A stretch of DNA of 64,000 bases from Clostridia bacterium (GTDB taxonomy: Bacteria > Bacillota > Clostridia > Oscillospirales > CAG-272): positions 28,903 to 92,902 of the forward strand of contig JAGBCA010000065.1 in the NCBI GenBank assembly GCA_017938205.1. Reading direction: 5' to 3'. Made by a program: the position numbers and the translations under genes. Shown in pieces: positions 1-64,000 of this stretch. Under the pieces are notes generated by a model. It made no database searches. It was not told the DNA's origin and worked only from the letters and a program-made list of their open reading frames with translations. Each line of letters begins with the position of its first letter. Position 1 is the stretch's first letter.

Positions 1-197
1 AAGGCGCGGCAGATATCTGCCGTATACTGCGAGGTTCCGCCGCCCGCGCCGTAGGTAACGCTCATATAAGAGGGGGAGAGCTTTGCGATCTCGGTCGCCG
101 CCGCCAAAACGCTCTCAAACTTATCGCTTGTTTTGGGCGGAAATACCTCGTAGGAAAGACTCGGTTTTTCGCCGTTTATAATATCGATGATCCTCAT
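1..197 (-). CDS. metF: Methylenetetrahydrofolate reductase, N-terminal part (cut by window edge)
   Basis: Only the first 65 codons are present; the gene runs off the left edge. MetF reduces 5,10-methylene-THF to 5-methyl-THF for methionine synthesis or the methyl branch of acetogenic carbon flow. Seen: the ATG at 197 is preceded by a purine-rich AAAGGCGG site. The protein carries the family's N-terminal strand motif SYEVFPPK, with the conserved acid residue, followed by SYMSVTYGAGGGTS, the characteristic TYGAGG loop. No other family combines these two motifs at this spacing. A plausible promoter for it lies at 249-277. The rest of the gene and its operon partners cannot be seen. Confidence 0.88.
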   Translation of the reverse strand, partial: MRIIDIINGEKPSLSYEVFPPKTSDKFESVLAAATEIAKLSPSYMSVTYGAGGGTSQYTADICRA

Positions 198-248
198 TTT
201 ATAGCCGCCTTTCTTGCGCTTCTCGGTGCTTTCTATTTATATAAGGAT

Positions 249-277
249 AGTTTAACACATTTTTTTGTGCATTGCAA
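249..277 (-). promoter_or_regulatory. Predicted metF promoter
   Basis: On the minus strand TTGCAA (277-272) and TAAACT (254-249) are 17 bp apart, about 50 bp upstream of the metF ATG. The match to sigma-A is moderate. The rest of 198-408 is AT-rich and shows no gene. Confidence 0.45.
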
Positions 278-408
278 GGGAATGCTTAAAAAAACTTGAA
301 TGGAATGCGATCCTATTATAAATTTGCACAATCCGCTTTTTATACCGACTGATAAATCCGTGATTTTGCCAAAAATGCAAGCAATTAACAATTTTTTTGA
401 AAATAATC

Positions 409-460
409 TTGACAAAGGCGGAAAAATGGAGTATACTTTTAACGGTTAGCGTAGGCTAAC
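409..460 (+). promoter_or_regulatory. feo promoter with palindromic iron-regulator operator
   Basis: TTGACA (409-414) and TATACT (432-437) are 17 bp apart, a near-perfect sigma-A promoter. A perfect palindrome GTTAGCGTAGGCTAAC (445-460) sits at the expected transcription start. The TTAGS-N4-SCTAA form resembles operators of DtxR/IdeR/MntR-type metalloregulators. Its position would block initiation, so repression by metal-loaded regulator is inferred. The same half-sites recur at 748-765. Confidence 0.75.
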
Positions 461-488
461 TATGAAAAAGGATCGGAGATGAGCACGC

Positions 489-704
489 ATGGATCTTTGG
501 CAGGCCGAGGAAGGAACGGAATATATCGTTGACCGCATCGAAAGCGGTGACGAGGATATGGAAAGCTTTTTGTTTTCGCTCGGTTGCTACGGCGGTGAGC
601 CGATCACCGTTGTCAGCAAAAAGAAGAAAACGCTCGTTGCATCCATCAAGGACGGCCGTTACAGCATGGACCGCGCGCTTGCGGAGGCCATCCTTTTGAA
701 ATAA
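489..704 (+). CDS. feoA: Ferrous iron transport protein FeoA
   Basis: A 71-residue SH3-like protein that works with FeoB at the cytoplasmic face in Fe(II) uptake. Seen: the length is typical for FeoA, it has the usual strand pattern ending in a basic turn (VSKKKKTLVASIKDGRYSMD) and the conserved hydrophobic tail RALAEAILL, and it lies directly upstream of feoB. The ATG at 489 is preceded by the purine-rich sequence GGATCGGAGATGAGC. A palindromic metal-regulator operator overlaps the promoter. Between feoA and feoB lie a hairpin and a second copy of the operator, so the two genes may be partly uncoupled. Assignment rests on size, motif and context; FeoA is too short for much more. Confidence 0.88.
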   Translation: MDLWQAEEGTEYIVDRIESGDEDMESFLFSLGCYGGEPITVVSKKKKTLVASIKDGRYSMDRALAEAILLK

Positions 705-739
705 AGAAATGTCTGGGGAAAAGATCCCCGAATTTCTTT
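703..739 (+). terminator. Hairpin between feoA and feoB (attenuator or partial terminator)
   Basis: AAAGAAAT (703-710) pairs with ATTTCTTT (732-739), and inside it GGGGA pairs with TCCCC. The hairpin starts at the feoA stop codon and ends in a short T run. Function as terminator, RNA-stability element or attenuator is inferred. Confidence 0.5.
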
Positions 740-747
740 TGGATCGG

Positions 748-765
748 AGTTAGCATATGCTAACT
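748..765 (+). promoter_or_regulatory. Second palindromic metal-regulator operator, upstream of feoB
   Basis: AGTTAGCATATGCTAACT is a perfect 18-bp palindrome sharing the GTTAGC/GCTAAC half-sites of the operator at 445-460. It lies 70 bp before the feoB start. No clear separate promoter was found here, so it may act as a roadblock or control an internal promoter. Confidence 0.7.
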
Positions 766-834
766 GGAAAAGTATTTTACACGGAGAAAGATCCGTTAAA
801 ATAACCATACATATTTTTCGGAGGAAACATTTTT

Positions 835-2844
835 ATGAGAATTGCTTTGGCAGGCAATCCGAACAGCGGTAAAACCACGATGTTCAACGCGCTGACCGGC
901 CGCAACGAGAAGGTCGGAAACTGGGCGGGCGTTACCGTTGACAAAAAGGAGCATCCGATCAAAAAGGCTCTTGCGGGCGAGGATGCGGAGCTGATCGCCG
1001 TGGATCTTCCCGGTGCGTATTCGATGTCCCCCTTCACCTCTGAGGAGAGCATCACGAGCTCGTACGTGAAGAACGAGAACCCCGATGCGATCATCAACAT
1101 CGTGGATGCAACCAATCTCTCGCGCAGTCTTTTCTTTACCACCCAGCTTTTGGAGCTCGGTATTCCCGTTGTCGTTGCGCTGAATAAGAGCGACGTCAAC
1201 GAAAAGAAGGAAAACCTGATCGATGCGAAGCTTCTTTCCGAAAAGCTTGGCTGTCCCGTGGTTGAAACCGTTTCCACCTCTCATAAGGGCATGCAGGAGC
1301 TGATCGCCGCCGTGCGTGCATCTGCAGGGAAGGGCCAAAAGGCACCCTACGATCCCGGGAAGGTGGATGAAACGAACAAAGAGGCCGTGATCGAGGCGGA
1401 TAAAAAGCGCTTTGCCTTTGCAAACGGCATCGTCAAGGCGGTTGAAAAGCGTAAGGTGCTCACCAAGGATAAAAACGTTGGTGACAAGATCGACGAGATC
1501 CTTACCAATAAGTGGTTTGGACTTCCGATCTTCGCCGTGATCATGTACGCCGTGTTCTGGATCTCGCAGGCAGGCCCTGCCGTTTGGCTTGCAGACTTTC
1601 TCACCGGCCTTCTTGAGAGCGGTCAAGGTCTCGTTGCCGAGGCACTCGGTGACGGTATCTGGGCTTCCATTCTCGTGGACGGTATCATCGGCGGCTTTAT
1701 CGCCATCGTCGGCTTCCTTCCTCTCGTGATGGTGATGTATTTCCTCATCGCCCTTCTCGAGGACTGCGGATATATGGCAAGAGCCACGGTCGTGCTTGAT
1801 CCTATCTTCAAGAAGGTGGGGCTTTCGGGAAAATCCGTGATCCCCTTCGTGATCGGCACGGGCTGTGCGATCCCCGGCGTTATGGCGAGCCGTACCATTC
1901 GTGACGAGCGCGAGCGCAGAGCCACCGCACTGCTCGCTCCCTTCATGCCCTGCGGCGCAAAGCTCCCCGTTATCTCTCTTTTTGCAGGCGCATTTTTCAC
2001 AAATTCTCCCTGGCTCGGCGCATCCATGTATTTTATCGGCATCGCGCTCATCTTCCTCTGTGCGCTTCTGATCAACGCCGTTACGGGCTATAAAAAGAAG
2101 TCCTACTTCATCATGGAGCTGCCCGAGTATAAGGCGCCCAGCATTCCCAAGGCCGCCGTTTCCATGTGTCAGCGCGGTTGGGCGTATATCGTGAAGGCGG
2201 GAACGATCATTCTCGTTTGTAACTTCGTCGTTCACGTGATGCAGACCTTCAACTGGCGCTTTGAGGTTGTCTCCGAGGAAATGGCACATACCTCCATTCT
2301 CGCGACGATCGCCTCTCCCTTTGCCTATATCGTTGCTCCCATCATCGGTGTGGTTGCTTGGCAGCTCGCCGCCGCCACCGTAACCGGCTTTATTGCAAAG
2401 GAAAACGTCGTTGCCACCCTGGCCGTATGCTTCGGTATCTCCAACCTCTTCGATCTCGATGAGCTTGCTGTGCTGGAAGGAAACGCAAGCGTCGTTGCCT
2501 CCGCCTTCGGTATCACGAGCGTTGCCGCTCTTGCCTTCCTTGTATTCAATCTTTTCTCGCCTCCCTGCTTCGCCGCGATCGGCGCAATGAATGCAGAGCT
2601 CAAGAGCAAAAAGTGGCTCTTTGCAGGCATCGGTATGCAGCTCGGCGTTGGATATACGCTCGGCTTCCTTGTGTATTTCTTTGGCACGCTCTTCAGCGGT
2701 GCGCAGTTTGGTAAGGCGTGGATGCCCATTCTCGGATGGACGATCGTTCTTGCATTGGTCGCTCTCGTTGTTTATCTCATTCTTGAAAGAAAGAAGGAGG
2801 ATGCGCGTCTTGCATCCGAGAAGCGCGCGGAAGTTAAGGTATGA
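835..2844 (+). CDS. feoB: Ferrous iron transporter FeoB
   Basis: A 669-residue inner-membrane Fe(II) permease with an N-terminal G-protein domain. Seen: G1 GNPNSGKT at residues 7-14, G3 DLPG at 57-60, G4 NKSD at 117-120; a helical linker to about residue 200; then the polytopic region with the two family Gate segments, including the conserved Cys-bearing stretches around EDCGYMARA and IGTGCAIPGVMASRTIRDERERR. The length and domain order are those of a complete bacterial FeoB. The start at 835 has a strong CGGAGGAAAC ribosome site. The stop overlaps the next gene by 4 bp (ATGA), indicating coupled translation. Iron-dependent repression through the two palindromes is likely. Confidence 0.97.
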   Translation: MRIALAGNPNSGKTTMFNALTGRNEKVGNWAGVTVDKKEHPIKKALAGEDAELIAVDLPGAYSMSPFTSEESITSSYVKNENPDAIINIVDATNLSRSLFFTTQLLELGIPVVVALNKSDVNEKKENLIDAKLLSEKLGCPVVETVSTSHKGMQELIAAVRASAGKGQKAPYDPGKVDETNKEAVIEADKKRFAFANGIVKAVEKRKVLTKDKNVGDKIDEILTNKWFGLPIFAVIMYAVFWISQAGPAVWLADFLTGLLESGQGLVAEALGDGIWASILVDGIIGGFIAIVGFLPLVMVMYFLIALLEDCGYMARATVVLDPIFKKVGLSGKSVIPFVIGTGCAIPGVMASRTIRDERERRATALLAPFMPCGAKLPVISLFAGAFFTNSPWLGASMYFIGIALIFLCALLINAVTGYKKKSYFIMELPEYKAPSIPKAAVSMCQRGWAYIVKAGTIILVCNFVVHVMQTFNWRFEVVSEEMAHTSILATIASPFAYIVAPIIGVVAWQLAAATVTGFIAKENVVATLAVCFGISNLFDLDELAVLEGNASVVASAFGITSVAALAFLVFNLFSPPCFAAIGAMNAELKSKKWLFAGIGMQLGVGYTLGFLVYFFGTLFSGAQFGKAWMPILGWTIVLALVALVVYLILERKKEDARLASEKRAEVKV

Positions 2845-3035
2845 CCTTTCTTGATTATTTGCCGATCCTGATCATTGCCGTGATCGTAGGTGGCGCGGCC
2901 TTCTATATCTATAAGCAAAAAAAGAAGGGAAGAAAATGCATCGGCTGTCCCTACTGTGATGCCTGCGCATCCAAGGGAACGAAAAACGCTTGTTCTTCTA
3001 AAAATGAAAACAAAGATTTACAAAACAAGGAATAA
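2841..3035 (+). CDS. FeoB-associated Cys-rich membrane peptide
   Basis: A 64-residue protein overlapping the feoB stop by 4 bp. Seen: one N-terminal membrane helix (residues 6-24), a basic stretch KQKKKGRK, then a CxxCPYCDAC-type cluster (CIGCPYCDACASKG) and a polar tail. This matches the small FeoB-associated Cys-rich membrane proteins found after feoB in many Firmicutes. The role is not settled; the Cys cluster could bind Fe(II) or act in delivery or assembly at the FeoB pore. Tight overlap and co-conservation with FeoB support a shared function. No promoter of its own was seen. Confidence 0.88.
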   Translation: MTFLDYLPILIIAVIVGGAAFYIYKQKKKGRKCIGCPYCDACASKGTKNACSSKNENKDLQNKE

Positions 3036-3040
3036 TATCA

Positions 3041-3080
3041 AAAAAACAGGGCAGCTCAAGTCGAAAGCTTGAGCTGCCCT
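3041..3080 (-). terminator. Intrinsic terminator, best fitted to addB
   Basis: A 13-bp perfect stem: AGGGCAGCTCAAG (3048-3060) with CTTGAGCTGCCCT (3068-3080). On the minus strand the stem is followed by a T7 run (complement of 3040-3046), so it ends the addB transcript. On the plus strand the tail is not T-rich, but the hairpin could still protect the 3' end of the feo mRNA. Confidence 0.8.
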
Positions 3081-3166
3081 CAATACATAAAAAGGGATAG
3101 GGAAATTTGGAGCGAAGATCGTTGGCCGATAATTTCGTTTGCGACCAAATGCACCATCCTCTTTAT

Positions 3167-6100
3167 TTACTTTCTGCATACCGCCTTATAAGCGCAGTGC
3201 TCGCAGGGGGATGCGTTTTTCTTTTTTCGGGGAGCGGCAGTGATATCGCCGGCCTTCATGCGGTTTGCGATGCCTTCCACCACCCCCGAAAGCTCCTCCA
3301 TCAGCTGATCCCATTGCTCGTTTGTGTAGAGGTTCTTTTTGGAATTGGCGGAAACGCTTCCGTCCTTATTGTATTTGATAGGAAGAAAATCGGGATGCAT
3401 ACCGTTAAGGGAAACGGGATCGTCGAGAAGCATTCCGTTTCGGTTGTCTGCCATGGCGATCCTGCGATCCGCAGGCGGCGGCGAGGATTGGTTCTCATCC
3501 TCGGTCAGCGCGTTCATATAGACTGCACCTGCTGGCAAAATCCTTCCCTCGGGCGATACTCCGAGCGCATTCCTTACGGCAGGACCGGGATCCTCCGTCA
3601 GCGAGCGCAGATAGAGGAACATCTGAATGTTTTCACCCCGTGCAAGATCGCTTGGGGAAAAGGCCTTCTTTCCCGTTTTGTAGTCCACCACGCGAAGGTA
3701 AACGTCATCTGACGCACGCAGAGCGTCCACGCGGTCGATCGTACCGTAAATATAGACCGCCTCACCGTCCTCGGTGTGGAGCACGGGGGGCTTTGGCCCA
3801 TCCTCGCCGCCGATCTTCAATTCGAAAAAGACGGGCTTGAAGCCGTGCTCGTGTGAAAATTCACGGCAAAGGCTCTCTGCCATCACCTCGGCGGCCTTGG
3901 TGAGACGGCCGATCTGCAGAGCCTCGCGCTTGGCACGCGTGCCGCCCGAGCGGAGCAGGCGCTCGCTTTCCTCTGCGGCAATGGCTTGCACGCGTGCGCG
4001 CCGCTCCTCGGCTGAAATCGTACTGTGCGAGAGACCGTCACGCTTGATCTCGGAGAGAAAGCGCTCCAGAATGGCGTGCAAAAAGGTACCTATGTTGAGA
4101 TGGTCAAGCTTTGCACGCCGCTGCTCGGAGAGGCGAAGGGTGTAGGTGCAAAAATGCTTGAAGGGGCATTCAGCATAGCTGTCCAAGCGGCTTTGCGTCA
4201 GTGCCATCGCGCCGCGGTAGAGCGCAGATGCCGTTCCGCGCGTCAGCTGCAGGGTGTCGTTTGCAAGACGGCGCTCCATCACGGCGAGCTCGCGCTCATG
4301 TCCCGTGCGGCGCAGTGCCTCGGTCAAAACGGTGCGCTCTGCATCCGTCATGCGATCGTAGCCCTCAAGCGCCGCCGAGGGTGTATAAAAGCGATGTGCC
4401 GCATCCATGGTCTCAATGTCCGTGGGAAGGATCGTTTTATCGGTCATGCTCACGATGCGCGCGATCACATCTGCGGGGGGTGTGATGCCATAGGAGCTGT
4501 TCTTCTCGGTATACAAAAGCGAAACGCTCTCGCGCCCCATAGCAAAGGCGCGTGAGAAGCTATAGAGCTCGCGTGCGCTCTGCACCTCGCGGCTGGCATC
4601 CGTAAAAAAGCCGAGCGAAAGGAGGCATTCCTTGTCGGAAAGTGTCAACGCGCCGCCGTCCGAGGGATTCATCGGAAATTCTCCCGCATTGACACCGCAA
4701 AGGTATACGTGGCGTATGTCGGATGGGCGCAGAAGGTCGGCCGTTCCCGCACAAACGCAGTCGTAAAGCGCGGGAATATGTCCCATATCCACGGCGCGGA
4801 AAACGATGCCGAGCAAGGAGCGAAATACCCGCTCGTCCGCCTTGAAGTCCCCCATTGTTTCCACGAGCTTGTCAAGCGCATCGCAGATCACGCCGAAGAG
4901 CCGCTCGTTCTCCTCGGCGGCCTCAAGCTCCCCGAAGGAGCGCAGAAGCGCGGCACGCCGTGCAAGACCGTCTTCTATGGAGAGGGAAGTGAGAAGCTTC
5001 AGAAGTGCCTCCGCGTGTTCCTGCACGGTGGCGGCGTGCGCCGTATCCTCGGCAAGAGTGAGAAGCGGTTGCATCAGCGCCTCTCTGGTCGCACCGATGC
5101 GGCGGAGCGTTTCTGCTGTCTGCTCGGTCTCCTCCGCTCCGTATCCGAGCGGATTCATGTTCCAGAGCGTATCGGAGGAGAAGCCGCGCCCCTCGATCTG
5201 CCAACGCTCGCAGTAGAGCTCCAGCTCGCACACCTCGCCGCGCGAAAGTCCCGAGAGACCGCATTTTGCGTAAGCAAGCACGTCACTGCGGCGAAAGCCG
5301 CTGCTTACCGCGGCGTAAGCGCATTCGATCAGCTTGACAGCCTCAAAGGAAGAGGCATCCTTGCGCGTGTGGATCGTTGAGGGAATGCCCGCCTTGCGCA
5401 GCGCCACGTCGATCAAGCCCTCCGAGGTGGATGCCTTGGAGGTAACGATGGCAAAATCACGATAGCGGCATCCCTCCTCCTGCACGCGGCGGAGGATGTC
5501 CTGCGCAACGAAGGTCGCCATGTCGTATGGCGTCGGACACTTGTATATTCTAAGAGAATTTTGATTTTTTTGTAAATATTCCTTGTCAATTTTGTCGGTT
5601 GCCTTCCATAAGAGAGGTAACGCACTCTGCAAAAGCGGATCCGCTTCGGCGCTTCCGTCGATCTTTTTGATCCGCACCTCGCAGTCGATGCGATGGCAAA
5701 GCGCTGTCAGCCGCTCGCGCACCCGCATCGGCTCGGTGTACGCAAAGCCGTCCTCGCCGTTTTTGGGGATGCGCAGCGTCAGCGTAACGCTTGCCGTGCG
5801 CAGGAGCGCGGAAAGAACGCGGTATTGCTCCTCCGTAAAGGAAGTGAAGCCGTCAACGAAGATCTCGGTGTCACGAAGGATCTCGGGATGTTTGGGCAGG
5901 ATCTCGGCGCAGGCAAGAACGTCCTCACCACTATCTCTGTATTTTTCACCGTGCAGGGATTGGAAAAGAGCAAGGATCTTCGAAAGATCCGAAAGCTTTT
6001 CGGATAGGCGCGGATGTGCATCGCTCACGGCCTCGGCGGCCTCGGAAAGCACCGCAGCATCCAGACAGAGCGAGCGCATTTCACGGCAGGCCGCGAGCGC

Positions 6101-6451
6101 TTTTTCGACCGTTCCCTCGTTTACGCGCCCGTACTGCGTGCTGAGAACAGGGGAAAGCTCTGTCAGCGTGCGCCACATATACAGCGCCTTGACGGTATTG
6201 TCCGAATAATTGTCCGAAAGTCCGCCGATCTCGCGGAATACGAGGTTCGGAAGTCTTGTGAAATTCGTGACCTCAAAGGTTAGCGGCGCGGCGGCGGGCA
6301 AGCGCTCGGCGTATTCGCTCTCCGCGGTAACCGTCTGCTGCTCGGGAACGAGAAGAAGAGAACGCTTGCCTGCGCGCATCCGTTCTTCAATGCGCGTGCG
6401 CAGCTCGCGGCTCGTATCGGCGTAAAAGCCGCCCTGTATGATCGTCAGCAT
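3167..6451 (-). CDS. addB: AddAB helicase-nuclease subunit B
   Basis: A 1094-residue partner of AddA in double-strand-break end processing and recombination. Seen: C-terminal RecB-type nuclease motif (GTIDRVD...VVDYKTGKKAF...QMFLYL) near residues 895-940; four Cys for a 4Fe-4S cluster, one in YAECPFKHFC near residue 762 and three at the C terminus in PCEHCAYKAVC; helicase-like middle (VEKALAACREMRSLC, FVDGFTSFT). The start chosen is the ATG at 6451 with AGGGGGA upstream. The track frame runs 49 codons further, into the preceding gene, but that extension reads as non-native. It overlaps the upstream regulator by 7 bp. Odd: the N-terminal GxxGxGKT nucleotide loop of AddB proteins is replaced by GGFYADTSRE. 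addA is not in this window. Confidence 0.93.
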   Translation of the reverse strand: MLTIIQGGFYADTSRELRTRIEERMRAGKRSLLLVPEQQTVTAESEYAERLPAAAPLTFEVTNFTRLPNLVFREIGGLSDNYSDNTVKALYMWRTLTELSPVLSTQYGRVNEGTVEKALAACREMRSLCLDAAVLSEAAEAVSDAHPRLSEKLSDLSKILALFQSLHGEKYRDSGEDVLACAEILPKHPEILRDTEIFVDGFTSFTEEQYRVLSALLRTASVTLTLRIPKNGEDGFAYTEPMRVRERLTALCHRIDCEVRIKKIDGSAEADPLLQSALPLLWKATDKIDKEYLQKNQNSLRIYKCPTPYDMATFVAQDILRRVQEEGCRYRDFAIVTSKASTSEGLIDVALRKAGIPSTIHTRKDASSFEAVKLIECAYAAVSSGFRRSDVLAYAKCGLSGLSRGEVCELELYCERWQIEGRGFSSDTLWNMNPLGYGAEETEQTAETLRRIGATREALMQPLLTLAEDTAHAATVQEHAEALLKLLTSLSIEDGLARRAALLRSFGELEAAEENERLFGVICDALDKLVETMGDFKADERVFRSLLGIVFRAVDMGHIPALYDCVCAGTADLLRPSDIRHVYLCGVNAGEFPMNPSDGGALTLSDKECLLSLGFFTDASREVQSARELYSFSRAFAMGRESVSLLYTEKNSSYGITPPADVIARIVSMTDKTILPTDIETMDAAHRFYTPSAALEGYDRMTDAERTVLTEALRRTGHERELAVMERRLANDTLQLTRGTASALYRGAMALTQSRLDSYAECPFKHFCTYTLRLSEQRRAKLDHLNIGTFLHAILERFLSEIKRDGLSHSTISAEERRARVQAIAAEESERLLRSGGTRAKREALQIGRLTKAAEVMAESLCREFSHEHGFKPVFFELKIGGEDGPKPPVLHTEDGEAVYIYGTIDRVDALRASDDVYLRVVDYKTGKKAFSPSDLARGENIQMFLYLRSLTEDPGPAVRNALGVSPEGRILPAGAVYMNALTEDENQSSPPPADRRIAMADNRNGMLLDDPVSLNGMHPDFLPIKYNKDGSVSANSKKNLYTNEQWDQLMEELSGVVEGIANRMKAGDITAAPRKKKNASPCEHCAYKAVCRK

Positions 6452-7023
6452 TCGCGGTCCCCCTTCACAAATTTTTCGGAAAGCGCGTAGCCGGCCTTGC
6501 GGGAGGAAAGGATCACCTTTTCGCCGCCGCGCTCCAGCTTTTCGCGCAGATAATGAATATAAACACTCAAAAGACCGTCCGTTCCCTCGGTGCCCCAAAC
6601 GGCGGCGCGAAGCTCCTCACGGCCAAGAAAACGCCCCTCTGCACGGACGAGCGCAAGAAGCAAGGAAAATTCCACCTCGGTCAGCCGTATTTCTTCACCG
6701 TAAAGGCGCAATGCGCGCTCGTCTTCCAAAAGAACGAGCGGCGGAGCCGTGTGCCCCTGCATTTTTTTTGCAGCCAGGCCGAGCGGCAGGGGCAAGGGCA
6801 GGCATCGCTCTTCGGGAAGTCCGGGATCTGCGTCCTCGGTGAGGTAGTAATAGCCTTCTCCCTGCGGGATCGGGGCATCGAGGCGGCAATCAAAAATATA
6901 TATGTCGGCGCGTGCGCCCACGGTATCCGTCACCTCAATGCGGTCAAAGATCTCCGAGAGCTCCCAACGCAGCTTTTGCCCAAGATAGGGATCGTTCGTT
7001 ATGATGTTCAGAGCCCCCTGCAT
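6445..7023 (-). CDS. Atypical response regulator with OmpR/PhoB-type winged helix
   Basis: A 192-residue regulator. Residues about 1-100 form a shortened receiver-like region with IYIFDCRLD where the phosphoacceptor Asp strand would be, but no DD acid pair and no KP motif. Residues about 105-190 are a clear Trans_reg_C winged helix (LTEVEFSLLLALV, AVWGTEGTDGLLSVYIHYLREKL, SSRKAGYAL). The start is the ATG at 7023, which has GGAGG 8 bp upstream; the in-frame TTG at 7038 would overlap that site. No histidine kinase is adjacent. It overlaps addB by 7 bp, so its production is coupled to a DNA-repair gene. Targets are unknown. Confidence 0.82.
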   Translation of the reverse strand: MQGALNIITNDPYLGQKLRWELSEIFDRIEVTDTVGARADIYIFDCRLDAPIPQGEGYYYLTEDADPGLPEERCLPLPLPLGLAAKKMQGHTAPPLVLLEDERALRLYGEEIRLTEVEFSLLLALVRAEGRFLGREELRAAVWGTEGTDGLLSVYIHYLREKLERGGEKVILSSRKAGYALSEKFVKGDREC

Positions 7024-7067
7024 CCGCTCTTCCTCCAAAAATCTAATTTATTAGAAATGCTGCTTTG

Positions 7068-7096
7068 ATTATACCCCAAAGCCTTCTCTTTGTCAA
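7068..7096 (-). promoter_or_regulatory. Promoter of the regulator-addB operon
   Basis: On the minus strand TTGACA (7096-7091) and TATAAT (7073-7068) are separated by 17 bp: perfect consensus, about 45 bp before the regulator start. Confidence 0.85.
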
Positions 7097-7169
7097 CACC
7101 TTTCGCGCGTGCGCTTTGTTTTAGGGCACAATAGAGCAACTTTTGCAAACTGACGGTCAATTTTTGCAA

Positions 7170-7198
7170 TTGTTAGGGGCGGTCAATTATAGTATAAT
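7170..7198 (+). promoter_or_regulatory. Promoter of the KDPG aldolase-VOC gene
   Basis: TTGTTA (7170-7175) and TATAAT (7193-7198), spacer 17 bp, 31 bp before the ATG at 7230. Confidence 0.7.
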
Positions 7199-7229
7199 TG
7201 TAGGTGAAATAAAACAAAGGAGACTTGTT

Positions 7230-8195
7230 ATGAACAAGATGATTGATGAACTCTATTCCATCGGTCTGATTCCCGTAATCAAGATCGAGAATGCCGATGA
7301 TGCGATTCCGCTTGCAAAGGCTTTGATTGACGGTGGCTTGCCCGCCGCAGAGATCACCTTCCGTACCTCCTGTGCGGCAGAGGCGATCAAGAAGATCACC
7401 GAGACCTATCCCGAGATGCTTGTAGGTGCGGGCACGGTGCTGACCACCGAGCAGGTGGATGCCGCGATCGCCGCAGGCTCCAAGTTCCTCGTTTCTCCCG
7501 GTCTGAATCCCAAGGTAACGGCGTATTGCCTTTCCAAAGGCGTTCTGATGCTCCCCGGCTGCTCCAATCCCTCGGACGTGGAGGCGGCTCTGGAGCTTGG
7601 TCTTACCACCGTTAAGTTCTTCCCCGCAGAGGCGGCAGGCGGCCTGAAGATGCTGAAGGCTATGTCCGCGCCCTACGGCCAGCTGAAGTTCATGCCCACC
7701 GGCGGTATCAGCGCCGATAATCTTCTTGAGTACCTCAAGTTCAACAAGATCGTTGCTTGCGGCGGCTCCTTCATGGTCAAGGACGAGCTCGTTAAGGAGA
7801 AGAAGTGGGACGAGATCACCGCGCTGACCAAGAATGCGGTGAAGACCATGCTTGGTCTTGAGTTCCTTCATATGGGTATCAACAACGAGAACGCCGAGGA
7901 GGCTACCAAGGCGGCAAAGCTCTTTGAGATGATGTTCGGTCTTCCCGTGAAGGATGGCAATAAGTCTCTCTTTGCAGGGGATGCCTTTGAGTTTATGAAG
8001 TCGAAGGGCCCCGGCAAGTGCGGTCACATTGCGATCCGCACCAACTTCGTTGACCGCGCAATGGCGTACTTCAAGAGAATGGGCATGGAGTTTGACGAGT
8101 CCACCATCACCTACGATGATAAGACCGGCAAGCCCAAGTTCGTTTATTTCAAGGACGAGATCGCAGGCTTTGCTATCCACCTTCTGCAGAAATAA
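7230..8195 (+). CDS. KDPG/KHG aldolase fused to a VOC (glyoxalase-like) domain
   Basis: A 321-residue two-domain protein. Residues 1-200 are a complete class I KDPG/KHG aldolase that cleaves 2-keto-3-deoxy-6-phosphogluconate or 4-hydroxy-2-oxoglutarate to pyruvate: AEITFRT with Glu41 and Arg45, GAGTVL, Schiff-base Lys129 in TVKFFPAE, and the phosphate loop PTGGI. Residues about 207-321 form one vicinal-oxygen-chelate half (FLHMGINNENAEEA..., GHIAIRTNFVDRAMAYF, GFAIHLLQ). The ATG at 7230 has AAAGGAGA upstream; the longer open frame is untranslated leader. The gene is monocistronic, with a clear promoter and terminator. The VOC part may bind metal or substrate, or make the enzyme multimeric; its role is inferred only. 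Confidence 0.92.
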   Translation: MNKMIDELYSIGLIPVIKIENADDAIPLAKALIDGGLPAAEITFRTSCAAEAIKKITETYPEMLVGAGTVLTTEQVDAAIAAGSKFLVSPGLNPKVTAYCLSKGVLMLPGCSNPSDVEAALELGLTTVKFFPAEAAGGLKMLKAMSAPYGQLKFMPTGGISADNLLEYLKFNKIVACGGSFMVKDELVKEKKWDEITALTKNAVKTMLGLEFLHMGINNENAEEATKAAKLFEMMFGLPVKDGNKSLFAGDAFEFMKSKGPGKCGHIAIRTNFVDRAMAYFKRMGMEFDESTITYDDKTGKPKFVYFKDEIAGFAIHLLQK

Positions 8196-8210
8196 GCGCA
8201 TAGCCTTTAT

Positions 8211-8253
8211 AAAAAGCACGCACTGCCCGTTATCGGGCGGTGCGCGCTTTTTT
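8211..8253 (+). terminator. Terminator of the KDPG aldolase-VOC gene
   Basis: GC-rich stem AGCACGCACTGCCCG with CGGGCGGTGCGCGCT, loop TTAT, then a T6 run. Confidence 0.88.
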
Positions 8254-8302
8254 CTTTGGAAAAAAAGAATTTTTTCGACCTTGTGAAAACGACAAAAAAC
8301 TG

Positions 8303-8331
8303 TTGCTTTTTTCATTTATCTATGCTAAAAT
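8303..8331 (+). promoter_or_regulatory. Promoter of the coiled-coil/repeat-protein pair
   Basis: TTGCTT (8303-8308) and TAAAAT (8326-8331), spacer 17 bp, 37 bp before the start codon at 8369. Confidence 0.6.
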
Positions 8332-8368
8332 AGATATAATAAAGATATTTATGTGAAGGAGGCGTTCC

Positions 8369-10306
8369 ATGCGCACCGATTTTTTACATAAAGCCGCAGG
8401 CGCGGCATCCATGGCAGAGGAGCTGATCAAGATTCCGGGGGCAATGACCGTTAAAATTGCCGCCACCGATCCCGCGTATCTCACGGGCACCTATTCGCAG
8501 GCCTTCATTCGAGAAATGGCCTTGCAGCTGACGGCGCAGATCGAGAGCCGTCTGATGGTTTCGGGACTCGCGAAGAGTGATATTGCCCTGGAGCTGGTCT
8601 TTGCTCCGGGAACCTATATGGAGCATCCGCAGGGCGAATATACCTATCGCCGTCTTCTTGTATCCGAGAGCGGACGAGCCATCAAGGATCTCTGGATCCG
8701 TTGGCAGCGTGTGGGAGAGGGAAGAAACTTCACCGTTTGCGACGACGTTACCGGCGCGGATATTCGTTTTTCCTTGGGTGAGGACGTGCCGCAAAAGGTG
8801 CGCGAGAAGGAATATCGCTTCCTCGTGCAGGCCGATGCCGAGCAATACCGTACCGCCATGGGGCGCAAGAATGTGACCGAGTGGAGAGAGATCATCAAGC
8901 GCGCCGTCAAGCGCGGCACGCTTGAGAAGCTCACGATCGACGATAAGGTCGCGGAGCACGCAGGGCAGATCAAGGACAAGCTTGAGGAGCTTCTCGGAAA
9001 GATAACGCCCGCACCCGCACCGCAGGAGGAGCCTGCCGCCGAGCCCGAGAAGGACGAGGCGTATGAAAAAGCCATGGCGTATATGCGCAGCTTCGTGGAA
9101 AGCAACGGCGCAAAGGCTGCCGCCGAGGAAGAAGAGGCGGAAATGCCTGCATTGGAGGAAGAAGAGGAAGAGATCTCTGCGCTGTTCGAGACGGCAGAGG
9201 AGGAATTGCCCGCGATGCCCGAGAAGCCGGAGCAGATCGCAGAGACAGAGCCCATTTCCGAAGAAGCCGATGAAGAGGACGAGCTCTTTGCGGAATTGAC
9301 GGAGGAAGCTCCCGTTGAGGAGGCGCCTGCTGTCGTACATAGTGAGGCACCTGCCGTGGATCTGGATGCCCTTCGTGCCGAAATGGAAAGCCAGCTTCGC
9401 GCACAGATGGCCGAAAGAGAGCGCGAGCTTCTCCGCAGAGAATCCGCGCTGGAGCAGCAGAAATTGGCCTTGGCCGCCGAGATCAAGGAGCATGAGATGA
9501 ATCGCGCAGAGCGTGAAAACGAGCTGCGCCGTCAGGCACAAAATCAAGCACGGCTGGAATGGGAGGCCAAGGAGCGCGATCGCTTGACCGCACAGGCCAA
9601 GGAGGCGATCGAGGCTCGCAAGGCCGAGGAAGCCCGCCTCGCAGAAGAGGCTCGCAAGGCCGAGGAAGCCCGCCTCGTAGAGGAAGCCCGCAAGGCAGAA
9701 GAGGCACGTCTCGCAGAGGAGGCCCGCAAGGCCGAGGAGATCCGCCTCGCAGAGGAGGCTCGCAAGGCAGAAGAAGCACGCCTCGCAGAGGAGGCTCGCA
9801 AGGCAGAAGAGGCACGCCTCGCAGAGGAGGCTCGCAAAGCAGAAGAAGCACGCCTCGCAGAGGAAGCCCGCAAGGCGGCAGAGTCTCGCTATATACCGGA
9901 AACAAAAGAGGAAATGGAGTCGCGTCTTGCAGAGGAAGCGTGTGCCGCAGTGGAAGCGCGCTTTGCGCAGGAGATGCGTATGGCCGAGGAGGAGCGCCGT
10001 GCGCAGTCTGCGCCCGAGCCCGCAGAGCCCGTTTCTTATACGTATACGGAAAAACTTGTGCATCTGATCTTCCGCCATCCCGTGGACCCCAACGTAATGA
10101 CGCGTATTCACGAGCTGATGAGCGACACCATCCGCTACTTCAAGAAGGAGAGCGTTTTCATCAAGGTGAAGGCCTCGATCCCTTCGGAGGATACGGTGGA
10201 TCTGCATTTCACGCAGTTCCCCGAGGAGGAGCGCCAGCTCCTGATCGATATGATCCAGGTGCTTGGAAACAGCGACCTCGGCATTGGCCGCGTCGTTGTG
10301 GATTAA
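8369..10306 (+). CDS. Unrecognised acidic coiled-coil protein with 12-residue repeats
   Basis: 645 residues, no signal peptide or membrane helix, so probably cytoplasmic. An N-terminal globular part (about 1-210) shows no family I recognise. A long acidic, Glu/Ala-rich linker follows (about 215-325), then a charged coiled coil (about 330-545), and a C-terminal globular part (about 550-645, beginning YTEKLVHLIFRHPVDPNVM). The coil contains seven full and one partial copy of a 12-residue unit, ARKAEEARLAEE, encoded by 36-bp repeats. The ATG at 8369 has AAGGAGG. It is followed after 74 bp by a membrane-anchored repeat protein, suggesting a functional pair. A scaffold or tether role is only inference from shape. 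Confidence 0.85.
   Translation: MRTDFLHKAAGAASMAEELIKIPGAMTVKIAATDPAYLTGTYSQAFIREMALQLTAQIESRLMVSGLAKSDIALELVFAPGTYMEHPQGEYTYRRLLVSESGRAIKDLWIRWQRVGEGRNFTVCDDVTGADIRFSLGEDVPQKVREKEYRFLVQADAEQYRTAMGRKNVTEWREIIKRAVKRGTLEKLTIDDKVAEHAGQIKDKLEELLGKITPAPAPQEEPAAEPEKDEAYEKAMAYMRSFVESNGAKAAAEEEEAEMPALEEEEEEISALFETAEEELPAMPEKPEQIAETEPISEEADEEDELFAELTEEAPVEEAPAVVHSEAPAVDLDALRAEMESQLRAQMAERERELLRRESALEQQKLALAAEIKEHEMNRAERENELRRQAQNQARLEWEAKERDRLTAQAKEAIEARKAEEARLAEEARKAEEARLVEEARKAEEARLAEEARKAEEIRLAEEARKAEEARLAEEARKAEEARLAEEARKAEEARLAEEARKAAESRYIPETKEEMESRLAEEACAAVEARFAQEMRMAEEERRAQSAPEPAEPVSYTYTEKLVHLIFRHPVDPNVMTRIHELMSDTIRYFKKESVFIKVKASIPSEDTVDLHFTQFPEEERQLLIDMIQVLGNSDLGIGRVVVD
9614..9889 (+). repeat. 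36-bp tandem repeats encoding a 12-residue coiled-coil unit
   Basis: Seven full 36-bp units (9614-9865) and a partial eighth, each coding ARKAEEARLAEE with a few substitutions (V for A in unit 2, I for A in unit 4). Synonymous differences between units show the array is not brand new, but it remains a likely site of copy-number change. Confidence 0.9.
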
Positions 10307-10380
10307 ACGGCAGAAATTTAAATTGCATTGCATGAAAGCTGTCGATGCGGTTGCTTTTTTGCAATGGTAAGGAGTGTTTT

Positions 10381-13248
10381 ATGGGAACGTCTTCTATCAT
10401 AGGAAAAATTCTCATCGTCTTCATGGTGTTTGTTCTTGGATTCTTTTCCTGCTTTGGCATCCTGATCGGCGGAGGATATCTTGCATATTCGCGGCTGACG
10501 CTGGATGGCATGGGCGTGGATACGGACAGTCTTTTGTCCGATGATGCCGAGGTGGATCTCACGGCAATGTCGCTTTCGCAGATCATTGCGGAGTTTGCCT
10601 CTTTGAAAAAGGACTCTTTGAGCCTTGCGCTTCTCGTGGATCGCTACGGTCTGATCCTGCCCGAGGAGGTGGATGACTTTTTGACCGATGAGCTCCGAAC
10701 GATGGCACTCTCCAAGGTCTTTTCCAAGGACGGTGCATACGAGGTGCTTGAGGAAATACAGTTCGGTACTCTCTTTGGCTATGAAAAGGCGGATAATCCC
10801 GCATATGATGCAACCGATCCGGAAAAAGAGCCCGAGCAGATCTGGGTGCACCCGGATACGCAGAAGCGCGTGGTGGGTGTCAACGGTGTTATTTCGGACA
10901 TCACGATGGCCGAATTTTTCACGAGAGGTATTCCCACGCAGGAGATCATGGACGGGCTCAGCATCGGTGAGCTGATGGAGCTGGAGTCGAAGGCAAATCT
11001 TCCGATCTATCTTTCGGATGCGGAAGGAAATCTTACCCTCGTTGAGGACATCGATCCCATCGTGATCTGGTATGATAGCGATGGGCAGGAGGTCGCCACC
11101 GTGATCGGTGCGATCGCCAACCAGGGGATCGACGATCTGACCTCGGAGTTTGACGAGCTTCTTCTCGGACAGGTGCTGGGAACGGTGGAATATAAGGGCG
11201 AAACCTATACCTATGACGTGAAGCGCACGGATAAAGAGTTTATCGTTCTGAGCGATGCAGAAAGCGTGATCTCAGAGATCGCAGATCTCTCGATCGAGGG
11301 GCTCTCCGGCAAGGAGCTGAACGATAGGGTAAACAACATGGAGGTTGCCTCTCTGTTGAATTATACGCGCGATCCCGTCACGGGAAAGTGGAAGGATTCC
11401 GAAAACCGGGAGCTGAATTCGATCATGGCACAGATCGCATCCTCCACCGTTGGCACGATCAACGAAACGCTCGACGGTATTGCCTTCGGCGAGATCGCAG
11501 ATCTCGTTGCCGTGGATGAATACGGTAACGTTCTGGATCATCCCGCTACCTATACGGGTGAGATCACCTGGTATGAAAAGGGCTACGAGCTCGGCGGCAC
11601 GAGCAATACGGTTGCCACGGGTATTATTGCGAGCCTTGCGGATCTTTCGGTTGCTGAAATGAGCAGCGAGTCGGAGATCACCAAGGCTGTAAAGGGTGTT
11701 CTCGTCGGTGATGCGATGGGATACGTCAAGGATGGCGGCGTTTGGTACACCGATGATACAAAGAGCACCAAGGCATCCAATATCATGGCGATCCTTGCGG
11801 ACTCCACCGTCGGAGATATGAACACCAAGGTGGGAACGATCACCTTTGCCGAGATCGCAGGCCTCGTTGCCGTGGATGCGAGCGGAAATGTGGTGGATGA
11901 TCCCGGAAGCTATACGGGAAAGCTCACCTGGTATGAAAAGTATAACGGTGTCGGTGCTACGGGTAATGAAGCCGCTTCCGGCCTGATGGCAGGTCTTGCG
12001 CATCTGACGGTTGACGATTTCGGCAACGAAGACAGCGTTTCCGAAGCGGTCAAGGATCTCACGGTCGGTGATGCGATGGGTTACCATCTGCATGACGGCG
12101 TTTGGTATTCGGAATACCACGGTAAGAATGATGCAAGAAATAAGCCTTTGACGGGCTTTGTCAAGGCGATCGCAAGCGACCGCGTGGGCGAGCTGGAAAG
12201 TAACGCCAAGCACGTAACCATCGCGGATATCGCAGGACTCATTGCTGTGGACACGAGCGGAAACGTTCTTGAGAATGTGGATGCCGATACTTATGAGGGT
12301 ATCTGGTATGAGGTATATTACGGCAAAAACGATTCGAGAAACGTGCCCACTACGGGATTGATGGCAGGTCTTGCGCATCTGACGATGGAGGATCTGCAAA
12401 GCTCCGGTGCCGTCAAGGCTGCCGTTGGAGAGATCACCGCCGGCGATGCCATGGGTTATAAGAAGGTCGGAACGGTTTGGTACGATGATTTGAATCAACC
12501 GCTGACCGGTCTTGTAAAGGCCATTGCGGATTCGAAGGTCAAGAACCTGAATACGGATATTCAGGCCACGAAGTTCGGTACGGTTGCGGGCCTGACTCTT
12601 TCCGGAAGCACCTGGATGGATGGCACTGTGCAAGCCACCGGTATCATTGCCTCTCTTGCAGATCTCACGGTTGCGCAGATCTCGGATGAAAAGGCACTTT
12701 CCGATGCGATCCAGAAGGTTACCGTGGCAGATGCTATGGGCTACACGAAATCCGGTAGCGGATATAAAGATAAGAGCAACAATGATGTGACCGGCTTTAT
12801 GGCCGTGATCGCAGACAAGCCCATCTCCAATATTCAGCAAACGCTGGACGAAACCGAAATCGGTAAATTTATGGGCTACGAGAAGGTTGGCACGGTTTGG
12901 AAGAAGAAGAAGGACGGCGTAGTCGTAGAGGTAGATGCCTTGATGCAGAAGGTTTGCTCGAAAACAATCGACGGTCTTGACGGACTTCTCGACACGCTCG
13001 TTCTGGAGGATGTGGTTGAAACGCGCACAGGACTCCTTTCGCTCGTACCGGCGGATACAGAGATCACCGAGTTGGATTCGACTTTTGAAACGATGTTTAC
13101 AAGCACAGATAGAAGTGTAGGTGTCACAATCTTGGAATTGAAAGAAAAAGAATTGATTCCAAATACCATCAATTCGTATTTTGATGCGTGGACATTTGCC
13201 GAGTTTATGACAGAGGCAAGTAAGGTTATGACAGCCCCCGCACCGTAA
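10381..13248 (+). CDS. Unrecognised membrane-anchored repeat protein
   Basis: 955 residues. Seen: an N-terminal membrane helix (about residues 6-33, ILIVFMVFVLGFFSCFGILI) without a lipobox, so an anchored protein with a large outer part is inferred. Residues about 280-850 consist of roughly five repeats of 100-115 residues. Each combines a GDAMGY...VWY segment with segments like SLADLTV and FGEIAGLVAVD, as if built from two alternating half-repeats. No catalytic motif was found. The ATG at 10381 has TAAGGAGTG; the longer open frame is leader. It shares the promoter of the preceding coiled-coil gene. The function is unknown; the regular repeats suggest a structural or stalk-like protein. Confidence 0.85.
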   Translation: MGTSSIIGKILIVFMVFVLGFFSCFGILIGGGYLAYSRLTLDGMGVDTDSLLSDDAEVDLTAMSLSQIIAEFASLKKDSLSLALLVDRYGLILPEEVDDFLTDELRTMALSKVFSKDGAYEVLEEIQFGTLFGYEKADNPAYDATDPEKEPEQIWVHPDTQKRVVGVNGVISDITMAEFFTRGIPTQEIMDGLSIGELMELESKANLPIYLSDAEGNLTLVEDIDPIVIWYDSDGQEVATVIGAIANQGIDDLTSEFDELLLGQVLGTVEYKGETYTYDVKRTDKEFIVLSDAESVISEIADLSIEGLSGKELNDRVNNMEVASLLNYTRDPVTGKWKDSENRELNSIMAQIASSTVGTINETLDGIAFGEIADLVAVDEYGNVLDHPATYTGEITWYEKGYELGGTSNTVATGIIASLADLSVAEMSSESEITKAVKGVLVGDAMGYVKDGGVWYTDDTKSTKASNIMAILADSTVGDMNTKVGTITFAEIAGLVAVDASGNVVDDPGSYTGKLTWYEKYNGVGATGNEAASGLMAGLAHLTVDDFGNEDSVSEAVKDLTVGDAMGYHLHDGVWYSEYHGKNDARNKPLTGFVKAIASDRVGELESNAKHVTIADIAGLIAVDTSGNVLENVDADTYEGIWYEVYYGKNDSRNVPTTGLMAGLAHLTMEDLQSSGAVKAAVGEITAGDAMGYKKVGTVWYDDLNQPLTGLVKAIADSKVKNLNTDIQATKFGTVAGLTLSGSTWMDGTVQATGIIASLADLTVAQISDEKALSDAIQKVTVADAMGYTKSGSGYKDKSNNDVTGFMAVIADKPISNIQQTLDETEIGKFMGYEKVGTVWKKKKDGVVVEVDALMQKVCSKTIDGLDGLLDTLVLEDVVETRTGLLSLVPADTEITELDSTFETMFTSTDRSVGVTILELKEKELIPNTINSYFDAWTFAEFMTEASKVMTAPAP

Positions 13249-13254
13249 CCCGTA

Positions 13255-13704
13255 TCATGGCTTGAGACGCACACTGAAAATAATTTCTTTCTCGCTTTCG
13301 ACCACGCGGTGCTCGGTAACGGTGCCGTATAGTCGTAAGAGGGATAAGCAGGAGGCAAGTCCGCGATCTATATCGGATCGCAGGGAGGGCTTGTCCTCCT
13401 GCTTTTCGCATAACGCCTCCACGAAGGCCTCACCCTCCGCCACGGTCATTTTTCGCTCGGCGATCTGTGCGAGCGCACTCTCCTGCACCCTCTCGTCCTT
13501 GATACGCAGCAGGGCGCGCGCCTGCCGCTCGCAAATGCCGTATTCTATGATTTTTTCCTGCATTCCGGAAGAGAAATTCAAAAGGCGCAGCTTGTTTGCC
13601 ACGTAGGATTGGCTCACGCCCAGACGCTTTGCGATCTCCTGCTGTGTGATGCCGCACATTTGGATCGTGCCGTGGAGTGCACGCGCTTCTTCAAAAATAT
13701 TCAT
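13255..13704 (-). CDS. Short Noc/ParB-like HTH protein
   Basis: 149 residues. Seen: the ParB-family helix-turn-helix region (ITQQEIAKRLGVSQSYVANKLRLLNFS, then ICERQARALLRIKD and KMTVAEGEAFVEAL), very close to the DNA-binding part of Noc and Spo0J. It lies directly after rsmG, the position of noc in Bacillus. Odd: the N-terminal CTP-binding/ParB nuclease-like domain is absent, and the gap to rsmG (94 bp) is too small to hold it. The ATG at 13704 has AAAGGGGG, which lies inside a strong hairpin. It could bind a Noc-type site without CTP-driven spreading, or modulate a full-length ParB encoded elsewhere. The last 50 residues are not recognisable. Confidence 0.82.
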   Translation of the reverse strand: MNIFEEARALHGTIQMCGITQQEIAKRLGVSQSYVANKLRLLNFSSGMQEKIIEYGICERQARALLRIKDERVQESALAQIAERKMTVAEGEAFVEALCEKQEDKPSLRSDIDRGLASCLSLLRLYGTVTEHRVVESEKEIIFSVRLKP

Positions 13705-13707
13705 AAG

Positions 13708-13754
13708 AAAATCCCCCTTTTTCTCTATTGTAGCATAGAGTAAAGGGGGATTTT
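13708..13754 (-). terminator. Terminator-like hairpin after rsmG covering the noc-like ribosome site
   Basis: AAAATCCCCCTTT (13708-13720) pairs with AAAGGGGGATTTT (13742-13754), and CTCTAT with ATAGAG inside. On the minus strand the stem ends in a T-rich tail, as in an rsmG terminator. Its descending arm contains the GGGGG Shine-Dalgarno of the next gene. Confidence 0.7.
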
Positions 13755-13798
13755 TGTCATATCGCGGAAATAGGGAAATATTATTTCCGAAGCTGCGC

Positions 13799-14542
13799 TT
13801 ACAGCGGCTTTTTTGAGATCTGCGCATAGGGGCGCGGATATGCTTGGGGCGTTTTCGTCACCTTGCTTAGCAGGATCAGCGGATGCGAAAGCTCCTCCTC
13901 GTCGTTTTTCAGAGAAATATCGATCACGGCGCTTTCCTTTGCGCCAAGAATAGAGAGTGCCTTTTTGGCATCCGCAAGCTCAAAGCGTGCGTTCTTTCCC
14001 TTCATGGCGATCATTTTTCCGCCCACCTTGAGAAGCGGCAGGCAAAGCTCTGCAAGTATGCGCATCTGCGCCACGGCACGCGCCGTAACGAAATCAAAGC
14101 TTTCGCGAAGCGCGCCGTCCTTGCCTGCATCCTCTGCACGTGCGCAAAGCGTGGAAACGCCCGAAAGAGAAAGCATCTCTGCCGTTTCACGCACGTAGTT
14201 CACGCGTTTTTCGGTGGCGTCCATGGCAAGGATCTTCAGATCCTCGCGCAGGATCGCAAGCGGCAGAGTGGGGAAGCCCGCGCCGCAGCCAACGTCGCAG
14301 ATCCTTGCGCCCTTTGGAAGATGTGCCGCCAGCGTGGCGCAGTCTGCATAGTGGTGCAAAATAATCTTTTTTGGCTCGGTGATCGCGGTCAGATTGTATT
14401 TTTCGTTTTCGGTGATCAGCCGCTCCGTCAGCAAAAAGAGCTTCTCGCTCTTTTCCTTGGAGAGAAGCGCGGAGAGGGCGTTTTTCTTAAAAACGGACGA
14501 CAGCTCCGCGAGAAAATCCTTTTCGTTCAGTGGTGTTGGCAA
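13799..14542 (-). CDS. rsmG: 16S rRNA (guanine-N7) methyltransferase RsmG (GidB)
   Basis: 247 residues; methylates G527 of 16S rRNA. Seen: YNLTAITEPKKIILHHYADC, the SAM-binding motif ICDVGCGAGFPTLPLAI, MDATEKRVNYV, and FDFVTARAVAQMRILAELCLPLLKVGG with the family's ARA signature. The start chosen is TTG at 14542 because AAAAGGAG lies 8 bp upstream; the open frame continues further but without a ribosome site. It is followed by a hairpin and the noc-like gene, echoing the gidB-noc order of Firmicutes. Confidence 0.96.
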   Translation of the reverse strand: MPTPLNEKDFLAELSSVFKKNALSALLSKEKSEKLFLLTERLITENEKYNLTAITEPKKIILHHYADCATLAAHLPKGARICDVGCGAGFPTLPLAILREDLKILAMDATEKRVNYVRETAEMLSLSGVSTLCARAEDAGKDGALRESFDFVTARAVAQMRILAELCLPLLKVGGKMIAMKGKNARFELADAKKALSILGAKESAVIDISLKNDEEELSHPLILLSKVTKTPQAYPRPYAQISKKPL

Positions 14543-14603
14543 AATAGATTCTCCTTTTCTTTTATGGAAAATGTAGAGAAATGTAAACAAACATTCTCAA
14601 AAA

Positions 14604-15443
14604 TCATGCAATAACCTTCTTGAGGAAGGAAAGACCTGCCTGTAGAGCGGGGATGTTTTCTTCCATTCCTTCAAACTCAAGCGAAACGTATCCGTCATAG
14701 CCTGCGCGCTTTAATGCCTTGATCGCGGTAGCAACGGGGACCTCACCGTGACCGAGAACGGTGCCGCGCAGATAGTTTCCGCCGCGCGTCTGGAAAAAAC
14801 CGTCGGGCATATCAAATGCGCCGCTCTTAACAAGGAAATCCTTTACGTGCACGTGGTAGGTGTAGGGCGCCGCCGTGCTGACGGCATGCACGATGTCGCA
14901 GTCTGCGCAAAGGAAGTTTCCGATGTCGCAAAGCCAGCCGTAATTTTCATGCCGGACGGCGAGTATCAGAGCCTCCACTCTTTCGGGGTCCTGAAAAACG
15001 TAGCCGTGGTTTTCGGTCGTGGTGCGGATGCCCTTTTTTGCTGCATATTCGGTCACGCGGCGGATGGCGGGTGCCATTTCCTTGATCGCCTCACGGTAGC
15101 TGTAGAGGTGATCCTTTTTCAGCGAATAGCAAACGTCGTGGCGAATGACCTTCGCGCCGAGGATCTCGGCAACGTCCACTGCCTCGCAAACTCTTTGGAT
15201 CTCTGCCTCGGTATCGCGGTTGATAAAATCCGCACCGAGAGAATGCGCCGCGATCGGCAGGCCGATTGCATCGCAATGTGCACGCAGCTGCTTTGCAAGC
15301 GAAAGCCTATCGTCACCGGGCAGCTCGGTAAATTCAATGGCATCGAAGCCGAGCTCCTTTGCCTTGTCGGCAACGGCAAAAAGGTCGCAGCCGGTTTCTT
15401 TCATGTATTTTAAAAAGCTATATGAGGAAACGCAGGTTTTCAT
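14604..15443 (-). CDS. Sugar phosphate isomerase/epimerase, AP-endonuclease-2 TIM barrel
   Basis: 279 residues. Seen: the xylose-isomerase-like TIM barrel pattern, with LGFDAIEFTELP near the N terminus, GLPIAAHSLGADF, TTTENHGYVF (metal Glu in strand 5), WLCDIGNFLCA (metal Asp), YHVHVKDF (metal His) and VSLEFEGMEE (last metal Glu). These are the usual metal ligands of the family, so a complete enzyme acting on a sugar or sugar acid is likely; the substrate is not evident. The ATG at 15443 has GAAAGGAACC. It is transcribed away from pgk and has no clear operon partner, though rsmG follows 61 bp downstream. Confidence 0.88.
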   Translation of the reverse strand: MKTCVSSYSFLKYMKETGCDLFAVADKAKELGFDAIEFTELPGDDRLSLAKQLRAHCDAIGLPIAAHSLGADFINRDTEAEIQRVCEAVDVAEILGAKVIRHDVCYSLKKDHLYSYREAIKEMAPAIRRVTEYAAKKGIRTTTENHGYVFQDPERVEALILAVRHENYGWLCDIGNFLCADCDIVHAVSTAAPYTYHVHVKDFLVKSGAFDMPDGFFQTRGGNYLRGTVLGHGEVPVATAIKALKRAGYDGYVSLEFEGMEENIPALQAGLSFLKKVIA

Positions 15444-15576
15444 TATCGGTTCCTTTCTTTTTTAATTTCATTTTAACACGGAATCCCCGCGAAGTCAACG
15501 GAATTTCGGAAAAAGTCAGGAAATGACTTGCAATACACAAAAAAATGAAAAGTCGTTGTAAATTTAACAAAGTATC

Positions 15577-15605
15577 TTGACTAATTTATAAGTTTATGGT
15601 AATAT
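15577..15605 (+). promoter_or_regulatory. pgk-tpiA promoter
   Basis: TTGACT (15577-15582) and TAATAT (15600-15605), spacer 17 bp, 38 bp before the pgk ATG. Confidence 0.8.
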
Positions 15606-15643
15606 ATCTAATGTATGAGAAAATTAAAATAAGGAGATTTCTT

Positions 15644-16960
15644 ATGGCAACCTACAACAAGAAAACCATCGAAGACGTTGAAGTAGCCGGCAAGACCGTG
15701 CTGGTTCGCTGCGACTTTAACGTTCCCATGAAGGAAGGCATCATCACCTCCGATAAGAGGATCGTTGAGGCGCTTCCCACCATCAAGTATCTGATCGAAA
15801 AGGGCGCAAAGGTGATCCTTTGCTCTCACATGGGCAAGCCCCACAATATCTTCACCGAGGGCTTTGGCCTCACGAAGAAGGAGAAGAAGGCCGTTGAGGC
15901 ACTTCCCGAGGCAGAGCAGGCTGCTGCAAAGGCAGAGTACCTTGCAAAGGCCGTAAAGAATGATAAGAAGAAGCTCACTCTGAAGCCCGTTTGCGAGAGA
16001 CTCAACGCGCTTCTCGGTAAGGAGCTCGTTGTTTTTGCCGAGGACGTTGTTGGTCCCGATGCAAAGGCAAAGGTTGCAGCTTTGAAGCCCGGTACCGCCG
16101 TTCTGCTTGAGAACACCCGCTTCGAGGCAGGCGAGGAGAAGAATAAGCCCGAGCTTGCAAAGGCTCTTGCAGATTATGCAGACCTGTTTGTAAACGATGC
16201 CTTCGGCGCAGCGCACAGAGCGCACGCATCCACCGCAGGCGTTGCCGATTATATTCCTGCCGTTTGCGGCTACCTGATCCAGAAGGAGATCTCCGTTATG
16301 GGTAAGGCGCTCTCCAATCCCGAGCGTCCCTTCGTTGCGATCCTCGGCGGCGCAAAGGTTGCAGACAAGCTCAACGTAATCGATAACCTTCTTTCCACGG
16401 TCGATACCCTGATCATCGGCGGCGGTATGGCATTTACCTTCGCTGCTGCCAAGGGCTACGGCGTTGGTAACTCTCTTCTGGACGAGACCAAGCTTGACTA
16501 CTGCCGTGAGATGATGAAGAAGGCAGAGGAGAAGGGCGTGAAGCTTCTTCTTCCCATCGATACCGCCGTTGCGGCTTCCTTCCCGAACCCCATCGATGCT
16601 CCCATCGAGATCGACTACGTGGGTGTAGACGAGATCCCCGCCGATAAGGAAGGCCTCGACATCGGTCCTAAGAGCGCAAAGCTCTTCGCAGATGCCGTTC
16701 TTTCCGCAAAGACCGTTGTTTGGAACGGACCTATGGGCGTATTTGAGAACCCCACCCTTGCAAAGGGTACCATCGCAGTTGCACAGGCTCTGGCAGACAG
16801 CAGCGCGATCACCATCGTTGGCGGCGGTGACTCCGCAGCCGCTTGCGAGCAGCTCGGCTTCGCTCCCAGGATCACCCATATCTCTACCGGTGGCGGCGCA
16901 TCCCTTGAGTTCCTTGAGGGTAAGGATCTTCCCGGCGTTTCCTGCCTGATGGATAAGTAA
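15644..16960 (+). CDS. pgk: Phosphoglycerate kinase
   Basis: 438 residues; makes ATP from 1,3-bisphosphoglycerate in glycolysis. Seen: [14 protein letters not shown] at the N terminus, [58 protein letters not shown], and the C-terminal [15 protein letters not shown] and VGGGDSAAA loops. It is about 40 residues longer than many bacterial PGKs because of a Lys/Glu/Ala-rich insert after SHMGKPHN (roughly residues 70-110). The ATG at 15644 has ATAAGGAG; the longer frame is leader. tpiA follows after 26 bp and is co-transcribed. Confidence 0.98.
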
Positions 16961-16986
16961 TTCGAAAGCCTTAGGAGACGTTGAAA

Positions 16987-17742
16987 ATGAGAAGAACCGT
17001 AATTGCAGGCAACTGGAAAATGAACATGACCCCCGCGCAGACCAAGGCCTTTATCACAGAGCTTGCTCCGATGGTAAAGGGCATGGATAAGTGCGACATC
17101 GTTCTCTGCGTGCCCTTCGTGGACATTGCGACCGCCGTTGAGGCCGCAAAGGGAACGAACATTCATATCGGTGCAGAAAACGTGCACTTTGCGAAGAGCG
17201 GTGCATACACCGGCGAGATCAGCGCAGAAATGCTCTGCGAGATCGGCACCGAGTACGTTGTTATCGGCCACTCCGAGAGAAGACAGTATTTCGGCGAGAC
17301 GGACGAGACCGTAAACCTTCGCACCAAGGCCGCCCTTGAGGCAGGCCTGAAGGTGATCCTCTGCCTCGGTGAGGTAAAGGAGGAGCGCCTTGCAGGTATC
17401 ACCAACGAGGTGGTTACCATGCAGACCAAGCTTGACCTTGCAGGCATCACCGCCGAGCAGCTTAAGAACGTGATCATCGCATACGAGCCCGTTTGGGCGA
17501 TCGGTACCGGCCTTACGGCAACCCCCGAGCAGGCAGACGAGACCTGCGGCGTGATCCGCGCTGCGATCGCAGGCCTGTACGGCGAGGCCGCAGCTGAAGC
17601 GATCACCATTCAGTACGGCGGCTCTATGAACGACGGCAATGCCGCAGAGCTTCTTGCAAAGAAGAACGTAGACGGCGGCTTGATCGGCGGTGCATCGCTG
17701 AAGACCGATAAGTTTACTACCATCGTTAAAGCAGCCAACTGA
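16987..17742 (+). CDS. tpiA: Triosephosphate isomerase, bacterial type
   Basis: 251 residues; interconverts DHAP and glyceraldehyde-3-phosphate. Seen: NWKMN with catalytic Lys11, IGHSERR near residue 93 (catalytic His), AYEPVWAIGTG near 165 (catalytic Glu), and YGGSMNDGNA/GGLIGGASL phosphate loops. The start at 16987 has TAGGAGACG; the in-frame TTG two codons earlier is less well placed. It forms an operon with pgk. A second, quite different archaeal-type TIM lies at 42980, so this copy is taken as the glycolytic one. No T-rich terminator follows; a palindromic repeat array begins instead. Confidence 0.98.
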   Translation: MRRTVIAGNWKMNMTPAQTKAFITELAPMVKGMDKCDIVLCVPFVDIATAVEAAKGTNIHIGAENVHFAKSGAYTGEISAEMLCEIGTEYVVIGHSERRQYFGETDETVNLRTKAALEAGLKVILCLGEVKEERLAGITNEVVTMQTKLDLAGITAEQLKNVIIAYEPVWAIGTGLTATPEQADETCGVIRAAIAGLYGEAAAEAITIQYGGSMNDGNAAELLAKKNVDGGLIGGASLKTDKFTTIVKAAN

Positions 17743-18245
17743 TTCTGACGGAAAAATTTCCGCGCTAATAACCGATCCCACCCCTCGACGTACCCTTGTA
17801 CGCCTGTCGGGGTGGGATCAATTCTTATCATCGAAAATTTTCCTCGTCAGAATGGCCTTCTGTGACGGATCATATGGGCGTACCGCATTAAAAAACCTCG
17901 CGTCAGAACCGTGCGTTTTTGATAAAGCTTTAAAACCGATCTCACCCCCTCGACGTACCCTTGTACGCCTGTCGGGGTGGGATCAATTCTTATCATCGAA
18001 AATTTTCCTCGTCAGAATAGCATGCTGTGACGGATCATATGGGCGTACCGCATTAAAAAACCTCGCGTCAGAACCGTGCGTTTTTGATAAAGCTTTAAAA
18101 CCGATCTCACCCCCTCGACGTACCCTTGTACGCCTGACGGGGTGGGATCAATTCTTATCATCGAAAATTTTCCTCGTCAGAATGGCATGCTGTGACGGAT
18201 CGTATGGGCGCGCCTCATCAAGAAGATCCTCGTCAGAATGTTGCT
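17743..18245. repeat. Three tandem copies of a 165-bp palindrome-containing repeat
   Basis: Units begin at 17771, 17935 and 18100 (periods 164 and 165 bp). The first two differ at only a few positions; the third diverges after about 18205. Each unit has a strong hairpin: ACCCC-type left arm, GACGTAC...GTAC inner stem and GGGGTGGGATC right arm. Each also has GAAAATTTTC followed by CTCGTCAGAAT. The 17744-17852 segment is itself a large imperfect inverted repeat starting ATTCTGACGG and ending CGTCAGAAT. No plausible gene or T-tract follows the hairpins. It may be an interspersed element or structured RNA; function unknown. Confidence 0.88.
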
Positions 18246-18348
18246 TGGAAATGACGGAAAATGCGCATTGCAATGCAGCCTTTTTTGCCGACAGGCGCAC
18301 TGAAATTCTTAATTTGTTTCAAAAAATTCTGAATTTGTTTTCCATCTC

Positions 18349-18377
18349 TTGACTTGCGTTTGCGCGCGTGATATACT
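18349..18377 (+). promoter_or_regulatory. Promoter of the deacetylase-like gene
   Basis: TTGACT (18349-18354) and TATACT (18372-18377), spacer 17 bp. Confidence 0.8.
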
Positions 18378-18414
18378 GAAACCGAACAAAAAACAAAAGG
18401 AGATTCCATGTATC

Positions 18415-19578
18415 ATGAATCTTACGTTACCGCTTGCAACCCATATCCGTATTGACGATGTTGGTTGGTTTGAGGGGCGCGATCTGCGCACGGTCGGCCG
18501 TCCGTCCAGCACGGGTATGCCACGTATCCACCATCCGCTTGACGTGCGCGTTGTGAATGAGATCGGAAAGGCGTTGAATACGCACATCCATTGCAATATG
18601 GTGCTTGGCGAATGGGATAAAAACAACCGTCTGCGCGGCGTTCCGCATGTCACCTGGGACGAGGCGGGCTGGGATGCGGCAGGGAAGCTGGATATGAAGC
18701 TTGCCGAGGCGTATTTTGACGAGCTGGAGGCGAGCGAATATATCGATTTCGGCTTGCACGCCCTGATGCACGGATATTACGTAGACGGCAAGCAGAAGAT
18801 CGAAGCGCATCATTATCCCTTTGCGCGCGAGTTCGAGCGCGGAGAGGTGGACTCTCCCGCCCTTCCGATCGAGGAATTTGAGCTTCTCGTGGATCTTTTC
18901 TTCAAGATCTACGACGATTGGGGCTTCAAAAAGCCCGTGATCTCCTTTGGCTCTCCCAACGGCTCGTACGGTACGCCGATGGACGATTATAATATCAAAA
19001 TGGCGCACGTGATCCATCAGCGCGGCATCCGCTCCTGGAAGTGGGCTTGGCCGAAGGTGGACCGCATCGATACCTGCGGCGGCATCGCTTGTATGCCCTC
19101 GATCGAGATGGTTCCTTGGAACGTGTATGACGTGGATCCCGATCTCATGACCTTCACATTTGCAGATCCCGCAACGCGCCGTTGCCCCGATATCTGCACG
19201 CATTGGCCGAATTTCCTGCGCTATAACCCCGAAAACAACTTTGAGAGAGTGGAGAAGTGGAAAAACTATTTCCGTCGTATCACCTCCCCCTTCGGTATGA
19301 TGCTGGCGCGCGACGTAAACGAGGCGGCCTCGCAGACCTTCTATTCGAAGTACGCCGAAGTGAATGCCGTAAACGGCGGCTACCGCGTGGTGTTTGATGC
19401 CGTGGATAAGGTGGATAGCGAGCTGGTTCGTAAGGAGTTTTACGTGAGCCTCAAGGGCGGCGAGCAGATCAAGGCCTGCGATGGCGGCAGCTTCATCCTC
19501 GCAGAAAAGCGAGAGGATCACGATCTCTATAAGATCGTAAGAAACGAGGGCGTCTCCGCCGTTGTGCTGAAAATCTGA
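18415..19578 (+). CDS. Putative polysaccharide-deacetylase-like protein
   Basis: 387 residues, no signal peptide, so probably cytoplasmic. Seen: an N-terminal Asp pair in HIRIDDVGWFEG, a His/Asp segment (IHHPLD), and FGLHALMHGYY, which together resemble the metal site and strand pattern of NodB-type and related carbohydrate (beta/alpha) barrels. The C-terminal 80 residues look like a separate small beta domain. The assignment is by motif only, and substrate is unknown. The ATG at 18415 is chosen by frame; AAAGGAG lies 12 bp upstream, slightly far. An ATG at 18408 is better spaced but opens only a short out-of-frame peptide. Monocistronic, with its own promoter and terminator. Confidence 0.6.
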   Translation: MNLTLPLATHIRIDDVGWFEGRDLRTVGRPSSTGMPRIHHPLDVRVVNEIGKALNTHIHCNMVLGEWDKNNRLRGVPHVTWDEAGWDAAGKLDMKLAEAYFDELEASEYIDFGLHALMHGYYVDGKQKIEAHHYPFAREFERGEVDSPALPIEEFELLVDLFFKIYDDWGFKKPVISFGSPNGSYGTPMDDYNIKMAHVIHQRGIRSWKWAWPKVDRIDTCGGIACMPSIEMVPWNVYDVDPDLMTFTFADPATRRCPDICTHWPNFLRYNPENNFERVEKWKNYFRRITSPFGMMLARDVNEAASQTFYSKYAEVNAVNGGYRVVFDAVDKVDSELVRKEFYVSLKGGEQIKACDGGSFILAEKREDHDLYKIVRNEGVSAVVLKI

Positions 19579-19597
19579 CGGCATTTTATATATTATT

Positions 19598-19635
19598 AAG
19601 GAAGCTTTGAAGCATCAAGGCTTCCTTATTTTATA
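19598..19635 (+). terminator. Terminator of the deacetylase-like gene
   Basis: AAGGAAGCTTTGA (19598-19610) pairs with TCAAGGCTTCCTT (19615-19627), loop AGCA, followed by a T-rich tail. Confidence 0.8.
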
Positions 19636-19756
19636 TTTGAAATAATTTCTAATAAATTAGAAAACGAAAATAATCTTCGTGAAAGCAAACAAAGAAAAAG
19701 GGAATATTTTGTGTAAGTCTTACAAATAATAAGGGTAAAAATCGTGATGTTGCCAA

Positions 19757-19785
19757 TTGGAAAAAGGCCTTCACTTTGGTATAAT
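19757..19785 (+). promoter_or_regulatory. Promoter of the sugar ABC ATPase
   Basis: TTGGAA (19757-19762) and TATAAT (19780-19785), spacer 17 bp. Confidence 0.65.
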
Positions 19786-19822
19786 ATATAATGTAAAATT
19801 AAAAAACAAGGAGATTATTCTA

Positions 19823-20956
19823 ATGGCAGGTCTTTCTCTCAGACACATTTACAAGAAGTACCCCGGCGGCGTTACCGCTGTATCGGACTTCAACCTTGAG
19901 ATCAAGGATAAGGAGTTCCTTATCTTCGTAGGTCCCTCCGGATGCGGTAAGTCCACCACTCTGCGTATGATCGCAGGTCTTGAGGAGATTTCCGAGGGTG
20001 AGCTTTATATCGGTGACAAGTACGTGAACGATATCGCTCCCAAGGACAGAGACATTGCGATGGTGTTCCAGAACTACGCTCTGTATCCTCATATGACCGT
20101 GTTTGATAACATGGCATTCGGCCTTAAGCTTCGTAAGGTTGCTAAGGAGGAGATCAAGCGCCGCGTTGAGGAGGCTGCAAGAATCCTTGACATCTCGCAC
20201 CTTCTTGAGCGTCGTCCCAAGGCTCTTTCCGGTGGTCAGAAGCAGCGTGTTGCTCTGGGCCGTGCAATCGTTCGTAACCCCAAGGTGTTCCTGCTTGACG
20301 AGCCGCTTTCCAACCTGGACGCTAAGCTTCGTGCAAGCATGAGAACCGAGCTTACCAAGCTTCATAAGAAGGTTGAAACCACCTTTATCTACGTAACGCA
20401 TGACCAGGTCGAGGCTATGACCATGGCGACCCGTATCGTAGTTATGAGAGACGGTATCATCCAGCAGGTTGATACGCCTCAGAATCTGTATGATACGCCC
20501 TGCAATCTCTTCGTTGCCGGCTTCATCGGAACGCCTCAGATGAACTTCATCAACGGTAAGCTTTCCAAGAAGGGTGACGATCTGTATGCAACCTTCGGTG
20601 TAACCGATATCAAGCTTCCTGCAGACAAGGCAAACAACCCCGCTCTGAAGGAGTACATCGGTCAGGACGTTATCTTCGGTATCCGTCCCGAGGCGATCCA
20701 CGACGAGCCCATGTACCTGCAGACGTTGGCTGACACCACCATGGAGGTTGACGTTGACGTAACCGAACTTATGGGTGCTGAGATCTATCTGTACCTTGGC
20801 TTCGAGGGCATGGAGGATGCAACCTCCGGCAAGAATATCGTTGCAAGAGTTTCCTCCCGTTCTCAGGCTCACAGCGGCGATAAGATCAAGGTTGCCATCG
20901 ATGCTTCCCGTATCCACATCTTTGATAAGGATACCGAGAAGTGCATCTGCCACTGA
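19823..20956 (+). CDS. Sugar ABC transporter ATP-binding protein (MsmX/UgpC/MalK family)
   Basis: 377 residues; energises import by carbohydrate ABC transporters. Seen: Walker [10 protein letters not shown] at residues 37-45, Q-loop FQNYALYPH, signature LSGGQ near 135, Walker [13 protein letters not shown], switch His in VTHDQ, and a C-terminal OB/TOBE regulatory domain (about 245-377) typical of the MalK/MsmX subgroup. No permease or binding-protein genes are adjacent, and it has its own promoter and strong terminator. This solitary arrangement matches MsmX-type ATPases shared by several sugar importers in Firmicutes. The ATG at 19823 has ACAAGGAG. Confidence 0.95.
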
Positions 20957-20974
20957 TTTGATTTTTAATAATTC

Positions 20975-21020
20975 AAGTGCTCACGCTCTGCTTTTTTGTC
21001 GGGCGTGAGCACTTTTTTTC
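20975..21020 (+). terminator. Terminator of the sugar ABC ATPase
   Basis: AAGTGCTCACGC pairs with GCGTGAGCACTT, followed by T7. The following stretch to 21279 shows no gene or clear signal. Confidence 0.92.
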
Positions 21021-21279
21021 GTGTATTCCTATTCTTGTTTTGAAGCAAATCCGAGAAGAAAAAACGCCCCTGCAGCTCGCGAAAAGATCCGCACCGTTCT
21101 TCGCTTTTTGAACGCGGAAAAAGAAATAAAACGAAAATAAGTAAATTGTTATTGTCATTTTGCCATCTCTGTTTTCTTGAATTTTTCAGCGATTTGTAAC
21201 CTTTGGTTTTCAAAAACACGTCATTCCTCGTGCCGGATCGTTAAAAGCAAAAAAAAGAATGATTTTTTTTAGAAAACTA

Positions 21280-21308
21280 TTGACGAAGTTCTATCTTTCT
21301 GTTATAAT
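21280..21308 (+). promoter_or_regulatory. Promoter of the coiled-coil protein gene
   Basis: TTGACG (21280-21285) and TATAAT (21303-21308), spacer 17 bp. Confidence 0.8.
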
Positions 21309-21352
21309 AGATACATAAAAAAATATGCCGGTAACGGAGAAAGAGGAACAGT

Positions 21353-23119
21353 ATGGTTGATGAGATGAACATGATGGCTGACGAACCGATGTCGTTTTCG
21401 CCGGTCGATATGTCCAAGCAGGAACGCAAGGCCGCTTATTCAGCCGAAAAGAAGAAGATCAAAATTCTTCGCAAGGGTGTTGGTAAGCAGCTGAAGGCCT
21501 ACAAGAGTGCGGCCGTAAAGCTGGCTAAGTCCTACCAAGGGCATCAGAACGCACAAGCGAAGCTGGCGATCAAGCCTCATAAGGCAAGAGTTCAGATTGC
21601 CGCAATGAAGGCGGAGGAGAATTATAATTCGAGCACGATCGTATTCAAGAGCATTCACGAGCAGATCATGGCGGATATGTCCGCGATCGAGCTTTCGTAC
21701 GATGCACTTGCAAGTTATGCATGGAGGATGTCTCTGAGATTCAGAGCAGGAGAAGAAATGAATAAGTATCAGGATTATGTTTCCGGCCGTATGGCGAACG
21801 CGCAGAGACCGGTGGTTGAGCTGCTTCCCATCCTCTTCCCCGAGGATGAGGAGATCGTTGAAGAGGTTGCCGAGGAGGTCGCAGAGCCTGCAGAGCCCTC
21901 CAAGGAGGATAAGCTTGCTGAGGAGCTTGCCGCAATGAAGGCAAACTACGAAGAGCTTCTTCGCCGCATGGCAGCACCTGCGGCTGCAATGCCTGCCGCC
22001 GCTCCTACATATGCTGCTCCCAATGTGCAGTACGTAATGGCGCCCCCCGCACCTGCCGCACCGTACGGATACGGATACGGCGCACCGCAGGCTCAGCCTG
22101 AGGTCAAGGTTGCTCCCATTCAGGTGGACATCTCCAAGGCAGTTGCCAAGGCAGTGGACGCTGTAATGGATAAGCTCAGCGCCGCTCTGGATGAGAAGCT
22201 TGCCGCATATGCAGCAACCCTTCCGGACCTTACCGCTATTGCAAACGTAAATCTCGGTCCTGCCGCAGAGGCTGTGGCTCAGGTTTCCGAGGACGAGGCG
22301 TTCCTTCTTGAGAAGGTAGCCGCTGTTGTTGAGAAGGTTCAGGCTATGACCGATACGCTCATGGCAATGAACGAGGCTCTTGCCGAGGCTGCAAAGAAGC
22401 AGGGCGAGATCTCCGAGCAGCAGAAGAAGACCAACGATATCCAGCGCTACACGCAGCGTGAGCAGCAGGGTATCCAGGCAACCCAGAAGGTTATCGGTAA
22501 GGATCAGATCGATCTTGCCGAGGCACAGGTTCTCGTAACCGAGCAGCAGAAGGCTGCAAACGAGCGTCAGCAGGCCGTTGGCGAGGCACAGCAGGCACTG
22601 GCCGAGCAGCAGCAGGCTATGGTTGATACGCAGAGCGCGATCGAGGAATCGATGAAGACCGTAATGCAGACGCAGAAGGACATCATCAGCGGTCAGCAGA
22701 CGATCATCCGCGGCAACGATGCAAACGTAGAGGCCTCCAAGGAGCTTGTAGCTCTGCAGCTTGAGGTCAGCGCACAGCAGAAGGAAGCCGTTTCCGCTCA
22801 GAAGGCAGTGGCTCGTGATCAGAAGAACATCACCGAGCGCCAGAAGGCAAACGCTGAGGCACAGCGTGACGTATTCGAAGAGCTGAAGGCACTCGCGAAG
22901 GAAAGCAAGAGCCTTTCCGATGCAGTAGAGAAGCTCGGTAAGAAGAAGCCCGCGAAGAAGGCCGCTCCCGTAGCGAAGGAAGAGCCTGCCGCAGAGGAAG
23001 CACCCGTAGCAGAAGCTGTTGAGGCACCCGTAGCAGACGCTCCCGTGGCAGAGGCTGTTGAGGCTCCCGTTGCAGAAGCTCCCGCAGCAGAGGCTGTTGA
23101 GGCTCCCGCAGAGCAGTAA
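21353..23119 (+). CDS. Unrecognised Gln-rich coiled-coil protein
   Basis: 588 residues, no signal peptide or membrane helix. An N-terminal basic helical region (about 20-150) is followed by a Glu-rich stretch, an Ala/Pro/Tyr-rich low-complexity linker (about 205-255, with GYGYGAPQAQP), a helical region with many Ala, then a long coiled coil (about 330-545) built on recurring QQK/ERQQA-like heptads. The tail (about 550-588) repeats EAPVAEAVEAPVA. The pattern suggests an extended cytoplasmic filament or scaffold, but no family is recognised. The ATG at 21353 follows AACGGAGAAAGAGG. Its terminator lies inside the convergent neighbour. Confidence 0.85.
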   Translation: MVDEMNMMADEPMSFSPVDMSKQERKAAYSAEKKKIKILRKGVGKQLKAYKSAAVKLAKSYQGHQNAQAKLAIKPHKARVQIAAMKAEENYNSSTIVFKSIHEQIMADMSAIELSYDALASYAWRMSLRFRAGEEMNKYQDYVSGRMANAQRPVVELLPILFPEDEEIVEEVAEEVAEPAEPSKEDKLAEELAAMKANYEELLRRMAAPAAAMPAAAPTYAAPNVQYVMAPPAPAAPYGYGYGAPQAQPEVKVAPIQVDISKAVAKAVDAVMDKLSAALDEKLAAYAATLPDLTAIANVNLGPAAEAVAQVSEDEAFLLEKVAAVVEKVQAMTDTLMAMNEALAEAAKKQGEISEQQKKTNDIQRYTQREQQGIQATQKVIGKDQIDLAEAQVLVTEQQKAANERQQAVGEAQQALAEQQQAMVDTQSAIEESMKTVMQTQKDIISGQQTIIRGNDANVEASKELVALQLEVSAQQKEAVSAQKAVARDQKNITERQKANAEAQRDVFEELKALAKESKSLSDAVEKLGKKKPAKKAAPVAKEEPAAEEAPVAEAVEAPVADAPVAEAVEAPVAEAPAAEAVEAPAEQ

Positions 23120-23121
23120 GC

Positions 23122-25140
23122 TCAAAAGTTTTTTAAAAACGCAATCATTTCCGAGAAGCCGAAGGCTAAGCCTTTGGCTTCTCTTTCTTTTTTCTGCAGC
23201 TCGTCTGCGCTTTGCACGCAGAGCACGGGAGAGGGAGATCCGCACGCTTTTGCCGCCAGCGCTACCTCATGCGCAAAGGCGGCGTTTTTTTCGCTTTCTG
23301 TAAAAAGGAGACAGGGCGTATGCGAAAGTAAGGAAAAAACAGCGCCGTGCAAGCGCTCCGAGATGCAGAGCGCCGCATCCTCAGCCGCGGCGAAGAAGTC
23401 CTCTGCATCCCGTGGCACCTGTACCTGCGTGCCGCATTGAGAGGAAATTTCCTCTGCGGCGGCCCGATCTCTTCCGGGGAATAAACAGAGCGGCAGGATC
23501 TCGTACCCCTCCTTTCTTTTCTCCTTCAGAAAGGCGAGGAGAAGGCGGGAGGCTTGCCTTGGGATCACGAGAATTTTTTTCCTTCGCACTGCATTCCCTG
23601 CGTGCTCGGATAGAAAAAGGCAAGGATCACATGCAGCGTGTGCCTTTTCCTTTACGGAGGGAGCGAGCCGCAGTGCGTAGGCGGTGTCTGCCCTCGTGCG
23701 CAGATAGAGCGACCGGAAACGCTGAAGAAGACGGCCGCAGAGCCGCTTTGCACGCGCACCGTGCAGGGCGCCAATCCCCATTCCCACCCCTACGAGCGTT
23801 TCTTTGCGACAGAGAAGAAGAAAGAGCGCATAATAGAAAAAGGAGCGTGGTGAGGTTTCGTTTTGCAAAAGATTGCCGCCGCCGAAAAGGACCGTATCAC
23901 AGCGGCGAAGCGCAAGTAGAGCACGCAGCGGCCTTGTGCGCGAAAGCGCACCCTCACCGCCGCGCCTTTTCAGCGGCAGCAGCGCATTAACGCCTCTTGC
24001 ACGCAATGCCTCACAGAGCGCATGGAGCATCATTTCATCCCCGAAATTGCCAAAGCCGTAGTAACCGATGATCCCAACGCGCAGGGCGCTGTGGTAGGCT
24101 TTCAGCGCGTCCTGCGCCATGTGCTCGGGAGCAAAGTCGCGGTGCACGAGGTGCGCGATCTCCCCGCGAAGCCGCTCGCAAAAGCACGCGTGCTCCAAAA
24201 GAAAACGAATATCGGAAAAAAGCTTTTCCTCCACCGGCGAAGCGCATTTCCGACAGCAGAAATTGTCGTTTTTGCGCCTTTCGTAGATCTCCTCCGTCAT
24301 AATGCCGCCGTATCCGTCATTTCCCGATAAGATCACGGGAAGTCCGCGGCAGGCCGCCTCCAGCGCCGCGCGGCTGACCCCGACAAAGATCGCTCCCTGT
24401 GCCAGCACCTCGGAGATCGTGCAGGTGCTTCCGCCGAGGATCACGACCTCCGCGCCCGCGGCGCGATTGGCACGCTTTGCCGATGCGGCAACGGCGGAAC
24501 GATCGTCTCCGTCCCCATAGATGCGGATCTTCACCGAGGGAAAATTACGGTGGATCTTTGGCGCAACGGCACAAAGCAGATGCGCACAGAGGGAGCGATC
24601 CCGATCCAAGCGCGAGACGTGCAAAATATCCCTGCCACGCCTTGGAAGAAAGGGGAAGCATTCGGGATCCACGGCGTTTTTCGTCAGAAGGACGTCTTTT
24701 TCGCATACGCCGTATTCGCGCACGAGATAGTCCTTCAGATCGGGACTGACGGCAAGCGCCTTGCGCCCCCAGCAGGAGAGCACACGCTTCGGCACGGAGA
24801 GCGAGAAATTCAGATGCACGGTGGTAACGAGCGGAATACGGGGCAAACAGAAATTTGCCAACGCGGCTGTGAAGCGCGTATGCGCGTGCACCACGGTATA
24901 TCCCGCTCCCCGATACCTGCGGAGTATAAGCGCGCTCTTCAGAACGGAGCGGAGGTCTCGTCCCTTGAAGGGCGCAAAATGCACGGAAGCACCCATTTCT
25001 CGAAGCGCTTCCGTATAAGTCCCGCCCGCGCACATAACGTCTACCTGCGATCCGGCGCGAACGAGTGCGCGTGCCAGCGTTAAAACGTGGGTTTCCGCAC
25101 CCCCTATATCCATGCCGTCAATCAGTAGCAAAACCTTCAT
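23122..25140 (-). CDS. GT4 glycosyltransferase fused to CsaB-type polysaccharide pyruvyltransferase
   Basis: 672 residues. Residues 1-345 are a GT4-type glycosyltransferase: IDGMDIGGAETHVL at the N terminus, VVHAHTRFTAALA, AVSPDLKDYLV, LHVSRLDRDRSLC, and a C-terminal Rossmann half with SEVLAQGAIFVGVSRAALEA. Residues about 352-672 are a WcaK/CsaB pyruvyl transferase: GIIGYYGFGNFGDEMML, DTVLFGGGNLLQNETS, GVGMGIGAL, LYLRTRADTAYA, and ISERLHGAVFSL near the C terminus. CsaB-type enzymes add ketal pyruvate to wall polymers that bind SLH-domain proteins. The fusion suggests one protein both adds a sugar and pyruvylates it. The ATG at 25140 has CGGAGGC. Confidence 0.9.
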   Translation of the reverse strand: MKVLLLIDGMDIGGAETHVLTLARALVRAGSQVDVMCAGGTYTEALREMGASVHFAPFKGRDLRSVLKSALILRRYRGAGYTVVHAHTRFTAALANFCLPRIPLVTTVHLNFSLSVPKRVLSCWGRKALAVSPDLKDYLVREYGVCEKDVLLTKNAVDPECFPFLPRRGRDILHVSRLDRDRSLCAHLLCAVAPKIHRNFPSVKIRIYGDGDDRSAVAASAKRANRAAGAEVVILGGSTCTISEVLAQGAIFVGVSRAALEAACRGLPVILSGNDGYGGIMTEEIYERRKNDNFCCRKCASPVEEKLFSDIRFLLEHACFCERLRGEIAHLVHRDFAPEHMAQDALKAYHSALRVGIIGYYGFGNFGDEMMLHALCEALRARGVNALLPLKRRGGEGALSRTRPLRALLALRRCDTVLFGGGNLLQNETSPRSFFYYALFLLLCRKETLVGVGMGIGALHGARAKRLCGRLLQRFRSLYLRTRADTAYALRLAPSVKEKAHAACDPCLFLSEHAGNAVRRKKILVIPRQASRLLLAFLKEKRKEGYEILPLCLFPGRDRAAAEEISSQCGTQVQVPRDAEDFFAAAEDAALCISERLHGAVFSLLSHTPCLLFTESEKNAAFAHEVALAAKACGSPSPVLCVQSADELQKKEREAKGLAFGFSEMIAFLKNF
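23153..23195 (+). terminator. Terminator of the coiled-coil gene, inside the convergent gene
   Basis: A 14-bp stem, GAGAAGCCGAAGGC with GCCTTTGGCTTCTC (one G-U pair), loop TAA, followed by a T-rich run. It lies wholly within the last codons of the convergent glycosyltransferase gene. Confidence 0.85.
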
Positions 25141-25159
25141 TTCAGCCTCCGTCCAAACG

Positions 25160-25205
25160 AAAAATGCCCATAACAGACCTTTGTGTCTATTATGGGCGTT
25201 TTTCT
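25160..25205 (-). terminator. Bidirectional terminator after spoVG
   Basis: GCCCATAACAGAC (25166-25178) pairs with GTCTATTATGGGC (25185-25197). T runs flank both sides, so it can end spoVG on the minus strand. Confidence 0.85.
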
Positions 25206-25257
25206 TGAAATTATGAAAGCGATGGGCGGCGCAGGGGGCGCCTCTTTGTGCGCTTTC

Positions 25258-25560
25258 TCAGAGGATCACGGGATCGCTCTGCTCTGCGGCATCGATCTCT
25301 GCGGCTGCAAGCTGCACGTGATACGCATCGATCACGGCCTCCTCAAGCTCGGCGCGGAAGCGCGCGTTGATGGGATGAACGATGTCACGGTAGGTATCAT
25401 CGGGATTCTTGCGAGAGGGCATTACGATGAAAAAACGGTCTCTTGCATAAATAACCTTGATATCGTGAACGGCCATGCATTCGTCAAACGTGACGGAAAC
25501 AACGGCCTTCATGGGGCCTTCGTTGAAAAACTTGCGAATTTTGATATCGGTGATCTGCAT
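25258..25560 (-). CDS. spoVG: Septation/regulatory RNA- and DNA-binding protein SpoVG
   Basis: 100 residues. Seen: the full SpoVG pattern MQITDIKIRKFFNEGPMKAVVSVTFDECMAVHDIKVI, then MPSRKNPDDTYRDIVHPINA, which is highly conserved. SpoVG is a small nucleic-acid-binding regulator affecting sporulation septation, cell-wall genes and virulence factors in various Firmicutes. The ATG at 25560 follows CAGGAGACACC. It is divergent from murC and monocistronic. Presence of spoVG does not by itself prove the organism forms spores. Confidence 0.97.
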   Translation of the reverse strand: MQITDIKIRKFFNEGPMKAVVSVTFDECMAVHDIKVIYARDRFFIVMPSRKNPDDTYRDIVHPINARFRAELEEAVIDAYHVQLAAAEIDAAEQSDPVIL

Positions 25561-25598
25561 AAGGTGTCTCCTGTGTTGTAGCATTTTTTAGTATTGCG

Positions 25599-25626
25599 AA
25601 TATAGTATACAATAAGTTTATGTCAA
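25599..25626 (-). promoter_or_regulatory. spoVG promoter
   Basis: On the minus strand TTGACA (25626-25621) and TATATT (25604-25599), spacer 16 bp. Confidence 0.6.
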
Positions 25627-25717
25627 ATATTCATTGAGAGTAATAATATTTTCCAAACGACGTGTAATCTTTTTATGAACTAATACGAGAAAAATTCATA
25701 AATATGGGAGGTTTTGT

Positions 25718-27103
25718 ATGATACGGTCGAAGGGCTACGGCAGAGAGGAGCGGCGTGCGCTTCTGTTTTCCGAGGGGACTCGGCTCTGCTTTTTGGGGAT
25801 CGGCGGCATCAGTATGTACGCTCTTGCGGTGCTCTGCCATGCAAACGGTGTGTGTGTTCTTGGTGCGGATCGCACGGAGAATGAAAGAACGCAGTCGCTT
25901 CGGCGGCTTGGGATCCGCATTTTCGTTCCCGAGGCGGGGGTGGCTGTGGAAAGTGCAACCGCCGTGGTTTGCAGTCTTGCTCTGGATGAAAATGCACCGG
26001 ATCTTTTACGCGCTCGCGAAAAGGGGATCCCCGTACTGACGCGCGGCGAGCTGCTTGGTGCACTGATGGAGGAGTATACGGTTTCGCTCGCCGTCAGCGG
26101 CACGCACGGCAAGAGCACCGTGACCGCCGCGCTTGCCGGGATCTTTTCGGCCGCAGGGAAGGCCCCCACCGTTCTTGCGGGTGAGCGGCTCCCCAAGTCG
26201 CAGGAGAGCTTTCTCCTTGGAAAAAAGGAATATTTGATCGCAGAGGCCTGCGAATACGGCGATAGCTTTCTCTCTCTTCGCCCCTCGGTTTCGCTTTTTT
26301 TGAATCTGGAATGGGATCACCCGGATTATTTTTCCTCCGAGGAGAAGCTCGTTCGTTCCTTTGCACGAGCCGCGATGGGGAGCGGCTCGGTGCTCTATGG
26401 CTCCGGATCGCCTTTGCTTGCAGAGATGGTGGAGCAGTACGGGATCAAAAATGCGATCTCGGTCGGTTGCAGAGCAGAGGACGATTATCGCTATGAGCTG
26501 CTCTCCTATGAAAACGCTTGCGCGCGGCTTCGATTTTATCCGATGGGAGGGGAGCCTGTCACCGTTTCTCTTTCCGTGCCCGGACGCTTTCAGATGCATA
26601 ATGCCGCAATGGCGCTGGCCGCCGCAAGCTATGTGGGGATTCCCAATGAGACAGCCGCCGCCGCGCTTTCCTCCTTTTGTGGCATTCATCGCCGCCTTTC
26701 ATGCATCGATGCACACGGTGCGTATCCGATATACTACGATTACGCGCACCATCCCACGGAGATCCGCGCCGGCATTGAGACTCTGCGGGATCTGCATTCC
26801 GCACCGATCACCGTGCTCTTCAGACCGCATACCTATTCACGCACGGTGGCTCTTTTTGAGAGCCTTGCCGCCGCACTTTCCACGGCTGACCGCCTTTTCG
26901 TTACGGATATAGACGGTGCGCGCGAAAAAGAGGGGAGCATCAGCGCACAGGCGCTTGCAGAGGCGGCGGGCGGCACCTATCTGCCTCTCTCTCAGGCGGC
27001 CTCTTACCTGAAGATAAGCGACGGACCGCTGGTGCTGATGGGGGCAGGGGATCTTTCCGCGGTGCTGTCCGTGCTTTCCGACGATAGAAAAGAAGGGGGT
27101 TGA
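25718..27103 (+). CDS. murC: UDP-N-acetylmuramate--L-alanine ligase
   Basis: 461 residues; adds L-Ala to UDP-MurNAc in peptidoglycan synthesis. Seen: CFLGIGGISMYALA (UDP-binding Rossmann start), ATP loop SGTHGKSTVTA, LFLNLEWDHPDYF, PGRFQMHNAAMALAA, YDYAHHPTEIRAGI and FRPHTYSRT, all Mur-ligase/MurC signatures. The ATG at 25718 has GGGAGG. The stop codon overlaps the -35 element of the mgtE promoter. It differs slightly from the usual GIGGIGM motif (S in place of the second G). Confidence 0.96.
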   Translation: MIRSKGYGREERRALLFSEGTRLCFLGIGGISMYALAVLCHANGVCVLGADRTENERTQSLRRLGIRIFVPEAGVAVESATAVVCSLALDENAPDLLRAREKGIPVLTRGELLGALMEEYTVSLAVSGTHGKSTVTAALAGIFSAAGKAPTVLAGERLPKSQESFLLGKKEYLIAEACEYGDSFLSLRPSVSLFLNLEWDHPDYFSSEEKLVRSFARAAMGSGSVLYGSGSPLLAEMVEQYGIKNAISVGCRAEDDYRYELLSYENACARLRFYPMGGEPVTVSLSVPGRFQMHNAAMALAAASYVGIPNETAAAALSSFCGIHRRLSCIDAHGAYPIYYDYAHHPTEIRAGIETLRDLHSAPITVLFRPHTYSRTVALFESLAAALSTADRLFVTDIDGAREKEGSISAQALAEAAGGTYLPLSQAASYLKISDGPLVLMGAGDLSAVLSVLSDDRKEGG

Positions 27104-27129
27104 CAAAGAGCTTTCATCTGGTGTAAAAT
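27100..27129 (+). promoter_or_regulatory. mgtE promoter, overlapping the murC stop
   Basis: TTGACA (27100-27105) contains the murC TGA stop. TAAAAT (27124-27129) follows after 18 bp. Confidence 0.7.
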
Positions 27130-27135
27130 AAAAAG

Positions 27136-27290
27136 GTGGTGAAGTATGCCGCCACACGTGGCGGATACACTAATGACATATATTACGCGCCGGCAGAAAG
27201 GAGTGGTTCTTGCATGAGTAGTAGTGAAAGTACGGATCGAAGTCGAAAAACAGAATATGCAGAGCCGTTTCTGCAGGAAAGAAGGATTAT
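27136..27290 (+). promoter_or_regulatory. Structured mgtE leader
   Basis: About 155 nt of 5' leader. It holds a GC-rich hairpin (GCCGCCAC near 27151 with GTGGCGG, flanked by GTAT/ATAC) and a short open frame with its own strong ribosome site. I could not match it to the M-box or manganese riboswitch consensus. Magnesium-dependent control is plausible from the gene but not shown. Confidence 0.45.
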
Positions 27291-27390
27291 ATGTCGGTTT
27301 TTAAAGAAATGGATCGCGATGCGTTGGCAGCGGTCGCCAAGGAATGGGAGACGGCGATCGCCGAGCGGCGCTATGCGGATTTTCGCGTAG
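27214..27390 (+). CDS. Short upstream open frame overlapping mgtE
   Basis: 58 codons starting at an ATG preceded by GAAAGGAG at good spacing, reading in another frame through the mgtE start (27291) and stopping about 100 bp inside it. The peptide starts MSSSESTDRSRKTEYAEPF and is basic; its second half is the out-of-frame shadow of mgtE. It resembles no known protein. If translated, it would couple to or compete with mgtE initiation. Translation is not proven. Confidence 0.35.
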   Translation: MSSSESTDRSRKTEYAEPFLQERRIICRFLKKWIAMRWQRSPRNGRRRSPSGAMRIFA

Positions 27391-28676
27391 AGGTCTCCCG
27401 CTATCATGAATCGGAGATCGCGGAGATCTTCGAATGTATTTCCGAGGAATACGAGAGCCGTGCCTTTCGGCTTTTAACGAAGGAGCAGGCCGCAGAGGTT
27501 TTCCTCACCTTTGACCCCGATCGTATGGAGCGGATCATCTCCATCGTTTCGGATGCCGAGCTTGCCAATATGCTCGAAGAGATGTACCTCGACGATACGG
27601 TGGATATCATCGAGGAAATGCCTGCCTACGTTGTAAAGCGTATCATGCGTAACAGCACCAAGGAGGACAGAGCCTCCTTGGCGCGCCTTTTGCGCTATCC
27701 GAAGGACAGCGCGGGCGCGATCATGACCACCGAGTACGTGCGGTTTCGCCCGGAGCAGACGGTGGAGGATGCGCTTACACATATCCGCCGCGTTGCCATC
27801 GATAAGGAAACGATCTACACCGCCTACGTCACGGATAAGGAGAGGCATCTTCTCGGCATCGTCACGGCAAAGCAGCTTCTGATCTCTCCCACGGATACCC
27901 TGCTTGCGGATATTATGGAGGAGCACGTGATCTCGGTCACCACGGCGGAGGATAAGGAAGCGGTGGCGATGAAGTTTGATAAATACGGCTTTCTCGCCTT
28001 GCCCGTTGTCGATGCGGAAAATCGCCTCGTCGGTATCGTCACGGTGGACGATGCGATGGACGTCCTTCGTGAAGAGGTTGAGGAGGATATCGCGAAGATG
28101 GCAGGTATGTCTCCTGCCGAAGTGCCGTATCTGAAGGCCTCCGTGCGCTCGCTTTTTTTGTCACGCGTGCCGTGGCTGCTTCTTTTGATGATCTCAGCTA
28201 CCTTTTCAAGCACGATCTTAAACTTTTTTGAAGCTGCACTCCCTGCCGTGCTCGTCCTTTTCGTTCCCATGCTGATGGATACGGGAGGCAACAGCGGCGG
28301 CCAGGCCTCGGTCACGTTGATCCGCGGACTATCGCTTGGTGAGGTTTCGGGAAGAGATACCCTCCGCATCCTTTATAAAGAAGTGTGTGTGGGGCTTCTT
28401 TGCGGCCTTGCCGTTGGCGCGGCGGCTTTCCTTAAAGTCATGTTGATCGATCATTTTCTGATGGCAAACCCCGCCGTGACGGTGAGCGTTGCCTTGGCGG
28501 TGGCTCTTGCCATGCTCGTCACGGTGCTGATCGCAAAGCTGATCGGCTGCCTTTTGCCGTTGCTTGCCGTCCGTCTGCACCTGGATCCCGCCGTGATGGC
28601 ATCTCCCTTCATCACAACGATCGTGGATGCTCTGGCTTTGTTAATGTACTTCTTTATCGCTTCCACTCTTTTATAA
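27291..28676 (+). CDS. mgtE: Magnesium transporter MgtE
   Basis: 461 residues. Seen: an N-terminal MgtE superhelical domain (about 1-130, EIFECISEEYESRAFRLL..., DDTVDIIEEMPAYVVKRIM), two CBS domains (about 135-255, with the GAIMTTEYV and LPVVDAENRLVGIVTVDDAMDVL patterns), a plug helix, then five membrane helices from about 285 with the pore signature PMLMDTGGNSGGQASVTLIRGL. Complete length. The N and CBS domains sense cytoplasmic Mg2+ and close the channel. The ATG at 27291 has AGAAGGAT. It has a leader with hairpin and overlapping short frame. Confidence 0.97.
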   Translation: MSVFKEMDRDALAAVAKEWETAIAERRYADFRVEVSRYHESEIAEIFECISEEYESRAFRLLTKEQAAEVFLTFDPDRMERIISIVSDAELANMLEEMYLDDTVDIIEEMPAYVVKRIMRNSTKEDRASLARLLRYPKDSAGAIMTTEYVRFRPEQTVEDALTHIRRVAIDKETIYTAYVTDKERHLLGIVTAKQLLISPTDTLLADIMEEHVISVTTAEDKEAVAMKFDKYGFLALPVVDAENRLVGIVTVDDAMDVLREEVEEDIAKMAGMSPAEVPYLKASVRSLFLSRVPWLLLLMISATFSSTILNFFEAALPAVLVLFVPMLMDTGGNSGGQASVTLIRGLSLGEVSGRDTLRILYKEVCVGLLCGLAVGAAAFLKVMLIDHFLMANPAVTVSVALAVALAMLVTVLIAKLIGCLLPLLAVRLHLDPAVMASPFITTIVDALALLMYFFIASTLL

Positions 28677-28750
28677 GACGGAATTTGTGAACTAATATTT
28701 GCATTTTATCAAAAAATACAGCACCGTGTAGGAAAACAGAGGAAAATGAC

Positions 28751-29401
28751 ATGTCAAAATACGATCTGATACTTTTTGATTTGGATGGAACACTCACCAA
28801 CCCCGAAAGCGGACTGATCAAGAGCTTTTCTTATGCGCTGACCCGTATGGGCATCGATTGCTCGGACAAGGAGGCTCTGAAGTGCTTTATCGGGCCGCCG
28901 CTCTATGACGAGTGGCAGAAAGTGTACGGCTTCTCGCCCGAGGAGGCCGGGCTTGCGCTGGATTATTTCCATGAGTATTTTGAGGTGGAGGGCTGGTGCG
29001 ACAACGTCATGTACGAAGGCATCCCCGCGCTTCTCTCCGGGCTTCGCGCCGCAGGTAAACGCATCGCGCTTGCTACCTCCAAGCCCGAGACGTTTGCAAA
29101 AAAGATCCTGCGCCTTTTTGATATCAGCAAATATTTTGATTTTGAGGCGGGGGCGTATTCGGATCGCATTCGGGATAAAAAATGGGAGGTTCTCGCCTAT
29201 GCCATGGAGCAGTTTCCCGATATTCCGAAGGAAAAATGCGTTCTCGTGGGGGATCGGAAATACGATGCCGAGGGGGCAAAGCGTTGCGGTATCGATGCCG
29301 TTGCCGTTGGTTGGGGGCACGGAACGGCTAAGGAGCTTTCAAAGAGCGGCTTCGTTGCCGTGTTGCAAACACCCGAGGCGCTCCTTTCCTATTTGCTATA
29401 A
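28751..29401 (+). CDS. HAD-superfamily phosphatase, phosphoglycolate-phosphatase-like
   Basis: 216 residues. Seen: motif I FDLDGTLTNPESG with the nucleophile Asp, helical cap domain (residues about 18-85, FIGPPLYDEWQKVYG), motif II LATSKPETFA, motif III Lys in DRIRDKKWEV, and motif IV CVLVGDRKYDAEGAKRCG. This is a HAD subfamily IA enzyme; the FIGPPL segment fits the phosphoglycolate/pyrophosphate-phosphatase group. The physiological substrate is not fixed. ATG at 28751 with GAGGAAAA; strong terminator directly behind. Confidence 0.9.
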   Translation: MSKYDLILFDLDGTLTNPESGLIKSFSYALTRMGIDCSDKEALKCFIGPPLYDEWQKVYGFSPEEAGLALDYFHEYFEVEGWCDNVMYEGIPALLSGLRAAGKRIALATSKPETFAKKILRLFDISKYFDFEAGAYSDRIRDKKWEVLAYAMEQFPDIPKEKCVLVGDRKYDAEGAKRCGIDAVAVGWGHGTAKELSKSGFVAVLQTPEALLSYLL

Positions 29402-29405
29402 TTTG

Positions 29406-29450
29406 AAGAGTGCTTTTGTTAATTCTTAACAAAAGCACTCTTTTCTTTTT
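29406..29450 (+). terminator. Terminator of the HAD phosphatase gene
   Basis: A 17-bp perfect stem starting AAGAGTGCTTTTGTTAA, loop TTC, followed by T-rich sequence. Confidence 0.93.
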
Positions 29451-29496
29451 GTTATAATAACGGGCGTACTCGAAAAAAATTTGTTTTTCTTGGAAT

Positions 29497-29526
29497 TTGA
29501 ACTTTCGTTTTTTATCTTTTTATGTT
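29497..29526 (+). promoter_or_regulatory. Predicted promoter of the O-acylation cassette
   Basis: TTGAAC (29497-29502) and TATGTT (29521-29526), spacer 18 bp; moderate match. Confidence 0.45.
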
Positions 29527-29564
29527 ATTATTAAAGAAAAATGAGTTATATCGGAGGCATGAAA

Positions 29565-31961
29565 ATGAAACGAATACTCCTCTTTTCGCTTTGTCTTTTT
29601 TCTTTGCTTGCACTCGTTGCCTGCGGCGGTCAGACTACGCCCGGCGGTGAGCAGAATCCTACCTCGGATGAATACACGGTGACCTTTATCTCGGAAAATG
29701 CCTGCGCCTCGGTTACCTCTGCAAATCCCGTCACAGTCAAGGCGGGAGAAACGGCAACCTTCCGTGTCAAGCTTTCCGATACGGCCGTGTTCCGCAGCAC
29801 GGATGCAGGGCACTATGATTATAAAACGCGTCTGTTGACCGTTCCGAACGTTACGAAGGACACGCGCGTGCGCTTTTTCGCTGAGGATGTAGGCTATGAT
29901 ACCACGGGTGCGTATCACCTTCGCTTCGTTGGCGGCACGAAGGATACGGTCTCGCACGCCGATCCCGAGGCCGATATTCAGCCGGGAACGCGCATTGCCG
30001 TTACGGCGGGAGATACGAACGCTTCCTTCATCGGCTGGACGGCTCACGCCCCCCGCGCCAACGGCGGCACGCTTCTTTCCGAGGCGCGTACATATGAATT
30101 TGATCTGTCGCCCGATCTCGTTCGCAATGGGCTCTTGATCCTCTACGCCAATTATTCGGAGGAGAACGTATATTATTACGATCCGAACGGCGGCACGATC
30201 CATACCGACTCTCGCAATCTGACGGTTGCCTCCACCTATACGGCGTCGCGCGAGGCAGGCCGCCTGCGTGTGGCACTCTCCGAAAAGGAGATGGAGACAC
30301 TTGGATGTGCCTCGCTCTTTTACGATGACGGTACCTTCAGCCGTGACGGCCACGTGCTTCTTGAATACAACACCAAGGCGGACGGCAGCGGTGAGGGCTA
30401 TAGCCTTGGCTCCAAATTCCCGATGAATACGGGCTCGAACGTCCTCTATTGCATTTGGGGCGCGGTGGAGTCCGAGGAGAAATTCTCCTATGTGGATTTC
30501 TCGTACGCTCGTCCGAGCGGTATCTCGGTGGCAAATACGCCCGGATGGAATACGAGCGGCGTGCAGATCCGTTCCTATTTCGGCAACGCGGAAACGGTGA
30601 TCATTCCCGAAACGCTGGGTGGCAAGCCCGTTATTTCCGTGGCGAGCGGCGCGTTTGATCACTGCACGAATATGAAAACGCTCGTGCTTTCGAAAAATCT
30701 TCTTTACGTAGAGGATGGCGCGTTCACCAATCTTCAAAATCTTACCACGTTGTATTATTCGGATAGCATTTATGATATTGGCAATGCGGTGATGGATGCC
30801 TCGGGCTATGCAACGCTCAAGACCTTTATCGTGAATGCAACCACGCCGCCCCGTTTCTCCACGGGAGATGCTGTGTTTGCAAAAAAGCTTTGCCGCCTGC
30901 TTGCCAATGCGGATCAGCCGCGCATCATTATGATCGCAGGATCGTCTGCCCGTCAGGGCTTCTCAACGCCTTATCTTGAGGGGCTGCTTGAGAGCGAATA
31001 TACCGTGATCAACCTCGGCACCACCCGTACCACCCAAGGATTTATGTATCTTGAGGCGATGCAGCATTACGCAACCGAGAAGGACGTTATTCTCTATGCA
31101 CCCGAAAACAGCTCCTATATGATGGGAGAGGGAACGCTGTATTGGAAGACCCTTCGCGATATGGAGGGAATGTATAATATCTTCCGCTATATCGATATCA
31201 GGGGCTATTCCAACGTGTTTGGTGCGTTTGCCGAGTTCAATAGCGGCATCGCAGAGGTGCCCGGAGTGGATGCCTGCTACGCACCGCGCTATGGCAGAGC
31301 GCCCGAGACCTACGAGGATATTCTGAAGTCTACGGCAGACGACGAATACGGCGATTATCAGAATGTCGCCCGTAACGGATATCGCTCGGAGCTTTCCCGC
31401 CCCTTCCAGGATGCCTACGTGATCACGTTAAACGAGCGATTTAAGTCACGGCAGGATTTCGGCTGGGACAACAACGTCGCGGATTATTGGAAGAGTGACG
31501 ATTGGAAGGACGAAAGCAACGCCGCATGGTGTAATATCGACGATCCGTACTACGTAAGCAATATGAACCGCGCTATCCGTGCGGCAAAGGGCACGGGGGC
31601 AAAGGTGTATTTCTCCTTTTCGCCTGCCGATGCCTCGCGTCTTTGCTCCGAGGCTTTGGCGGATATCGACGCATGGTGCGCAGACTACGAGGCGTTTATC
31701 GCAAGCACCTATGAATTTGATGGGCTTCTCGGCAATGCCAAGGACTATATCATGCACCACGAGTATTTCTACGACAACGCCTTCCATCCGAACGATTACG
31801 GCCGTACCTTCCGCACCTATCAGGTCTATAAGGATCTGTGCGCTGTACTTGGTGAGACAACGGTGAATCCGATCTTCTTCGTCGGCTTTGACGGAGATAT
31901 CGACGGCTGCCGCATGGAAACGGATTATGACGGTGTGCCGAATTATCCCGCATTTGAATGA
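29565..31961 (+). CDS. Lipoprotein with LRR segment and C-terminal SGNH/DltD-AlgX-like domain
   Basis: 798 residues. Seen: signal peptide with lipobox LLALVAC (Cys about 20), so a membrane-anchored lipoprotein. Beta-rich region with DPNGGT-type repeats to about 330; a BspA-type leucine-rich segment (about 345-440, AETVIIPETLGGKPV..., ASGAFDHCTNMKTLVL). Then a SGNH-like domain with IIMIAGSSARQGF (nucleophile Ser), APENSSYMM, and the distal DNAFHPNDYGR block with Asp and His. Start at 29565 because GGAGG is 7 bp upstream; the ATG at 29559 would be too close. The MBOAT two genes downstream indicates a role in transferring acyl groups to an extracytoplasmic polymer. Confidence 0.8.
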   Translation: MKRILLFSLCLFSLLALVACGGQTTPGGEQNPTSDEYTVTFISENACASVTSANPVTVKAGETATFRVKLSDTAVFRSTDAGHYDYKTRLLTVPNVTKDTRVRFFAEDVGYDTTGAYHLRFVGGTKDTVSHADPEADIQPGTRIAVTAGDTNASFIGWTAHAPRANGGTLLSEARTYEFDLSPDLVRNGLLILYANYSEENVYYYDPNGGTIHTDSRNLTVASTYTASREAGRLRVALSEKEMETLGCASLFYDDGTFSRDGHVLLEYNTKADGSGEGYSLGSKFPMNTGSNVLYCIWGAVESEEKFSYVDFSYARPSGISVANTPGWNTSGVQIRSYFGNAETVIIPETLGGKPVISVASGAFDHCTNMKTLVLSKNLLYVEDGAFTNLQNLTTLYYSDSIYDIGNAVMDASGYATLKTFIVNATTPPRFSTGDAVFAKKLCRLLANADQPRIIMIAGSSARQGFSTPYLEGLLESEYTVINLGTTRTTQGFMYLEAMQHYATEKDVILYAPENSSYMMGEGTLYWKTLRDMEGMYNIFRYIDIRGYSNVFGAFAEFNSGIAEVPGVDACYAPRYGRAPETYEDILKSTADDEYGDYQNVARNGYRSELSRPFQDAYVITLNERFKSRQDFGWDNNVADYWKSDDWKDESNAAWCNIDDPYYVSNMNRAIRAAKGTGAKVYFSFSPADASRLCSEALADIDAWCADYEAFIASTYEFDGLLGNAKDYIMHHEYFYDNAFHPNDYGRTFRTYQVYKDLCAVLGETTVNPIFFVGFDGDIDGCRMETDYDGVPNYPAFE

Positions 31962-31982
31962 AAAATCTTTTAGGAGCTTTTT

Positions 31983-32276
31983 ATGCAGATCTTTTCGCAT
32001 CCCGTTCCGCTGATCCTCGCGATTCTTCTCACGGTGCTGCACTTTGTTGCTCCCGCCCTGCCTGCGCTTTTTGAAAAAATATTGAAATATGCAAATATAT
32101 GTTTGCATATAGTGCTGTATTTTGCGTTAATTCTCTTTAAAACACCGCTGGATGAGGTCGTGCTTGTTTATCTGGTTTCGCTTCTGCTATATATCCTTTC
32201 TGCGCTTCTTTGGCAGAGAATAGACGCTCGGAGTGAACAAAGCTCCGCGAAAGAGAAAGGAGAGTCGAAAAAATGA
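31983..32276 (+). CDS. Small membrane protein next to MBOAT
   Basis: 97 residues with about three hydrophobic helices (residues 8-28, 38-52, 58-76) and a short charged C-terminal tail. ATG at 31983 with TTAGGAGC. Its stop overlaps the MBOAT start by 4 bp (ATGA). No family is recognised, but its size and position recall small membrane partners of MBOAT acyltransferases such as DltX. A role in assembling or gating the acylation complex is inferred from context only. Confidence 0.75.
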   Translation: MQIFSHPVPLILAILLTVLHFVAPALPALFEKILKYANICLHIVLYFALILFKTPLDEVVLVYLVSLLLYILSALLWQRIDARSEQSSAKEKGESKK

Positions 32277-33733
32277 CCTTCAATTCTCTTGCCTTCGTGC
32301 TCTTTTATCCGTGTGTGCTCCTGCTTTATTTTCTCCTGCCAAGGCGCGCACGCCTGCCGCTTCTCTTGGCGGCAAGCTACTTCTTCTATATGTACTATCA
32401 GCCCTCGCTGATCTTCCTCATTTTCGGTACAACGGTGATCTCGTGGCTTGCCGCGTGGGGGATTTCGCGCAGCCACTCGCTTGCAATACGCCGCCTGCTT
32501 CTTTCTCTGACGCTGATCGTGTGTCTCGGAACGCTCTTTTTCTATAAGTATTTTGACTTTTTGATGGGTAGCATCACAGGGCTGATCCGTTTCTTTGGCG
32601 GCACAGCCTCGCCGATCGTTCTCTCGCTCGTGCTTCCTGTCGGTATCTCGTTTTATACCTTTCAGACGCTTTCCTACGTGATCGACGTGTATCGCGGCAG
32701 CATTCCGCATGAGAAAAATTTTTTCTATTATGCGCTTTTCGTTTCCTTCTTTCCGCAGCTGGTTGCCGGCCCGATCGAGCGGCCCGAAAATCTTCTGCCG
32801 CAGCTGAAGGAAAAGTACGTTTTCAATAAGGCGGATGCTGTCAAGGGTGCAAAGCATATGCTTGTCGGCTATTTCAAAAAGATCTGCGTGGCGGATCTTC
32901 TGGCCGAAACGGTCAATCTCGTGTATAATGTGCCCGAGGAGGCAACGCCGCTCGGCATCCTGATCGCCACGGCACTCTTTGCCGTGCAGATCTATTGCGA
33001 TTTTTCGGGCTATACGGATATTGCCATCGGTATCTCGCGCGTGATGGGTATTCGTCTGATGCAGAACTTTGATCATCCTTACCGAGCACGCACCGTGCGT
33101 GAGTTTTGGTCGCGCTGGCATATCTCGCTTTCCTCCTGGTTCAAGGATTATCTCTATATCCCGCTTGGTGGCAGCCGATGCGCAAGGTGGCGGCATATGC
33201 TGAATCTGATGATCGTGTTTGCGGTCTCGGGCCTTTGGCACGGTGCAAGCTTCACCTTCATCGTCTGGGGGCTTCTGCACGGTGTGTATCAGGTGGTCGG
33301 ACAGCTGACGAAGCGGCCGCGTGTCGCCCTTCGCGCCCGCCTGGGAATATCGGAGGATAGCCGCATTTTGCACGCTTGGCAGACGGCTTGCACCTCTCTG
33401 CTCGTTGGCTTTGCATGGCTCTTCTTCCGTGCAAATTCCATGCAGGATGCCATCACGCTTCTCGGACGATTTTTTAACGGTGCGGCGTGGCTTTTGCCCT
33501 TTTCCCTCAAAGAGAATCTCGGCCTGTCGTCTGTCGCCGTTCTGACGGTGATCGTTTCGCTTGCCTTGCTTTGGCTTATGGATCGCCTCGTTGCCTACGG
33601 AGACGGAGAGGATGGCTCTGCCGTTCTCGTAAGGGACGGAGCCTTCGTTTATATCGTATGGACGCTTTTGCTCGTTTATATGCTGCTGCTTGCCTCCGAT
33701 AAGGTGAGCACCTTTATCTATTTCCAATTCTGA
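32273..33733 (+). CDS. MBOAT-family membrane O-acyltransferase (AlgI/DltB type)
   Basis: 486 residues, polytopic (about 10-11 helices). Seen: MTFNSLAFVLFYPCVLLLYF at the start, then the AlgI hallmarks LPVGISFYTFQTLSYVIDVY, FPQLVAGPIERP, QIYCDFSGYTDIAIG, NFDHPYRARTVREFWSRWHISLSSWFKDYLYIPLGG (around 266-300), and the active-site His in SGLWHGASFTFIVWG near residue 322. These enzymes move acyl groups across the membrane for O-acetylation of alginate, wall polymers or exopolysaccharide. The neighbours supply two extracellular SGNH-type partners. The acceptor polymer is unknown. Confidence 0.96.
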   Translation: MTFNSLAFVLFYPCVLLLYFLLPRRARLPLLLAASYFFYMYYQPSLIFLIFGTTVISWLAAWGISRSHSLAIRRLLLSLTLIVCLGTLFFYKYFDFLMGSITGLIRFFGGTASPIVLSLVLPVGISFYTFQTLSYVIDVYRGSIPHEKNFFYYALFVSFFPQLVAGPIERPENLLPQLKEKYVFNKADAVKGAKHMLVGYFKKICVADLLAETVNLVYNVPEEATPLGILIATALFAVQIYCDFSGYTDIAIGISRVMGIRLMQNFDHPYRARTVREFWSRWHISLSSWFKDYLYIPLGGSRCARWRHMLNLMIVFAVSGLWHGASFTFIVWGLLHGVYQVVGQLTKRPRVALRARLGISEDSRILHAWQTACTSLLVGFAWLFFRANSMQDAITLLGRFFNGAAWLLPFSLKENLGLSSVAVLTVIVSLALLWLMDRLVAYGDGEDGSAVLVRDGAFVYIVWTLLLVYMLLLASDKVSTFIYFQF

Positions 33734-33745
33734 TGGGAGGCTGTG

Positions 33746-35176
33746 ATGAAAAAAACGAAAACGATTCTCGTAGCAGTGCTTCTCATTCTTGCGATCCTCT
33801 CGGTGCTCCTTCTGCCTGCCGCGGCGGCGATCTTGACGCCATCCGTATATTCCTCCACCTTCGTCGGTGTTCTGGATGAGAAGGTAGAGCGCCTTGCCTC
33901 CATCAAGGGGAAGAAGGTCGTCGTGGTTGGCGGCTCCTCGGTCGCCTTTGGGTTAGATAGCGCGTTGATGGAGGAGCATCTCGGAATGCCTGTGGTCAAT
34001 TTCGGGCTCTACGCCGCCATCGGTACGAAGGCCATGCTGGATCTCTCGCTTCCGCATATCGGAGAGGGAGATATCGTTATCCTCGCGCCGGAAACCGATG
34101 CGCAAACGCTCTCGCTTTATTTCAGCGGTGAGAATATGTGGAAGGCGATCGACGATGCCCCCTCGCTCTTTTTCAATCTCCGTGGGGATAGCAAAAAGGA
34201 AATGCTCGGCAGTCTTTATGCACACGCGGCGGATAAGCTCTCGGTGCTTTTGTCCGATCCGCTCGATCCCCCGGGCGTATACAACAGCAAGAGCTTTAAC
34301 GCCTACGGCGACGTCTCCTATCCGAGAGAGCAAAACGTAATGACGCTGTATTACGATCCAAATACTCCGATCGAGCCGACACCCTCCATCGTTTCCGAGG
34401 ATTTTATCGAATACGTCAACGAATATATTGCCCTCTGCGAAAGAAAGGGAGCGACGGTGTATTATTCTTTTGCACCGATGAATGCGGCGGCCATGGCGCC
34501 CTCGGTCACGGAGGAGAGCCTGCTGGGCTTTGCCGATCATCTGGAGAAAAACATTCTTTGCGAGCATATCAGTATGATCAATTCCTACGTTCTGGATCCC
34601 GCGTATTTTTACGATACGAATTATCATTTAAATGACGTAGGCGTACGGCTTCGAACGAAAATGCTGATCGAGGATATCCGCTTTGCTAAGGGCGATTATC
34701 AGGCCGTAAATATCGAAATTCCCGAAAAGCCCGCACTCCCGAATGCGGATATTAAGTTTTTTGAAACGGATGAAAATTCGCAGTATTTTGTATATGAAAC
34801 TTTACAAACAGGTGCAAAAAAAGGCTCACTTGCGATTGTTGGACTCACCGAGCTTGGGAAAAAGCAAAAGGAGCTGACAATTCCGCTCGGCGCAGATCAT
34901 CTTAAGATCACTTATCTTGGCGCGAATGCCTTTGCGGGCGGTGTCGCCGAAACGGTCACCATCCCTGAAAATTCAAATCTCAGGGACATTGCGACGGGTG
35001 CCTTTGAAGGATCCTCCGTGCGCCGCCTTTATATCCGTTATGAATTTGAAAACGATGCGGATGAGCTCTCGCCTCCCGCAAGCTTCGGTCATACGGAGGT
35101 GTTCGTTCCGAAAAACTCGGTCTACCTCACGCATTACGATTGGCTTCCGTATCCCATGAATATCCTGCCCGATTGA
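33746..35176 (+). CDS. Membrane-anchored SGNH/DltD-like protein with C-terminal LRR segment
   Basis: 476 residues. Seen: N-terminal membrane anchor/signal helix (about 6-28), SGNH-like domain with VVVGGSSVAFGLDSALMEE (nucleophile Ser in block I), APETDAQTL, and distal block YDTNYHLNDVG with Asp and His near residue 295; then a leucine-rich BspA-type segment (about 365-450, LKITYLGANAFAGG, NSNLRDIATGAFEGSSVRRLYI). Start at the ATG 33746, 5 bp after GGGAGG; a GTG one codon earlier is closer than ideal. It mirrors the lipoprotein at 29565 but with the domain order reversed. It is a likely extracytoplasmic partner of the MBOAT. Confidence 0.8.
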   Translation: MKKTKTILVAVLLILAILSVLLLPAAAAILTPSVYSSTFVGVLDEKVERLASIKGKKVVVVGGSSVAFGLDSALMEEHLGMPVVNFGLYAAIGTKAMLDLSLPHIGEGDIVILAPETDAQTLSLYFSGENMWKAIDDAPSLFFNLRGDSKKEMLGSLYAHAADKLSVLLSDPLDPPGVYNSKSFNAYGDVSYPREQNVMTLYYDPNTPIEPTPSIVSEDFIEYVNEYIALCERKGATVYYSFAPMNAAAMAPSVTEESLLGFADHLEKNILCEHISMINSYVLDPAYFYDTNYHLNDVGVRLRTKMLIEDIRFAKGDYQAVNIEIPEKPALPNADIKFFETDENSQYFVYETLQTGAKKGSLAIVGLTELGKKQKELTIPLGADHLKITYLGANAFAGGVAETVTIPENSNLRDIATGAFEGSSVRRLYIRYEFENDADELSPPASFGHTEVFVPKNSVYLTHYDWLPYPMNILPD

Positions 35177-35189
35177 TGCGAAGCAAAAT

Positions 35190-35250
35190 AAAAAATCCCC
35201 ACCCTTGAAGGTTGCCGTGAAGGCTCCCAAGGGATGGGGATCTTTTTATA
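35190..35250. terminator. Bidirectional terminator between convergent operons
   Basis: ATCCCCACCCTTG (from 35195) pairs with CAAGGGATGGGGAT (ending 35241) with one bulge. T runs on both strands let it end both the O-acylation cassette and the sugar operon. Confidence 0.88.
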
Positions 35251-35287
35251 TCATAAAAAATTATTTTTGGCTGGGCGTTTCGAATGT

Positions 35288-36769
35288 TTAAAACAGCTTG
35301 TTGATCTCGGCGAGCGTCTTTCTCACAAGCATCTCGCCGCCCACGTGGCCGGCCGTACCGCTGCCGACGAATGCGGAATAGTGGCTGCCCTGTTCTGCCT
35401 TTTCCGTGGGAAGGTAGCCGTAAGAGCCGCAACAGAGCTGGCAGAGGAAGGTCTGCTTAGCAAGCGAGCGTGCGCGGATCTGGTTGCCGTAGTTTAAGAA
35501 GAGCTCGTAGGGGTTAGAGGCAAAGGCGATGTCGCCAAGACGGGCAATATGCACCTCGATGGGATAGATATCCATCGTCTGCTGGAGCTGGTATCTTGCA
35601 ACGATGCCGCTATAGATCTGCATATGCGCGTTGTCCTCGTAGGAAACGTCACCCTCAAGGTTATCGAAGAACTCCTTGATGGTGCGAAGCGCGCTGTGAT
35701 ATTCCGCAACGGTCACGCGGCGCAGGGGCATTTCCACGGTGAGATTCTTATGCACAAGCTCGGTCTCGGTGACGTATTCGGTCACGTCGTCAAGCGCCCA
35801 GAAGATCTCGTTTGCGATTCTCTTGGCGGCAAGAGTACAGCCCTTGATGTCAAACATAGAGGGATCGGCGCGTCTTTCGATCACCTTTTCGCGATGGATG
35901 TTAGGGTCGTTCTTGCAAACGGGGGAGTCCACCCAGCGGATCAGATCGCGGGGACACTGGTCGCCTGCGGGGGCGATCATGCAAAGGAAGTTGACGTCGT
36001 TGCCGTACTTTTCGCGCAGGAAGCCCTTCACTTTTCCGACGTAGTCGGAGGAGATGTAGTTCTGATGCTCCAGCACCTGCGCAGGGCAGGCAATGTTTGC
36101 AACAACACCGGTCAGCTTCTTATTCAGGTCGTAAGTGAAGAGCATTTCGATACCGCCGTCATTGCCGCTTTCAAGCTCGGTAAAGTTTGCGGTGTTCGCA
36201 TTGCCCCACATCTTTGCGGAGCCATCGTCATAGCAAACTCTGCGGCACATACCAACCGCCGCGCGGCCAAAGCCCGCAGCGTATGCGCCCTCGGCGCGGT
36301 TGTTCCAGGCCTCGATGGCGGCCTTTGCGATCCTCTCAATGAGAAACTGCTTTGCCTCCTCGCCGCGAATGATATCGGCGCTGTCGTCCGAAACGCGAGG
36401 CGCGTATTTCACGCCTTCGGGCATCAATGCGGTCAGAGCCTTCAATGCACTCGAAAAACTGTCGCTTCTATCGGCGTAGGAGAAGGAAGCGTGGGTGTGG
36501 ATGGCGCTGATCAAAAGCTTTTTCTTATCAAAGCCGCAGTCGTCGGGAAGGTAGTCTCTGACGGCGGTGAGAAGCTTTTCACTGGTGGCTGCAAGGTCGC
36601 AGCCAACAAAAACCATGTGATCGCCGCCACATTCAAGGGCCAGCGCGGTCACGGAGATGGGGGTCTCCACCTCACCGGAAATTCTCTCGTAGAGCTGTCC
36701 TGCAAGATCCACGCGTCTTCCCTCGGGAAGAATGCTGACCTCGCTCCAGCCGATCTTGATCTTGTTCAT
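35288..36769 (-). CDS. Neutral/alkaline ceramidase-like hydrolase domain protein
   Basis: 493 residues, no signal peptide. Seen: an N-terminal pattern like the neutral/alkaline ceramidase N domain (IKIGWSEVSILPEG, MVFVGCDLAATSEKLL, LISAIHTHASFS with metal-type His, CPAQVLEHQNYISSDYVGKV, MIAPAGDQCPRD). Bacterial relatives occur in sugar-use clusters and need not act on ceramide. Here it is the last gene of the DeoR-facing operon, 32 bp after the MFS gene. It may cleave an amide or ester of the imported substrate; function inferred. ATG at 36769 with AAAGGAGAACG. Confidence 0.78.
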   Translation of the reverse strand: MNKIKIGWSEVSILPEGRRVDLAGQLYERISGEVETPISVTALALECGGDHMVFVGCDLAATSEKLLTAVRDYLPDDCGFDKKKLLISAIHTHASFSYADRSDSFSSALKALTALMPEGVKYAPRVSDDSADIIRGEEAKQFLIERIAKAAIEAWNNRAEGAYAAGFGRAAVGMCRRVCYDDGSAKMWGNANTANFTELESGNDGGIEMLFTYDLNKKLTGVVANIACPAQVLEHQNYISSDYVGKVKGFLREKYGNDVNFLCMIAPAGDQCPRDLIRWVDSPVCKNDPNIHREKVIERRADPSMFDIKGCTLAAKRIANEIFWALDDVTEYVTETELVHKNLTVEMPLRRVTVAEYHSALRTIKEFFDNLEGDVSYEDNAHMQIYSGIVARYQLQQTMDIYPIEVHIARLGDIAFASNPYELFLNYGNQIRARSLAKQTFLCQLCCGSYGYLPTEKAEQGSHYSAFVGSGTAGHVGGEMLVRKTLAEINKLF

Positions 36770-36801
36770 AATCGTTCTCCTTTATGAAAAGTGTAAAGAA
36801 A

Positions 36802-38124
36802 TCAAACAGATGCCTCTGCGACCTCGGCCGCCTTGGCTTTTTCAACCGCAATGCGCACCTTGTGCGCTTTGGTTATAACGAATTGCATTACGAGCGTCAC
36901 GCAGATCATAATGCCTGCGCAAACGAAAAGGATGGGCTTATACGTGCCGACAAGGTCAAAGCAAAGGTTAACGGTGGGAGAGCCGAGCGCATAGCCGCAC
37001 ACGTTCACCGAAACGAAGAGGCCAAGCACCTTTTCGTAGGAATGCTCGCCGAAAAGATCGGCGGCGTAGATGGGAAGCATGATCGTCTCAAGCGGCAGGG
37101 CAAGTGCGGAGAAAATGCTGTAGATCATCGCAATGGCCATGCCTATCTCGGAATTTGTGATGATCGCGAGCAGAAACATAACAGCTGCCGCCGTGATCGA
37201 GCACATGCTCGTTGTAAAGCGCAGACCTAACTTATCGTAGATGATGCCCGTCAGAAATTTGAAGCCTGCCAGCGCCAGCGAATGAAAGCTCATCGCATAC
37301 GCCACATATTCCGCCGTCAAGCCAACATCTCGCATATGAGCCTTTGCAATACCGGTGATGCCCTGCAGGCAGAATCCGGTAAAGAAAATACAAATGAGGG
37401 CAACGTAGAAGTAAGGCGTTGCTTTGGCTTTGGCAAAGGGAATGCCGGGCCAGGGCTCGGAGCGCCCCTTTTTCTTTTTGTGAACGGTACGGCTTTCCGT
37501 GTAGTATTTTGGGGATTCCTTCATAAAGATAAGGATCAAAATGCCAACGAGCAACACAGCAAGTCCTGAGATAAAGTATGCGTTGCGGTAGCTTTCGCCG
37601 CCTGCCTCGATGATGGGGGAGAGCAGCTGGATGGCGACCGCGCCGCCAAGACCGTTTGCCGCAAGCACCGCGCCCATGATCGTGCCGCGGTTTTCCTTGC
37701 ACCATTTGTTGATCACGCAGCCGATCATCGTTGTTCCCGTCCAGGAAAAGCCAATACCGAGCAAAACGCCGCCGAGATAAAACATAAAGAGGTTGTTGGC
37801 AAGCGCGTAGCAGAGCATCGAGCCGGTCAGGCACACCGTGCCCGCAACCATCAGCCTCTTGGTTCCGAACTTGAATACCAGCGTACCGAAAAACAGATTC
37901 ACGATCGCGTTGGCAATAAAGCGAAAGGTATCGTTTAAGGAGAAAAGACTGCGGTCGATGCCGAGCTTTTTCGTCACTACGTCGAGATAGAGGCTCTTTG
38001 TTGAACTGCAGAATCCGAGCGTGATCATCACCGTCAGAAAGCAAACGCCGATCACCACCCATTTGTAGTCAAGGCGTTTTGTTTTTGTTTCCGCCAAGGG
38101 CAGAGTATCTTTATTTTCTTCCAA
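36802..38124 (-). CDS. MFS transporter of the sugar operon
   Basis: 440 residues, 12 predicted membrane helices in two halves with a charged central loop (about 210-235, RTVHKKKKGRSEPWPG). Seen: MFS fold with KFGTKRLMVAG after helix 2, GIGFSWTGTTMIGCVINKWCKENRGTIMG in the first half, and IYDKLGLRFTTSM in the second. Resembles oxalate/formate-antiporter-like or anion:proton symporters, so the cargo might be an acidic sugar. The start is TTG at 38124, 9 bp after GGAGG; the longer frame to 38202 has no ribosome site. Position in the operon implies import of the operon's substrate. Confidence 0.9.
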   Translation of the reverse strand: MEENKDTLPLAETKTKRLDYKWVVIGVCFLTVMITLGFCSSTKSLYLDVVTKKLGIDRSLFSLNDTFRFIANAIVNLFFGTLVFKFGTKRLMVAGTVCLTGSMLCYALANNLFMFYLGGVLLGIGFSWTGTTMIGCVINKWCKENRGTIMGAVLAANGLGGAVAIQLLSPIIEAGGESYRNAYFISGLAVLLVGILILIFMKESPKYYTESRTVHKKKKGRSEPWPGIPFAKAKATPYFYVALICIFFTGFCLQGITGIAKAHMRDVGLTAEYVAYAMSFHSLALAGFKFLTGIIYDKLGLRFTTSMCSITAAAVMFLLAIITNSEIGMAIAMIYSIFSALALPLETIMLPIYAADLFGEHSYEKVLGLFVSVNVCGYALGSPTVNLCFDLVGTYKPILFVCAGIMICVTLVMQFVITKAHKVRIAVEKAKAAEVAEASV

Positions 38125-38214
38125 GGAAGAGCACCTCCAAAATTTAAGAAGCCGTTTTGTTTCCGGATTCCCCTCGGGAGAGGGAAATCCGGACGAAAAC
38201 AATTGTTATAAATA

Positions 38215-38889
38215 TCAGAAATCCCGGATGGTTTTGTCGCCGTAAACGCGCTTCCAGTCCTTTTTGAAGCCCTGGATCGCAGAATCGGTCATCGGATGGG
38301 TGAGCAGCGTTTTCAGAATATCCGCCGAAACAGTCACGCTGTGGCAGCCTGCCATCTCGCACTTATGCACCTGCTCTGCGTTCTTGAAGCTTGCCGCAAG
38401 CACCTTGCAGTCCGAGCCGTAGGTCTTGAAAAGCTCCACGGTCTCCGCAACGACGGCGCAGCCGTCACCGAGGATGTTGTCAAGACGGTTTGCGTAAGGG
38501 GCCACGAAGGATGCGCCCGCCATAGCGGCAAGCAATGCCTGCGCAGGGGTGAAGATTGCCGTCACCGTCACGGGAATGCCGATCTTTTTCAGCATCATCG
38601 TTGCCTTAAGTCCCTCTTCTCCGACCGGGATCTTAGCATAGAAATTGCCGCCGAGGCGCTCCTTGAGGAGCTTTGCTTCGGCAACGATGTCCTCTGCCTT
38701 CTCCGCGGTGGTTTGCACGTGGAGCATCTTTTCGGGGCCGATGATCTTGCGGATGTTTTCGAGCAGCGGCCAGAAGTCGGTTTTTTCCTTTGAGATAATG
38801 GTGGGGTTTGTGGTTACGCCCGCGAGGGGGTAAAATTCATTGCAATGCGCAATGTCCGAAAGGTTTGCTGTATCAAGAATATAGATCAT
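38215..38889 (-). CDS. Transaldolase / fructose-6-phosphate aldolase family
   Basis: 224 residues, the short form of the family. Seen: MIYILDTANLSDI (Asp of strand 1), GVTTNPTIISKE, HVQTTAEKAEDIVAEA, the Schiff-base Lys in FYAKIPVGEEGLKA, VTAIFTPAQALLA, APYANRLDN and VLAASFKNAEQV. This is the FSA/TalC-like group that cleaves or transfers a dihydroxyacetone unit. Position after an isomerase and a kinase suggests it splits the phosphorylated ketose of this pathway. The 90-bp gap before the MFS gene is the largest in the operon. ATG at 38889 with TGAGGGAAA. Confidence 0.93.
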   Translation of the reverse strand: MIYILDTANLSDIAHCNEFYPLAGVTTNPTIISKEKTDFWPLLENIRKIIGPEKMLHVQTTAEKAEDIVAEAKLLKERLGGNFYAKIPVGEEGLKATMMLKKIGIPVTVTAIFTPAQALLAAMAGASFVAPYANRLDNILGDGCAVVAETVELFKTYGSDCKVLAASFKNAEQVHKCEMAGCHSVTVSADILKTLLTHPMTDSAIQGFKKDWKRVYGDKTIRDF

Positions 38890-38921
38890 TTTGTTTCCCT
38901 CAAAAATTAAAGCGAAGGTTT

Positions 38922-40280
38922 TTATTCAACTACGTAGTCAACGGCGATGCCGAGGATCGAGCAGAGGTCTGCGATCTTCTTTCTGTTATCGCCGTAGGTG
39001 ATGATATAGTGCTGGCAGGCCACGTTGTCTGCAAATTTTTCAACGTCTCCGATCTTGATCTCTAAGGCGGAGAGCTGCGGTGCGGGTGCATCCCAGCCGC
39101 ATTCCTCCCACTTCGGGGGCTCCTTGCCCTCGCCGAGAATGACCTGCATGGTATATTTGCCATCCTTGTAAACGAGGCGGCTCATGGTGAGCACTCCGGT
39201 CTTTACCTTGGAAACGTTCAGAATACCCTGCGAGAGCAGGCCGAAGGCCGCGGGGAGAACGGTGTAGGTCTCGCCGTCTACCATATCGGCGGCAACAAAG
39301 TCGGGAACGCCGGCAAGCACGCTCTCCTCAAAGAACTCGTAGAACTCAAGGTAGCCCGCAAGCTGCCCGGTCAGGCGGTTCATCATCAGCTGGGTAACCG
39401 CGCCGAGAGAATCGTTCTCGGGAACGGTGGTATAGCCGTCCTCGGAGAGAAGCATAAAGATGGGGGCGGGCGGGAAGCCGCAGAGCTTCTTCATTCCGTC
39501 AACGTCCTTCAAGGAGATGGACTTATAGCCTCTCTCGTCCGCGATCGCCTTCACGGCAAGGTAATAGCCTGCCGCCTTCAGCATAGCCTCGTCGTTGGCG
39601 GGCTTCAAGAAGTTCCATTTGAGAATGCGGTTGTTCACGACCTCGCGTTTTGCCGCTTCGTTCAGAGCCTCGTATCTCTGCTGGATCTCAAGCATCTCAA
39701 AGGTCTCGATCTCAATGCCGGTCGCCTTTTTCAGCGAAAGTCCGTCGTAAAGCGTGCCGTAAAGGTTCATATCGCGGTAGCCCGCCATACCCACCTTGTC
39801 GGTAAGCAGCTGCTTTGCGGCGATTGCGGCGCGGCAGTAGTCTGCAACGGCGGCGCTTCTCGTTTTCTTTCCGATGATATCGTATACGTATTTGAATTTG
39901 TAGCCAAGTCCCTCAAAGGTACCGCGCAGACCCGTTGTGCCCGCCTGGTCGGCGGTGGTCACAAGTCTGTCGCCCTCGTACCAGCCGCAAAGTCCCCAAA
40001 GAACCATGGGCAGGTGGCGGAAATGCTCGGTCACCTTCACAACTGCATGCGTGGGGATCCAGCCCGCAACGCAAACCACGAGAGCATCAAAGCTCTCCTT
40101 TTTCAGCGCCTCCACGGCGCTCTTTACCTGCGTTTCCTCGTAGTCGTCCGCCACAGGGTAAACGGTCACGAGATCCAGGCCCTCTGCCTTCAGAGCCTCA
40201 GCGGCGGCAGAGCACTTTCTGATAATAACGTCAACGGGAGTGTTCACCTCTCCGAAGCCGACAAATCCGATCTTTGCCAT
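38922..40280 (-). CDS. L-fucose/L-arabinose isomerase family protein
   Basis: 452 residues. Seen: a Rossmann-like N-terminal domain (KIGFVGFGEVNTPVDV, FDALVVCVAGWIPTH), central region with YDIIGKKTRSAAVADYCRAA, and a C-terminal beta domain (LPAAFGLLSQGILN, VLTMSRLVYKDGKYTMQVILGEG, and ACQHYIITYGDNRKKIADLCSILGI, where the family usually has a conserved His). The overall layout is that of fucose-isomerase-like enzymes converting an aldose to a ketose, but the sequence is not FucI or AraA proper. Substrate unknown. It lies 30 bp after the FGGY kinase gene. ATG at 40280 with AAAGGAAT. Confidence 0.87.
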   Translation of the reverse strand: MAKIGFVGFGEVNTPVDVIIRKCSAAAEALKAEGLDLVTVYPVADDYEETQVKSAVEALKKESFDALVVCVAGWIPTHAVVKVTEHFRHLPMVLWGLCGWYEGDRLVTTADQAGTTGLRGTFEGLGYKFKYVYDIIGKKTRSAAVADYCRAAIAAKQLLTDKVGMAGYRDMNLYGTLYDGLSLKKATGIEIETFEMLEIQQRYEALNEAAKREVVNNRILKWNFLKPANDEAMLKAAGYYLAVKAIADERGYKSISLKDVDGMKKLCGFPPAPIFMLLSEDGYTTVPENDSLGAVTQLMMNRLTGQLAGYLEFYEFFEESVLAGVPDFVAADMVDGETYTVLPAAFGLLSQGILNVSKVKTGVLTMSRLVYKDGKYTMQVILGEGKEPPKWEECGWDAPAPQLSALEIKIGDVEKFADNVACQHYIITYGDNRKKIADLCSILGIAVDYVVE

Positions 40281-40310
40281 ATGTAATTCCTTTCTGAAAT
40301 AAGGGAAGTG

Positions 40311-41708
40311 TCAGTTGTTTAAAAGCGTATCGTACTTTAAGTATCTTTCGTAGCATTCGCTGTAATCCACGCCGCGGCTTTCGTAAGCCTTGTCGAGCGC
40401 GATCATTTTCGCCGCATCCTCAACGCTTGCGAATTTGCCAACGCCAACGGCGGCTAAGATCGCCGAGCCAAGACAGGCAGTCTCCTTGTTCTTTAAGGTA
40501 ACGAGCCGTTTGCCCGTCATATCTGCCTTCATCTGGCACCAGAGCGGGCTGTTTGCGCCGCCGCCCATCGCGCGGATCTCGTCAACAGAGAGGCCGAGAT
40601 AGTCGAGGTTTGACTTTAGCATACAAGCCACCGATTCCATCACCGCGCGAACGAAGTGTGCACGCGTGTGCTCCGTGGTCAGTCCCGTGAAGCTGCCTCT
40701 GGCATCGGGGTTGTATTTCGGCATCGTTGAGCCGCAGAGATAGGGAAGAAAGGTCAGTCCGTCACTGCCGGGAGCAACCTTCTCGGCCATCTCATCAAGC
40801 TCCGAAAAGGAGAAGCTTTCGCACAGTGCGTTTCTGAACCATTTCAGCGCCATGCCTGCTGTAGGTGTCCAGGAAAGTAAACAATACTTGTCATTATAGT
40901 TATAATGGCAGGGAACAATGCTCTTTTCATCGTATACGGGAACGGTGTCGGACGGTAAGAAAATAACCATCGTCGTTCCCGTCATTACGCTGACGGTGCC
41001 CTGCTTTACAACGCCTGCGCCGATCGCACCCGCGATCTGATCGATCGCACCGGTAACGACCTGTATTCCCTCATATGCACCAACCTTCACCGCGCTGGAG
41101 TGGAGTGTGGGGAGCATATCCTTCGAAACGCCGATGAAGTCCAGCATCTCGTCCCACCAAGTGCCCTTGTGAATGTCAAAATAGATGGTAGAGGATTGCA
41201 GCGTTTTTTCCGAGATGAATTGCCCGGTCATTTTGTAGAGGATCCAATCCTCAAGCAAAAAGACCTTTTTTGTTTTTGCGAAGATCTCGGGCTCGTGCCG
41301 CTTGACCCAGAGCAGCTTGCAGGCGGGCCAGGTTGCCGTGATCTCGGGCTGACCCGTGATCTCGTATACGCGCTTGTGGCCAAAGTGCTTTGCAATGATC
41401 TCTGCCTCCTCTGTCGCGCGGTTATCGAGCCAAACGATCGCAGGGCGCACGGGCGTGCCGTGCTCGTCGGTGAGGATCAGGGTCTCGCATTGGGTATCCA
41501 CCGCGAGCGCGTCGATCGAAAGCTCCTTTTTAAGCTTTTCGATCTCGCCCTTCACGATTTCCCAATATTTTTCGCCGTCAAACTCCACGGTATCACCGTG
41601 CGCATCGAGGGTGTAGTCTGCGGTGAGAGAAATTTTTTGGTTCAGCAATTCATCGAAAACCGCGGTCTTCACCGAGGTTGTGCCGATGTCGATTCCTAAA
41701 AAATTCAT
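40311..41708 (-). CDS. FGGY-family carbohydrate kinase
   Basis: 465 residues. Seen: N-terminal ATPase motif MNFLGIDIGTTSVKTAVFDE, AVDTQCETLILTDEHG, PAIVWLDNRATEEA, WPACKLLWVKRHEPE, TGAIDQIAGAIGAGVV, SVMTGTTMVI, FLPYLCGSTMPKYNPDARG, and the C-terminal ADP loop IRAMGGGANSPLWCQMKAD. This is a xylulokinase/ribulokinase/fuculokinase-like fold and a complete enzyme; the substrate ketose is unknown. The ATG at 41708 gives the canonical family N terminus; upstream frame extension is not native. Ribosome site GAAGAGA is weak, and it starts 5 bp after the preceding gene, implying coupling. Confidence 0.95.
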   Translation of the reverse strand: MNFLGIDIGTTSVKTAVFDELLNQKISLTADYTLDAHGDTVEFDGEKYWEIVKGEIEKLKKELSIDALAVDTQCETLILTDEHGTPVRPAIVWLDNRATEEAEIIAKHFGHKRVYEITGQPEITATWPACKLLWVKRHEPEIFAKTKKVFLLEDWILYKMTGQFISEKTLQSSTIYFDIHKGTWWDEMLDFIGVSKDMLPTLHSSAVKVGAYEGIQVVTGAIDQIAGAIGAGVVKQGTVSVMTGTTMVIFLPSDTVPVYDEKSIVPCHYNYNDKYCLLSWTPTAGMALKWFRNALCESFSFSELDEMAEKVAPGSDGLTFLPYLCGSTMPKYNPDARGSFTGLTTEHTRAHFVRAVMESVACMLKSNLDYLGLSVDEIRAMGGGANSPLWCQMKADMTGKRLVTLKNKETACLGSAILAAVGVGKFASVEDAAKMIALDKAYESRGVDYSECYERYLKYDTLLNN

Positions 41709-41713
41709 AGAAA

Positions 41714-42334
41714 TTATCTCTTCAGCTGAAGATCGTAGTGAACGTCGTAAGCCTTCTCCTCGTCGGTGAACTTGTGAAGGGTGTTCACAACCTCGCCGCC
41801 GTTCCATTCGCGGCTCTCAACGTCCTCGGTCGTACCCATAACGGTAACGTTTACCTGGCGCTTGCGTGCGCGTACGTGATCCCAGTCAACGAAGTAGATG
41901 TGAGCAAATTCACCGCCGTCAAGAATACCGTCCTTGATGGTCATAGCTTCGCTTCTGCCGAAGAAAACGGAGCGAAGGTGTCCGTCGGTGTTCATGGAGG
42001 TGTAGTCACCGGGCTCGTTTACGTATCTGCCGAACTTGGAGTGGATGGGGCCGGGATGGCGGTAATCACCCTCGTTCACGTAGTCGGGGATCATCTTTCT
42101 CATGATGTCGAGAAGGTCGTGCTGCAAAAACTCGAGATCGAAGGAATCGATGTCGTGGGAGCACTCCTGGATCATAACCGAGCAGGTGGTGTGGTGAGAA
42201 GCGATCGTAACGGTACCGTTCTTCACGCCGGATGCCTTAACGATCTCGATGATCTCCTTCGAAATGTCGTGGAAGGTGGGGATCCAGCCTCTGCTCTGAA
42301 GTGCGATCTCCTTCTGAAAAACCTTAAATTCCAT
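41714..42334 (-). CDS. YjbQ family protein (UPF0047), long form
   Basis: 206 residues, longer than the usual 135-140. Seen: the family core VTIASHHTTCSVMIQECSHDIDSFDLEFLQHDLLDIM, RHPGPIHSKFGRYVNEPGDYTSMNTDGHLRSVFFGRSEAMTI with the conserved HHTT and HL/H residues, then WDHVRARKRQVNVTVMG. Related proteins have thiamine-phosphate-synthase-like activity in vitro, but the true role is uncertain. About 65 extra residues are spread through it, partly at the C terminus. Placement between a SIS isomerase and an FGGY kinase points to a carbohydrate-phosphate role. ATG at 42334 with AAAGGAGAA. Confidence 0.88.
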   Translation of the reverse strand: MEFKVFQKEIALQSRGWIPTFHDISKEIIEIVKASGVKNGTVTIASHHTTCSVMIQECSHDIDSFDLEFLQHDLLDIMRKMIPDYVNEGDYRHPGPIHSKFGRYVNEPGDYTSMNTDGHLRSVFFGRSEAMTIKDGILDGGEFAHIYFVDWDHVRARKRQVNVTVMGTTEDVESREWNGGEVVNTLHKFTDEEKAYDVHYDLQLKR

Positions 42335-42364
42335 GGTAAAATTCTCCTTTATTATAAATAATAT

Positions 42365-42964
42365 TTATTTCTTTTCGTTGAGGCGTGCGCCAACGGCACC
42401 GCCGGGATGGATGAGAGCAAATTGCTCGTTTTGGTAGTCGGTCTCCTCGATCAAGGCTGTCTGCAATGCGTGGAAGATCATGCAAAGCGCGGTGGAGGAG
42501 GTCGTTCCCTGAGAGTTGTATTTATCGGTCTCGCGGTTGACGTACTGCTTCAGCACAACGTCAGCTCCGAGGGCTAAGGGCGAGGTGAGGTTTTCGGTGA
42601 CGGTGATCACGTGCACGCCCTTTTTCTTGCAGATCTCCAGAATGGGGAGCAGCTCGCCCGTCTTTCCGCCGCGCGAGGCAAACACGCATACGTCGCCTGC
42701 CTGCAAAAAGCCCATGCCGCCGTGCACCGCCTCTGCAGGCGAAATGAACTTGGCGGGTTGCTCAATGCAGCACATAAGATGCGCAAAGTGCTGACAGATA
42801 ATACCGGAATGGCCGCAGCCGGACACACCGATGCGGGGCGCATCCCTCAAGAGATCGACTGCCTTGGAAAATGCCGCATCGTCAAAGTGCTCCTGCATCG
42901 CCTTGATGCATTCGTATTCGATTTCGTACGCCGCCTTTGCGGCGATCAATGCTTCCTTCTTCAT
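42365..42964 (-). CDS. SIS-domain sugar-phosphate isomerase
   Basis: 199 residues, a single SIS domain without CBS domains. Seen: RIGVSGCGHSGIICQHFAHLM (phosphate loop), VHGGMGFLQAGDVCVFASRGGKTGELLPILEICKKKGVHVITVT, LALGADVVLKQYV, then QGTTSSTALCMIFHALQTALI. Closest in layout to KpsF/GutQ-type or 6-phospho-3-hexuloisomerase proteins. The ATG at 42964 is taken as start, with GGTGG nearby; the GTG three codons earlier is an alternative. 15 bp after the TIM gene. It may isomerise the phosphorylated intermediate before aldol cleavage (inferred). Confidence 0.92.
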   Translation of the reverse strand: MKKEALIAAKAAYEIEYECIKAMQEHFDDAAFSKAVDLLRDAPRIGVSGCGHSGIICQHFAHLMCCIEQPAKFISPAEAVHGGMGFLQAGDVCVFASRGGKTGELLPILEICKKKGVHVITVTENLTSPLALGADVVLKQYVNRETDKYNSQGTTSSTALCMIFHALQTALIEETDYQNEQFALIHPGGAVGARLNEKK

Positions 42965-42979
42965 ATGCGCCACCGTAGA

Positions 42980-43681
42980 TCAAGGATGCAGCTCGTCCCA
43001 TGCCTTGCGCAGGTTGAAGAGCATCTCCTCCACCATTGCGTAAGGATCGGCCGCCTTCAGAATACCGCTCGTGGAGCCGGTTGCCTGTGCGCCGAGCTTG
43101 ATCGTGTTGTAAACGTCCTGTCCGTTCGAAATGCCTGCGCCCTGCAAAACCATGATGTCGGGATTGATCTCGCGCACGGTCTTGATGGTCTCGATCACAT
43201 AGTTTGAGTCACTCGTCGTGCCCGTGCCGATCAGCTCGGTCGGTTCAGCAACGATGAGGTTGGGGCCCATCTTTGCAATGCGCTTCACGTCCTCCACGGT
43301 ATCGGCGCAAACGATGGTTGCAAGACCGACCTCGTCCGCACGGCGGATGGTTTTTTCCAGCGTTTCCATATCGATGGGCTTTTCTGCGTGGTTAAGCATA
43401 ACGCCCTTCGCACCTGCCGCCTTCACCGCCTCGGGAAGAACGCTGCCAAGACCTCTTCCGGGAACGAGAGCATCCATGTGCTGTGCAAAAACGAGGATGC
43501 GCTCGGTATTGTCGGCCAGAAGCTGAATGTCGGTGTACTGCGGAGTAACGATCACGTCCACGTCGTACTTCATCGCGGTCTTGTCGATGACCTTTGCAAG
43601 CTTCAGCATTGCCTCGCCCCAGATGATCGCCTTCGGACCTACCTCGAAGAACGGGGGCTTGATGTTAAAATTTTTAACCAT
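42980..43681 (-). CDS. Archaeal-type triosephosphate isomerase homologue
   Basis: 233 residues, the short archaeal-type TIM, first gene of the operon. Seen: N-terminal FNIKPP with catalytic-type Lys8, AQHMD, His98 in LNHAEKP, Glu146 in VAEPTELIGTGTT, and the phosphate loop GAGISNGQD. The canonical HSEKR is changed to HAEKP. The glycolytic TIM (tpiA, 16987) is already present, so this copy probably serves the sugar pathway, either interconverting its triose phosphates or acting on a related tetrose phosphate. ATG at 43681 with TAAGGAGAG. Confidence 0.9.
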   Translation of the reverse strand: MVKNFNIKPPFFEVGPKAIIWGEAMLKLAKVIDKTAMKYDVDVIVTPQYTDIQLLADNTERILVFAQHMDALVPGRGLGSVLPEAVKAAGAKGVMLNHAEKPIDMETLEKTIRRADEVGLATIVCADTVEDVKRIAKMGPNLIVAEPTELIGTGTTSDSNYVIETIKTVREINPDIMVLQGAGISNGQDVYNTIKLGAQATGSTSGILKAADPYAMVEEMLFNLRKAWDELHP

Positions 43682-43718
43682 AGGGACTCTCCTTAAGATT
43701 ATTAAATATCTAATAATG

Positions 43719-43747
43719 ATTATACAACCCCTATACAAGAATGTCAA
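43719..43747 (-). promoter_or_regulatory. Promoter of the sugar catabolic operon
   Basis: On the minus strand TTGACA (43747-43742) and TATAAT (43724-43719), spacer 17 bp: perfect consensus. It should be strong unless repressed. Confidence 0.9.
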
Positions 43748-43763
43748 GAAAAAATTATCATAT

Positions 43764-43822
43764 ACTTTCGTTTTTTTTAATTGCACAATAAAATCGAAGG
43801 TTTTGTTGACAAAAACGAAAGT
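43764..43822. promoter_or_regulatory. Paired DeoR-type operator half-sites
   Basis: ACTTTCGTTTTT (43764-43775) and its exact reverse complement AAAAACGAAAGT (43811-43822) flank the intergenic centre. AAACGAAA-type repeats are common operator elements of DeoR/GlpR-family repressors. The second copy lies inside the spacer of the regulator's own promoter. Confidence 0.7.
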
Positions 43823-43834
43823 TGATGATATAAT
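43806..43834 (+). promoter_or_regulatory. Promoter of the DeoR regulator gene
   Basis: TTGACA (43806-43811) and TATAAT (43829-43834), spacer 17 bp, containing an AAACGAAA operator copy, which implies autoregulation. Confidence 0.88.
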
Positions 43835-43867
43835 ATAAAAAAGCGAAAAAGAAAAGAGACGGAAACT

Positions 43868-44626
43868 ATGACAGCAGAGCAGAGAAAACAGAAAATACTT
43901 GATCTTCTGAAGGAGAATGACACGGTGCGTGTATCGAACCTCAGCCGCCTTTTCGGTGTGAGTGAGGTGACCGTGCGCGCATATCTTGAGGATATGGAGG
44001 GGAAGGGCCTTCTCTCGCGTATTCACGGCGGCGCGGTCAGCTCCTATAAGCCCTATTACAGCATGAATCTCAATCAGCGCCTGGAGGCAAACCAGAAGGC
44101 AAAGGTCGCGATCGCAGAGCGGGTGGCCGATCTCATTCAGCCAAATGACACGGTGATGCTCAACGCCGGTACCACGACGCTTCTGGTTTTTCGCCGTTTT
44201 CCTGTGAGCTATAATCTGAATATCGTCACAAATTCGATCTCCATTGCCCTGGAGGCTTCCGGAAATCCGAATTACAACGTGATCCTGGTCGGGGGTGCGG
44301 TGAATACGAAATATCAGTTCACCCACGGAAACGATGCGGTAACGCAGCTGAAGAAATACCACGCGGATAAGCTGATCCTCTCGGTGGATGGGATCTCGCC
44401 GACCCAGGGCTACACCACGTACTATAACGCCGAGGTTTCGGTGGATGCCGCTATGATCGAGCAGTCGGATCGCTGTATCGTTGCCGCAGACCATTCGAAG
44501 TTCGGGCACAGTGCACTTGCCAAAATTTCAGATCTCTCTGTCGCGGATTATATCGTAACGAACGATCGTCTTTCAACGGAGCTTTTGGAGGAGCTGACCG
44601 CCGCGGGCGTGACTGTTTTGGTGTGA
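43868..44626 (+). CDS. DeoR/GlpR-family transcriptional regulator
   Basis: 252 residues. Seen: N-terminal DeoR helix-turn-helix (QRKQKILDLLKENDTVRVSNLSRLFGVSEVTVRAYLEDMEGKGLLSRIHGGAV), then the sugar-phosphate sensor domain with MLNAGTTTLLV, LNIVTNSISIA, VILVGGAVN, DKLILSVDGIS, DRCIVAADHSKFGHSA and YIVTNDRL. It is divergent from the sugar operon, with operator-like repeats between them. It likely represses the operon until a phosphorylated sugar intermediate binds. ATG at 43868; ribosome site GAGACGGA is only moderate. Confidence 0.95.
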   Translation: MTAEQRKQKILDLLKENDTVRVSNLSRLFGVSEVTVRAYLEDMEGKGLLSRIHGGAVSSYKPYYSMNLNQRLEANQKAKVAIAERVADLIQPNDTVMLNAGTTTLLVFRRFPVSYNLNIVTNSISIALEASGNPNYNVILVGGAVNTKYQFTHGNDAVTQLKKYHADKLILSVDGISPTQGYTTYYNAEVSVDAAMIEQSDRCIVAADHSKFGHSALAKISDLSVADYIVTNDRLSTELLEELTAAGVTVLV

Positions 44627-44714
44627 TTTGCAAAGTATTGTTTTCAAAAACACGTTTTTAAGGAAAACGTCAGAGAAATAGACTTCCGAATTAGTGGATT
44701 TAAGATTTATAAAG

Positions 44715-44760
44715 AGCGGACGTGCAAGCTTATTATCTGCCTTGCACGTCCGCTTCTGCT
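44715..44760 (+). terminator. Terminator of the DeoR regulator gene
   Basis: AGCGGACGTGCAAG pairs with CTTGCACGTCCGCT, followed by T-rich sequence. Confidence 0.85.
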
Positions 44761-44836
44761 TTTGCTTTGTTTTTTTTGCTTGTTTTTTGAAAGCGTTGGT
44801 CCCAAAACGGTTTTTTTGGTTTTCTTCATCCTTTTA

Positions 44837-44865
44837 TTGACAATTATAACAGATAGTGGTATAAT
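44837..44865 (+). promoter_or_regulatory. Promoter of the InlB/GLUG lipoprotein
   Basis: TTGACA (44837-44842) and TATAAT (44860-44865), spacer 17 bp: perfect consensus. Confidence 0.9.
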
Positions 44866-44911
44866 GAATGCATCCCAATTAAATATATTTAAAAAATTTA
44901 GGAGAAAAGGT

Positions 44912-47545
44912 ATGAAAGCGTTTAAGAAAATTGCGTTCGTTGCTCTTTGTGCGTTAACGCTTGCCTGCAGTATGCTTCTGCTTTCCTCTTGCAGTCTGCT
45001 CGGCGGCAGCTTTGACGTCACCTTCATTGCGGACGGAAAGACCTATCAGACGGTGGAGGGGAAGGGCTCGGAGCCGATCGCGCTTCCGGATGCTCCCGAA
45101 AAGAACGGATACGTCTTTGACGGATGGTATCTGGATAACGGTACTTGGCAGAAGCCGTTTGCCGCTGATGCGGTGAAGGCAGATACCTCCGTTTATGCAA
45201 AATTCTCCGCCGTTTCATATACGATCAAGTATGAAGCGATCGGCGGAACGCATAAAAATCCCACGGCTTACACGGTGGAGGATGCGATCACGCTGTCTGC
45301 GGCCAAGCACGAGGGCTATGCGTTTCTCGGCTGGTATGCGGATGCGCATTACACCACGGAGGTAAAGTCCATTGCCAAGGGCTCGACCGGTGATATTACC
45401 CTGTATGCAAAATACGATATTGACGATTATATCGTAAGCTACAATAAGGTGCTTTCGGTGAGAGACAATTCGGACAACGGCATCGCCGATCTCGGCATCG
45501 TTGCAAAGGATAAGCTCGGCAATTCTCTGAAGGCAACGGCCAAGGTGAAATCCGGTACGTATAAGGGCGGAAACACCATTGTATACGAGATCACTCTGAC
45601 GGACGATGCAGGTGTGTACGCAACCTTTGATACGGTTGCAATTCCCGTATATGACGTAAACGATATTGTATTCTCCTATTTTGCTAAAAATTCCACCTTT
45701 ATCAAGCTTTCGAGCAAGGGCGAGGAGTTTGATGCGAATGCAACCGACGCGTTCGGCAAGCCCTGCGAGATCACGGTGGAGCTTCTGGAGGGCTATACGC
45801 TTGCCGGCGGCGAGGTCGTTTCTCTTCAGATCGTGGCAACGGACGCTGCCGGCAACCGCAAGGTCAGCGAGCCGATCCACAGCATACAGGTTTACGATCT
45901 TCCCGTGATCACCTATGACGAGGAATTGCTTCCCGTTCTGGACAATACGGATCTTTCGACGCTTTTCACCGCCGTGGATAGCTTCGGCGCTGTCTTGCCG
46001 TTTGAGATCACGCCCTCAGCGGAGGCGCTTGTCATTGGAGAAAAGGTGATCGTTACCGTATCCGCAACGGATATCATGGGACAGACGACGGTGGAGGAAT
46101 TTGAATTTTCCGTATACGATTCCACGAAGCTGTTCGTTAAGCTTTACGTAAATGATGAGCTTTGGGAGATCGTTTCCATTGACGATGCCGCAAATTACAC
46201 GCTGCCTCTCTTTGAACTGGATGAGGCGTGGGATACCGCGGGATGGTTTGATGCAAGCGGAACCCGTTATACCGATGCCGAGGGTCTTGGCCTCGTGAAC
46301 GTAACCGAAAACAAAAAGCTCTATTACAGCATCATCAAGAGCGGCTATATTCCGATCTTCACCGTGGAGGAGCTGAAGGCCATCACGCCCGACGGAAGCT
46401 ACTATTTGTTTGCGGATCTCGATCTTAACAACGAGGAATGGACACCCGTGGGAACTGCGGAGACTCCGTACTCGGGAGAATTTATCGGTCAGGGACACGC
46501 GATCTCCAATCTCAGGATCACGGAGAACGCGCAATTCATCGGCTTCTTCGGCTACGTCACCGGCGCGATCGAGGGACTTGAGATCAAGAACGTAAATATT
46601 GCAACGACCTTTGATGCGTATTGCTACGTGGGCGCATTGATCGGCTATAACGATCAGGGCACCGTGAAGAGCTGCTCTGCATCGGGCCAGATCATCAATG
46701 CCGCAGGCTACGGCAAGGTGGGCGGCCTGATCGGCTATAATTATCAGGGAAGCGTCGAGGGCTCTGACTCTGTTTGTAAGGTCTCGGCATCTGCCGTATA
46801 CTATTGCTATATCGGCGGCCTGATCGGTGATAGCTATCAAGGCACGGTTACCGATTGCTTTGCAACCGGCGAGATCAAGATCACCCCTACCTGCGATACG
46901 GGCTATGCCGGCGGTCTGATCGGTTATAACAACGAGGGCACAGTCACGAGGTGCCATACGAGCGGTAACGTAAGCGTATCGGCTACGCGCATTGGCTACG
47001 TTGGCGGCTTTGTTGGAAGTAACAGCGGCACGCTGGAAAAATGCTATGCAACCGGAAACGTGACTGCAAGCATCAACTCCTCCACCAACGTAATCATCGG
47101 CTATACGGGCGGTCTGGTCGGCAGAAACCTCTACGGAAGCGTAACGGATTGCTATGCAACCGGAAATGCAAGCGCGAGCGCAAATGCGAGATATTGCTCC
47201 AGTTATTCGGGCGGTCTGATCGGCTTTGATTTTATGGGCAAGATCACGAATTGCTTTGCCGTTGGTAACGTATCGGCACTCTCCTCGTATGAGTCTACCT
47301 ATGGCGGCGGTATTGTAGGCTACAATGACGGCAGCACGATCGAAAACTGCTATTGCAACGCGGCGCAGACGTTTACGATCACGAGAGGCGCCGAGACCAC
47401 ATATGAGCCAACAAATGACGACGGCATCCTTGCGCAGATAGAAAATCTGCAGTCCGAGGAATGGATCAAGGAAAACCTCTGGACGGACGGTGCCGAGGAT
47501 TGGGACTTTACGGGTGCTTATCCTGCGCTTTGCGTGGCTGAATAA
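44912..47545 (+). CDS. Surface lipoprotein with InlB-type and GLUG repeats
   Basis: 877 residues. Seen: signal peptide with lipobox LLSSC (Cys27); two Listeria-Bacteroides/InlB B-type repeats (about 34-170, KNGYVFDGWYLDNG, HEGYAFLGWYADAH); Ig-like modules with repeated VYD endings (about 175-465); another GWFDASGTRYTDAEG module; then a long right-handed beta-type stretch of GLUG-like repeats (about 490-850, YVGALIGYNDQGTVKSC, VGGLIGYNYQGSVEG, YAGGLIGYNNEGTVTRC). Such proteins are cell-surface adhesins or binding proteins. ATG at 44912 with TTAGGAG; the longer frame is leader. It is convergent with the giant Hint protein. Confidence 0.92.
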   Translation: MKAFKKIAFVALCALTLACSMLLLSSCSLLGGSFDVTFIADGKTYQTVEGKGSEPIALPDAPEKNGYVFDGWYLDNGTWQKPFAADAVKADTSVYAKFSAVSYTIKYEAIGGTHKNPTAYTVEDAITLSAAKHEGYAFLGWYADAHYTTEVKSIAKGSTGDITLYAKYDIDDYIVSYNKVLSVRDNSDNGIADLGIVAKDKLGNSLKATAKVKSGTYKGGNTIVYEITLTDDAGVYATFDTVAIPVYDVNDIVFSYFAKNSTFIKLSSKGEEFDANATDAFGKPCEITVELLEGYTLAGGEVVSLQIVATDAAGNRKVSEPIHSIQVYDLPVITYDEELLPVLDNTDLSTLFTAVDSFGAVLPFEITPSAEALVIGEKVIVTVSATDIMGQTTVEEFEFSVYDSTKLFVKLYVNDELWEIVSIDDAANYTLPLFELDEAWDTAGWFDASGTRYTDAEGLGLVNVTENKKLYYSIIKSGYIPIFTVEELKAITPDGSYYLFADLDLNNEEWTPVGTAETPYSGEFIGQGHAISNLRITENAQFIGFFGYVTGAIEGLEIKNVNIATTFDAYCYVGALIGYNDQGTVKSCSASGQIINAAGYGKVGGLIGYNYQGSVEGSDSVCKVSASAVYYCYIGGLIGDSYQGTVTDCFATGEIKITPTCDTGYAGGLIGYNNEGTVTRCHTSGNVSVSATRIGYVGGFVGSNSGTLEKCYATGNVTASINSSTNVIIGYTGGLVGRNLYGSVTDCYATGNASASANARYCSSYSGGLIGFDFMGKITNCFAVGNVSALSSYESTYGGGIVGYNDGSTIENCYCNAAQTFTITRGAETTYEPTNDDGILAQIENLQSEEWIKENLWTDGAEDWDFTGAYPALCVAE

Positions 47546-47546
47546 T

Positions 47547-47587
47547 AAAAAATTCTCCCTGCCGAAATCGGCTGGGAGAATTTTTTT
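47547..47587 (+). terminator. Terminator of the InlB/GLUG lipoprotein
   Basis: AAAATTCTCCC pairs with GGGAGAATTTT, with an inner CCGA/TCGG pair, followed by T7. Confidence 0.9.
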
Positions 47588-47602
47588 ATAATATAATGAA
47601 GA

Positions 47603-47675
47603 AATCCCCCTATGCAAACGCACGCTTGCACAGGGGGAATCTTTGTTTTGGGGGTAAAGCCTGAAGCTTACCCCC
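47603..47675 (-). terminator. Two hairpins after the giant surface-protein gene
   Basis: CCCCCTATGCAA with TTGCACAGGGGG (about 47608-47638) has a short T-rich tail on the minus strand. GGGGGTAAAGC with GCTTACCCCC (47649-47674) lies closer to the stop. Together they likely end the giant transcript. Confidence 0.65.
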
Positions 47676-47703
47676 TGTGAAGAATTGCTATCGCTTAGGG
47701 AGA

Positions 47704-50700
47704 TCACATCGTGATCTCGTCGTAGTAATCGATGATGATCGCTCTGAGCTCATCGATGGTCATCAAGCCCTTTCCGATCGCAACGCTGAAGTAAGGACCG
47801 TTCAGAGCAAGGAACTGCTCGTAGGTGATCAGATCGGCCGCCGCTTCGTAAGGAAGAAGTCCGTACTTCTCAATATCCTTCTGCAGTGCTTCCATGTTGT
47901 ACTGAAGTCCGTCAAACTCAAACAGGTTCAGCACGTGAACGAAGGGAAGTGCGCAGAGCAGATTTTCTGCGAAGTGGTTGAAGCCGCCTGCCGTGGCGAT
48001 CGTGTATGCGGTGCGCGTATCTGCCACGATCTCGTAATCCACGAGCATTACCGTGCTCATCTCGCCGTCAACCAGAGCGGCAAAGTGCGTGCCGAGGAAT
48101 TCGTGCACGTTCACAGCACCGATGTTCACGTATTTCTCGTGATCCAGCGAGTAGAACGCGTGCAGATCCGCAATGCCGATCACCGTTCCGTCGGAGAATT
48201 TCAGATAAACGATCTCGTCAAAGGTCGCGGTGTGGATCGCGGTAACGGGAGATGCGCGCAGGCTGCCGGTCTCAAAGCTCCAAACGAGAAGCATATCACC
48301 GATCTTCACGTCCTCGGCTCTCTTGTACGTTCCGTCTGCCATCAGCACGGGCGTTTCGTCAATGATACAACCGCCGCCGTCACTGCTGCTGTTATTTGTA
48401 TCCGCAAGGTCAGCGATGAACTGATCGGATTCGGCAAATGCTTCAACGTATCCGCCGCCTCTCTGGTTGTTGTAGGTGTAGTAAACTCTGTAGGAGAATA
48501 CCGCGCCGTCCGTCAGGAGAGAGCGGCTGATGCTGATTGTAAATGCATTGTTGCTACCGCCGAGATACGAGTTGTAATCCGCTGCGGAAACGATGCTGCC
48601 GTCCGATGCGAGGATCTCGTAGCGGAGGATGCGGACCTCGTTCTCCAGGTATACGTCCGAGGGCGTCAGTCTGATGTTGTAGGTGTAATAATAGTAGCTG
48701 CTGTCGCTTCCTGCGCCGGCTCTCTCGGAGGTCACGTTCAGTGTGGGAGTGGGAACGGAGAAGAGCGTGCTGTCGGTTCGGATGCCGCAATGCATCTTTG
48801 CCTGATAGGTGCCCGCGTAATCGCTCAGCGTGTAGGTATAATCGATATATACCGTGTAATATGCGTTGGCGATCAGGCCGGTGAGATATACCCATCCGTC
48901 CTCGGTGTTCAGCGCGGAGCTTGCCGCAGAGGCAGGATAGTAAACGTAGGCGTTGTACGTCTCACCAAGCGCATCCAGCACCGTTACACCGGTGATGCTG
49001 TAGCTTGCAAATGCATCGCGCTTCACGAGAATTTCCGCAACCGTCTGTCCCGTCACGATCTCGGCTGCCACGTTGGAGGCACTCTTCACCTTGAAGGATC
49101 TCGTGGTCGTCGTAGTGCCGCTCGTGTTTTCGAGCTCGTATTCAAAGGTAACGATCACCTCGTATTCCACCTCATCGTCAATGCCGGTGAAGGCGTAGGT
49201 TCCCGTGCCGGTGATGCTTTCGATGCTATCCACCTTCGTTCTGTATTTCAGAAGGTCGATGGACTTGATCGTTACACCCGTGGAGAGATTCTGATTGATG
49301 TTGAAGGAGAGCGTGCCTGCCGATACGTTCACGTTCGTCAGCGTCAGAAGGTCGATCACGTGGGGGTAGAGGTTAACGATCGAAACGTCACTCCAGTTCC
49401 TTAACGAATTGCCGTTTGCATCGGTATACTGCGTGCCGGTGCCGTTTTGGCCGGAATACCAGCCGAGGAAGGCGTATCCACCGCTTCCGAGAGAAAGGAT
49501 GGGAAGCTTGTAGGACGTATCGTAGGTGATGCTCACGCGGTCGTTGTTGACGGGCGTGGAGTAGGGGTATTCAACGCCGTTCACAGCGTTTTCAAGGATC
49601 ACGCCGTACGTACCAACCTCCCATTTTGCATACAGCGTTATGCCATCGGGACGGTTTGCAGGGATCACGGTCATGATGTTGACAAACTCGGGCTCGGAAT
49701 ACCAGCCAAGGAAGGCGTATCCGCGCTTCGTGGGTGTCTTGAGCTTCACGCCGCCGTCAATGGTATACTGCGTGGGTGCATCGGATGGGTTCGTACCGCC
49801 GTCCAGCACATACGTGATATTGAACTTCACGATGTCGTAAACAGCCGTGAGCGTTCGGTTGGAAAGAATGTTGGTGTATGCGCCGTCCCAGCCCTTGAAG
49901 GTGTGGTATTCGTCAATATACATCTCCTCGTCTGTGGGAGGCGTTGCATCCTCGAAGGCCGTTACGGTCTCGGTCTTCAGAATGGCACCGCCTGCATCCT
50001 TGAAGATCACCTTGTAGGTCGCGATCTCCCACTGGGCGTAAACGTTCACGTCCTCGTGCGGCATCGTACCCACGGTGAAGCGGATCGCGTTCTCTGCATC
50101 GGCCGTCCAGCGGATGAAGTTGTAGCCGGTCTTTGCGGGCGTGGAGAATGCGGGGATCTTGTCAAGATACTTCACCGAGAGGGTGCTGATCGTAGAACCG
50201 TCGGAAATCAGGTTGATCTTATAGGTCTTCGGCTCAAAGCGCGGGAAAATGCTCATATCCGAGGTCACGGGCTGGCTGAAATCAACGAGCGTGCCACCGT
50301 TCTTTTCGGTAAAGAAGCCTAAGAAGTTGTAGTATTCGTGCGTCGGAGCCTCAGGCGCGGTAATCAGATCTCCGTAATACAGATTCTGCGGCGGGATGAC
50401 GATATCGGGCTCGATCGTTCCGTCCGGATACACGTAGAAGGGCTCGTAAACGAAGGTTACGGTGCAGGGTCTCTTCGGTCCGTTAGCAATACGGATGAAG
50501 AAGTCCAGCGTGCGCTCCGTCGTCGTAGTGATACGGAAACGGTAATCGTAATCCGAGTAAATGTCGCTGCGCTTGAAGAAGTCCTTGTGGATGGTAAGCG
50601 TATCAAAGTCCTCGTCGTTTGCGGTCAGCGTAAAGAGCTCTGCGGGGATCTTCTCAAGATCGCTGCCGAGGAAGGTCACGTAGGAAAGACTGCTGAGCGG

Positions 50701-53700
50701 CTCGCCAAACAGCTCAAGAGAGATCGGCAGATCCGCATCGGAAAGATAATCGTATACGATCGGGCTTTCCTGGTTGAGCTTCGGCTCGTGCGAGTCCTTC
50801 ACGGTGATCGTGAAGGGCAGAGACCCGTCGGTCGTTCTTATGCTGTAGTGATATTCGCCCACGGGAAGTCTGTAAAGGTAGAGATAGCTGATATAATAGG
50901 TATCAACCGTTCTCTCGTAATCCTCGTAGGTAATGTCACCGCCGGTGATGGTCTGATTCAGCATCACGTCGGCGCCGTCAAGCGATTCATCGTAGAGATT
51001 TACGTGTACCTGCAGATCGTATTTCGCAGTAACGGAGGGATCGAGACTGTATTCGTAAGCCGCCTTGTCAAAGGTAAATTCGGTTTTGTCAAGATACGGC
51101 TTTCTGGAGTCGTAAACCTCAATGTACTTTGTAAAGCTATGTCCGTTTGCGGAGATCCTCACCGTATAGGTTCCGTAAGAAATGCTCTTGAAGCCGGAAA
51201 GCATCATACCGTCTCTCGTGAAGAAGCCGATCGAAAGATCGTCGCACAGCACGGACTCGATGCGTCCCTCATAAAGCGTCCAGGGAACGAATACCTCTGT
51301 GATGTCGTCGGCAAACAGACTCTTATCCACGCGCGTCACGCTCTCAAAATACAGACCCGTATCGTGCACAACAACGGTAACGGTGATCGTATCGTCGCAA
51401 TCGTCAAAGCCGATCGTAAGAACGTGCTCGCCGATGGAGAGCGTTGAAAGCAGGGAATCAAAGATCGTGATCGTCTTTGCGCCGGAGGAGAAGCCGCTGC
51501 CGCGGCGGATTCCGTCGCAGGTAATGGATTTCACAGCCGAATCGTAAAGGATCGCATCGAACTGCTTGCTTCCGCCCGTAAATCTGTCATAGCGGATCAC
51601 AACGTCCTCTTCGAGATAGGGGGATCTTGAATCGTATACGCTCACGGTGAAGGTATCGCTCTTTCCGAGATAGCCGTGAAGAGTGAAGCTGTGATCTCCG
51701 TAGCCGAAGTCGGCAAGATACTCTGCCTTGAGGATAAATCCGGTGTCCGTAAGCTCGTAGTGTCTGCCCTCAACCAGCGTGCTGTAGCCTCTGGTGATAG
51801 CGCCGAAGGCATTGTTTTCACCGTAGCTTACGGTGAATGCAAGATCTGTGGGATTTGCATAGTCGGAGTATGCCTTATCGGGCGTTACCGAGGGAGTAGA
51901 TGCCGAAACGGGCGTTTCCTCGGGAACGTAGCTGGGTGCGTATTCGGTTTCGGGCGGGATAACTACCTTGGGCTTTTCGTAGCAGAGAACCTTGATCACA
52001 AACTCGTTTGCATCGGTAGTGACCGTGAATTCGAGCGTATCGCCCGCCTTAGGTGCAAGGCTCTGCAGGAAGGCTGCGGAAATGCTGATTACCTTCACGT
52101 TTGCATCGCCCGCATAGGGCCTGGGAAGATAATCGCCTACGCCGATGCCGTTACCGCCAAGAGAAACGAACTCGTGGTTGTAAAGTGCAATGGCAAACTG
52201 TGCGGACATGGGGAAGTCGATATTGAACTTCACCTGCGTATCCAAGGGCTCGGGAAGTCTTTGGTCGGAAATGTTGAGTCCGATCTCAAAGGTCTCGGTG
52301 CCGATCGTAAGCACGATCGTATGCACGCCGACGGAAAGCTTTTTCGCAATGGTATCCGCAGTGATCACGATATAGCCGCCGCGATAATCCACCGTCATAT
52401 CATCTCTGAACTGCGTGAGATAATAGGGAATATTCACACCGTCCACGGTGAGCCCGAGGATCGGATTGTCGTAAAGCTCTGCGCGGATCGCAATATCGGA
52501 TGCGTTTGCCTGCATATGATACGAGATGAAATCGGTGTTTGCCGCAGGAGTTCTCGTGTCGGATACCCGTATGGTGAGGCTATCGGTTTCAAGATGGTAC
52601 GTATCACCGGAGAGAACGTAGGAATCCACGGTGATGTTCACGTTGCCGTAAGGAACGAAGTATTCAACGAAATCGTCAAAAACGGTGATCGTAGAGGTGC
52701 TGAAATCGTAAGCATATTCCCACTCCTTGAGAAGAATGCCGTTGATCCTTATGTTGAAGTACTTTGCATCGTTCATCACGTACTTCACGGTGAAGTCCGT
52801 GCCGCTGCCAAAGAGATATTCTCTGTCGCAGGAAACCTCAGGTGCGAGCGTTTCGATCACGGTGACCTTCAAGGGAACGTCGCCCTCAAGGGTTGTCATG
52901 CTGAATTCCCATACGCCGGGATCAAGATTCAGAAGGAAGGACTCCGAAATGATGATCTTCTTCTGATCCACGGTGTAATCGTGCTGGCCGATGCCGTTAC
53001 CGCTGACTGCGGTTACGTAGCCCTCGTCATAAAGCTCGAAATAGAATACAACGTTCTGCGGATAGGATTTGTCAAAGGTCTTGCTGAAGACGTCGTCCTG
53101 CGGCGTGCGGCTGTCCATCACGGTAACGGGGAAGATCAGCTTTTCGTCCTCGTTGATGTCGTGCGTGATATTGGCCGTTCCGTAGGGAAGCGTGATCAGA
53201 TAAGAGGGATAGAACGTAACGGTGGTAATGCCATCGCCCTTATTCGTCAGCTCGTAGTGCTTGCCCTTCGTGAGTCCCTTGATGGAAAGCGTATCGTCAT
53301 AGAGCTTCACGTCAAAGGAGATCTGCGTGGGATTGTTTTTGTCAAATACGGGCGTTTCGGTGGTTACGAGCTCGGGAGATCTCGAATCCACGATGCGGAT
53401 GCTGATCGGAATGTATCCCGCATCGGTAATAACGTAGCCCGTATGCGTTCCGTAGCTGAACTCGCTCAGCCGATCGGCAGGGATGGTCACGCTTGCGGCC
53501 TTCGAATCGATGAGGCAGGAGAAGATGCCGGGATGCTCCTCAAATACCTTGTTCATCTTTTCTGCCGCATCCTCGATCTTGGCAAAATAGTCGGTCTCGT
53601 CCTTGAGAAGCTTTCGGATGAGATCGTACTGTGCGCGGATATCGGAGATCTCCTTGGAAACGGCTTCGATCTCTGCATCGCTGAGCACGGAGAGATAGAT

Positions 53701-56700
53701 GGCGGTCATGTTATGATCCGAGCCCATCGTGTAAGTGATATCCTCGGGCGCGCCCTTGTCAAATACGTTGTTCTGCTTGCCCTCAAGATACGGCGATTCG
53801 ATCAGCGTTTTTACGTCGATCGTATAAAGAACCTTGGAATAGCCAACGCTGTGCTCGTAGAAGAAGAGCTTATCCTTGAGGATCGCGGATGCAAGGGTGT
53901 CGAGATCCTTGGTCGTTACGTCGATCATGGGAGAAACAACGGGATACGCCGCCTTACCGTCGGTCTTAACGATGCTTAACTTTTCGTCCGCAACGTCGAT
54001 GAAGTAGGACATTCCGTCCTCGTGGGTCACGCGGTTCGCCGTGTATTTGTCGGCAACGTCGCAAAGCTTGTAATACTTGCCGTGTCCGTCAACGATGGTG
54101 TAAAGTCCCATTACGTAAGGATTCTTTGCGTTCTTATCGGGATTGTCCTTCGTAACGAAGATGCCGAGAGGCGTAACGCCGATGGAGTATACGTTATCAT
54201 CCTGCGTGATGCCGCCGTCGGGGTAGCAGATGAATGCATCTCTGATATCACCGTCGTCGTCCTTGGTGTAGTATGCAACGATCTCGTCGGTGTAAGAGAT
54301 CTTGTACCAGTATGCGTGCAGATCTGCGCTGTATCTCGTGTATCCAACGCCATCGTAAACGAAGTACGCCGCTTCACCGCTTTCCTTTTCTGCGTAAATA
54401 ACGTCCGCACCAAGGCTGTAGTCATATCGCATGGTGATGGCATTCCAGCCGTTCGGCAGCGTGAGATACGTGCGTGCCTTGCCTTCAAAGTCAATACGAA
54501 GATAGCTCTTGATAACGTTTTCGCTGCCCTCTTCGGTGTAGAAGATGTGCGTTCTGTCCGAGCCGACAACACGGCTGATACCGGGGATCACGGTCCTCTC
54601 GGTTCCCGCCGTCAGACCCACTCTGCGCAGGTTCTTGCCGCTCTGAACGTAAATGTAGTAGTTGTCAATATCCACGATCTCGGCATCGCCGATATCGCTC
54701 AGGGGAGAGGAAACGGAATAGAGGCTGTCGAGCTTCGTCTTTCTCAGGATGCCGTCAAGATCCTTATAGTAGAAGAACTCTCCGTCGGCTGCGGAAACGG
54801 GCGTTACAAAATGGATCGCCTCGTCACGGAAGGCCTGCTTCGGCGTTCCGCCCTTGAAATACTCCCAATCCGCAAGGATCAGGCTTCCGTCCATCACCTT
54901 GATCGCGAAGCCGTCCAGGGGCAGGAAGGAGAAGTTCAGCTTGATATCCAGATGGTATTCAAAGGTCACCTGGCCGAAGAATCTGTAGGCGCCGGCAACG
55001 TCTGCCGAAAATTCCGCCTGATCGTCGGTATGATCCTTTTTCACGCTCACCTTACCCGAAAGATCGGACTCAAGGTTGAAAAGATCCAGATTCAGTCTTG
55101 TGACCGAGATCTCCTCCTTGCTGTTTCTGATAACGAGGGATGCGGAGGTTCTTAAGAAGTTGATCTCAACATCGGTCTCTCCCTCGATGGTGAACTCACG
55201 GTGCGATTCGTTGACCGTTCGTTCAAACTGTCCCTGGAACACGGGCTTTCCGTCCTCCACGAGCTGAATGCCCACGAAGTAGTCTGCATCCTCGGTGGTG
55301 GCGAAGTTCGCTGCCGCCGCAATTGCGCCCACGGCATCAAAGGCCACGGAAAGCTCCACGGCGAGAAGTCCGAAGGTGCCGGGGATCGGGATCTGGATAA
55401 GATCCCACTTGTAGATCGGCTCGTCAAGTCCGGTGAGCTCAAGGAAGAGAAGGTTCAGCGTGGAGCGTCTGAGCTGAGGATCCACGAATTCTCCGTCAAG
55501 AAGAATGTTAACCGCCGTTGCGGTCGCCGTTTCAAATTCCAGGCCGAACGCAACGTCCTCCATCGCGAGAGGGAACGCCGTGTCGATCTCCGCATAGAAT
55601 ACGGGATTGTGGAGGATCACCTCGCATTCGATCTCGATTTTCGTATCGCCGTCTATGTTCTTGTTATTGATCTTAAGCACCTCAAGCTTCGTATTCTTGC
55701 TGAGGTACTTGGCAATGTCGATCTTAACGTAGAACTTGATATAGTCCTTATCAATGTAGATCATTTTGCCGCTGCTCTCGGAGGCAACGCCCTCAGCACC
55801 GGGATCGAGAACGAAGCTTCCCGCATACTTGATCAGCGCGCCGTTCTCGTAAATCGGCTTTTTATCGGCAAAATCGATCTCAGTCTTGGTCGGTGCACTT
55901 GTGACGTATCGGATCACCTTGCTGTAAAGGGAGTCCTTCACCTGCGCCTCATCACCGTCTGCCTTCACGGAAACGAGATACTCTCCGATATCCGTCGGCA
56001 GAGTATAGGTGTTGGTGGCGGAATCAACGGATATAACAGTATCGTTGATGTTGATGCTGTAGCCCTTCGCCTTGTCAACGCTGGTCCAGGAGAGCACGCC
56101 GCCGGAAATGGAGATGGAGGGTGCGGGCAGAACCTCGGTCTTCAGCGGAACGGTAAGCATGAAATGCACGGGATCCAAAAGCTCCTGCACCGGATCGAAA
56201 ACTACCATGTATTCGTATCCGGGGATCATGATCTGATCGGGATTCCTCCAAGCAAAGGAGCCGAGCACCTCGGCCTGGCCGCCGATGAGAGCGATCTGAG
56301 AAAGCGGCGTATTATAATCTGCGGGCGCGGCAACGGGGTAGGATAGGATCTTAACGGTTTCGGAATAGTATTCCGCATAGATCACCGCATCCCCCTTGAC
56401 CACGTATGCAAAGTTGTTCTGATTGCTCACCAGAATACCGTCTGCATACCAACCGGCAAAGGTGTATCCCTTGATCTCGTTTGCAACAAGCGTCACCGTG
56501 GAAAGGTATTTGTAGTCGCCGGAATTTTTGTCCGTATAGGCCGCATTCATGGATCTCACCTGAATGGTAAAGACGTCCTCGGTGAAATGCGCCGTAACGG
56601 TGGTGTCCTCGTCGGGCATGATATATGTAATTTTTTCCTCGGTGCCAACGAGCATGGAGCCGCTGTACCAGCCAACGAAAACGTAGCCGAAATTCGGCTC

Positions 56701-56925
56701 GGCTTCGAGTGTGATCGCATCACCCTCAACGCCTGCCTTCGCGCTCGCCGTGGCCGTACCCATTTTCTCATCGTTTACGGAAACCGTGAGAGAGTGCGAC
56801 TCGCCCTTTCCTAAAATGCCATTGATCCCATCCTCGATGGCACCGGGCCAGAAATGGTTGACGAGCAATACGCCGCCCACCGTCAGCACCAGCAGAACGG
56901 AAATAATGATGACCGCTTTTTTCAT
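47704..56925 (-). CDS. Giant multidomain surface protein with C-terminal Hint (hedgehog/intein) domain
   Basis: 3073 residues. N-terminal membrane anchor (4-24, no lipobox); InlB-type repeats (about 45-185, FGYVFVGWYSG, GYTFAGWYADG); fibronectin-like segment (about 270-345); unrecognised region with long beta runs (about 350-700); a beta-propeller-like part with IYVQSGKNLRRVG-type strands (about 710-1085); a helical spacer (about 1085-1135); about ten Ig-like modules of the CBM_X2 kind (about 1150-2145), several ending VxDSRTP; InlB repeats again (about 2150-2515); Fn3-like modules (to about 2840). A Ser/Gly linker precedes the Hint domain from Cys2853, with GGGCIIDETPVLMADG and GDMLLVWSFETG, to about 2995, then a 78-residue tail. 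ATG at 56925 with ATAGGAG. Confidence 0.93.
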   Translation of the reverse strand: MKKAVIIISVLLVLTVGGVLLVNHFWPGAIEDGINGILGKGESHSLTVSVNDEKMGTATASAKAGVEGDAITLEAEPNFGYVFVGWYSGSMLVGTEEKITYIMPDEDTTVTAHFTEDVFTIQVRSMNAAYTDKNSGDYKYLSTVTLVANEIKGYTFAGWYADGILVSNQNNFAYVVKGDAVIYAEYYSETVKILSYPVAAPADYNTPLSQIALIGGQAEVLGSFAWRNPDQIMIPGYEYMVVFDPVQELLDPVHFMLTVPLKTEVLPAPSISISGGVLSWTSVDKAKGYSININDTVISVDSATNTYTLPTDIGEYLVSVKADGDEAQVKDSLYSKVIRYVTSAPTKTEIDFADKKPIYENGALIKYAGSFVLDPGAEGVASESSGKMIYIDKDYIKFYVKIDIAKYLSKNTKLEVLKINNKNIDGDTKIEIECEVILHNPVFYAEIDTAFPLAMEDVAFGLEFETATATAVNILLDGEFVDPQLRRSTLNLLFLELTGLDEPIYKWDLIQIPIPGTFGLLAVELSVAFDAVGAIAAAANFATTEDADYFVGIQLVEDGKPVFQGQFERTVNESHREFTIEGETDVEINFLRTSASLVIRNSKEEISVTRLNLDLFNLESDLSGKVSVKKDHTDDQAEFSADVAGAYRFFGQVTFEYHLDIKLNFSFLPLDGFAIKVMDGSLILADWEYFKGGTPKQAFRDEAIHFVTPVSAADGEFFYYKDLDGILRKTKLDSLYSVSSPLSDIGDAEIVDIDNYYIYVQSGKNLRRVGLTAGTERTVIPGISRVVGSDRTHIFYTEEGSENVIKSYLRIDFEGKARTYLTLPNGWNAITMRYDYSLGADVIYAEKESGEAAYFVYDGVGYTRYSADLHAYWYKISYTDEIVAYYTKDDDGDIRDAFICYPDGGITQDDNVYSIGVTPLGIFVTKDNPDKNAKNPYVMGLYTIVDGHGKYYKLCDVADKYTANRVTHEDGMSYFIDVADEKLSIVKTDGKAAYPVVSPMIDVTTKDLDTLASAILKDKLFFYEHSVGYSKVLYTIDVKTLIESPYLEGKQNNVFDKGAPEDITYTMGSDHNMTAIYLSVLSDAEIEAVSKEISDIRAQYDLIRKLLKDETDYFAKIEDAAEKMNKVFEEHPGIFSCLIDSKAASVTIPADRLSEFSYGTHTGYVITDAGYIPISIRIVDSRSPELVTTETPVFDKNNPTQISFDVKLYDDTLSIKGLTKGKHYELTNKGDGITTVTFYPSYLITLPYGTANITHDINEDEKLIFPVTVMDSRTPQDDVFSKTFDKSYPQNVVFYFELYDEGYVTAVSGNGIGQHDYTVDQKKIIISESFLLNLDPGVWEFSMTTLEGDVPLKVTVIETLAPEVSCDREYLFGSGTDFTVKYVMNDAKYFNIRINGILLKEWEYAYDFSTSTITVFDDFVEYFVPYGNVNITVDSYVLSGDTYHLETDSLTIRVSDTRTPAANTDFISYHMQANASDIAIRAELYDNPILGLTVDGVNIPYYLTQFRDDMTVDYRGGYIVITADTIAKKLSVGVHTIVLTIGTETFEIGLNISDQRLPEPLDTQVKFNIDFPMSAQFAIALYNHEFVSLGGNGIGVGDYLPRPYAGDANVKVISISAAFLQSLAPKAGDTLEFTVTTDANEFVIKVLCYEKPKVVIPPETEYAPSYVPEETPVSASTPSVTPDKAYSDYANPTDLAFTVSYGENNAFGAITRGYSTLVEGRHYELTDTGFILKAEYLADFGYGDHSFTLHGYLGKSDTFTVSVYDSRSPYLEEDVVIRYDRFTGGSKQFDAILYDSAVKSITCDGIRRGSGFSSGAKTITIFDSLLSTLSIGEHVLTIGFDDCDDTITVTVVVHDTGLYFESVTRVDKSLFADDITEVFVPWTLYEGRIESVLCDDLSIGFFTRDGMMLSGFKSISYGTYTVRISANGHSFTKYIEVYDSRKPYLDKTEFTFDKAAYEYSLDPSVTAKYDLQVHVNLYDESLDGADVMLNQTITGGDITYEDYERTVDTYYISYLYLYRLPVGEYHYSIRTTDGSLPFTITVKDSHEPKLNQESPIVYDYLSDADLPISLELFGEPLSSLSYVTFLGSDLEKIPAELFTLTANDEDFDTLTIHKDFFKRSDIYSDYDYRFRITTTTERTLDFFIRIANGPKRPCTVTFVYEPFYVYPDGTIEPDIVIPPQNLYYGDLITAPEAPTHEYYNFLGFFTEKNGGTLVDFSQPVTSDMSIFPRFEPKTYKINLISDGSTISTLSVKYLDKIPAFSTPAKTGYNFIRWTADAENAIRFTVGTMPHEDVNVYAQWEIATYKVIFKDAGGAILKTETVTAFEDATPPTDEEMYIDEYHTFKGWDGAYTNILSNRTLTAVYDIVKFNITYVLDGGTNPSDAPTQYTIDGGVKLKTPTKRGYAFLGWYSEPEFVNIMTVIPANRPDGITLYAKWEVGTYGVILENAVNGVEYPYSTPVNNDRVSITYDTSYKLPILSLGSGGYAFLGWYSGQNGTGTQYTDANGNSLRNWSDVSIVNLYPHVIDLLTLTNVNVSAGTLSFNINQNLSTGVTIKSIDLLKYRTKVDSIESITGTGTYAFTGIDDEVEYEVIVTFEYELENTSGTTTTTRSFKVKSASNVAAEIVTGQTVAEILVKRDAFASYSITGVTVLDALGETYNAYVYYPASAASSALNTEDGWVYLTGLIANAYYTVYIDYTYTLSDYAGTYQAKMHCGIRTDSTLFSVPTPTLNVTSERAGAGSDSSYYYYTYNIRLTPSDVYLENEVRILRYEILASDGSIVSAADYNSYLGGSNNAFTISISRSLLTDGAVFSYRVYYTYNNQRGGGYVEAFAESDQFIADLADTNNSSSDGGGCIIDETPVLMADGTYKRAEDVKIGDMLLVWSFETGSLRASPVTAIHTATFDEIVYLKFSDGTVIGIADLHAFYSLDHEKYVNIGAVNVHEFLGTHFAALVDGEMSTVMLVDYEIVADTRTAYTIATAGGFNHFAENLLCALPFVHVLNLFEFDGLQYNMEALQKDIEKYGLLPYEAAADLITYEQFLALNGPYFSVAIGKGLMTIDELRAIIIDYYDEITM
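47941..48369 (-). other. Hint domain coding segment
   Basis: Codons 2853-2995 of the giant protein. Block A: CIIDETPVLMADG with the nucleophile Cys right after GGG, and VKIGDMLLVW. Block B-like: SDGTVIGIADLHAFY with the His, the usual Thr changed. Block F-like: YTIATAGGFNHFAEN. The terminal His-Asn needed for C-terminal splicing is absent (LLCALPF). Confidence 0.88.
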
Positions 56926-56986
56926 ATTTTGTGTTCTCCTATATAAAATAGAGCTTTTAAATACTTAAAATAATATCTATGCTCTT

Positions 56987-57015
56987 CATTATAACACCGC
57001 CCACACCTTCTGTCA
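56987..57015 (-). promoter_or_regulatory. Promoter of the giant surface-protein gene
   Basis: On the minus strand TTGACA (57015-57010) and TATAAT (56992-56987), spacer 17 bp: perfect consensus. The rest of 57016-57249 is very AT-rich with no gene. Confidence 0.9.
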
Positions 57016-57249
57016 ATAGAAAAACGCACTAAAAAATGGAAAAAATTCATAAAATAATTTCAACTTTGAAATAAAATTAAAAAAAACGGATATACGCGCC
57101 GCTTTTTATGCCTTAACAAAAAACGAAAATAAAGAAAAACAACGGAACGGATCTTTTAATGTTTCCAATGGAAAAATCAAAGTTTTCTTCTTTATAACAG
57201 AGAAAATGATAACTATTATTTACAAAAATAGCATTATTCGACGAAAAAA

Positions 57250-57285
57250 CAAAAGCCCGCGCTGAAAATCAGCGCAGACTTTTGT
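57250..57285 (-). terminator. Terminator of the MFS transporter gene
   Basis: CAAAAG and GCGCTGA (left) pair with TCAGCGC and CTTTTG (right). On the minus strand a TTTTGTTTTTT tail follows. Confidence 0.8.
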
Positions 57286-57347
57286 CTATTTTATGATCGG
57301 AGATCGGAATGCTTTTTGTATTCTGCGGGGTGTGGGACCGTTGTTCC

Positions 57348-58538
57348 TTAGGCCTGTTTTCCAAACTTTTTAATAAGAAGGAGAATGCCCAGGATCAGAA
57401 CGGCAGGGAATACAGAGGCGAAAAGCAATCCCGTTTTCAAGTTTCCGCCCACGGCATCCGCAACGGCTCCAACCACCGTTGGGCCGACCGCCGCGCCAAG
57501 GTCTCCTGCCAATGCAAGAAACGCAAACATCGCCGTGCCACCCTTGGGGCATTTCTTGGCAGAAAGGCTGATCGTACCCGGCCACATAATACCAACCGCC
57601 AGACCGCACAGTGCGCAACCGATCAAGCCTAAGATCGAGATAGGAGAAAGCGCCGCCAGCAGATAGCAAGCCACCGCCATCGCACCGCAGACCAGCAACA
57701 CCTTGGTAAGATCGATCCTTTCGCCCTTCTTTCCGTAAAACACACGTGCCACGCCCATAAGGGTAGCGAACATACACGGGCCGGCCAAGTCGCCGATGGT
57801 TTTGGAAACGCCGAGCGCCGATTCCGTAAAGGCAGAGGCCCATTGCGTCATCGTTGCCTCGGATGCACCCACGCAGATCATCAAAAGGATCATCAGCATA
57901 AACAAGGGAAGCCTCAGCAGCTGACCGATGCGCATACCCTCGCCTTCCTCCACCAGCCGCTCGATGGGACAGGTAAAGAAATTGAAGGTATTGATCAGCG
58001 GAACGGCCGCCCATATCAGCGTAAGGATCTGCCAATGCTCCGTGCCGAATATTGCGAAGAAGAGCGTTGAGCCAAGGATCGTGCCCACCGCGCCCCAGCA
58101 GTAAAACGAATGCAAAAGGCTCATAACGCCCGCTTTATTTTCAAACGGGCAGGCCTCCACGATCGGGCTAAGCAAAACCTCAATGAGTCCGCTTCCGATG
58201 GCGTAAAGGATAACGGATATGAGAATGCCTACGAAGGGATTCGGGAGCAGCTCCGGTAAAAATGCCATCAGGATCAGTCCCACCGCAGAAACCACCTGCG
58301 AGACGATCACGCAGGTGCGGTATCCGATCCTATCGGCAAATTTCACCGCCACCAGATCAACGAGCAATTGCGTTAGATAGAACACCATCGGAATGATCGC
58401 GATCATTTCAAGCGAGATTCCGTAGGTGCTCTTGAAGGTCAGAAATAAAAGCGGCGTGAAGTTTGCGGATATTGCTTGCGTGATAAAGCCAAGATAGCAA
58501 GCGATCAGCGTTTTTTTGTAGTTTTTTGCTTTTGTCAT
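57348..58538 (-). CDS. MFS transporter paired with AraC regulator
   Basis: 396 residues, 12 predicted membrane helices in two six-helix halves. Seen: LIACYLGFITQAISANFTPLLFLTF in helix 1, VKFADRIGYRTCVIVSQVVSA at the helix 2-3 loop, GSGLIEVLLSPIVEACPF, FYCWGAVGTILG, and the second-half motif GLAVGIMWPGTISLSAKKCPKGG. This resembles the fucose/sugar permease-like branch of MFS. Start at ATG 58538, with CGGAGAG upstream. It follows the AraC gene by 82 bp on the same strand, so it is probably its target. Cargo unknown. Confidence 0.9.
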   Translation of the reverse strand: MTKAKNYKKTLIACYLGFITQAISANFTPLLFLTFKSTYGISLEMIAIIPMVFYLTQLLVDLVAVKFADRIGYRTCVIVSQVVSAVGLILMAFLPELLPNPFVGILISVILYAIGSGLIEVLLSPIVEACPFENKAGVMSLLHSFYCWGAVGTILGSTLFFAIFGTEHWQILTLIWAAVPLINTFNFFTCPIERLVEEGEGMRIGQLLRLPLFMLMILLMICVGASEATMTQWASAFTESALGVSKTIGDLAGPCMFATLMGVARVFYGKKGERIDLTKVLLVCGAMAVACYLLAALSPISILGLIGCALCGLAVGIMWPGTISLSAKKCPKGGTAMFAFLALAGDLGAAVGPTVVGAVADAVGGNLKTGLLFASVFPAVLILGILLLIKKFGKQA

Positions 58539-58620
58539 ACTGTCTCTCCGTTGCAATGGATTCAAATAGCATTATATCATCAAAAGCAAAGAAAAGACAC
58601 ATAAACACCAAAGATACGCA

Positions 58621-59511
58621 CTATTTACCCAAAATGCGATGGTTTCGGGGCGCATAGCCATGTTTTTTTCTGAATTGACGGCTAAAATAGTTCGCGGAAT
58701 TAAAGCCGCACTCGGCAGAGATCTGCTGCAGCGTGAGGCTCGTTTCGCTTAGCATTTTTTCTGCCGCCTGCAGCCGATGGTCGATCAGCATCTCGATCGG
58801 AGAGCATCCCATATATGCGTGGAAGCACCGCCCGGCCTCGCTTCGGCTGATATTTGCGGCGTTTGCAATATCCTCCAGCGTGATCGCCTCCGAGTAATGC
58901 TCATAAATATAGGAAAGCATTTTTTGCATTCGCACCTGTGCGGTGATTTGTATGCGCGAGGTCTGTGATTTTGGCAAAGAATCGAAATTCCGGAAGATGT
59001 ATTCGAAGATGAAGCACAGATTGCGTTGCACGGTCATCTCATAGCAGACGCTTTGATCTTCCATGGCCCGATATATTTCCCCGATCCACCGATGCACCTC
59101 GCGAAGGCTATCGTTTTCGTGCCTGAAAACGATATAGGGCAGGGAATCGCAGGCGGCGATCGGCTTAACGTATTTTTGATGCACCGCGCCGATCTCCGGC
59201 GCGATCACGCCGCCGGAAAAAACAACGTTCGGCATCGGATCGGGCACGTCGCCGCACAACTGGCTGATCGCGTGAAGAATATTTCCGTTCACAAAAATAC
59301 TGTCGCCCGCCTCCAGAACGATATGCTCCTGCCCCACCCTGAAATCAAGCGCCGAATGTACCGCCGTGGCGATCTCAAATTCCGGATGCCAGTGCAGCGG
59401 TCCCGCTCGGTTCGGGAGCGCGGCAAGCTCATCGTGAAAATATGTAATGGGAAATTCGTTGTTGTCGCGCGGTATTTGCTCCCTGAGCTGCCGATCGAGT
59501 ATAATAGCCAT
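58621..59511 (-). CDS. AraC-family transcriptional regulator
   Basis: 296 residues. Seen: an N-terminal cupin-like sensor (about 20-100, LHWHPEFEIATAVHSALDFRVGQEHIVLEAGDSIFVNGNILHA) and a C-terminal pair of helix-turn-helices (about 195-292, ITLEDIANAANISRSEAGRCFHAYMGCSPIEMLIDHRLQAAEKML and LTLQQISAECGFNSANYFSRQFRKKHGYAP). Such proteins activate sugar genes on binding the sugar. The ATG at 59511 has GAGGAGGGCG. The MFS transporter directly downstream is the likely target. Confidence 0.95.
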   Translation of the reverse strand: MAIILDRQLREQIPRDNNEFPITYFHDELAALPNRAGPLHWHPEFEIATAVHSALDFRVGQEHIVLEAGDSIFVNGNILHAISQLCGDVPDPMPNVVFSGGVIAPEIGAVHQKYVKPIAACDSLPYIVFRHENDSLREVHRWIGEIYRAMEDQSVCYEMTVQRNLCFIFEYIFRNFDSLPKSQTSRIQITAQVRMQKMLSYIYEHYSEAITLEDIANAANISRSEAGRCFHAYMGCSPIEMLIDHRLQAAEKMLSETSLTLQQISAECGFNSANYFSRQFRKKHGYAPRNHRILGK

Positions 59512-59564
59512 TGCCGCCCTCCTCGCGTTTTCCGGTTTGCGCCTTGCGCCCGGCTAATGCTTTG

Positions 59565-59593
59565 ATTATATCATAATATCTGTTGATTTTCAA
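59565..59593 (-). promoter_or_regulatory. Promoter of the AraC-MFS unit
   Basis: On the minus strand TTGAAA (59593-59588) and TATAAT (59570-59565), spacer 17 bp. The -35 element lies in the tRNA-Ser-like remnant. Confidence 0.75.
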
Positions 59594-59631
59594 CCCCGTG
59601 GCTTATGACCTAACGGTTTTCAAGACAGTAG
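59585..59631 (-). other. Possible decayed tRNA-Ser 3' fragment
   Basis: CCCCGTGG, then a gapped match, then GGTTTTCAAGAC align in the same order and spacing with the tRNA-Ser 3' fragment at 63811-63870 (CCCCGTGG...TGTTTTCAAGAC). The acceptor end is not recognisable. This may be a remnant attachment site; chance similarity cannot be excluded. Confidence 0.4.
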
Positions 59632-59736
59632 AACCTGTCGGATTATGGAAGAAATTAGCGGAAGATAGTGTCGCACAAACACACACCGACGAATGAAAAA
59701 ATATTTGGAAGCATACAAGAAATTTCTCAAAACCTA

Positions 59737-59765
59737 TTGCGTTTTTCGGAAAAATATGTTATAAT
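59737..59765 (+). promoter_or_regulatory. Promoter of the TetR regulator gene
   Basis: TTGCGT (59737-59742) and TATAAT (59760-59765), spacer 17 bp. Confidence 0.75.
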
Positions 59766-59813
59766 TGGATAAATCCAAAATAAAGTTAACGAACCATACA
59801 GGAGGACAGCGCT

Positions 59814-60530
59814 TTGGCAAGAACGAAACAACCGTCGCTACTCAGAGCGAAAATCGTAAAATCAGCATCGGAATTGTTTTTTGAGAAGGGATTTTCAAAG
59901 ACGACCTCGTCCGAGCTTTGCGCAAAGGTTGGAATGGGAACGGGTAACCTGACCTTCTATTTCCCGACCAAGGAGCATATTTTAGCGGTGCTTGTACAGA
60001 TGATGATCGATTACCAATGGAAGGAGATGGAGAATGCCGCAGACGAGGGAAAAAGCTCTCTGCTTGCGTACTGTCTTGAGCTTTCCACTTTGGCCGCCAT
60101 CGCCGATGAATTTCCCGAAATGAACGACTTCCTTGCGGCGGCGTATTCTCACCCGATGACGCTGGAGCTGATCAGAGCCAACGACGTGGAAAAGGTGAAG
60201 CAGGTATTCGCTGAATACACGCAGGGTTGGGATGATGAAACGTACACCGAGAGCGAAGCCATCACATCGGGCATCGAGTATGCAACAATTATGAAAACCG
60301 AGCATTCCGCATCCGTGGAGCATAGAATAGAGGGGGCGTTAAATGCGATCATGCTTCTGTTCGATGTTCCCGAAGAAACCCGTAAGATGAAGGTCGCAAA
60401 GGTGCTTGCCATGGACTACCGAGCAATCGGAAGAAAGGTCTATGAGGATTTCAAAAGGTACGTGACCGAAACCAACGAACACAATCTCGAAGAAATATCG
60501 AAAAGCACGAAGGCAAAGCCGAAAAAATAA
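59814..60530 (+). CDS. TetR-family transcriptional regulator
   Basis: 238 residues. Seen: N-terminal TetR helix-turn-helix (LLRAKIVKSASELFFEKGFSKTTSSELCAKVGMGTGNLTFYFPTKEHILAVL); the ligand domain (about 60-215) is helical and not recognisable. The start is TTG at 59814 because AGGAGG lies 8 bp before it. A basic tail (TKAKPKK) ends the protein. 86 bp downstream is the CxxC/fimbrillin-like lipoprotein, a possible target. It lies between the AraC/MFS pair and the island end. Confidence 0.93.
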   Translation: MARTKQPSLLRAKIVKSASELFFEKGFSKTTSSELCAKVGMGTGNLTFYFPTKEHILAVLVQMMIDYQWKEMENAADEGKSSLLAYCLELSTLAAIADEFPEMNDFLAAAYSHPMTLELIRANDVEKVKQVFAEYTQGWDDETYTESEAITSGIEYATIMKTEHSASVEHRIEGALNAIMLLFDVPEETRKMKVAKVLAMDYRAIGRKVYEDFKRYVTETNEHNLEEISKSTKAKPKK

Positions 60531-60550
60531 AATGTGCTGAGGGATATCCC

Positions 60551-60581
60551 TTTGGTATTGGTGCTTTGCATCAATACCAAA
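60551..60581 (+). other. Hairpin in the leader of the CxxC lipoprotein
   Basis: TTTGGTATTG (60551-60560) pairs with CAATACCAAA (60572-60581). No T run follows, so it is more likely an mRNA leader structure than a terminator. Confidence 0.55.
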
Positions 60582-60616
60582 CAAACTCTAATAACCCCAA
60601 AAGGAAGGTAACCTAT

Positions 60617-63496
60617 ATGAAAAAATTAACACTCATTCTACTCTCGGTCTTGATGATCGTAACCCTCGCGGCTTGCGGTAGCAAAAAATGTGAGCAGCAT
60701 GTTTACGATGACTGTGCAGATATAGAGTGCAACGAATGTGGTGAAAAAAGAGATTCGATGCATTCTTGGAAGGAAGCAGATTGTATAACAGCAAAAACCT
60801 GCTCCGTTTGCGGTAAAACCGAGGGCGAATCTCTCGGACACGAATGGACAACGCCCGACGTTGATCTGTGCGAGGTTCAATCCACCTGTTCAAGATGCGG
60901 TGCAACCGACGGAGAAAACAAGGAACATACTCCCGAAAATGATGATAACGACTGCTCAACCGCCCTTAATTGCGGTGTTTGCGGAAAAGAAATTCTGGCG
61001 GCAGGCGAGCATTCCCCCGAAAAGGATGACGGCAATTGCACAACTGCTATCACTTGTAGCTTATGCGGAACGATAACCACACCTGCAAAGGATAGTCATA
61101 CTGGCGGTACTGCTACCTGCACCGAAAAAGCGGTTTGCGCAGTATGTAGCACAGCATACGGCACAGTTGATGCAAACAATCACATAGACGAAAACATCGA
61201 CCATATTTGTGACCGTGAGTGTGGAAAGACGGATATCGGCACACACGCTGACTCCGCAGAGGATAATGACCACGTTTGCGACTACGGTTGCGGAGTAACT
61301 CTTGAAGAGCATAAGGGCGGCACCGCAACCTGTGCGGCACAGAAAGTATGTACGATCTGCGGAAACGGCTATGGCAATCTTGCTCCCGAAAACCATGACT
61401 TTGGTAGCGGCAACACCTGCATCTGCGGTTCTAAAATCGAGTTCACAGGATTTATTTATATCAGTGATGAAATCTATACCTATGATGAAAGCGCCAATAC
61501 TTATACGGTTATCATTCCTCCCAATTACTATGGTGCAGATGCAAAGTTTCATATTACCGGCAAGAATTTGGAGTATCTTGAATCAGATAATGCGCTTCTG
61601 AAGGTAAAGGAAAATCACTCCCTTGTGGGAGAGTATGATTTTTCGCTTGAAGACTTCCTAAGCGCTGGTTTTGAAGTTGGTTGGGGCAGCATGCAAGATG
61701 GAAGTTGGCTTGAATACCAATACTCCAACGATGGCGGTATCACATGGAGTAAAGCAGTCAGAGCCGAAGTGAAACAGTCTTATTATGTCACTGTCAATGC
61801 TTCTGAAAACGGCTCCGTTACTGCTAAGGAATACGCTGTCGCAGGCGAAACCGTTACTCTGAATGTATCCGCTGACAAGGGCTATATGCTGGATACCCTG
61901 TCCGTCACCGATGCAAGCGGCAACACCATAGTTGTCGAGAATAATCAGTTCACTATGCCTGCATCCGCTGTCACCGTCAACGCAACTTTTGCTGTTTGCG
62001 ACCACAAGGATAGCCGACATGAAACTGCTACCGACAACGACGACGGCACCCATAGCTTTACCTGCACCGTCTGCGGCGTCACCGGAACCGAAAATCACAC
62101 CATCGAAAACCACCTTTGTACCGCTTGCGGTGCGATGGAGATCATAGTCAGCTTTGATGCAGGCGACTTTGAATGGAAAACCGGCGACACGCTCTACTTC
62201 TGTCGTGTTTCTCGTGACAATCAATGGGAGGAATATTGCTTCATCGCAACAGTTGCCGAGGATGGCACGGTCACTTGGACTCCCGACAAGCCGCTCTACT
62301 GGGATGGTACAGGCGAGCATCGGTTGTTCGTTAGCTATCCGTGTACCGCTGTAGGTTGGGATGACTTTATGATTCCCACCGACCAAAGCGATGTCGATAA
62401 ACTCAAGGAAGCAGACTGCATCAACGCACGGTGGGTAGGCACACCTACAACCAATGTTATCGAGTTCGAACTGAAGCACCGCATGGCAAAGATTACGGTT
62501 AATTATTCGATTGCATCTCAGTTTGATTCGGATGCACCTGTTATCGCAGAAATATATAGCAATGCAAAGTATTGCACATTCAGTGATGCCGACGGGTTGC
62601 CTATTATCACCTCTGTGGGACAGTACGATGCTTGGATAATTCCTTATCATAACGACAATCAGTTCACCGCTTACGTTGCGCCCGGCGAGTACAATACTGA
62701 CGGAATGTTTAAGTTCTATATTGGTGACTCAGAAGTGCAAATTGAAATAAACAATCCCGGAGCTGTAACACTTGAAGAAGGCGGCGAGTATACCTTTGAT
62801 GTTAAGGTAGGACAGGATGTGATTACAATCGCGGAAGTATCAATGGGTGACATCGATAGTCCTTTCGGTGACGGTTGGAACAGTGAAACAGATCTAAAAG
62901 CAATCGGTACACAAGCTGAGGGCAAGACCTATTGGGAGGATGGTGATCAGATCATAGTAACCTTTACCTCTCCGTGGTTCGGCACACAGTATGGAACGCT
63001 TACCTATGACGGCAACGTTGGTTCGTGGTCAACGGACGTGCTTTTCTCGTACCTCGAAGGTGAAATACCTACCGTTAGCGCAATATATGCTCCGTGCTAT
63101 GAGGTAGTGGACGGTAATATGCAGTTGAAGGACGGCATGCAGCTTGGAATGACGGAGTATATCTCGGCAGCTTGCAGTATCACGGATGGAACACTCAATA
63201 TCAGCTTTAAGGGCGCAACCCGTAATTACAGCCGCCTGCGTATCGTTGGTCTGGCAAATCAAACGCTGACCGTTATCACGACAGGTTTCACTCCTGCAGG
63301 TGCAACGGAAGAAGCGACCAAGTCGTACACTCTCACCACCGACGGGGATGGTAATGCCGATCTCTACGGTATGTTTGCCGAGGGAGCAACGATATTAGTG
63401 CAATTAGATGAAACTGAGCTTGCACAGTATAGCTTTTACGAATCAACTGCAAACGGCATGAGCTATGCGTTGGATGCTTTGGATGCGCAATTATAA
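60617..63496 (+). CDS. Lipoprotein with CxxC repeats and fimbrillin-like C-terminal domains
   Basis: 959 residues. Seen: signal peptide with lipobox VTLAAC (Cys about 20); a Cys-rich region (about 20-275) of some ten CxxCG-type knuckles (CNECG, CSVCG, CSRCG, CGVCG, CSLCG, CAVCS, CTICG); a beta region; an InlB-like divergent repeat (about 395-460, NGSVTAKEYAVAGETVTLNV); another CxxC pair; then two modules (about 512-735 and 755-959) resembling the Bacteroidetes fimbrillin/Mfa family: WKTGDTLYF, FVSYPCTA, VIEFELKHRMAKITVNY, YDAWIIPY, and WEDGDQIIV. Start ATG 60617 with AAGGAAGG. By eye it is more AT-rich than its neighbours. A surface adhesin role is inferred. Confidence 0.85.
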   Translation: MKKLTLILLSVLMIVTLAACGSKKCEQHVYDDCADIECNECGEKRDSMHSWKEADCITAKTCSVCGKTEGESLGHEWTTPDVDLCEVQSTCSRCGATDGENKEHTPENDDNDCSTALNCGVCGKEILAAGEHSPEKDDGNCTTAITCSLCGTITTPAKDSHTGGTATCTEKAVCAVCSTAYGTVDANNHIDENIDHICDRECGKTDIGTHADSAEDNDHVCDYGCGVTLEEHKGGTATCAAQKVCTICGNGYGNLAPENHDFGSGNTCICGSKIEFTGFIYISDEIYTYDESANTYTVIIPPNYYGADAKFHITGKNLEYLESDNALLKVKENHSLVGEYDFSLEDFLSAGFEVGWGSMQDGSWLEYQYSNDGGITWSKAVRAEVKQSYYVTVNASENGSVTAKEYAVAGETVTLNVSADKGYMLDTLSVTDASGNTIVVENNQFTMPASAVTVNATFAVCDHKDSRHETATDNDDGTHSFTCTVCGVTGTENHTIENHLCTACGAMEIIVSFDAGDFEWKTGDTLYFCRVSRDNQWEEYCFIATVAEDGTVTWTPDKPLYWDGTGEHRLFVSYPCTAVGWDDFMIPTDQSDVDKLKEADCINARWVGTPTTNVIEFELKHRMAKITVNYSIASQFDSDAPVIAEIYSNAKYCTFSDADGLPIITSVGQYDAWIIPYHNDNQFTAYVAPGEYNTDGMFKFYIGDSEVQIEINNPGAVTLEEGGEYTFDVKVGQDVITIAEVSMGDIDSPFGDGWNSETDLKAIGTQAEGKTYWEDGDQIIVTFTSPWFGTQYGTLTYDGNVGSWSTDVLFSYLEGEIPTVSAIYAPCYEVVDGNMQLKDGMQLGMTEYISAACSITDGTLNISFKGATRNYSRLRIVGLANQTLTVITTGFTPAGATEEATKSYTLTTDGDGNADLYGMFAEGATILVQLDETELAQYSFYESTANGMSYALDALDAQL

Positions 63497-63575
63497 AGCA
63501 TTGTTATCTCGGGTGAGTGATTTAAACCAAATAAAAGAACCTGCGTAGCACAATGTGCGCACAGACTCAATCCAT

Positions 63576-63606
63576 AAGCGGTGAGCAGAAATGCTTGCCG
63601 CTTTTA
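63576..63606 (+). terminator. Probable terminator after the CxxC lipoprotein
   Basis: AAGCGG and AGCA (left) pair with TGCT and CCGCTT (right), tetraloop GAAA, followed by a short T run. 63607-63780 holds no recognisable gene. Confidence 0.6.
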
Positions 63607-63782
63607 CTATCCCTACATATCAAAAACTGATACGCAGTACCAAAGAAAAACCGACATAAAAAGTTATCAATTTAAAGTCGTATAATCCCGAATAATCTCT
63701 GGACTTATGGAATCTTTTGTGGTATGTTGTAGTTGCTCAGGCGACAGCATTAAAACGATGTCCTAAACTTAAAAAAGAAAAA

Positions 63783-63809
63783 AGCCTTGGAACATAATGC
63801 TCCAAGGCT
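63783..63809 (-). terminator. Terminator downstream of the tRNA-Ser 3' end
   Basis: AGCCTTGGA (63783-63791) pairs with TCCAAGGCT (63801-63809). On the minus strand a T6 run follows, as expected for the native tRNA terminator. Confidence 0.8.
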
Positions 63810-63810
63810 C

Positions 63811-63870
63811 TGGCGGAGGCAGAGGGATTCGAACCCCCGTGGGCTTTCAGACCCAAACTGTTTTCAAGAC
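63811..63870 (-). tRNA. tRNA-Ser (UGA) 3' fragment; probable attachment site
   Basis: On the minus strand this reads from the anticodon loop (CTTGAAA, anticodon UGA) through a long variable arm (TGGG...CCCA), the T arm (GGGGGTTCGAATCCCTC) and the acceptor end TGCCTCCGCCA with CCA encoded. The 5' half (acceptor strand and D arm) is missing. Beyond 63870 the sequence no longer matches a tRNA. Such 3' tRNA copies are typical att sites of integrated elements. Confidence 0.8.
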
Positions 63871-64000
63871 TTTTGAACAACTTCCCAAATCGTCCCGAAT
63901 AATCCCTAAACCTCCCCGAATTTCCGCTTAAAACAGCCCTTTCCTCGCAACTTCCCGGAAATTTGCGAGAAAATTGCGAGAATGGTGCGAGAAATCGGTA
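63871..64000. other. Start of a probable integrated element (runs off the window)
   Basis: No gene is visible. It contains three closely spaced GCGAGAA-type repeats (about 63954-63993) and a TCCCGAATAATC copy (63893-63904) that also occurs at 63686-63697. Short repeats near a tRNA att end could be recombinase arm sites; this is inferred. Confidence 0.4.

What the first reader, a model, noticed from the sequence alone, without database searches (positions are those of the whole stretch)
47941..48400. Hint domain at the outer end of a giant surface protein, without the C-terminal splicing residues
Cys2853 follows a Ser/Gly linker and starts a Hint domain with block A, a block B His and a block F, but the final His-Asn is missing and no extein-like Cys/Ser/Thr follows. 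Cleavage could therefore occur only at the N side, as in hedgehog proteins. The big outer part would be left as a thioester that could be passed to water or to an amine or hydroxyl on a wall, host or partner molecule. A 78-residue tail of unknown fold follows and would be released with the Hint domain.
Basis: partly seen in the sequence, partly recalled or inferred. Interest (0 to 1): 0.78.

Follow-up and report, generated by a model that had tools for sequence, protein, structure and literature searches.

The report
Hedgehog-like self-cutting tag in gut bacteria
The end of this giant bacterial protein carries a two-part module, a predicted self-cutting domain plus a conserved tail, that is built like the part of animal Hedgehog proteins that cuts itself off and puts cholesterol in its place, and the same module ends other, unrelated secreted proteins of Clostridia.

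Summary
Cys2853 opens a Hint domain with a block B His and a block F, without terminal His-Asn; a 77-78 aa tail follows. It belongs to a family. In 112 unique complete modules from the fetched loci, Cys1 and block B His are present in 112, block B Thr and His-Asn in 0; 109 end the protein or lie within 60 residues of its end. Of 13 tail matches in 197 genomes, 11 carry the whole Hint and two lie in apparently broken genes; Hint and tail distances correlate at 0.80 (largest permutation 0.25). Heads differ: repeats, camelysin-like, pilin-like, a subtilase, a hydrolase, leucine-rich repeats. Position 46 is Asp in 79 of 112, where Hedgehog has its base for cholesterol; the window has His. Best reading: a Hog-like C-terminal tag that forms a thioester at Cys1 and hands the head to water or to an acceptor chosen by the tail. 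Cleavage, acceptor and fold are untested. Against: no block B Thr anywhere, no match over the Hedgehog Pfam cut-off in 79 relatives, and likeness to inteins too.

The parts
47704..56925 (-). gene of the giant secreted or membrane-tethered protein, 3073 aa, ending in the Hint-tail module
56842..56925 (-). hydrophobic N-terminus (about 28 residues), signal anchor or signal peptide, no lipobox seen by eye
   Evidence: sequence; inference
56578..56787 (-). divergent InlB B-repeat (PF18998), best of 3 stretches
   Evidence: 6.2e-22 for the whole protein
51643..51876 (-). CBM_X2-type domain (PF03442), best of 4 stretches
   Evidence: 1.1e-14 for the whole protein
49624..49824 (-). Listeria-Bacteroides repeat (PF09479), best of 6 stretches
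   Evidence: 9.7e-44 for the whole protein
48370..48390 (-). Ser/Asp/Gly linker just before the Cys
   Evidence: among 112 modules the residue at -1 is Ser in 47 and Gly in 27
47938..48369 (-). Hint domain, module residues 1-144
48367..48369 (-). Cys2853 = module Cys1, predicted nucleophile
   Evidence: 112 of 112 modules
48232..48234 (-). His46 (counted from Cys1 without gaps), at or beside the position of Hedgehog Asp303 (Hint D46)
48160..48162 (-). block B His (module His70, His72 in L007 numbering); Ala67 stands where the usual Thr would be
   Evidence: 112 of 112 His, 0 of 112 Thr
47941..48009 (-). block F, without terminal His-Asn
47926..47928 (-). near-invariant Asn just after block F (module Asn148, Asn154 in L007 numbering), role unknown
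   Evidence: Asn in 107 of 112
47707..47937 (-). conserved 77-residue tail, possibly an adduct-recognition-like part of the module
   Evidence: role inferred

Best explanation
The last 221 residues form one Hog-like C-terminal autoprocessing module, Hint plus a conserved tail, shared by secreted proteins of Clostridia. Steps: (1) the head is exported through Sec or related N-termini (inferred from sequence); (2) Cys1, helped by the block B His, shifts the bond before it into a thioester (inferred from invariant residues); (3) the missing His-Asn means no splicing and no classical C-side cleavage (seen in the sequence, function inferred); (4) the thioester is resolved at the N side by water or by an acceptor (inferred). 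I think an acceptor hydroxyl or amine brought in by the tail, with Asp46 or a nearby His as base, somewhat more likely than plain water in the typical members, because in the intact genes seen here the tail always comes with this Hint and is conserved with it. Tail and Hint leave together. The result would be a secreted protein trimmed at its C-terminus, or attached by it to a wall, lipid or partner molecule without a sortase.
For: Cys1 112/112, block B His 112/112, His-Asn 0/112. 102 of 112 modules end within 15 residues of the stop and 7 more within 60. The residue before Cys is Ser in 47 and Gly in 27 of 112. Tail-only and Hint-only searches of the same 197 genomes: 13 tail matches in 12 genomes, of which 11 carry the complete Hint; the other two (G167 with part of the Hint, G076 with only its end) look like broken genes. 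Hint-tail distance correlation 0.80, largest of 500 permutations 0.25. The window copy keeps its tail better (38% mean identity to the other 111) than its Hint (30%). The family's conserved Asp46 aligns without a gap to Hedgehog D46 in 1at0 and is Asp in 79/112; Hedgehog D303 (= D46) is needed for full cholesterol transfer but not for DTT cleavage (PMC9163320, passages). Heads differ widely. Sortase genes are rarer in carriers, 9/22 against 17/21 in non-carriers, Fisher p=0.012.
Against: Block B Thr is absent in 112/112 (Ile 88, Val 14, others 10), and in Hedgehog T326A greatly lowers both reactions (passages). No cleavage evidence exists. Among solved structures the profile scores 6y75/6tmm better than Hedgehog; PF01079 passes its cut-off in 0 of 79 relatives and finds nothing in the window's own genome; NCBIfam intein models match too: PRK07773.1 55 of 84, intein_Nterm 12 of 84. 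Kinship to Hog specifically is therefore unproven. The window copy lacks Asp46 and the block F His. 8 of 112 have neither Asp nor His in the loop, and my loop criterion for the 25 others without D46 is loose. In the phage contig L095 the module ends the gene after portal, so export and wall attachment cannot be the general role. Two modules in G1069 are internal. The sortase contrast is not corrected for kinship or completeness, and 9 carriers do have sortases. No fold could be computed.
Confidence: 0.55

Rival explanations
1. Plain hydrolytic autocleavage. The module cuts itself off with water as acceptor; the tail is only a folding or structural partner that stabilises the Hint and keeps it inactive until export.
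For: No partner gene is general: among 748 flanking ORFs of the 79 loci, many with short flanks, the largest cluster covered 13 loci (pilin-like) and nine clusters reached 4 loci or more (names by eye). The L095 phage member beside portal has no obvious acceptor. The block B Thr is lost.
Against: Asp46 is kept in 79/112 at the place of the Hedgehog acceptor base. The tail is about as conserved as the Hint (mean identity 47% and 49%), more than I would expect of a passive helper.
Confidence: 0.25
2. Capture of amines on partners: the thioester is used to cross-link the head to neighbouring proteins or host glycoproteins, as the FrpC self-processing module can do through an anhydride.
For: Some heads are fibre-like: camelysin-like (L034, L190), pilin-like (L020), repeat proteins. 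A bacterial self-processing module that ligates to a target protein is known (PMC7846742, abstract in a search listing).
Against: A subtilase and an alpha/beta hydrolase also carry it. No direct sign of an amine acceptor.
Confidence: 0.12
3. A non-cleaving, structural Hint fold: block B Thr is gone and the domain only serves as a stable cap or binding domain.
For: Thr 0/112 and His-Asn 0/112.
Against: Cys1 and block B His invariant in 112/112 at a mean Hint identity of 49%; the only two copies met without an intact Hint N-part look like broken genes.
Confidence: 0.15

Closest known systems
Hog domain of Hedgehog and Hedgehog-related proteins (Hint + SRR/ARR; PDB 1at0 for the Hint)
   Same: C-terminal in secreted proteins; Cys1; block B His at the same spacing (residue 72); Asp at residue 46 in 79 of 112; no His-Asn; a second conserved part after the Hint (97 residues in human SHH by PMC7906309, passages; about 79 here)
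   Different: no block B Thr; tail not shown to resemble the SRR; bacterial heads; match to 1at0 only 5e-4, over residues 1-86; PF01079 under its cut-off in the relatives searched
6y75/6tmm Hint, which I recall as a Tetrahymena BIL; the chain is labelled arginine ADP-ribosyltransferase
   Same: best profile match among solved structures (1.4e-6 over residues 2-144)
   Different: no conserved tail known to me; not compared further
BIL domains, types A and B
   Same: Hints in variable bacterial proteins; type B is said to cleave at the N side and to lack the C-terminal intein motif (PMC7765530, passages)
   Different: type A ends in His-Asn; type B is also said to cleave at the C side in an atypical way; no dedicated tail is mentioned in the passages seen
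Bacterial C-terminal Hint group of Buerglin 2008 (PMC2362128, section 12 and passages)
   Same: Hint at the C-terminus, some with signal peptides, length roughly like Hog, set apart there from inteins, Hog and BIL
   Different: its members share similar heads with two conserved Cys; named species include Myxococcus, Reinekea and Serratia; its sequences were not held here, so not compared
Pretoxin Hint (PF07591)
   Same: window copy matches at 3.4e-5
   Different: below the gathering score; of nine other Hints that reached block B, from this and other searches, eight keep the Thr, and three (L107, L135, L171) end in His-Asn; here the tail is conserved
Sortase substrates (LPXTG) and the FrpC self-processing module (NeissLock)
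   Same: possible purpose: an activated C-terminus passed to an acceptor outside the cell
   Different: comparison of function only; no shared sequence was tested

Membership tests
Hog (Hedgehog C-terminal domain) | Nucleophilic Cys at Hint residue 1 | tested here: met
   112/112, (presence only, not reactivity)
Hog (Hedgehog C-terminal domain) | TxxH in block B | tested here: not met
   His 112/112 but Thr 0/112
Hog (Hedgehog C-terminal domain) | Asp or His near residue 46 for acceptor activation | tested here: inconclusive
   Asp46 79/112; His in the loop 19, Asp in the loop 6, neither 8; window His46; the loop criterion is loose
Hog (Hedgehog C-terminal domain) | SRR/ARR after the Hint | tested here: inconclusive
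   a conserved tail of similar length is present, but likeness to the SRR was not tested
Hog (Hedgehog C-terminal domain) | Autocleavage with ester transfer to a sterol or other adduct | not testable with these tools
   needs biochemistry
Hog (Hedgehog C-terminal domain) | Pfam PF01079 over its cut-off | tested here: not met
   0 of 79 genomes over the cut-off, 7 with a weaker match, none in the window's own genome; 23 of 84 members match at up to 0.01, best 1.3e-7
Hog (Hedgehog C-terminal domain) | Closest sequence kin is Hog | tested here: inconclusive
   PF01079 is the most frequent Pfam match, but 6y75 beats 1at0 and intein models match 55 of 84
Intein | Terminal His-Asn plus +1 Cys/Ser/Thr | tested here: not met
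   His-Asn 0/112
BIL type A | C-terminal His-Asn | tested here: not met
   0/112
BIL type B | Intein motifs except the C-terminal one | tested here: inconclusive
   Cys1, block B His and block F present; Thr absent; no type B profile was at hand
Pfam PT-HINT (PF07591) | Score over gathering cut-off | tested here: not met
   24.6 against 27.7 bits for the window's module; 2 of 84 members match at all at up to 0.01

The most novel reading that the evidence does not exclude
A bacterial counterpart of the Hedgehog Hog domain: a self-acting C-terminal tag in Clostridia that esterifies or amidates secreted proteins to an unknown acceptor chosen by its own tail domain, serving as a sortase-free attachment system and offering a model for how Hog arose from bacterial Hints.
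Probability: 0.33. Interest if true: 0.9.

Novelty: new variant of a known kind. Interest (0 to 1): 0.7.

Why it matters
If the module works as proposed, bacteria own a one-piece protein modification device built like the one that puts cholesterol on Hedgehog. It would give a secretion tag that needs no sortase, a new place to look for the acceptor chemistry of gut Clostridia, and a direct test of the question, left open by Buerglin in 2008 (PMC2362128, conclusion passage), of where Hog domains come from. Small N-cleaving Hints with their own acceptor domain would also be useful for making C-terminal adducts of proteins.

Tried and rejected
Intein: rejected, no His-Asn, also not in the two internal copies of G1069. 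Pretoxin Hint with a toxin tail: rejected, because the tail is conserved together with the Hint; that toxin tails vary is recalled. Chance resemblance: rejected by the family. A general partner gene: searched in the flanks of 79 loci, none found. Clustering the heads by summed BLAST pieces put 62 of 74 into one cluster; I think repeats inflate this and did not use it, but it does not show independent heads. Plasmids and GenBank phages: no match at 1e-5. C-side cleavage at the near-invariant Asn after block F: nothing supports it beyond the conservation. Literature: nine searches ran and none of the listed titles or abstract starts describes this Clostridia family; one listed paper on Clostridium thermocellum names Hint domains (PMC4236516) and was not opened. 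The library holds only open-licence papers, so this is weak evidence of absence. Papers opened, passages only: PMC2362128 (also its section 12), PMC9163320, PMC7765530, PMC7906309.

Full report
What is there. The minus-strand ORF 47704..56925 encodes a 3073-residue protein with a hydrophobic N-terminus, InlB-type and Listeria-Bacteroides repeats and CBM_X2-type domains. Its last 221 residues start with Cys2853 after a Ser/Asp/Gly linker. Alone, this stretch gives only weak matches: PT-HINT 3.4e-5 and Hom_end_hint 7.9e-4 in Pfam, both under the cut-offs, an intein-containing radical SAM model in NCBIfam at 2.4e-5, far under its cut-off, and one intein-domain chain, 8w20, at 7e-4 in the PDB.

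It is a family. The window's genome holds a second copy, 40% identical, at the end of a 1929-residue protein whose N-terminus matches camelysin at the Pfam cut-off. The single-sequence search gave 12 of 197 genomes of the order (of its 14 rows, L014 looks unrelated by eye). With the 84-row profile the raw tallies were 18 of 394 in the order, 11 of 291 in the class and 2 of 398 in the phylum. Three of those genomes match as other Hints: G819 and G568, which end in His-Asn, and G612, which matches over the first 68 positions only. I therefore count 17 of 394, 10 of 291 and 1 of 398, the window's own genome counted in each; two of the 17 (G167, G076) look like broken genes. A PF01079 search of 79 relatives later turned up further members of the family in the same genus (G1057, G1069, G1077, G1083, G1090). 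In GTDB contigs 366 stretches matched the patterns and 234 encode a relative; the best 80 were kept as 79 loci, so the sample leans to close relatives of the query's first row. Most record titles there are MAGs labelled Clostridia, Clostridiales or Oscillospiraceae, many from ruminant guts; one named species is Pumilibacter intestinalis, class Clostridia. Labels such as Corallococcus, Anaeroplasma and Saccharibacteria on a few records may be errors. Twelve IMG/VR contigs also match, eight of them only over part of the module. Some genomes have two or three copies, partly in tandem (G840, G889, G933; L015, L030, L035).

Invariant features. From all loci fetched by then I collected unique modules with E below 1e-20 and a match from profile position 1 to at least 200: 112, of which 6 are viral. 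Left out were one contig-end fragment that has the Cys (L098), one gene without the Hint N-part, present as four loci (L012, L123, L145, L163), and one too short (L124). Since a match from position 1 was required, I listed what this dropped among matches up to 1e-10: no complete module without the Cys appeared. Cys1 112/112; block B His 112/112; the Thr of TxxH 0/112; Gly95 110; Ser or Thr at 131 110; block F His 88; Asn154 107; His-Asn 0. The residue before Cys is Ser in 47 and Gly in 27. By stop position, 102 modules are C-terminal, 7 have 16-60 further residues, 2 are internal and 1 has no stop in its locus.

Hint and tail are one unit. I split the alignment and searched the same 197 genomes of the order with each half. 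The tail gave 13 matches in 12 genomes. The Hint half gave 12 matches below 1e-20 in 11 of these genomes, one of them partial (G167), and four weak ones near 1e-3 in other genomes. So 11 of 13 tails sit in complete modules. The other two look like broken genes: in G076 a SipW-type head ends out of frame with a stretch that holds only the end of the Hint and the tail, and in G167 the frame starts after a stop and lacks the Hint N-part. Pairwise identities of Hint and tail correlate at 0.80, against 0.25 for the largest of 500 permutations; common descent alone would produce this, so it shows joint inheritance, not contact. Mean identity is 49% in the Hint and 47% in the tail; the window copy averages 30% and 38%. 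Helical periodicity of the consensus tail is strongest in its last 15 residues or so, which fits an amphipathic helix there; the fold is not known.

Likeness to Hedgehog. Scanning 84 members, PF01079 (the Hedgehog Hint family) is the commonest Pfam match, 23 of 84 at up to 0.01, best 1.3e-7. But in 79 relatives it passed its cut-off in none and missed the window's own genome. The profile matches 1at0 at 5e-4, without gaps through residue 46, and the family's conserved Asp falls on Hedgehog D46, that is D303 (numbering from PMC9163320 passages). There D303 is needed for full cholesterol transfer but not for DTT cleavage, and is described as not present in inteins. Here it is Asp in 79 of 112; 19 have a His and 6 an Asp within the same eight-residue loop; 8 have neither. 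The loop test is loose: by a rough estimate in my head about half of random loops would pass. A review says that an active-site Asp or His for cholesterol activation marks Hog Hints (PMC7765530, passages). Against a special Hog kinship: 6y75/6tmm score better than Hedgehog, and NCBIfam intein models match 55 of 84 (PRK07773.1, best 2.4e-6) and 12 of 84 (intein_Nterm, best 3e-7). Of nine other Hints that reached block B, eight keep the Thr, and L107, L135 and L171 end in His-Asn, so both losses set this family apart.

What it is attached to. By crude rules on 59 of the 79 loci (those with a closed N-terminus and enough head), 24 have an AxA site after the hydrophobic stretch, 7 a SipW-type motif, 2 a pilin motif, 26 fit none of these, and none a lipobox; 5 of the 59 show no strongly hydrophobic stretch. 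Pfam on chosen heads: prepilin methylation motif (L020), camelysin (L034; L190 at the cut-off), subtilase (L046), alpha/beta hydrolase (L064), BspA leucine-rich repeats (L068), Listeria-Bacteroides repeats (L058, L068; L046 under the cut-off), a phenolic acid decarboxylase match in L019 that I cannot place; L015, L044, L048 and L092 gave none. Signal-peptidase-like genes, named by eye, lie near L028, L034, L037 and L071. Such a spread of heads on one conserved C-terminus is what a sorting or processing tag looks like.

Sortases. I scanned 22 of the 26 carrier genomes known at that point and 21 non-carriers taken from earlier tables, many of them among the most complete genomes. Sortase PF04203 was found in 9 of 22 and 17 of 21 (Fisher p=0.012); within the window's family 0 of 4 and 8 of 11 (p=0.026). 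Several carriers are less complete, three share a genus, and kinship was not corrected for, so this is a lead only.

Odd members. In G1069 a frame of 2472 residues, open at the end of the stretch read, holds two complete modules, both internal, each after a GGGI(Y/A) coil that looks like a beta-helix and followed by more such sequence (fold by eye). In the viral contig L095 the module ends the gene that follows terminase and portal genes (L094, L096 and L097 were not scanned for context). L100 carries a collagen-like stretch under the Pfam cut-off that matches PHROG tail-fibre families, and a more distant Hint. These suggest that the module is not tied to Sec export.

Mechanism and limits. Shown by sequence: the module, its invariants, the missing residues, its place and its spread. 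Inferred: N-S acyl shift at Cys1, resolution at the N side, acceptor use by the tail with residue 46 as base. The loss of Thr in all 112 is the main argument against full Hedgehog-like chemistry. The window copy is an outlier, with His46 and without the block F His, so it should not be the only one tested. No structure could be predicted.

Novelty. Hint domains, N-cleaving BILs and Hog are known, and bacterial proteins with C-terminal Hints that are neither intein, Hog nor BIL were reported in 2008 (PMC2362128, section 12). What seems new, since no model in Pfam or NCBIfam names it and nine literature searches listed no paper on it, is a clostridial family in which a Hint without block B Thr and without His-Asn, mostly with a Hedgehog-like Asp46, is tied to its own conserved tail and caps different secreted proteins.

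Noticed in passing
L189 (G1069:C27:100-9500), protein residues 340-552 and 1788-1999 of the frame read: Two complete Hint-tail modules inside one giant repeat protein, as if inserted, without His-Asn.
   Followed up: partly
L095 8378..10681: Phage gene directly after portal ends in the Hint-tail module (40% identical to the query); terminase genes lie just upstream.
   Followed up: partly
L100 7946..10651, also L099, L101: Viral-contig proteins with a distant Hint and a shorter tail that keeps the Asn after block F; L100 has a collagen-like stretch, L101 YadA-head repeats.
   Followed up: partly
module Asn148 (window 47926..47928): Asn just after block F is Asn in 107 of 112 modules; reason unknown, a displaced C-side cleavage Asn cannot be excluded.
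   Followed up: partly
L012/L123 (G167) and L124 (G076): Two apparently broken relatives that kept the tail but lost the Hint N-part.
   Followed up: partly
window 44762..47545 (+) and 60566..63496 (+): Two further repeat proteins near the gene: GLUG plus Listeria-Bacteroides repeats, and a fimbrillin-like domain with an InlB-type repeat.
   Followed up: no
L041 6762..7289 and 7552..8055, L044 5784..8112, L060 6303..6827: A cluster of small upstream genes; the one printed (L041 6762) looks like a lipoprotein with a GWLTKDDL stretch that resembles the second half of the tail by eye.
   Followed up: no
L019 5018..10681: A weakly explained Pfam match to phenolic acid decarboxylase (1.5e-8) inside the head of a module-bearing protein.
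   Followed up: no
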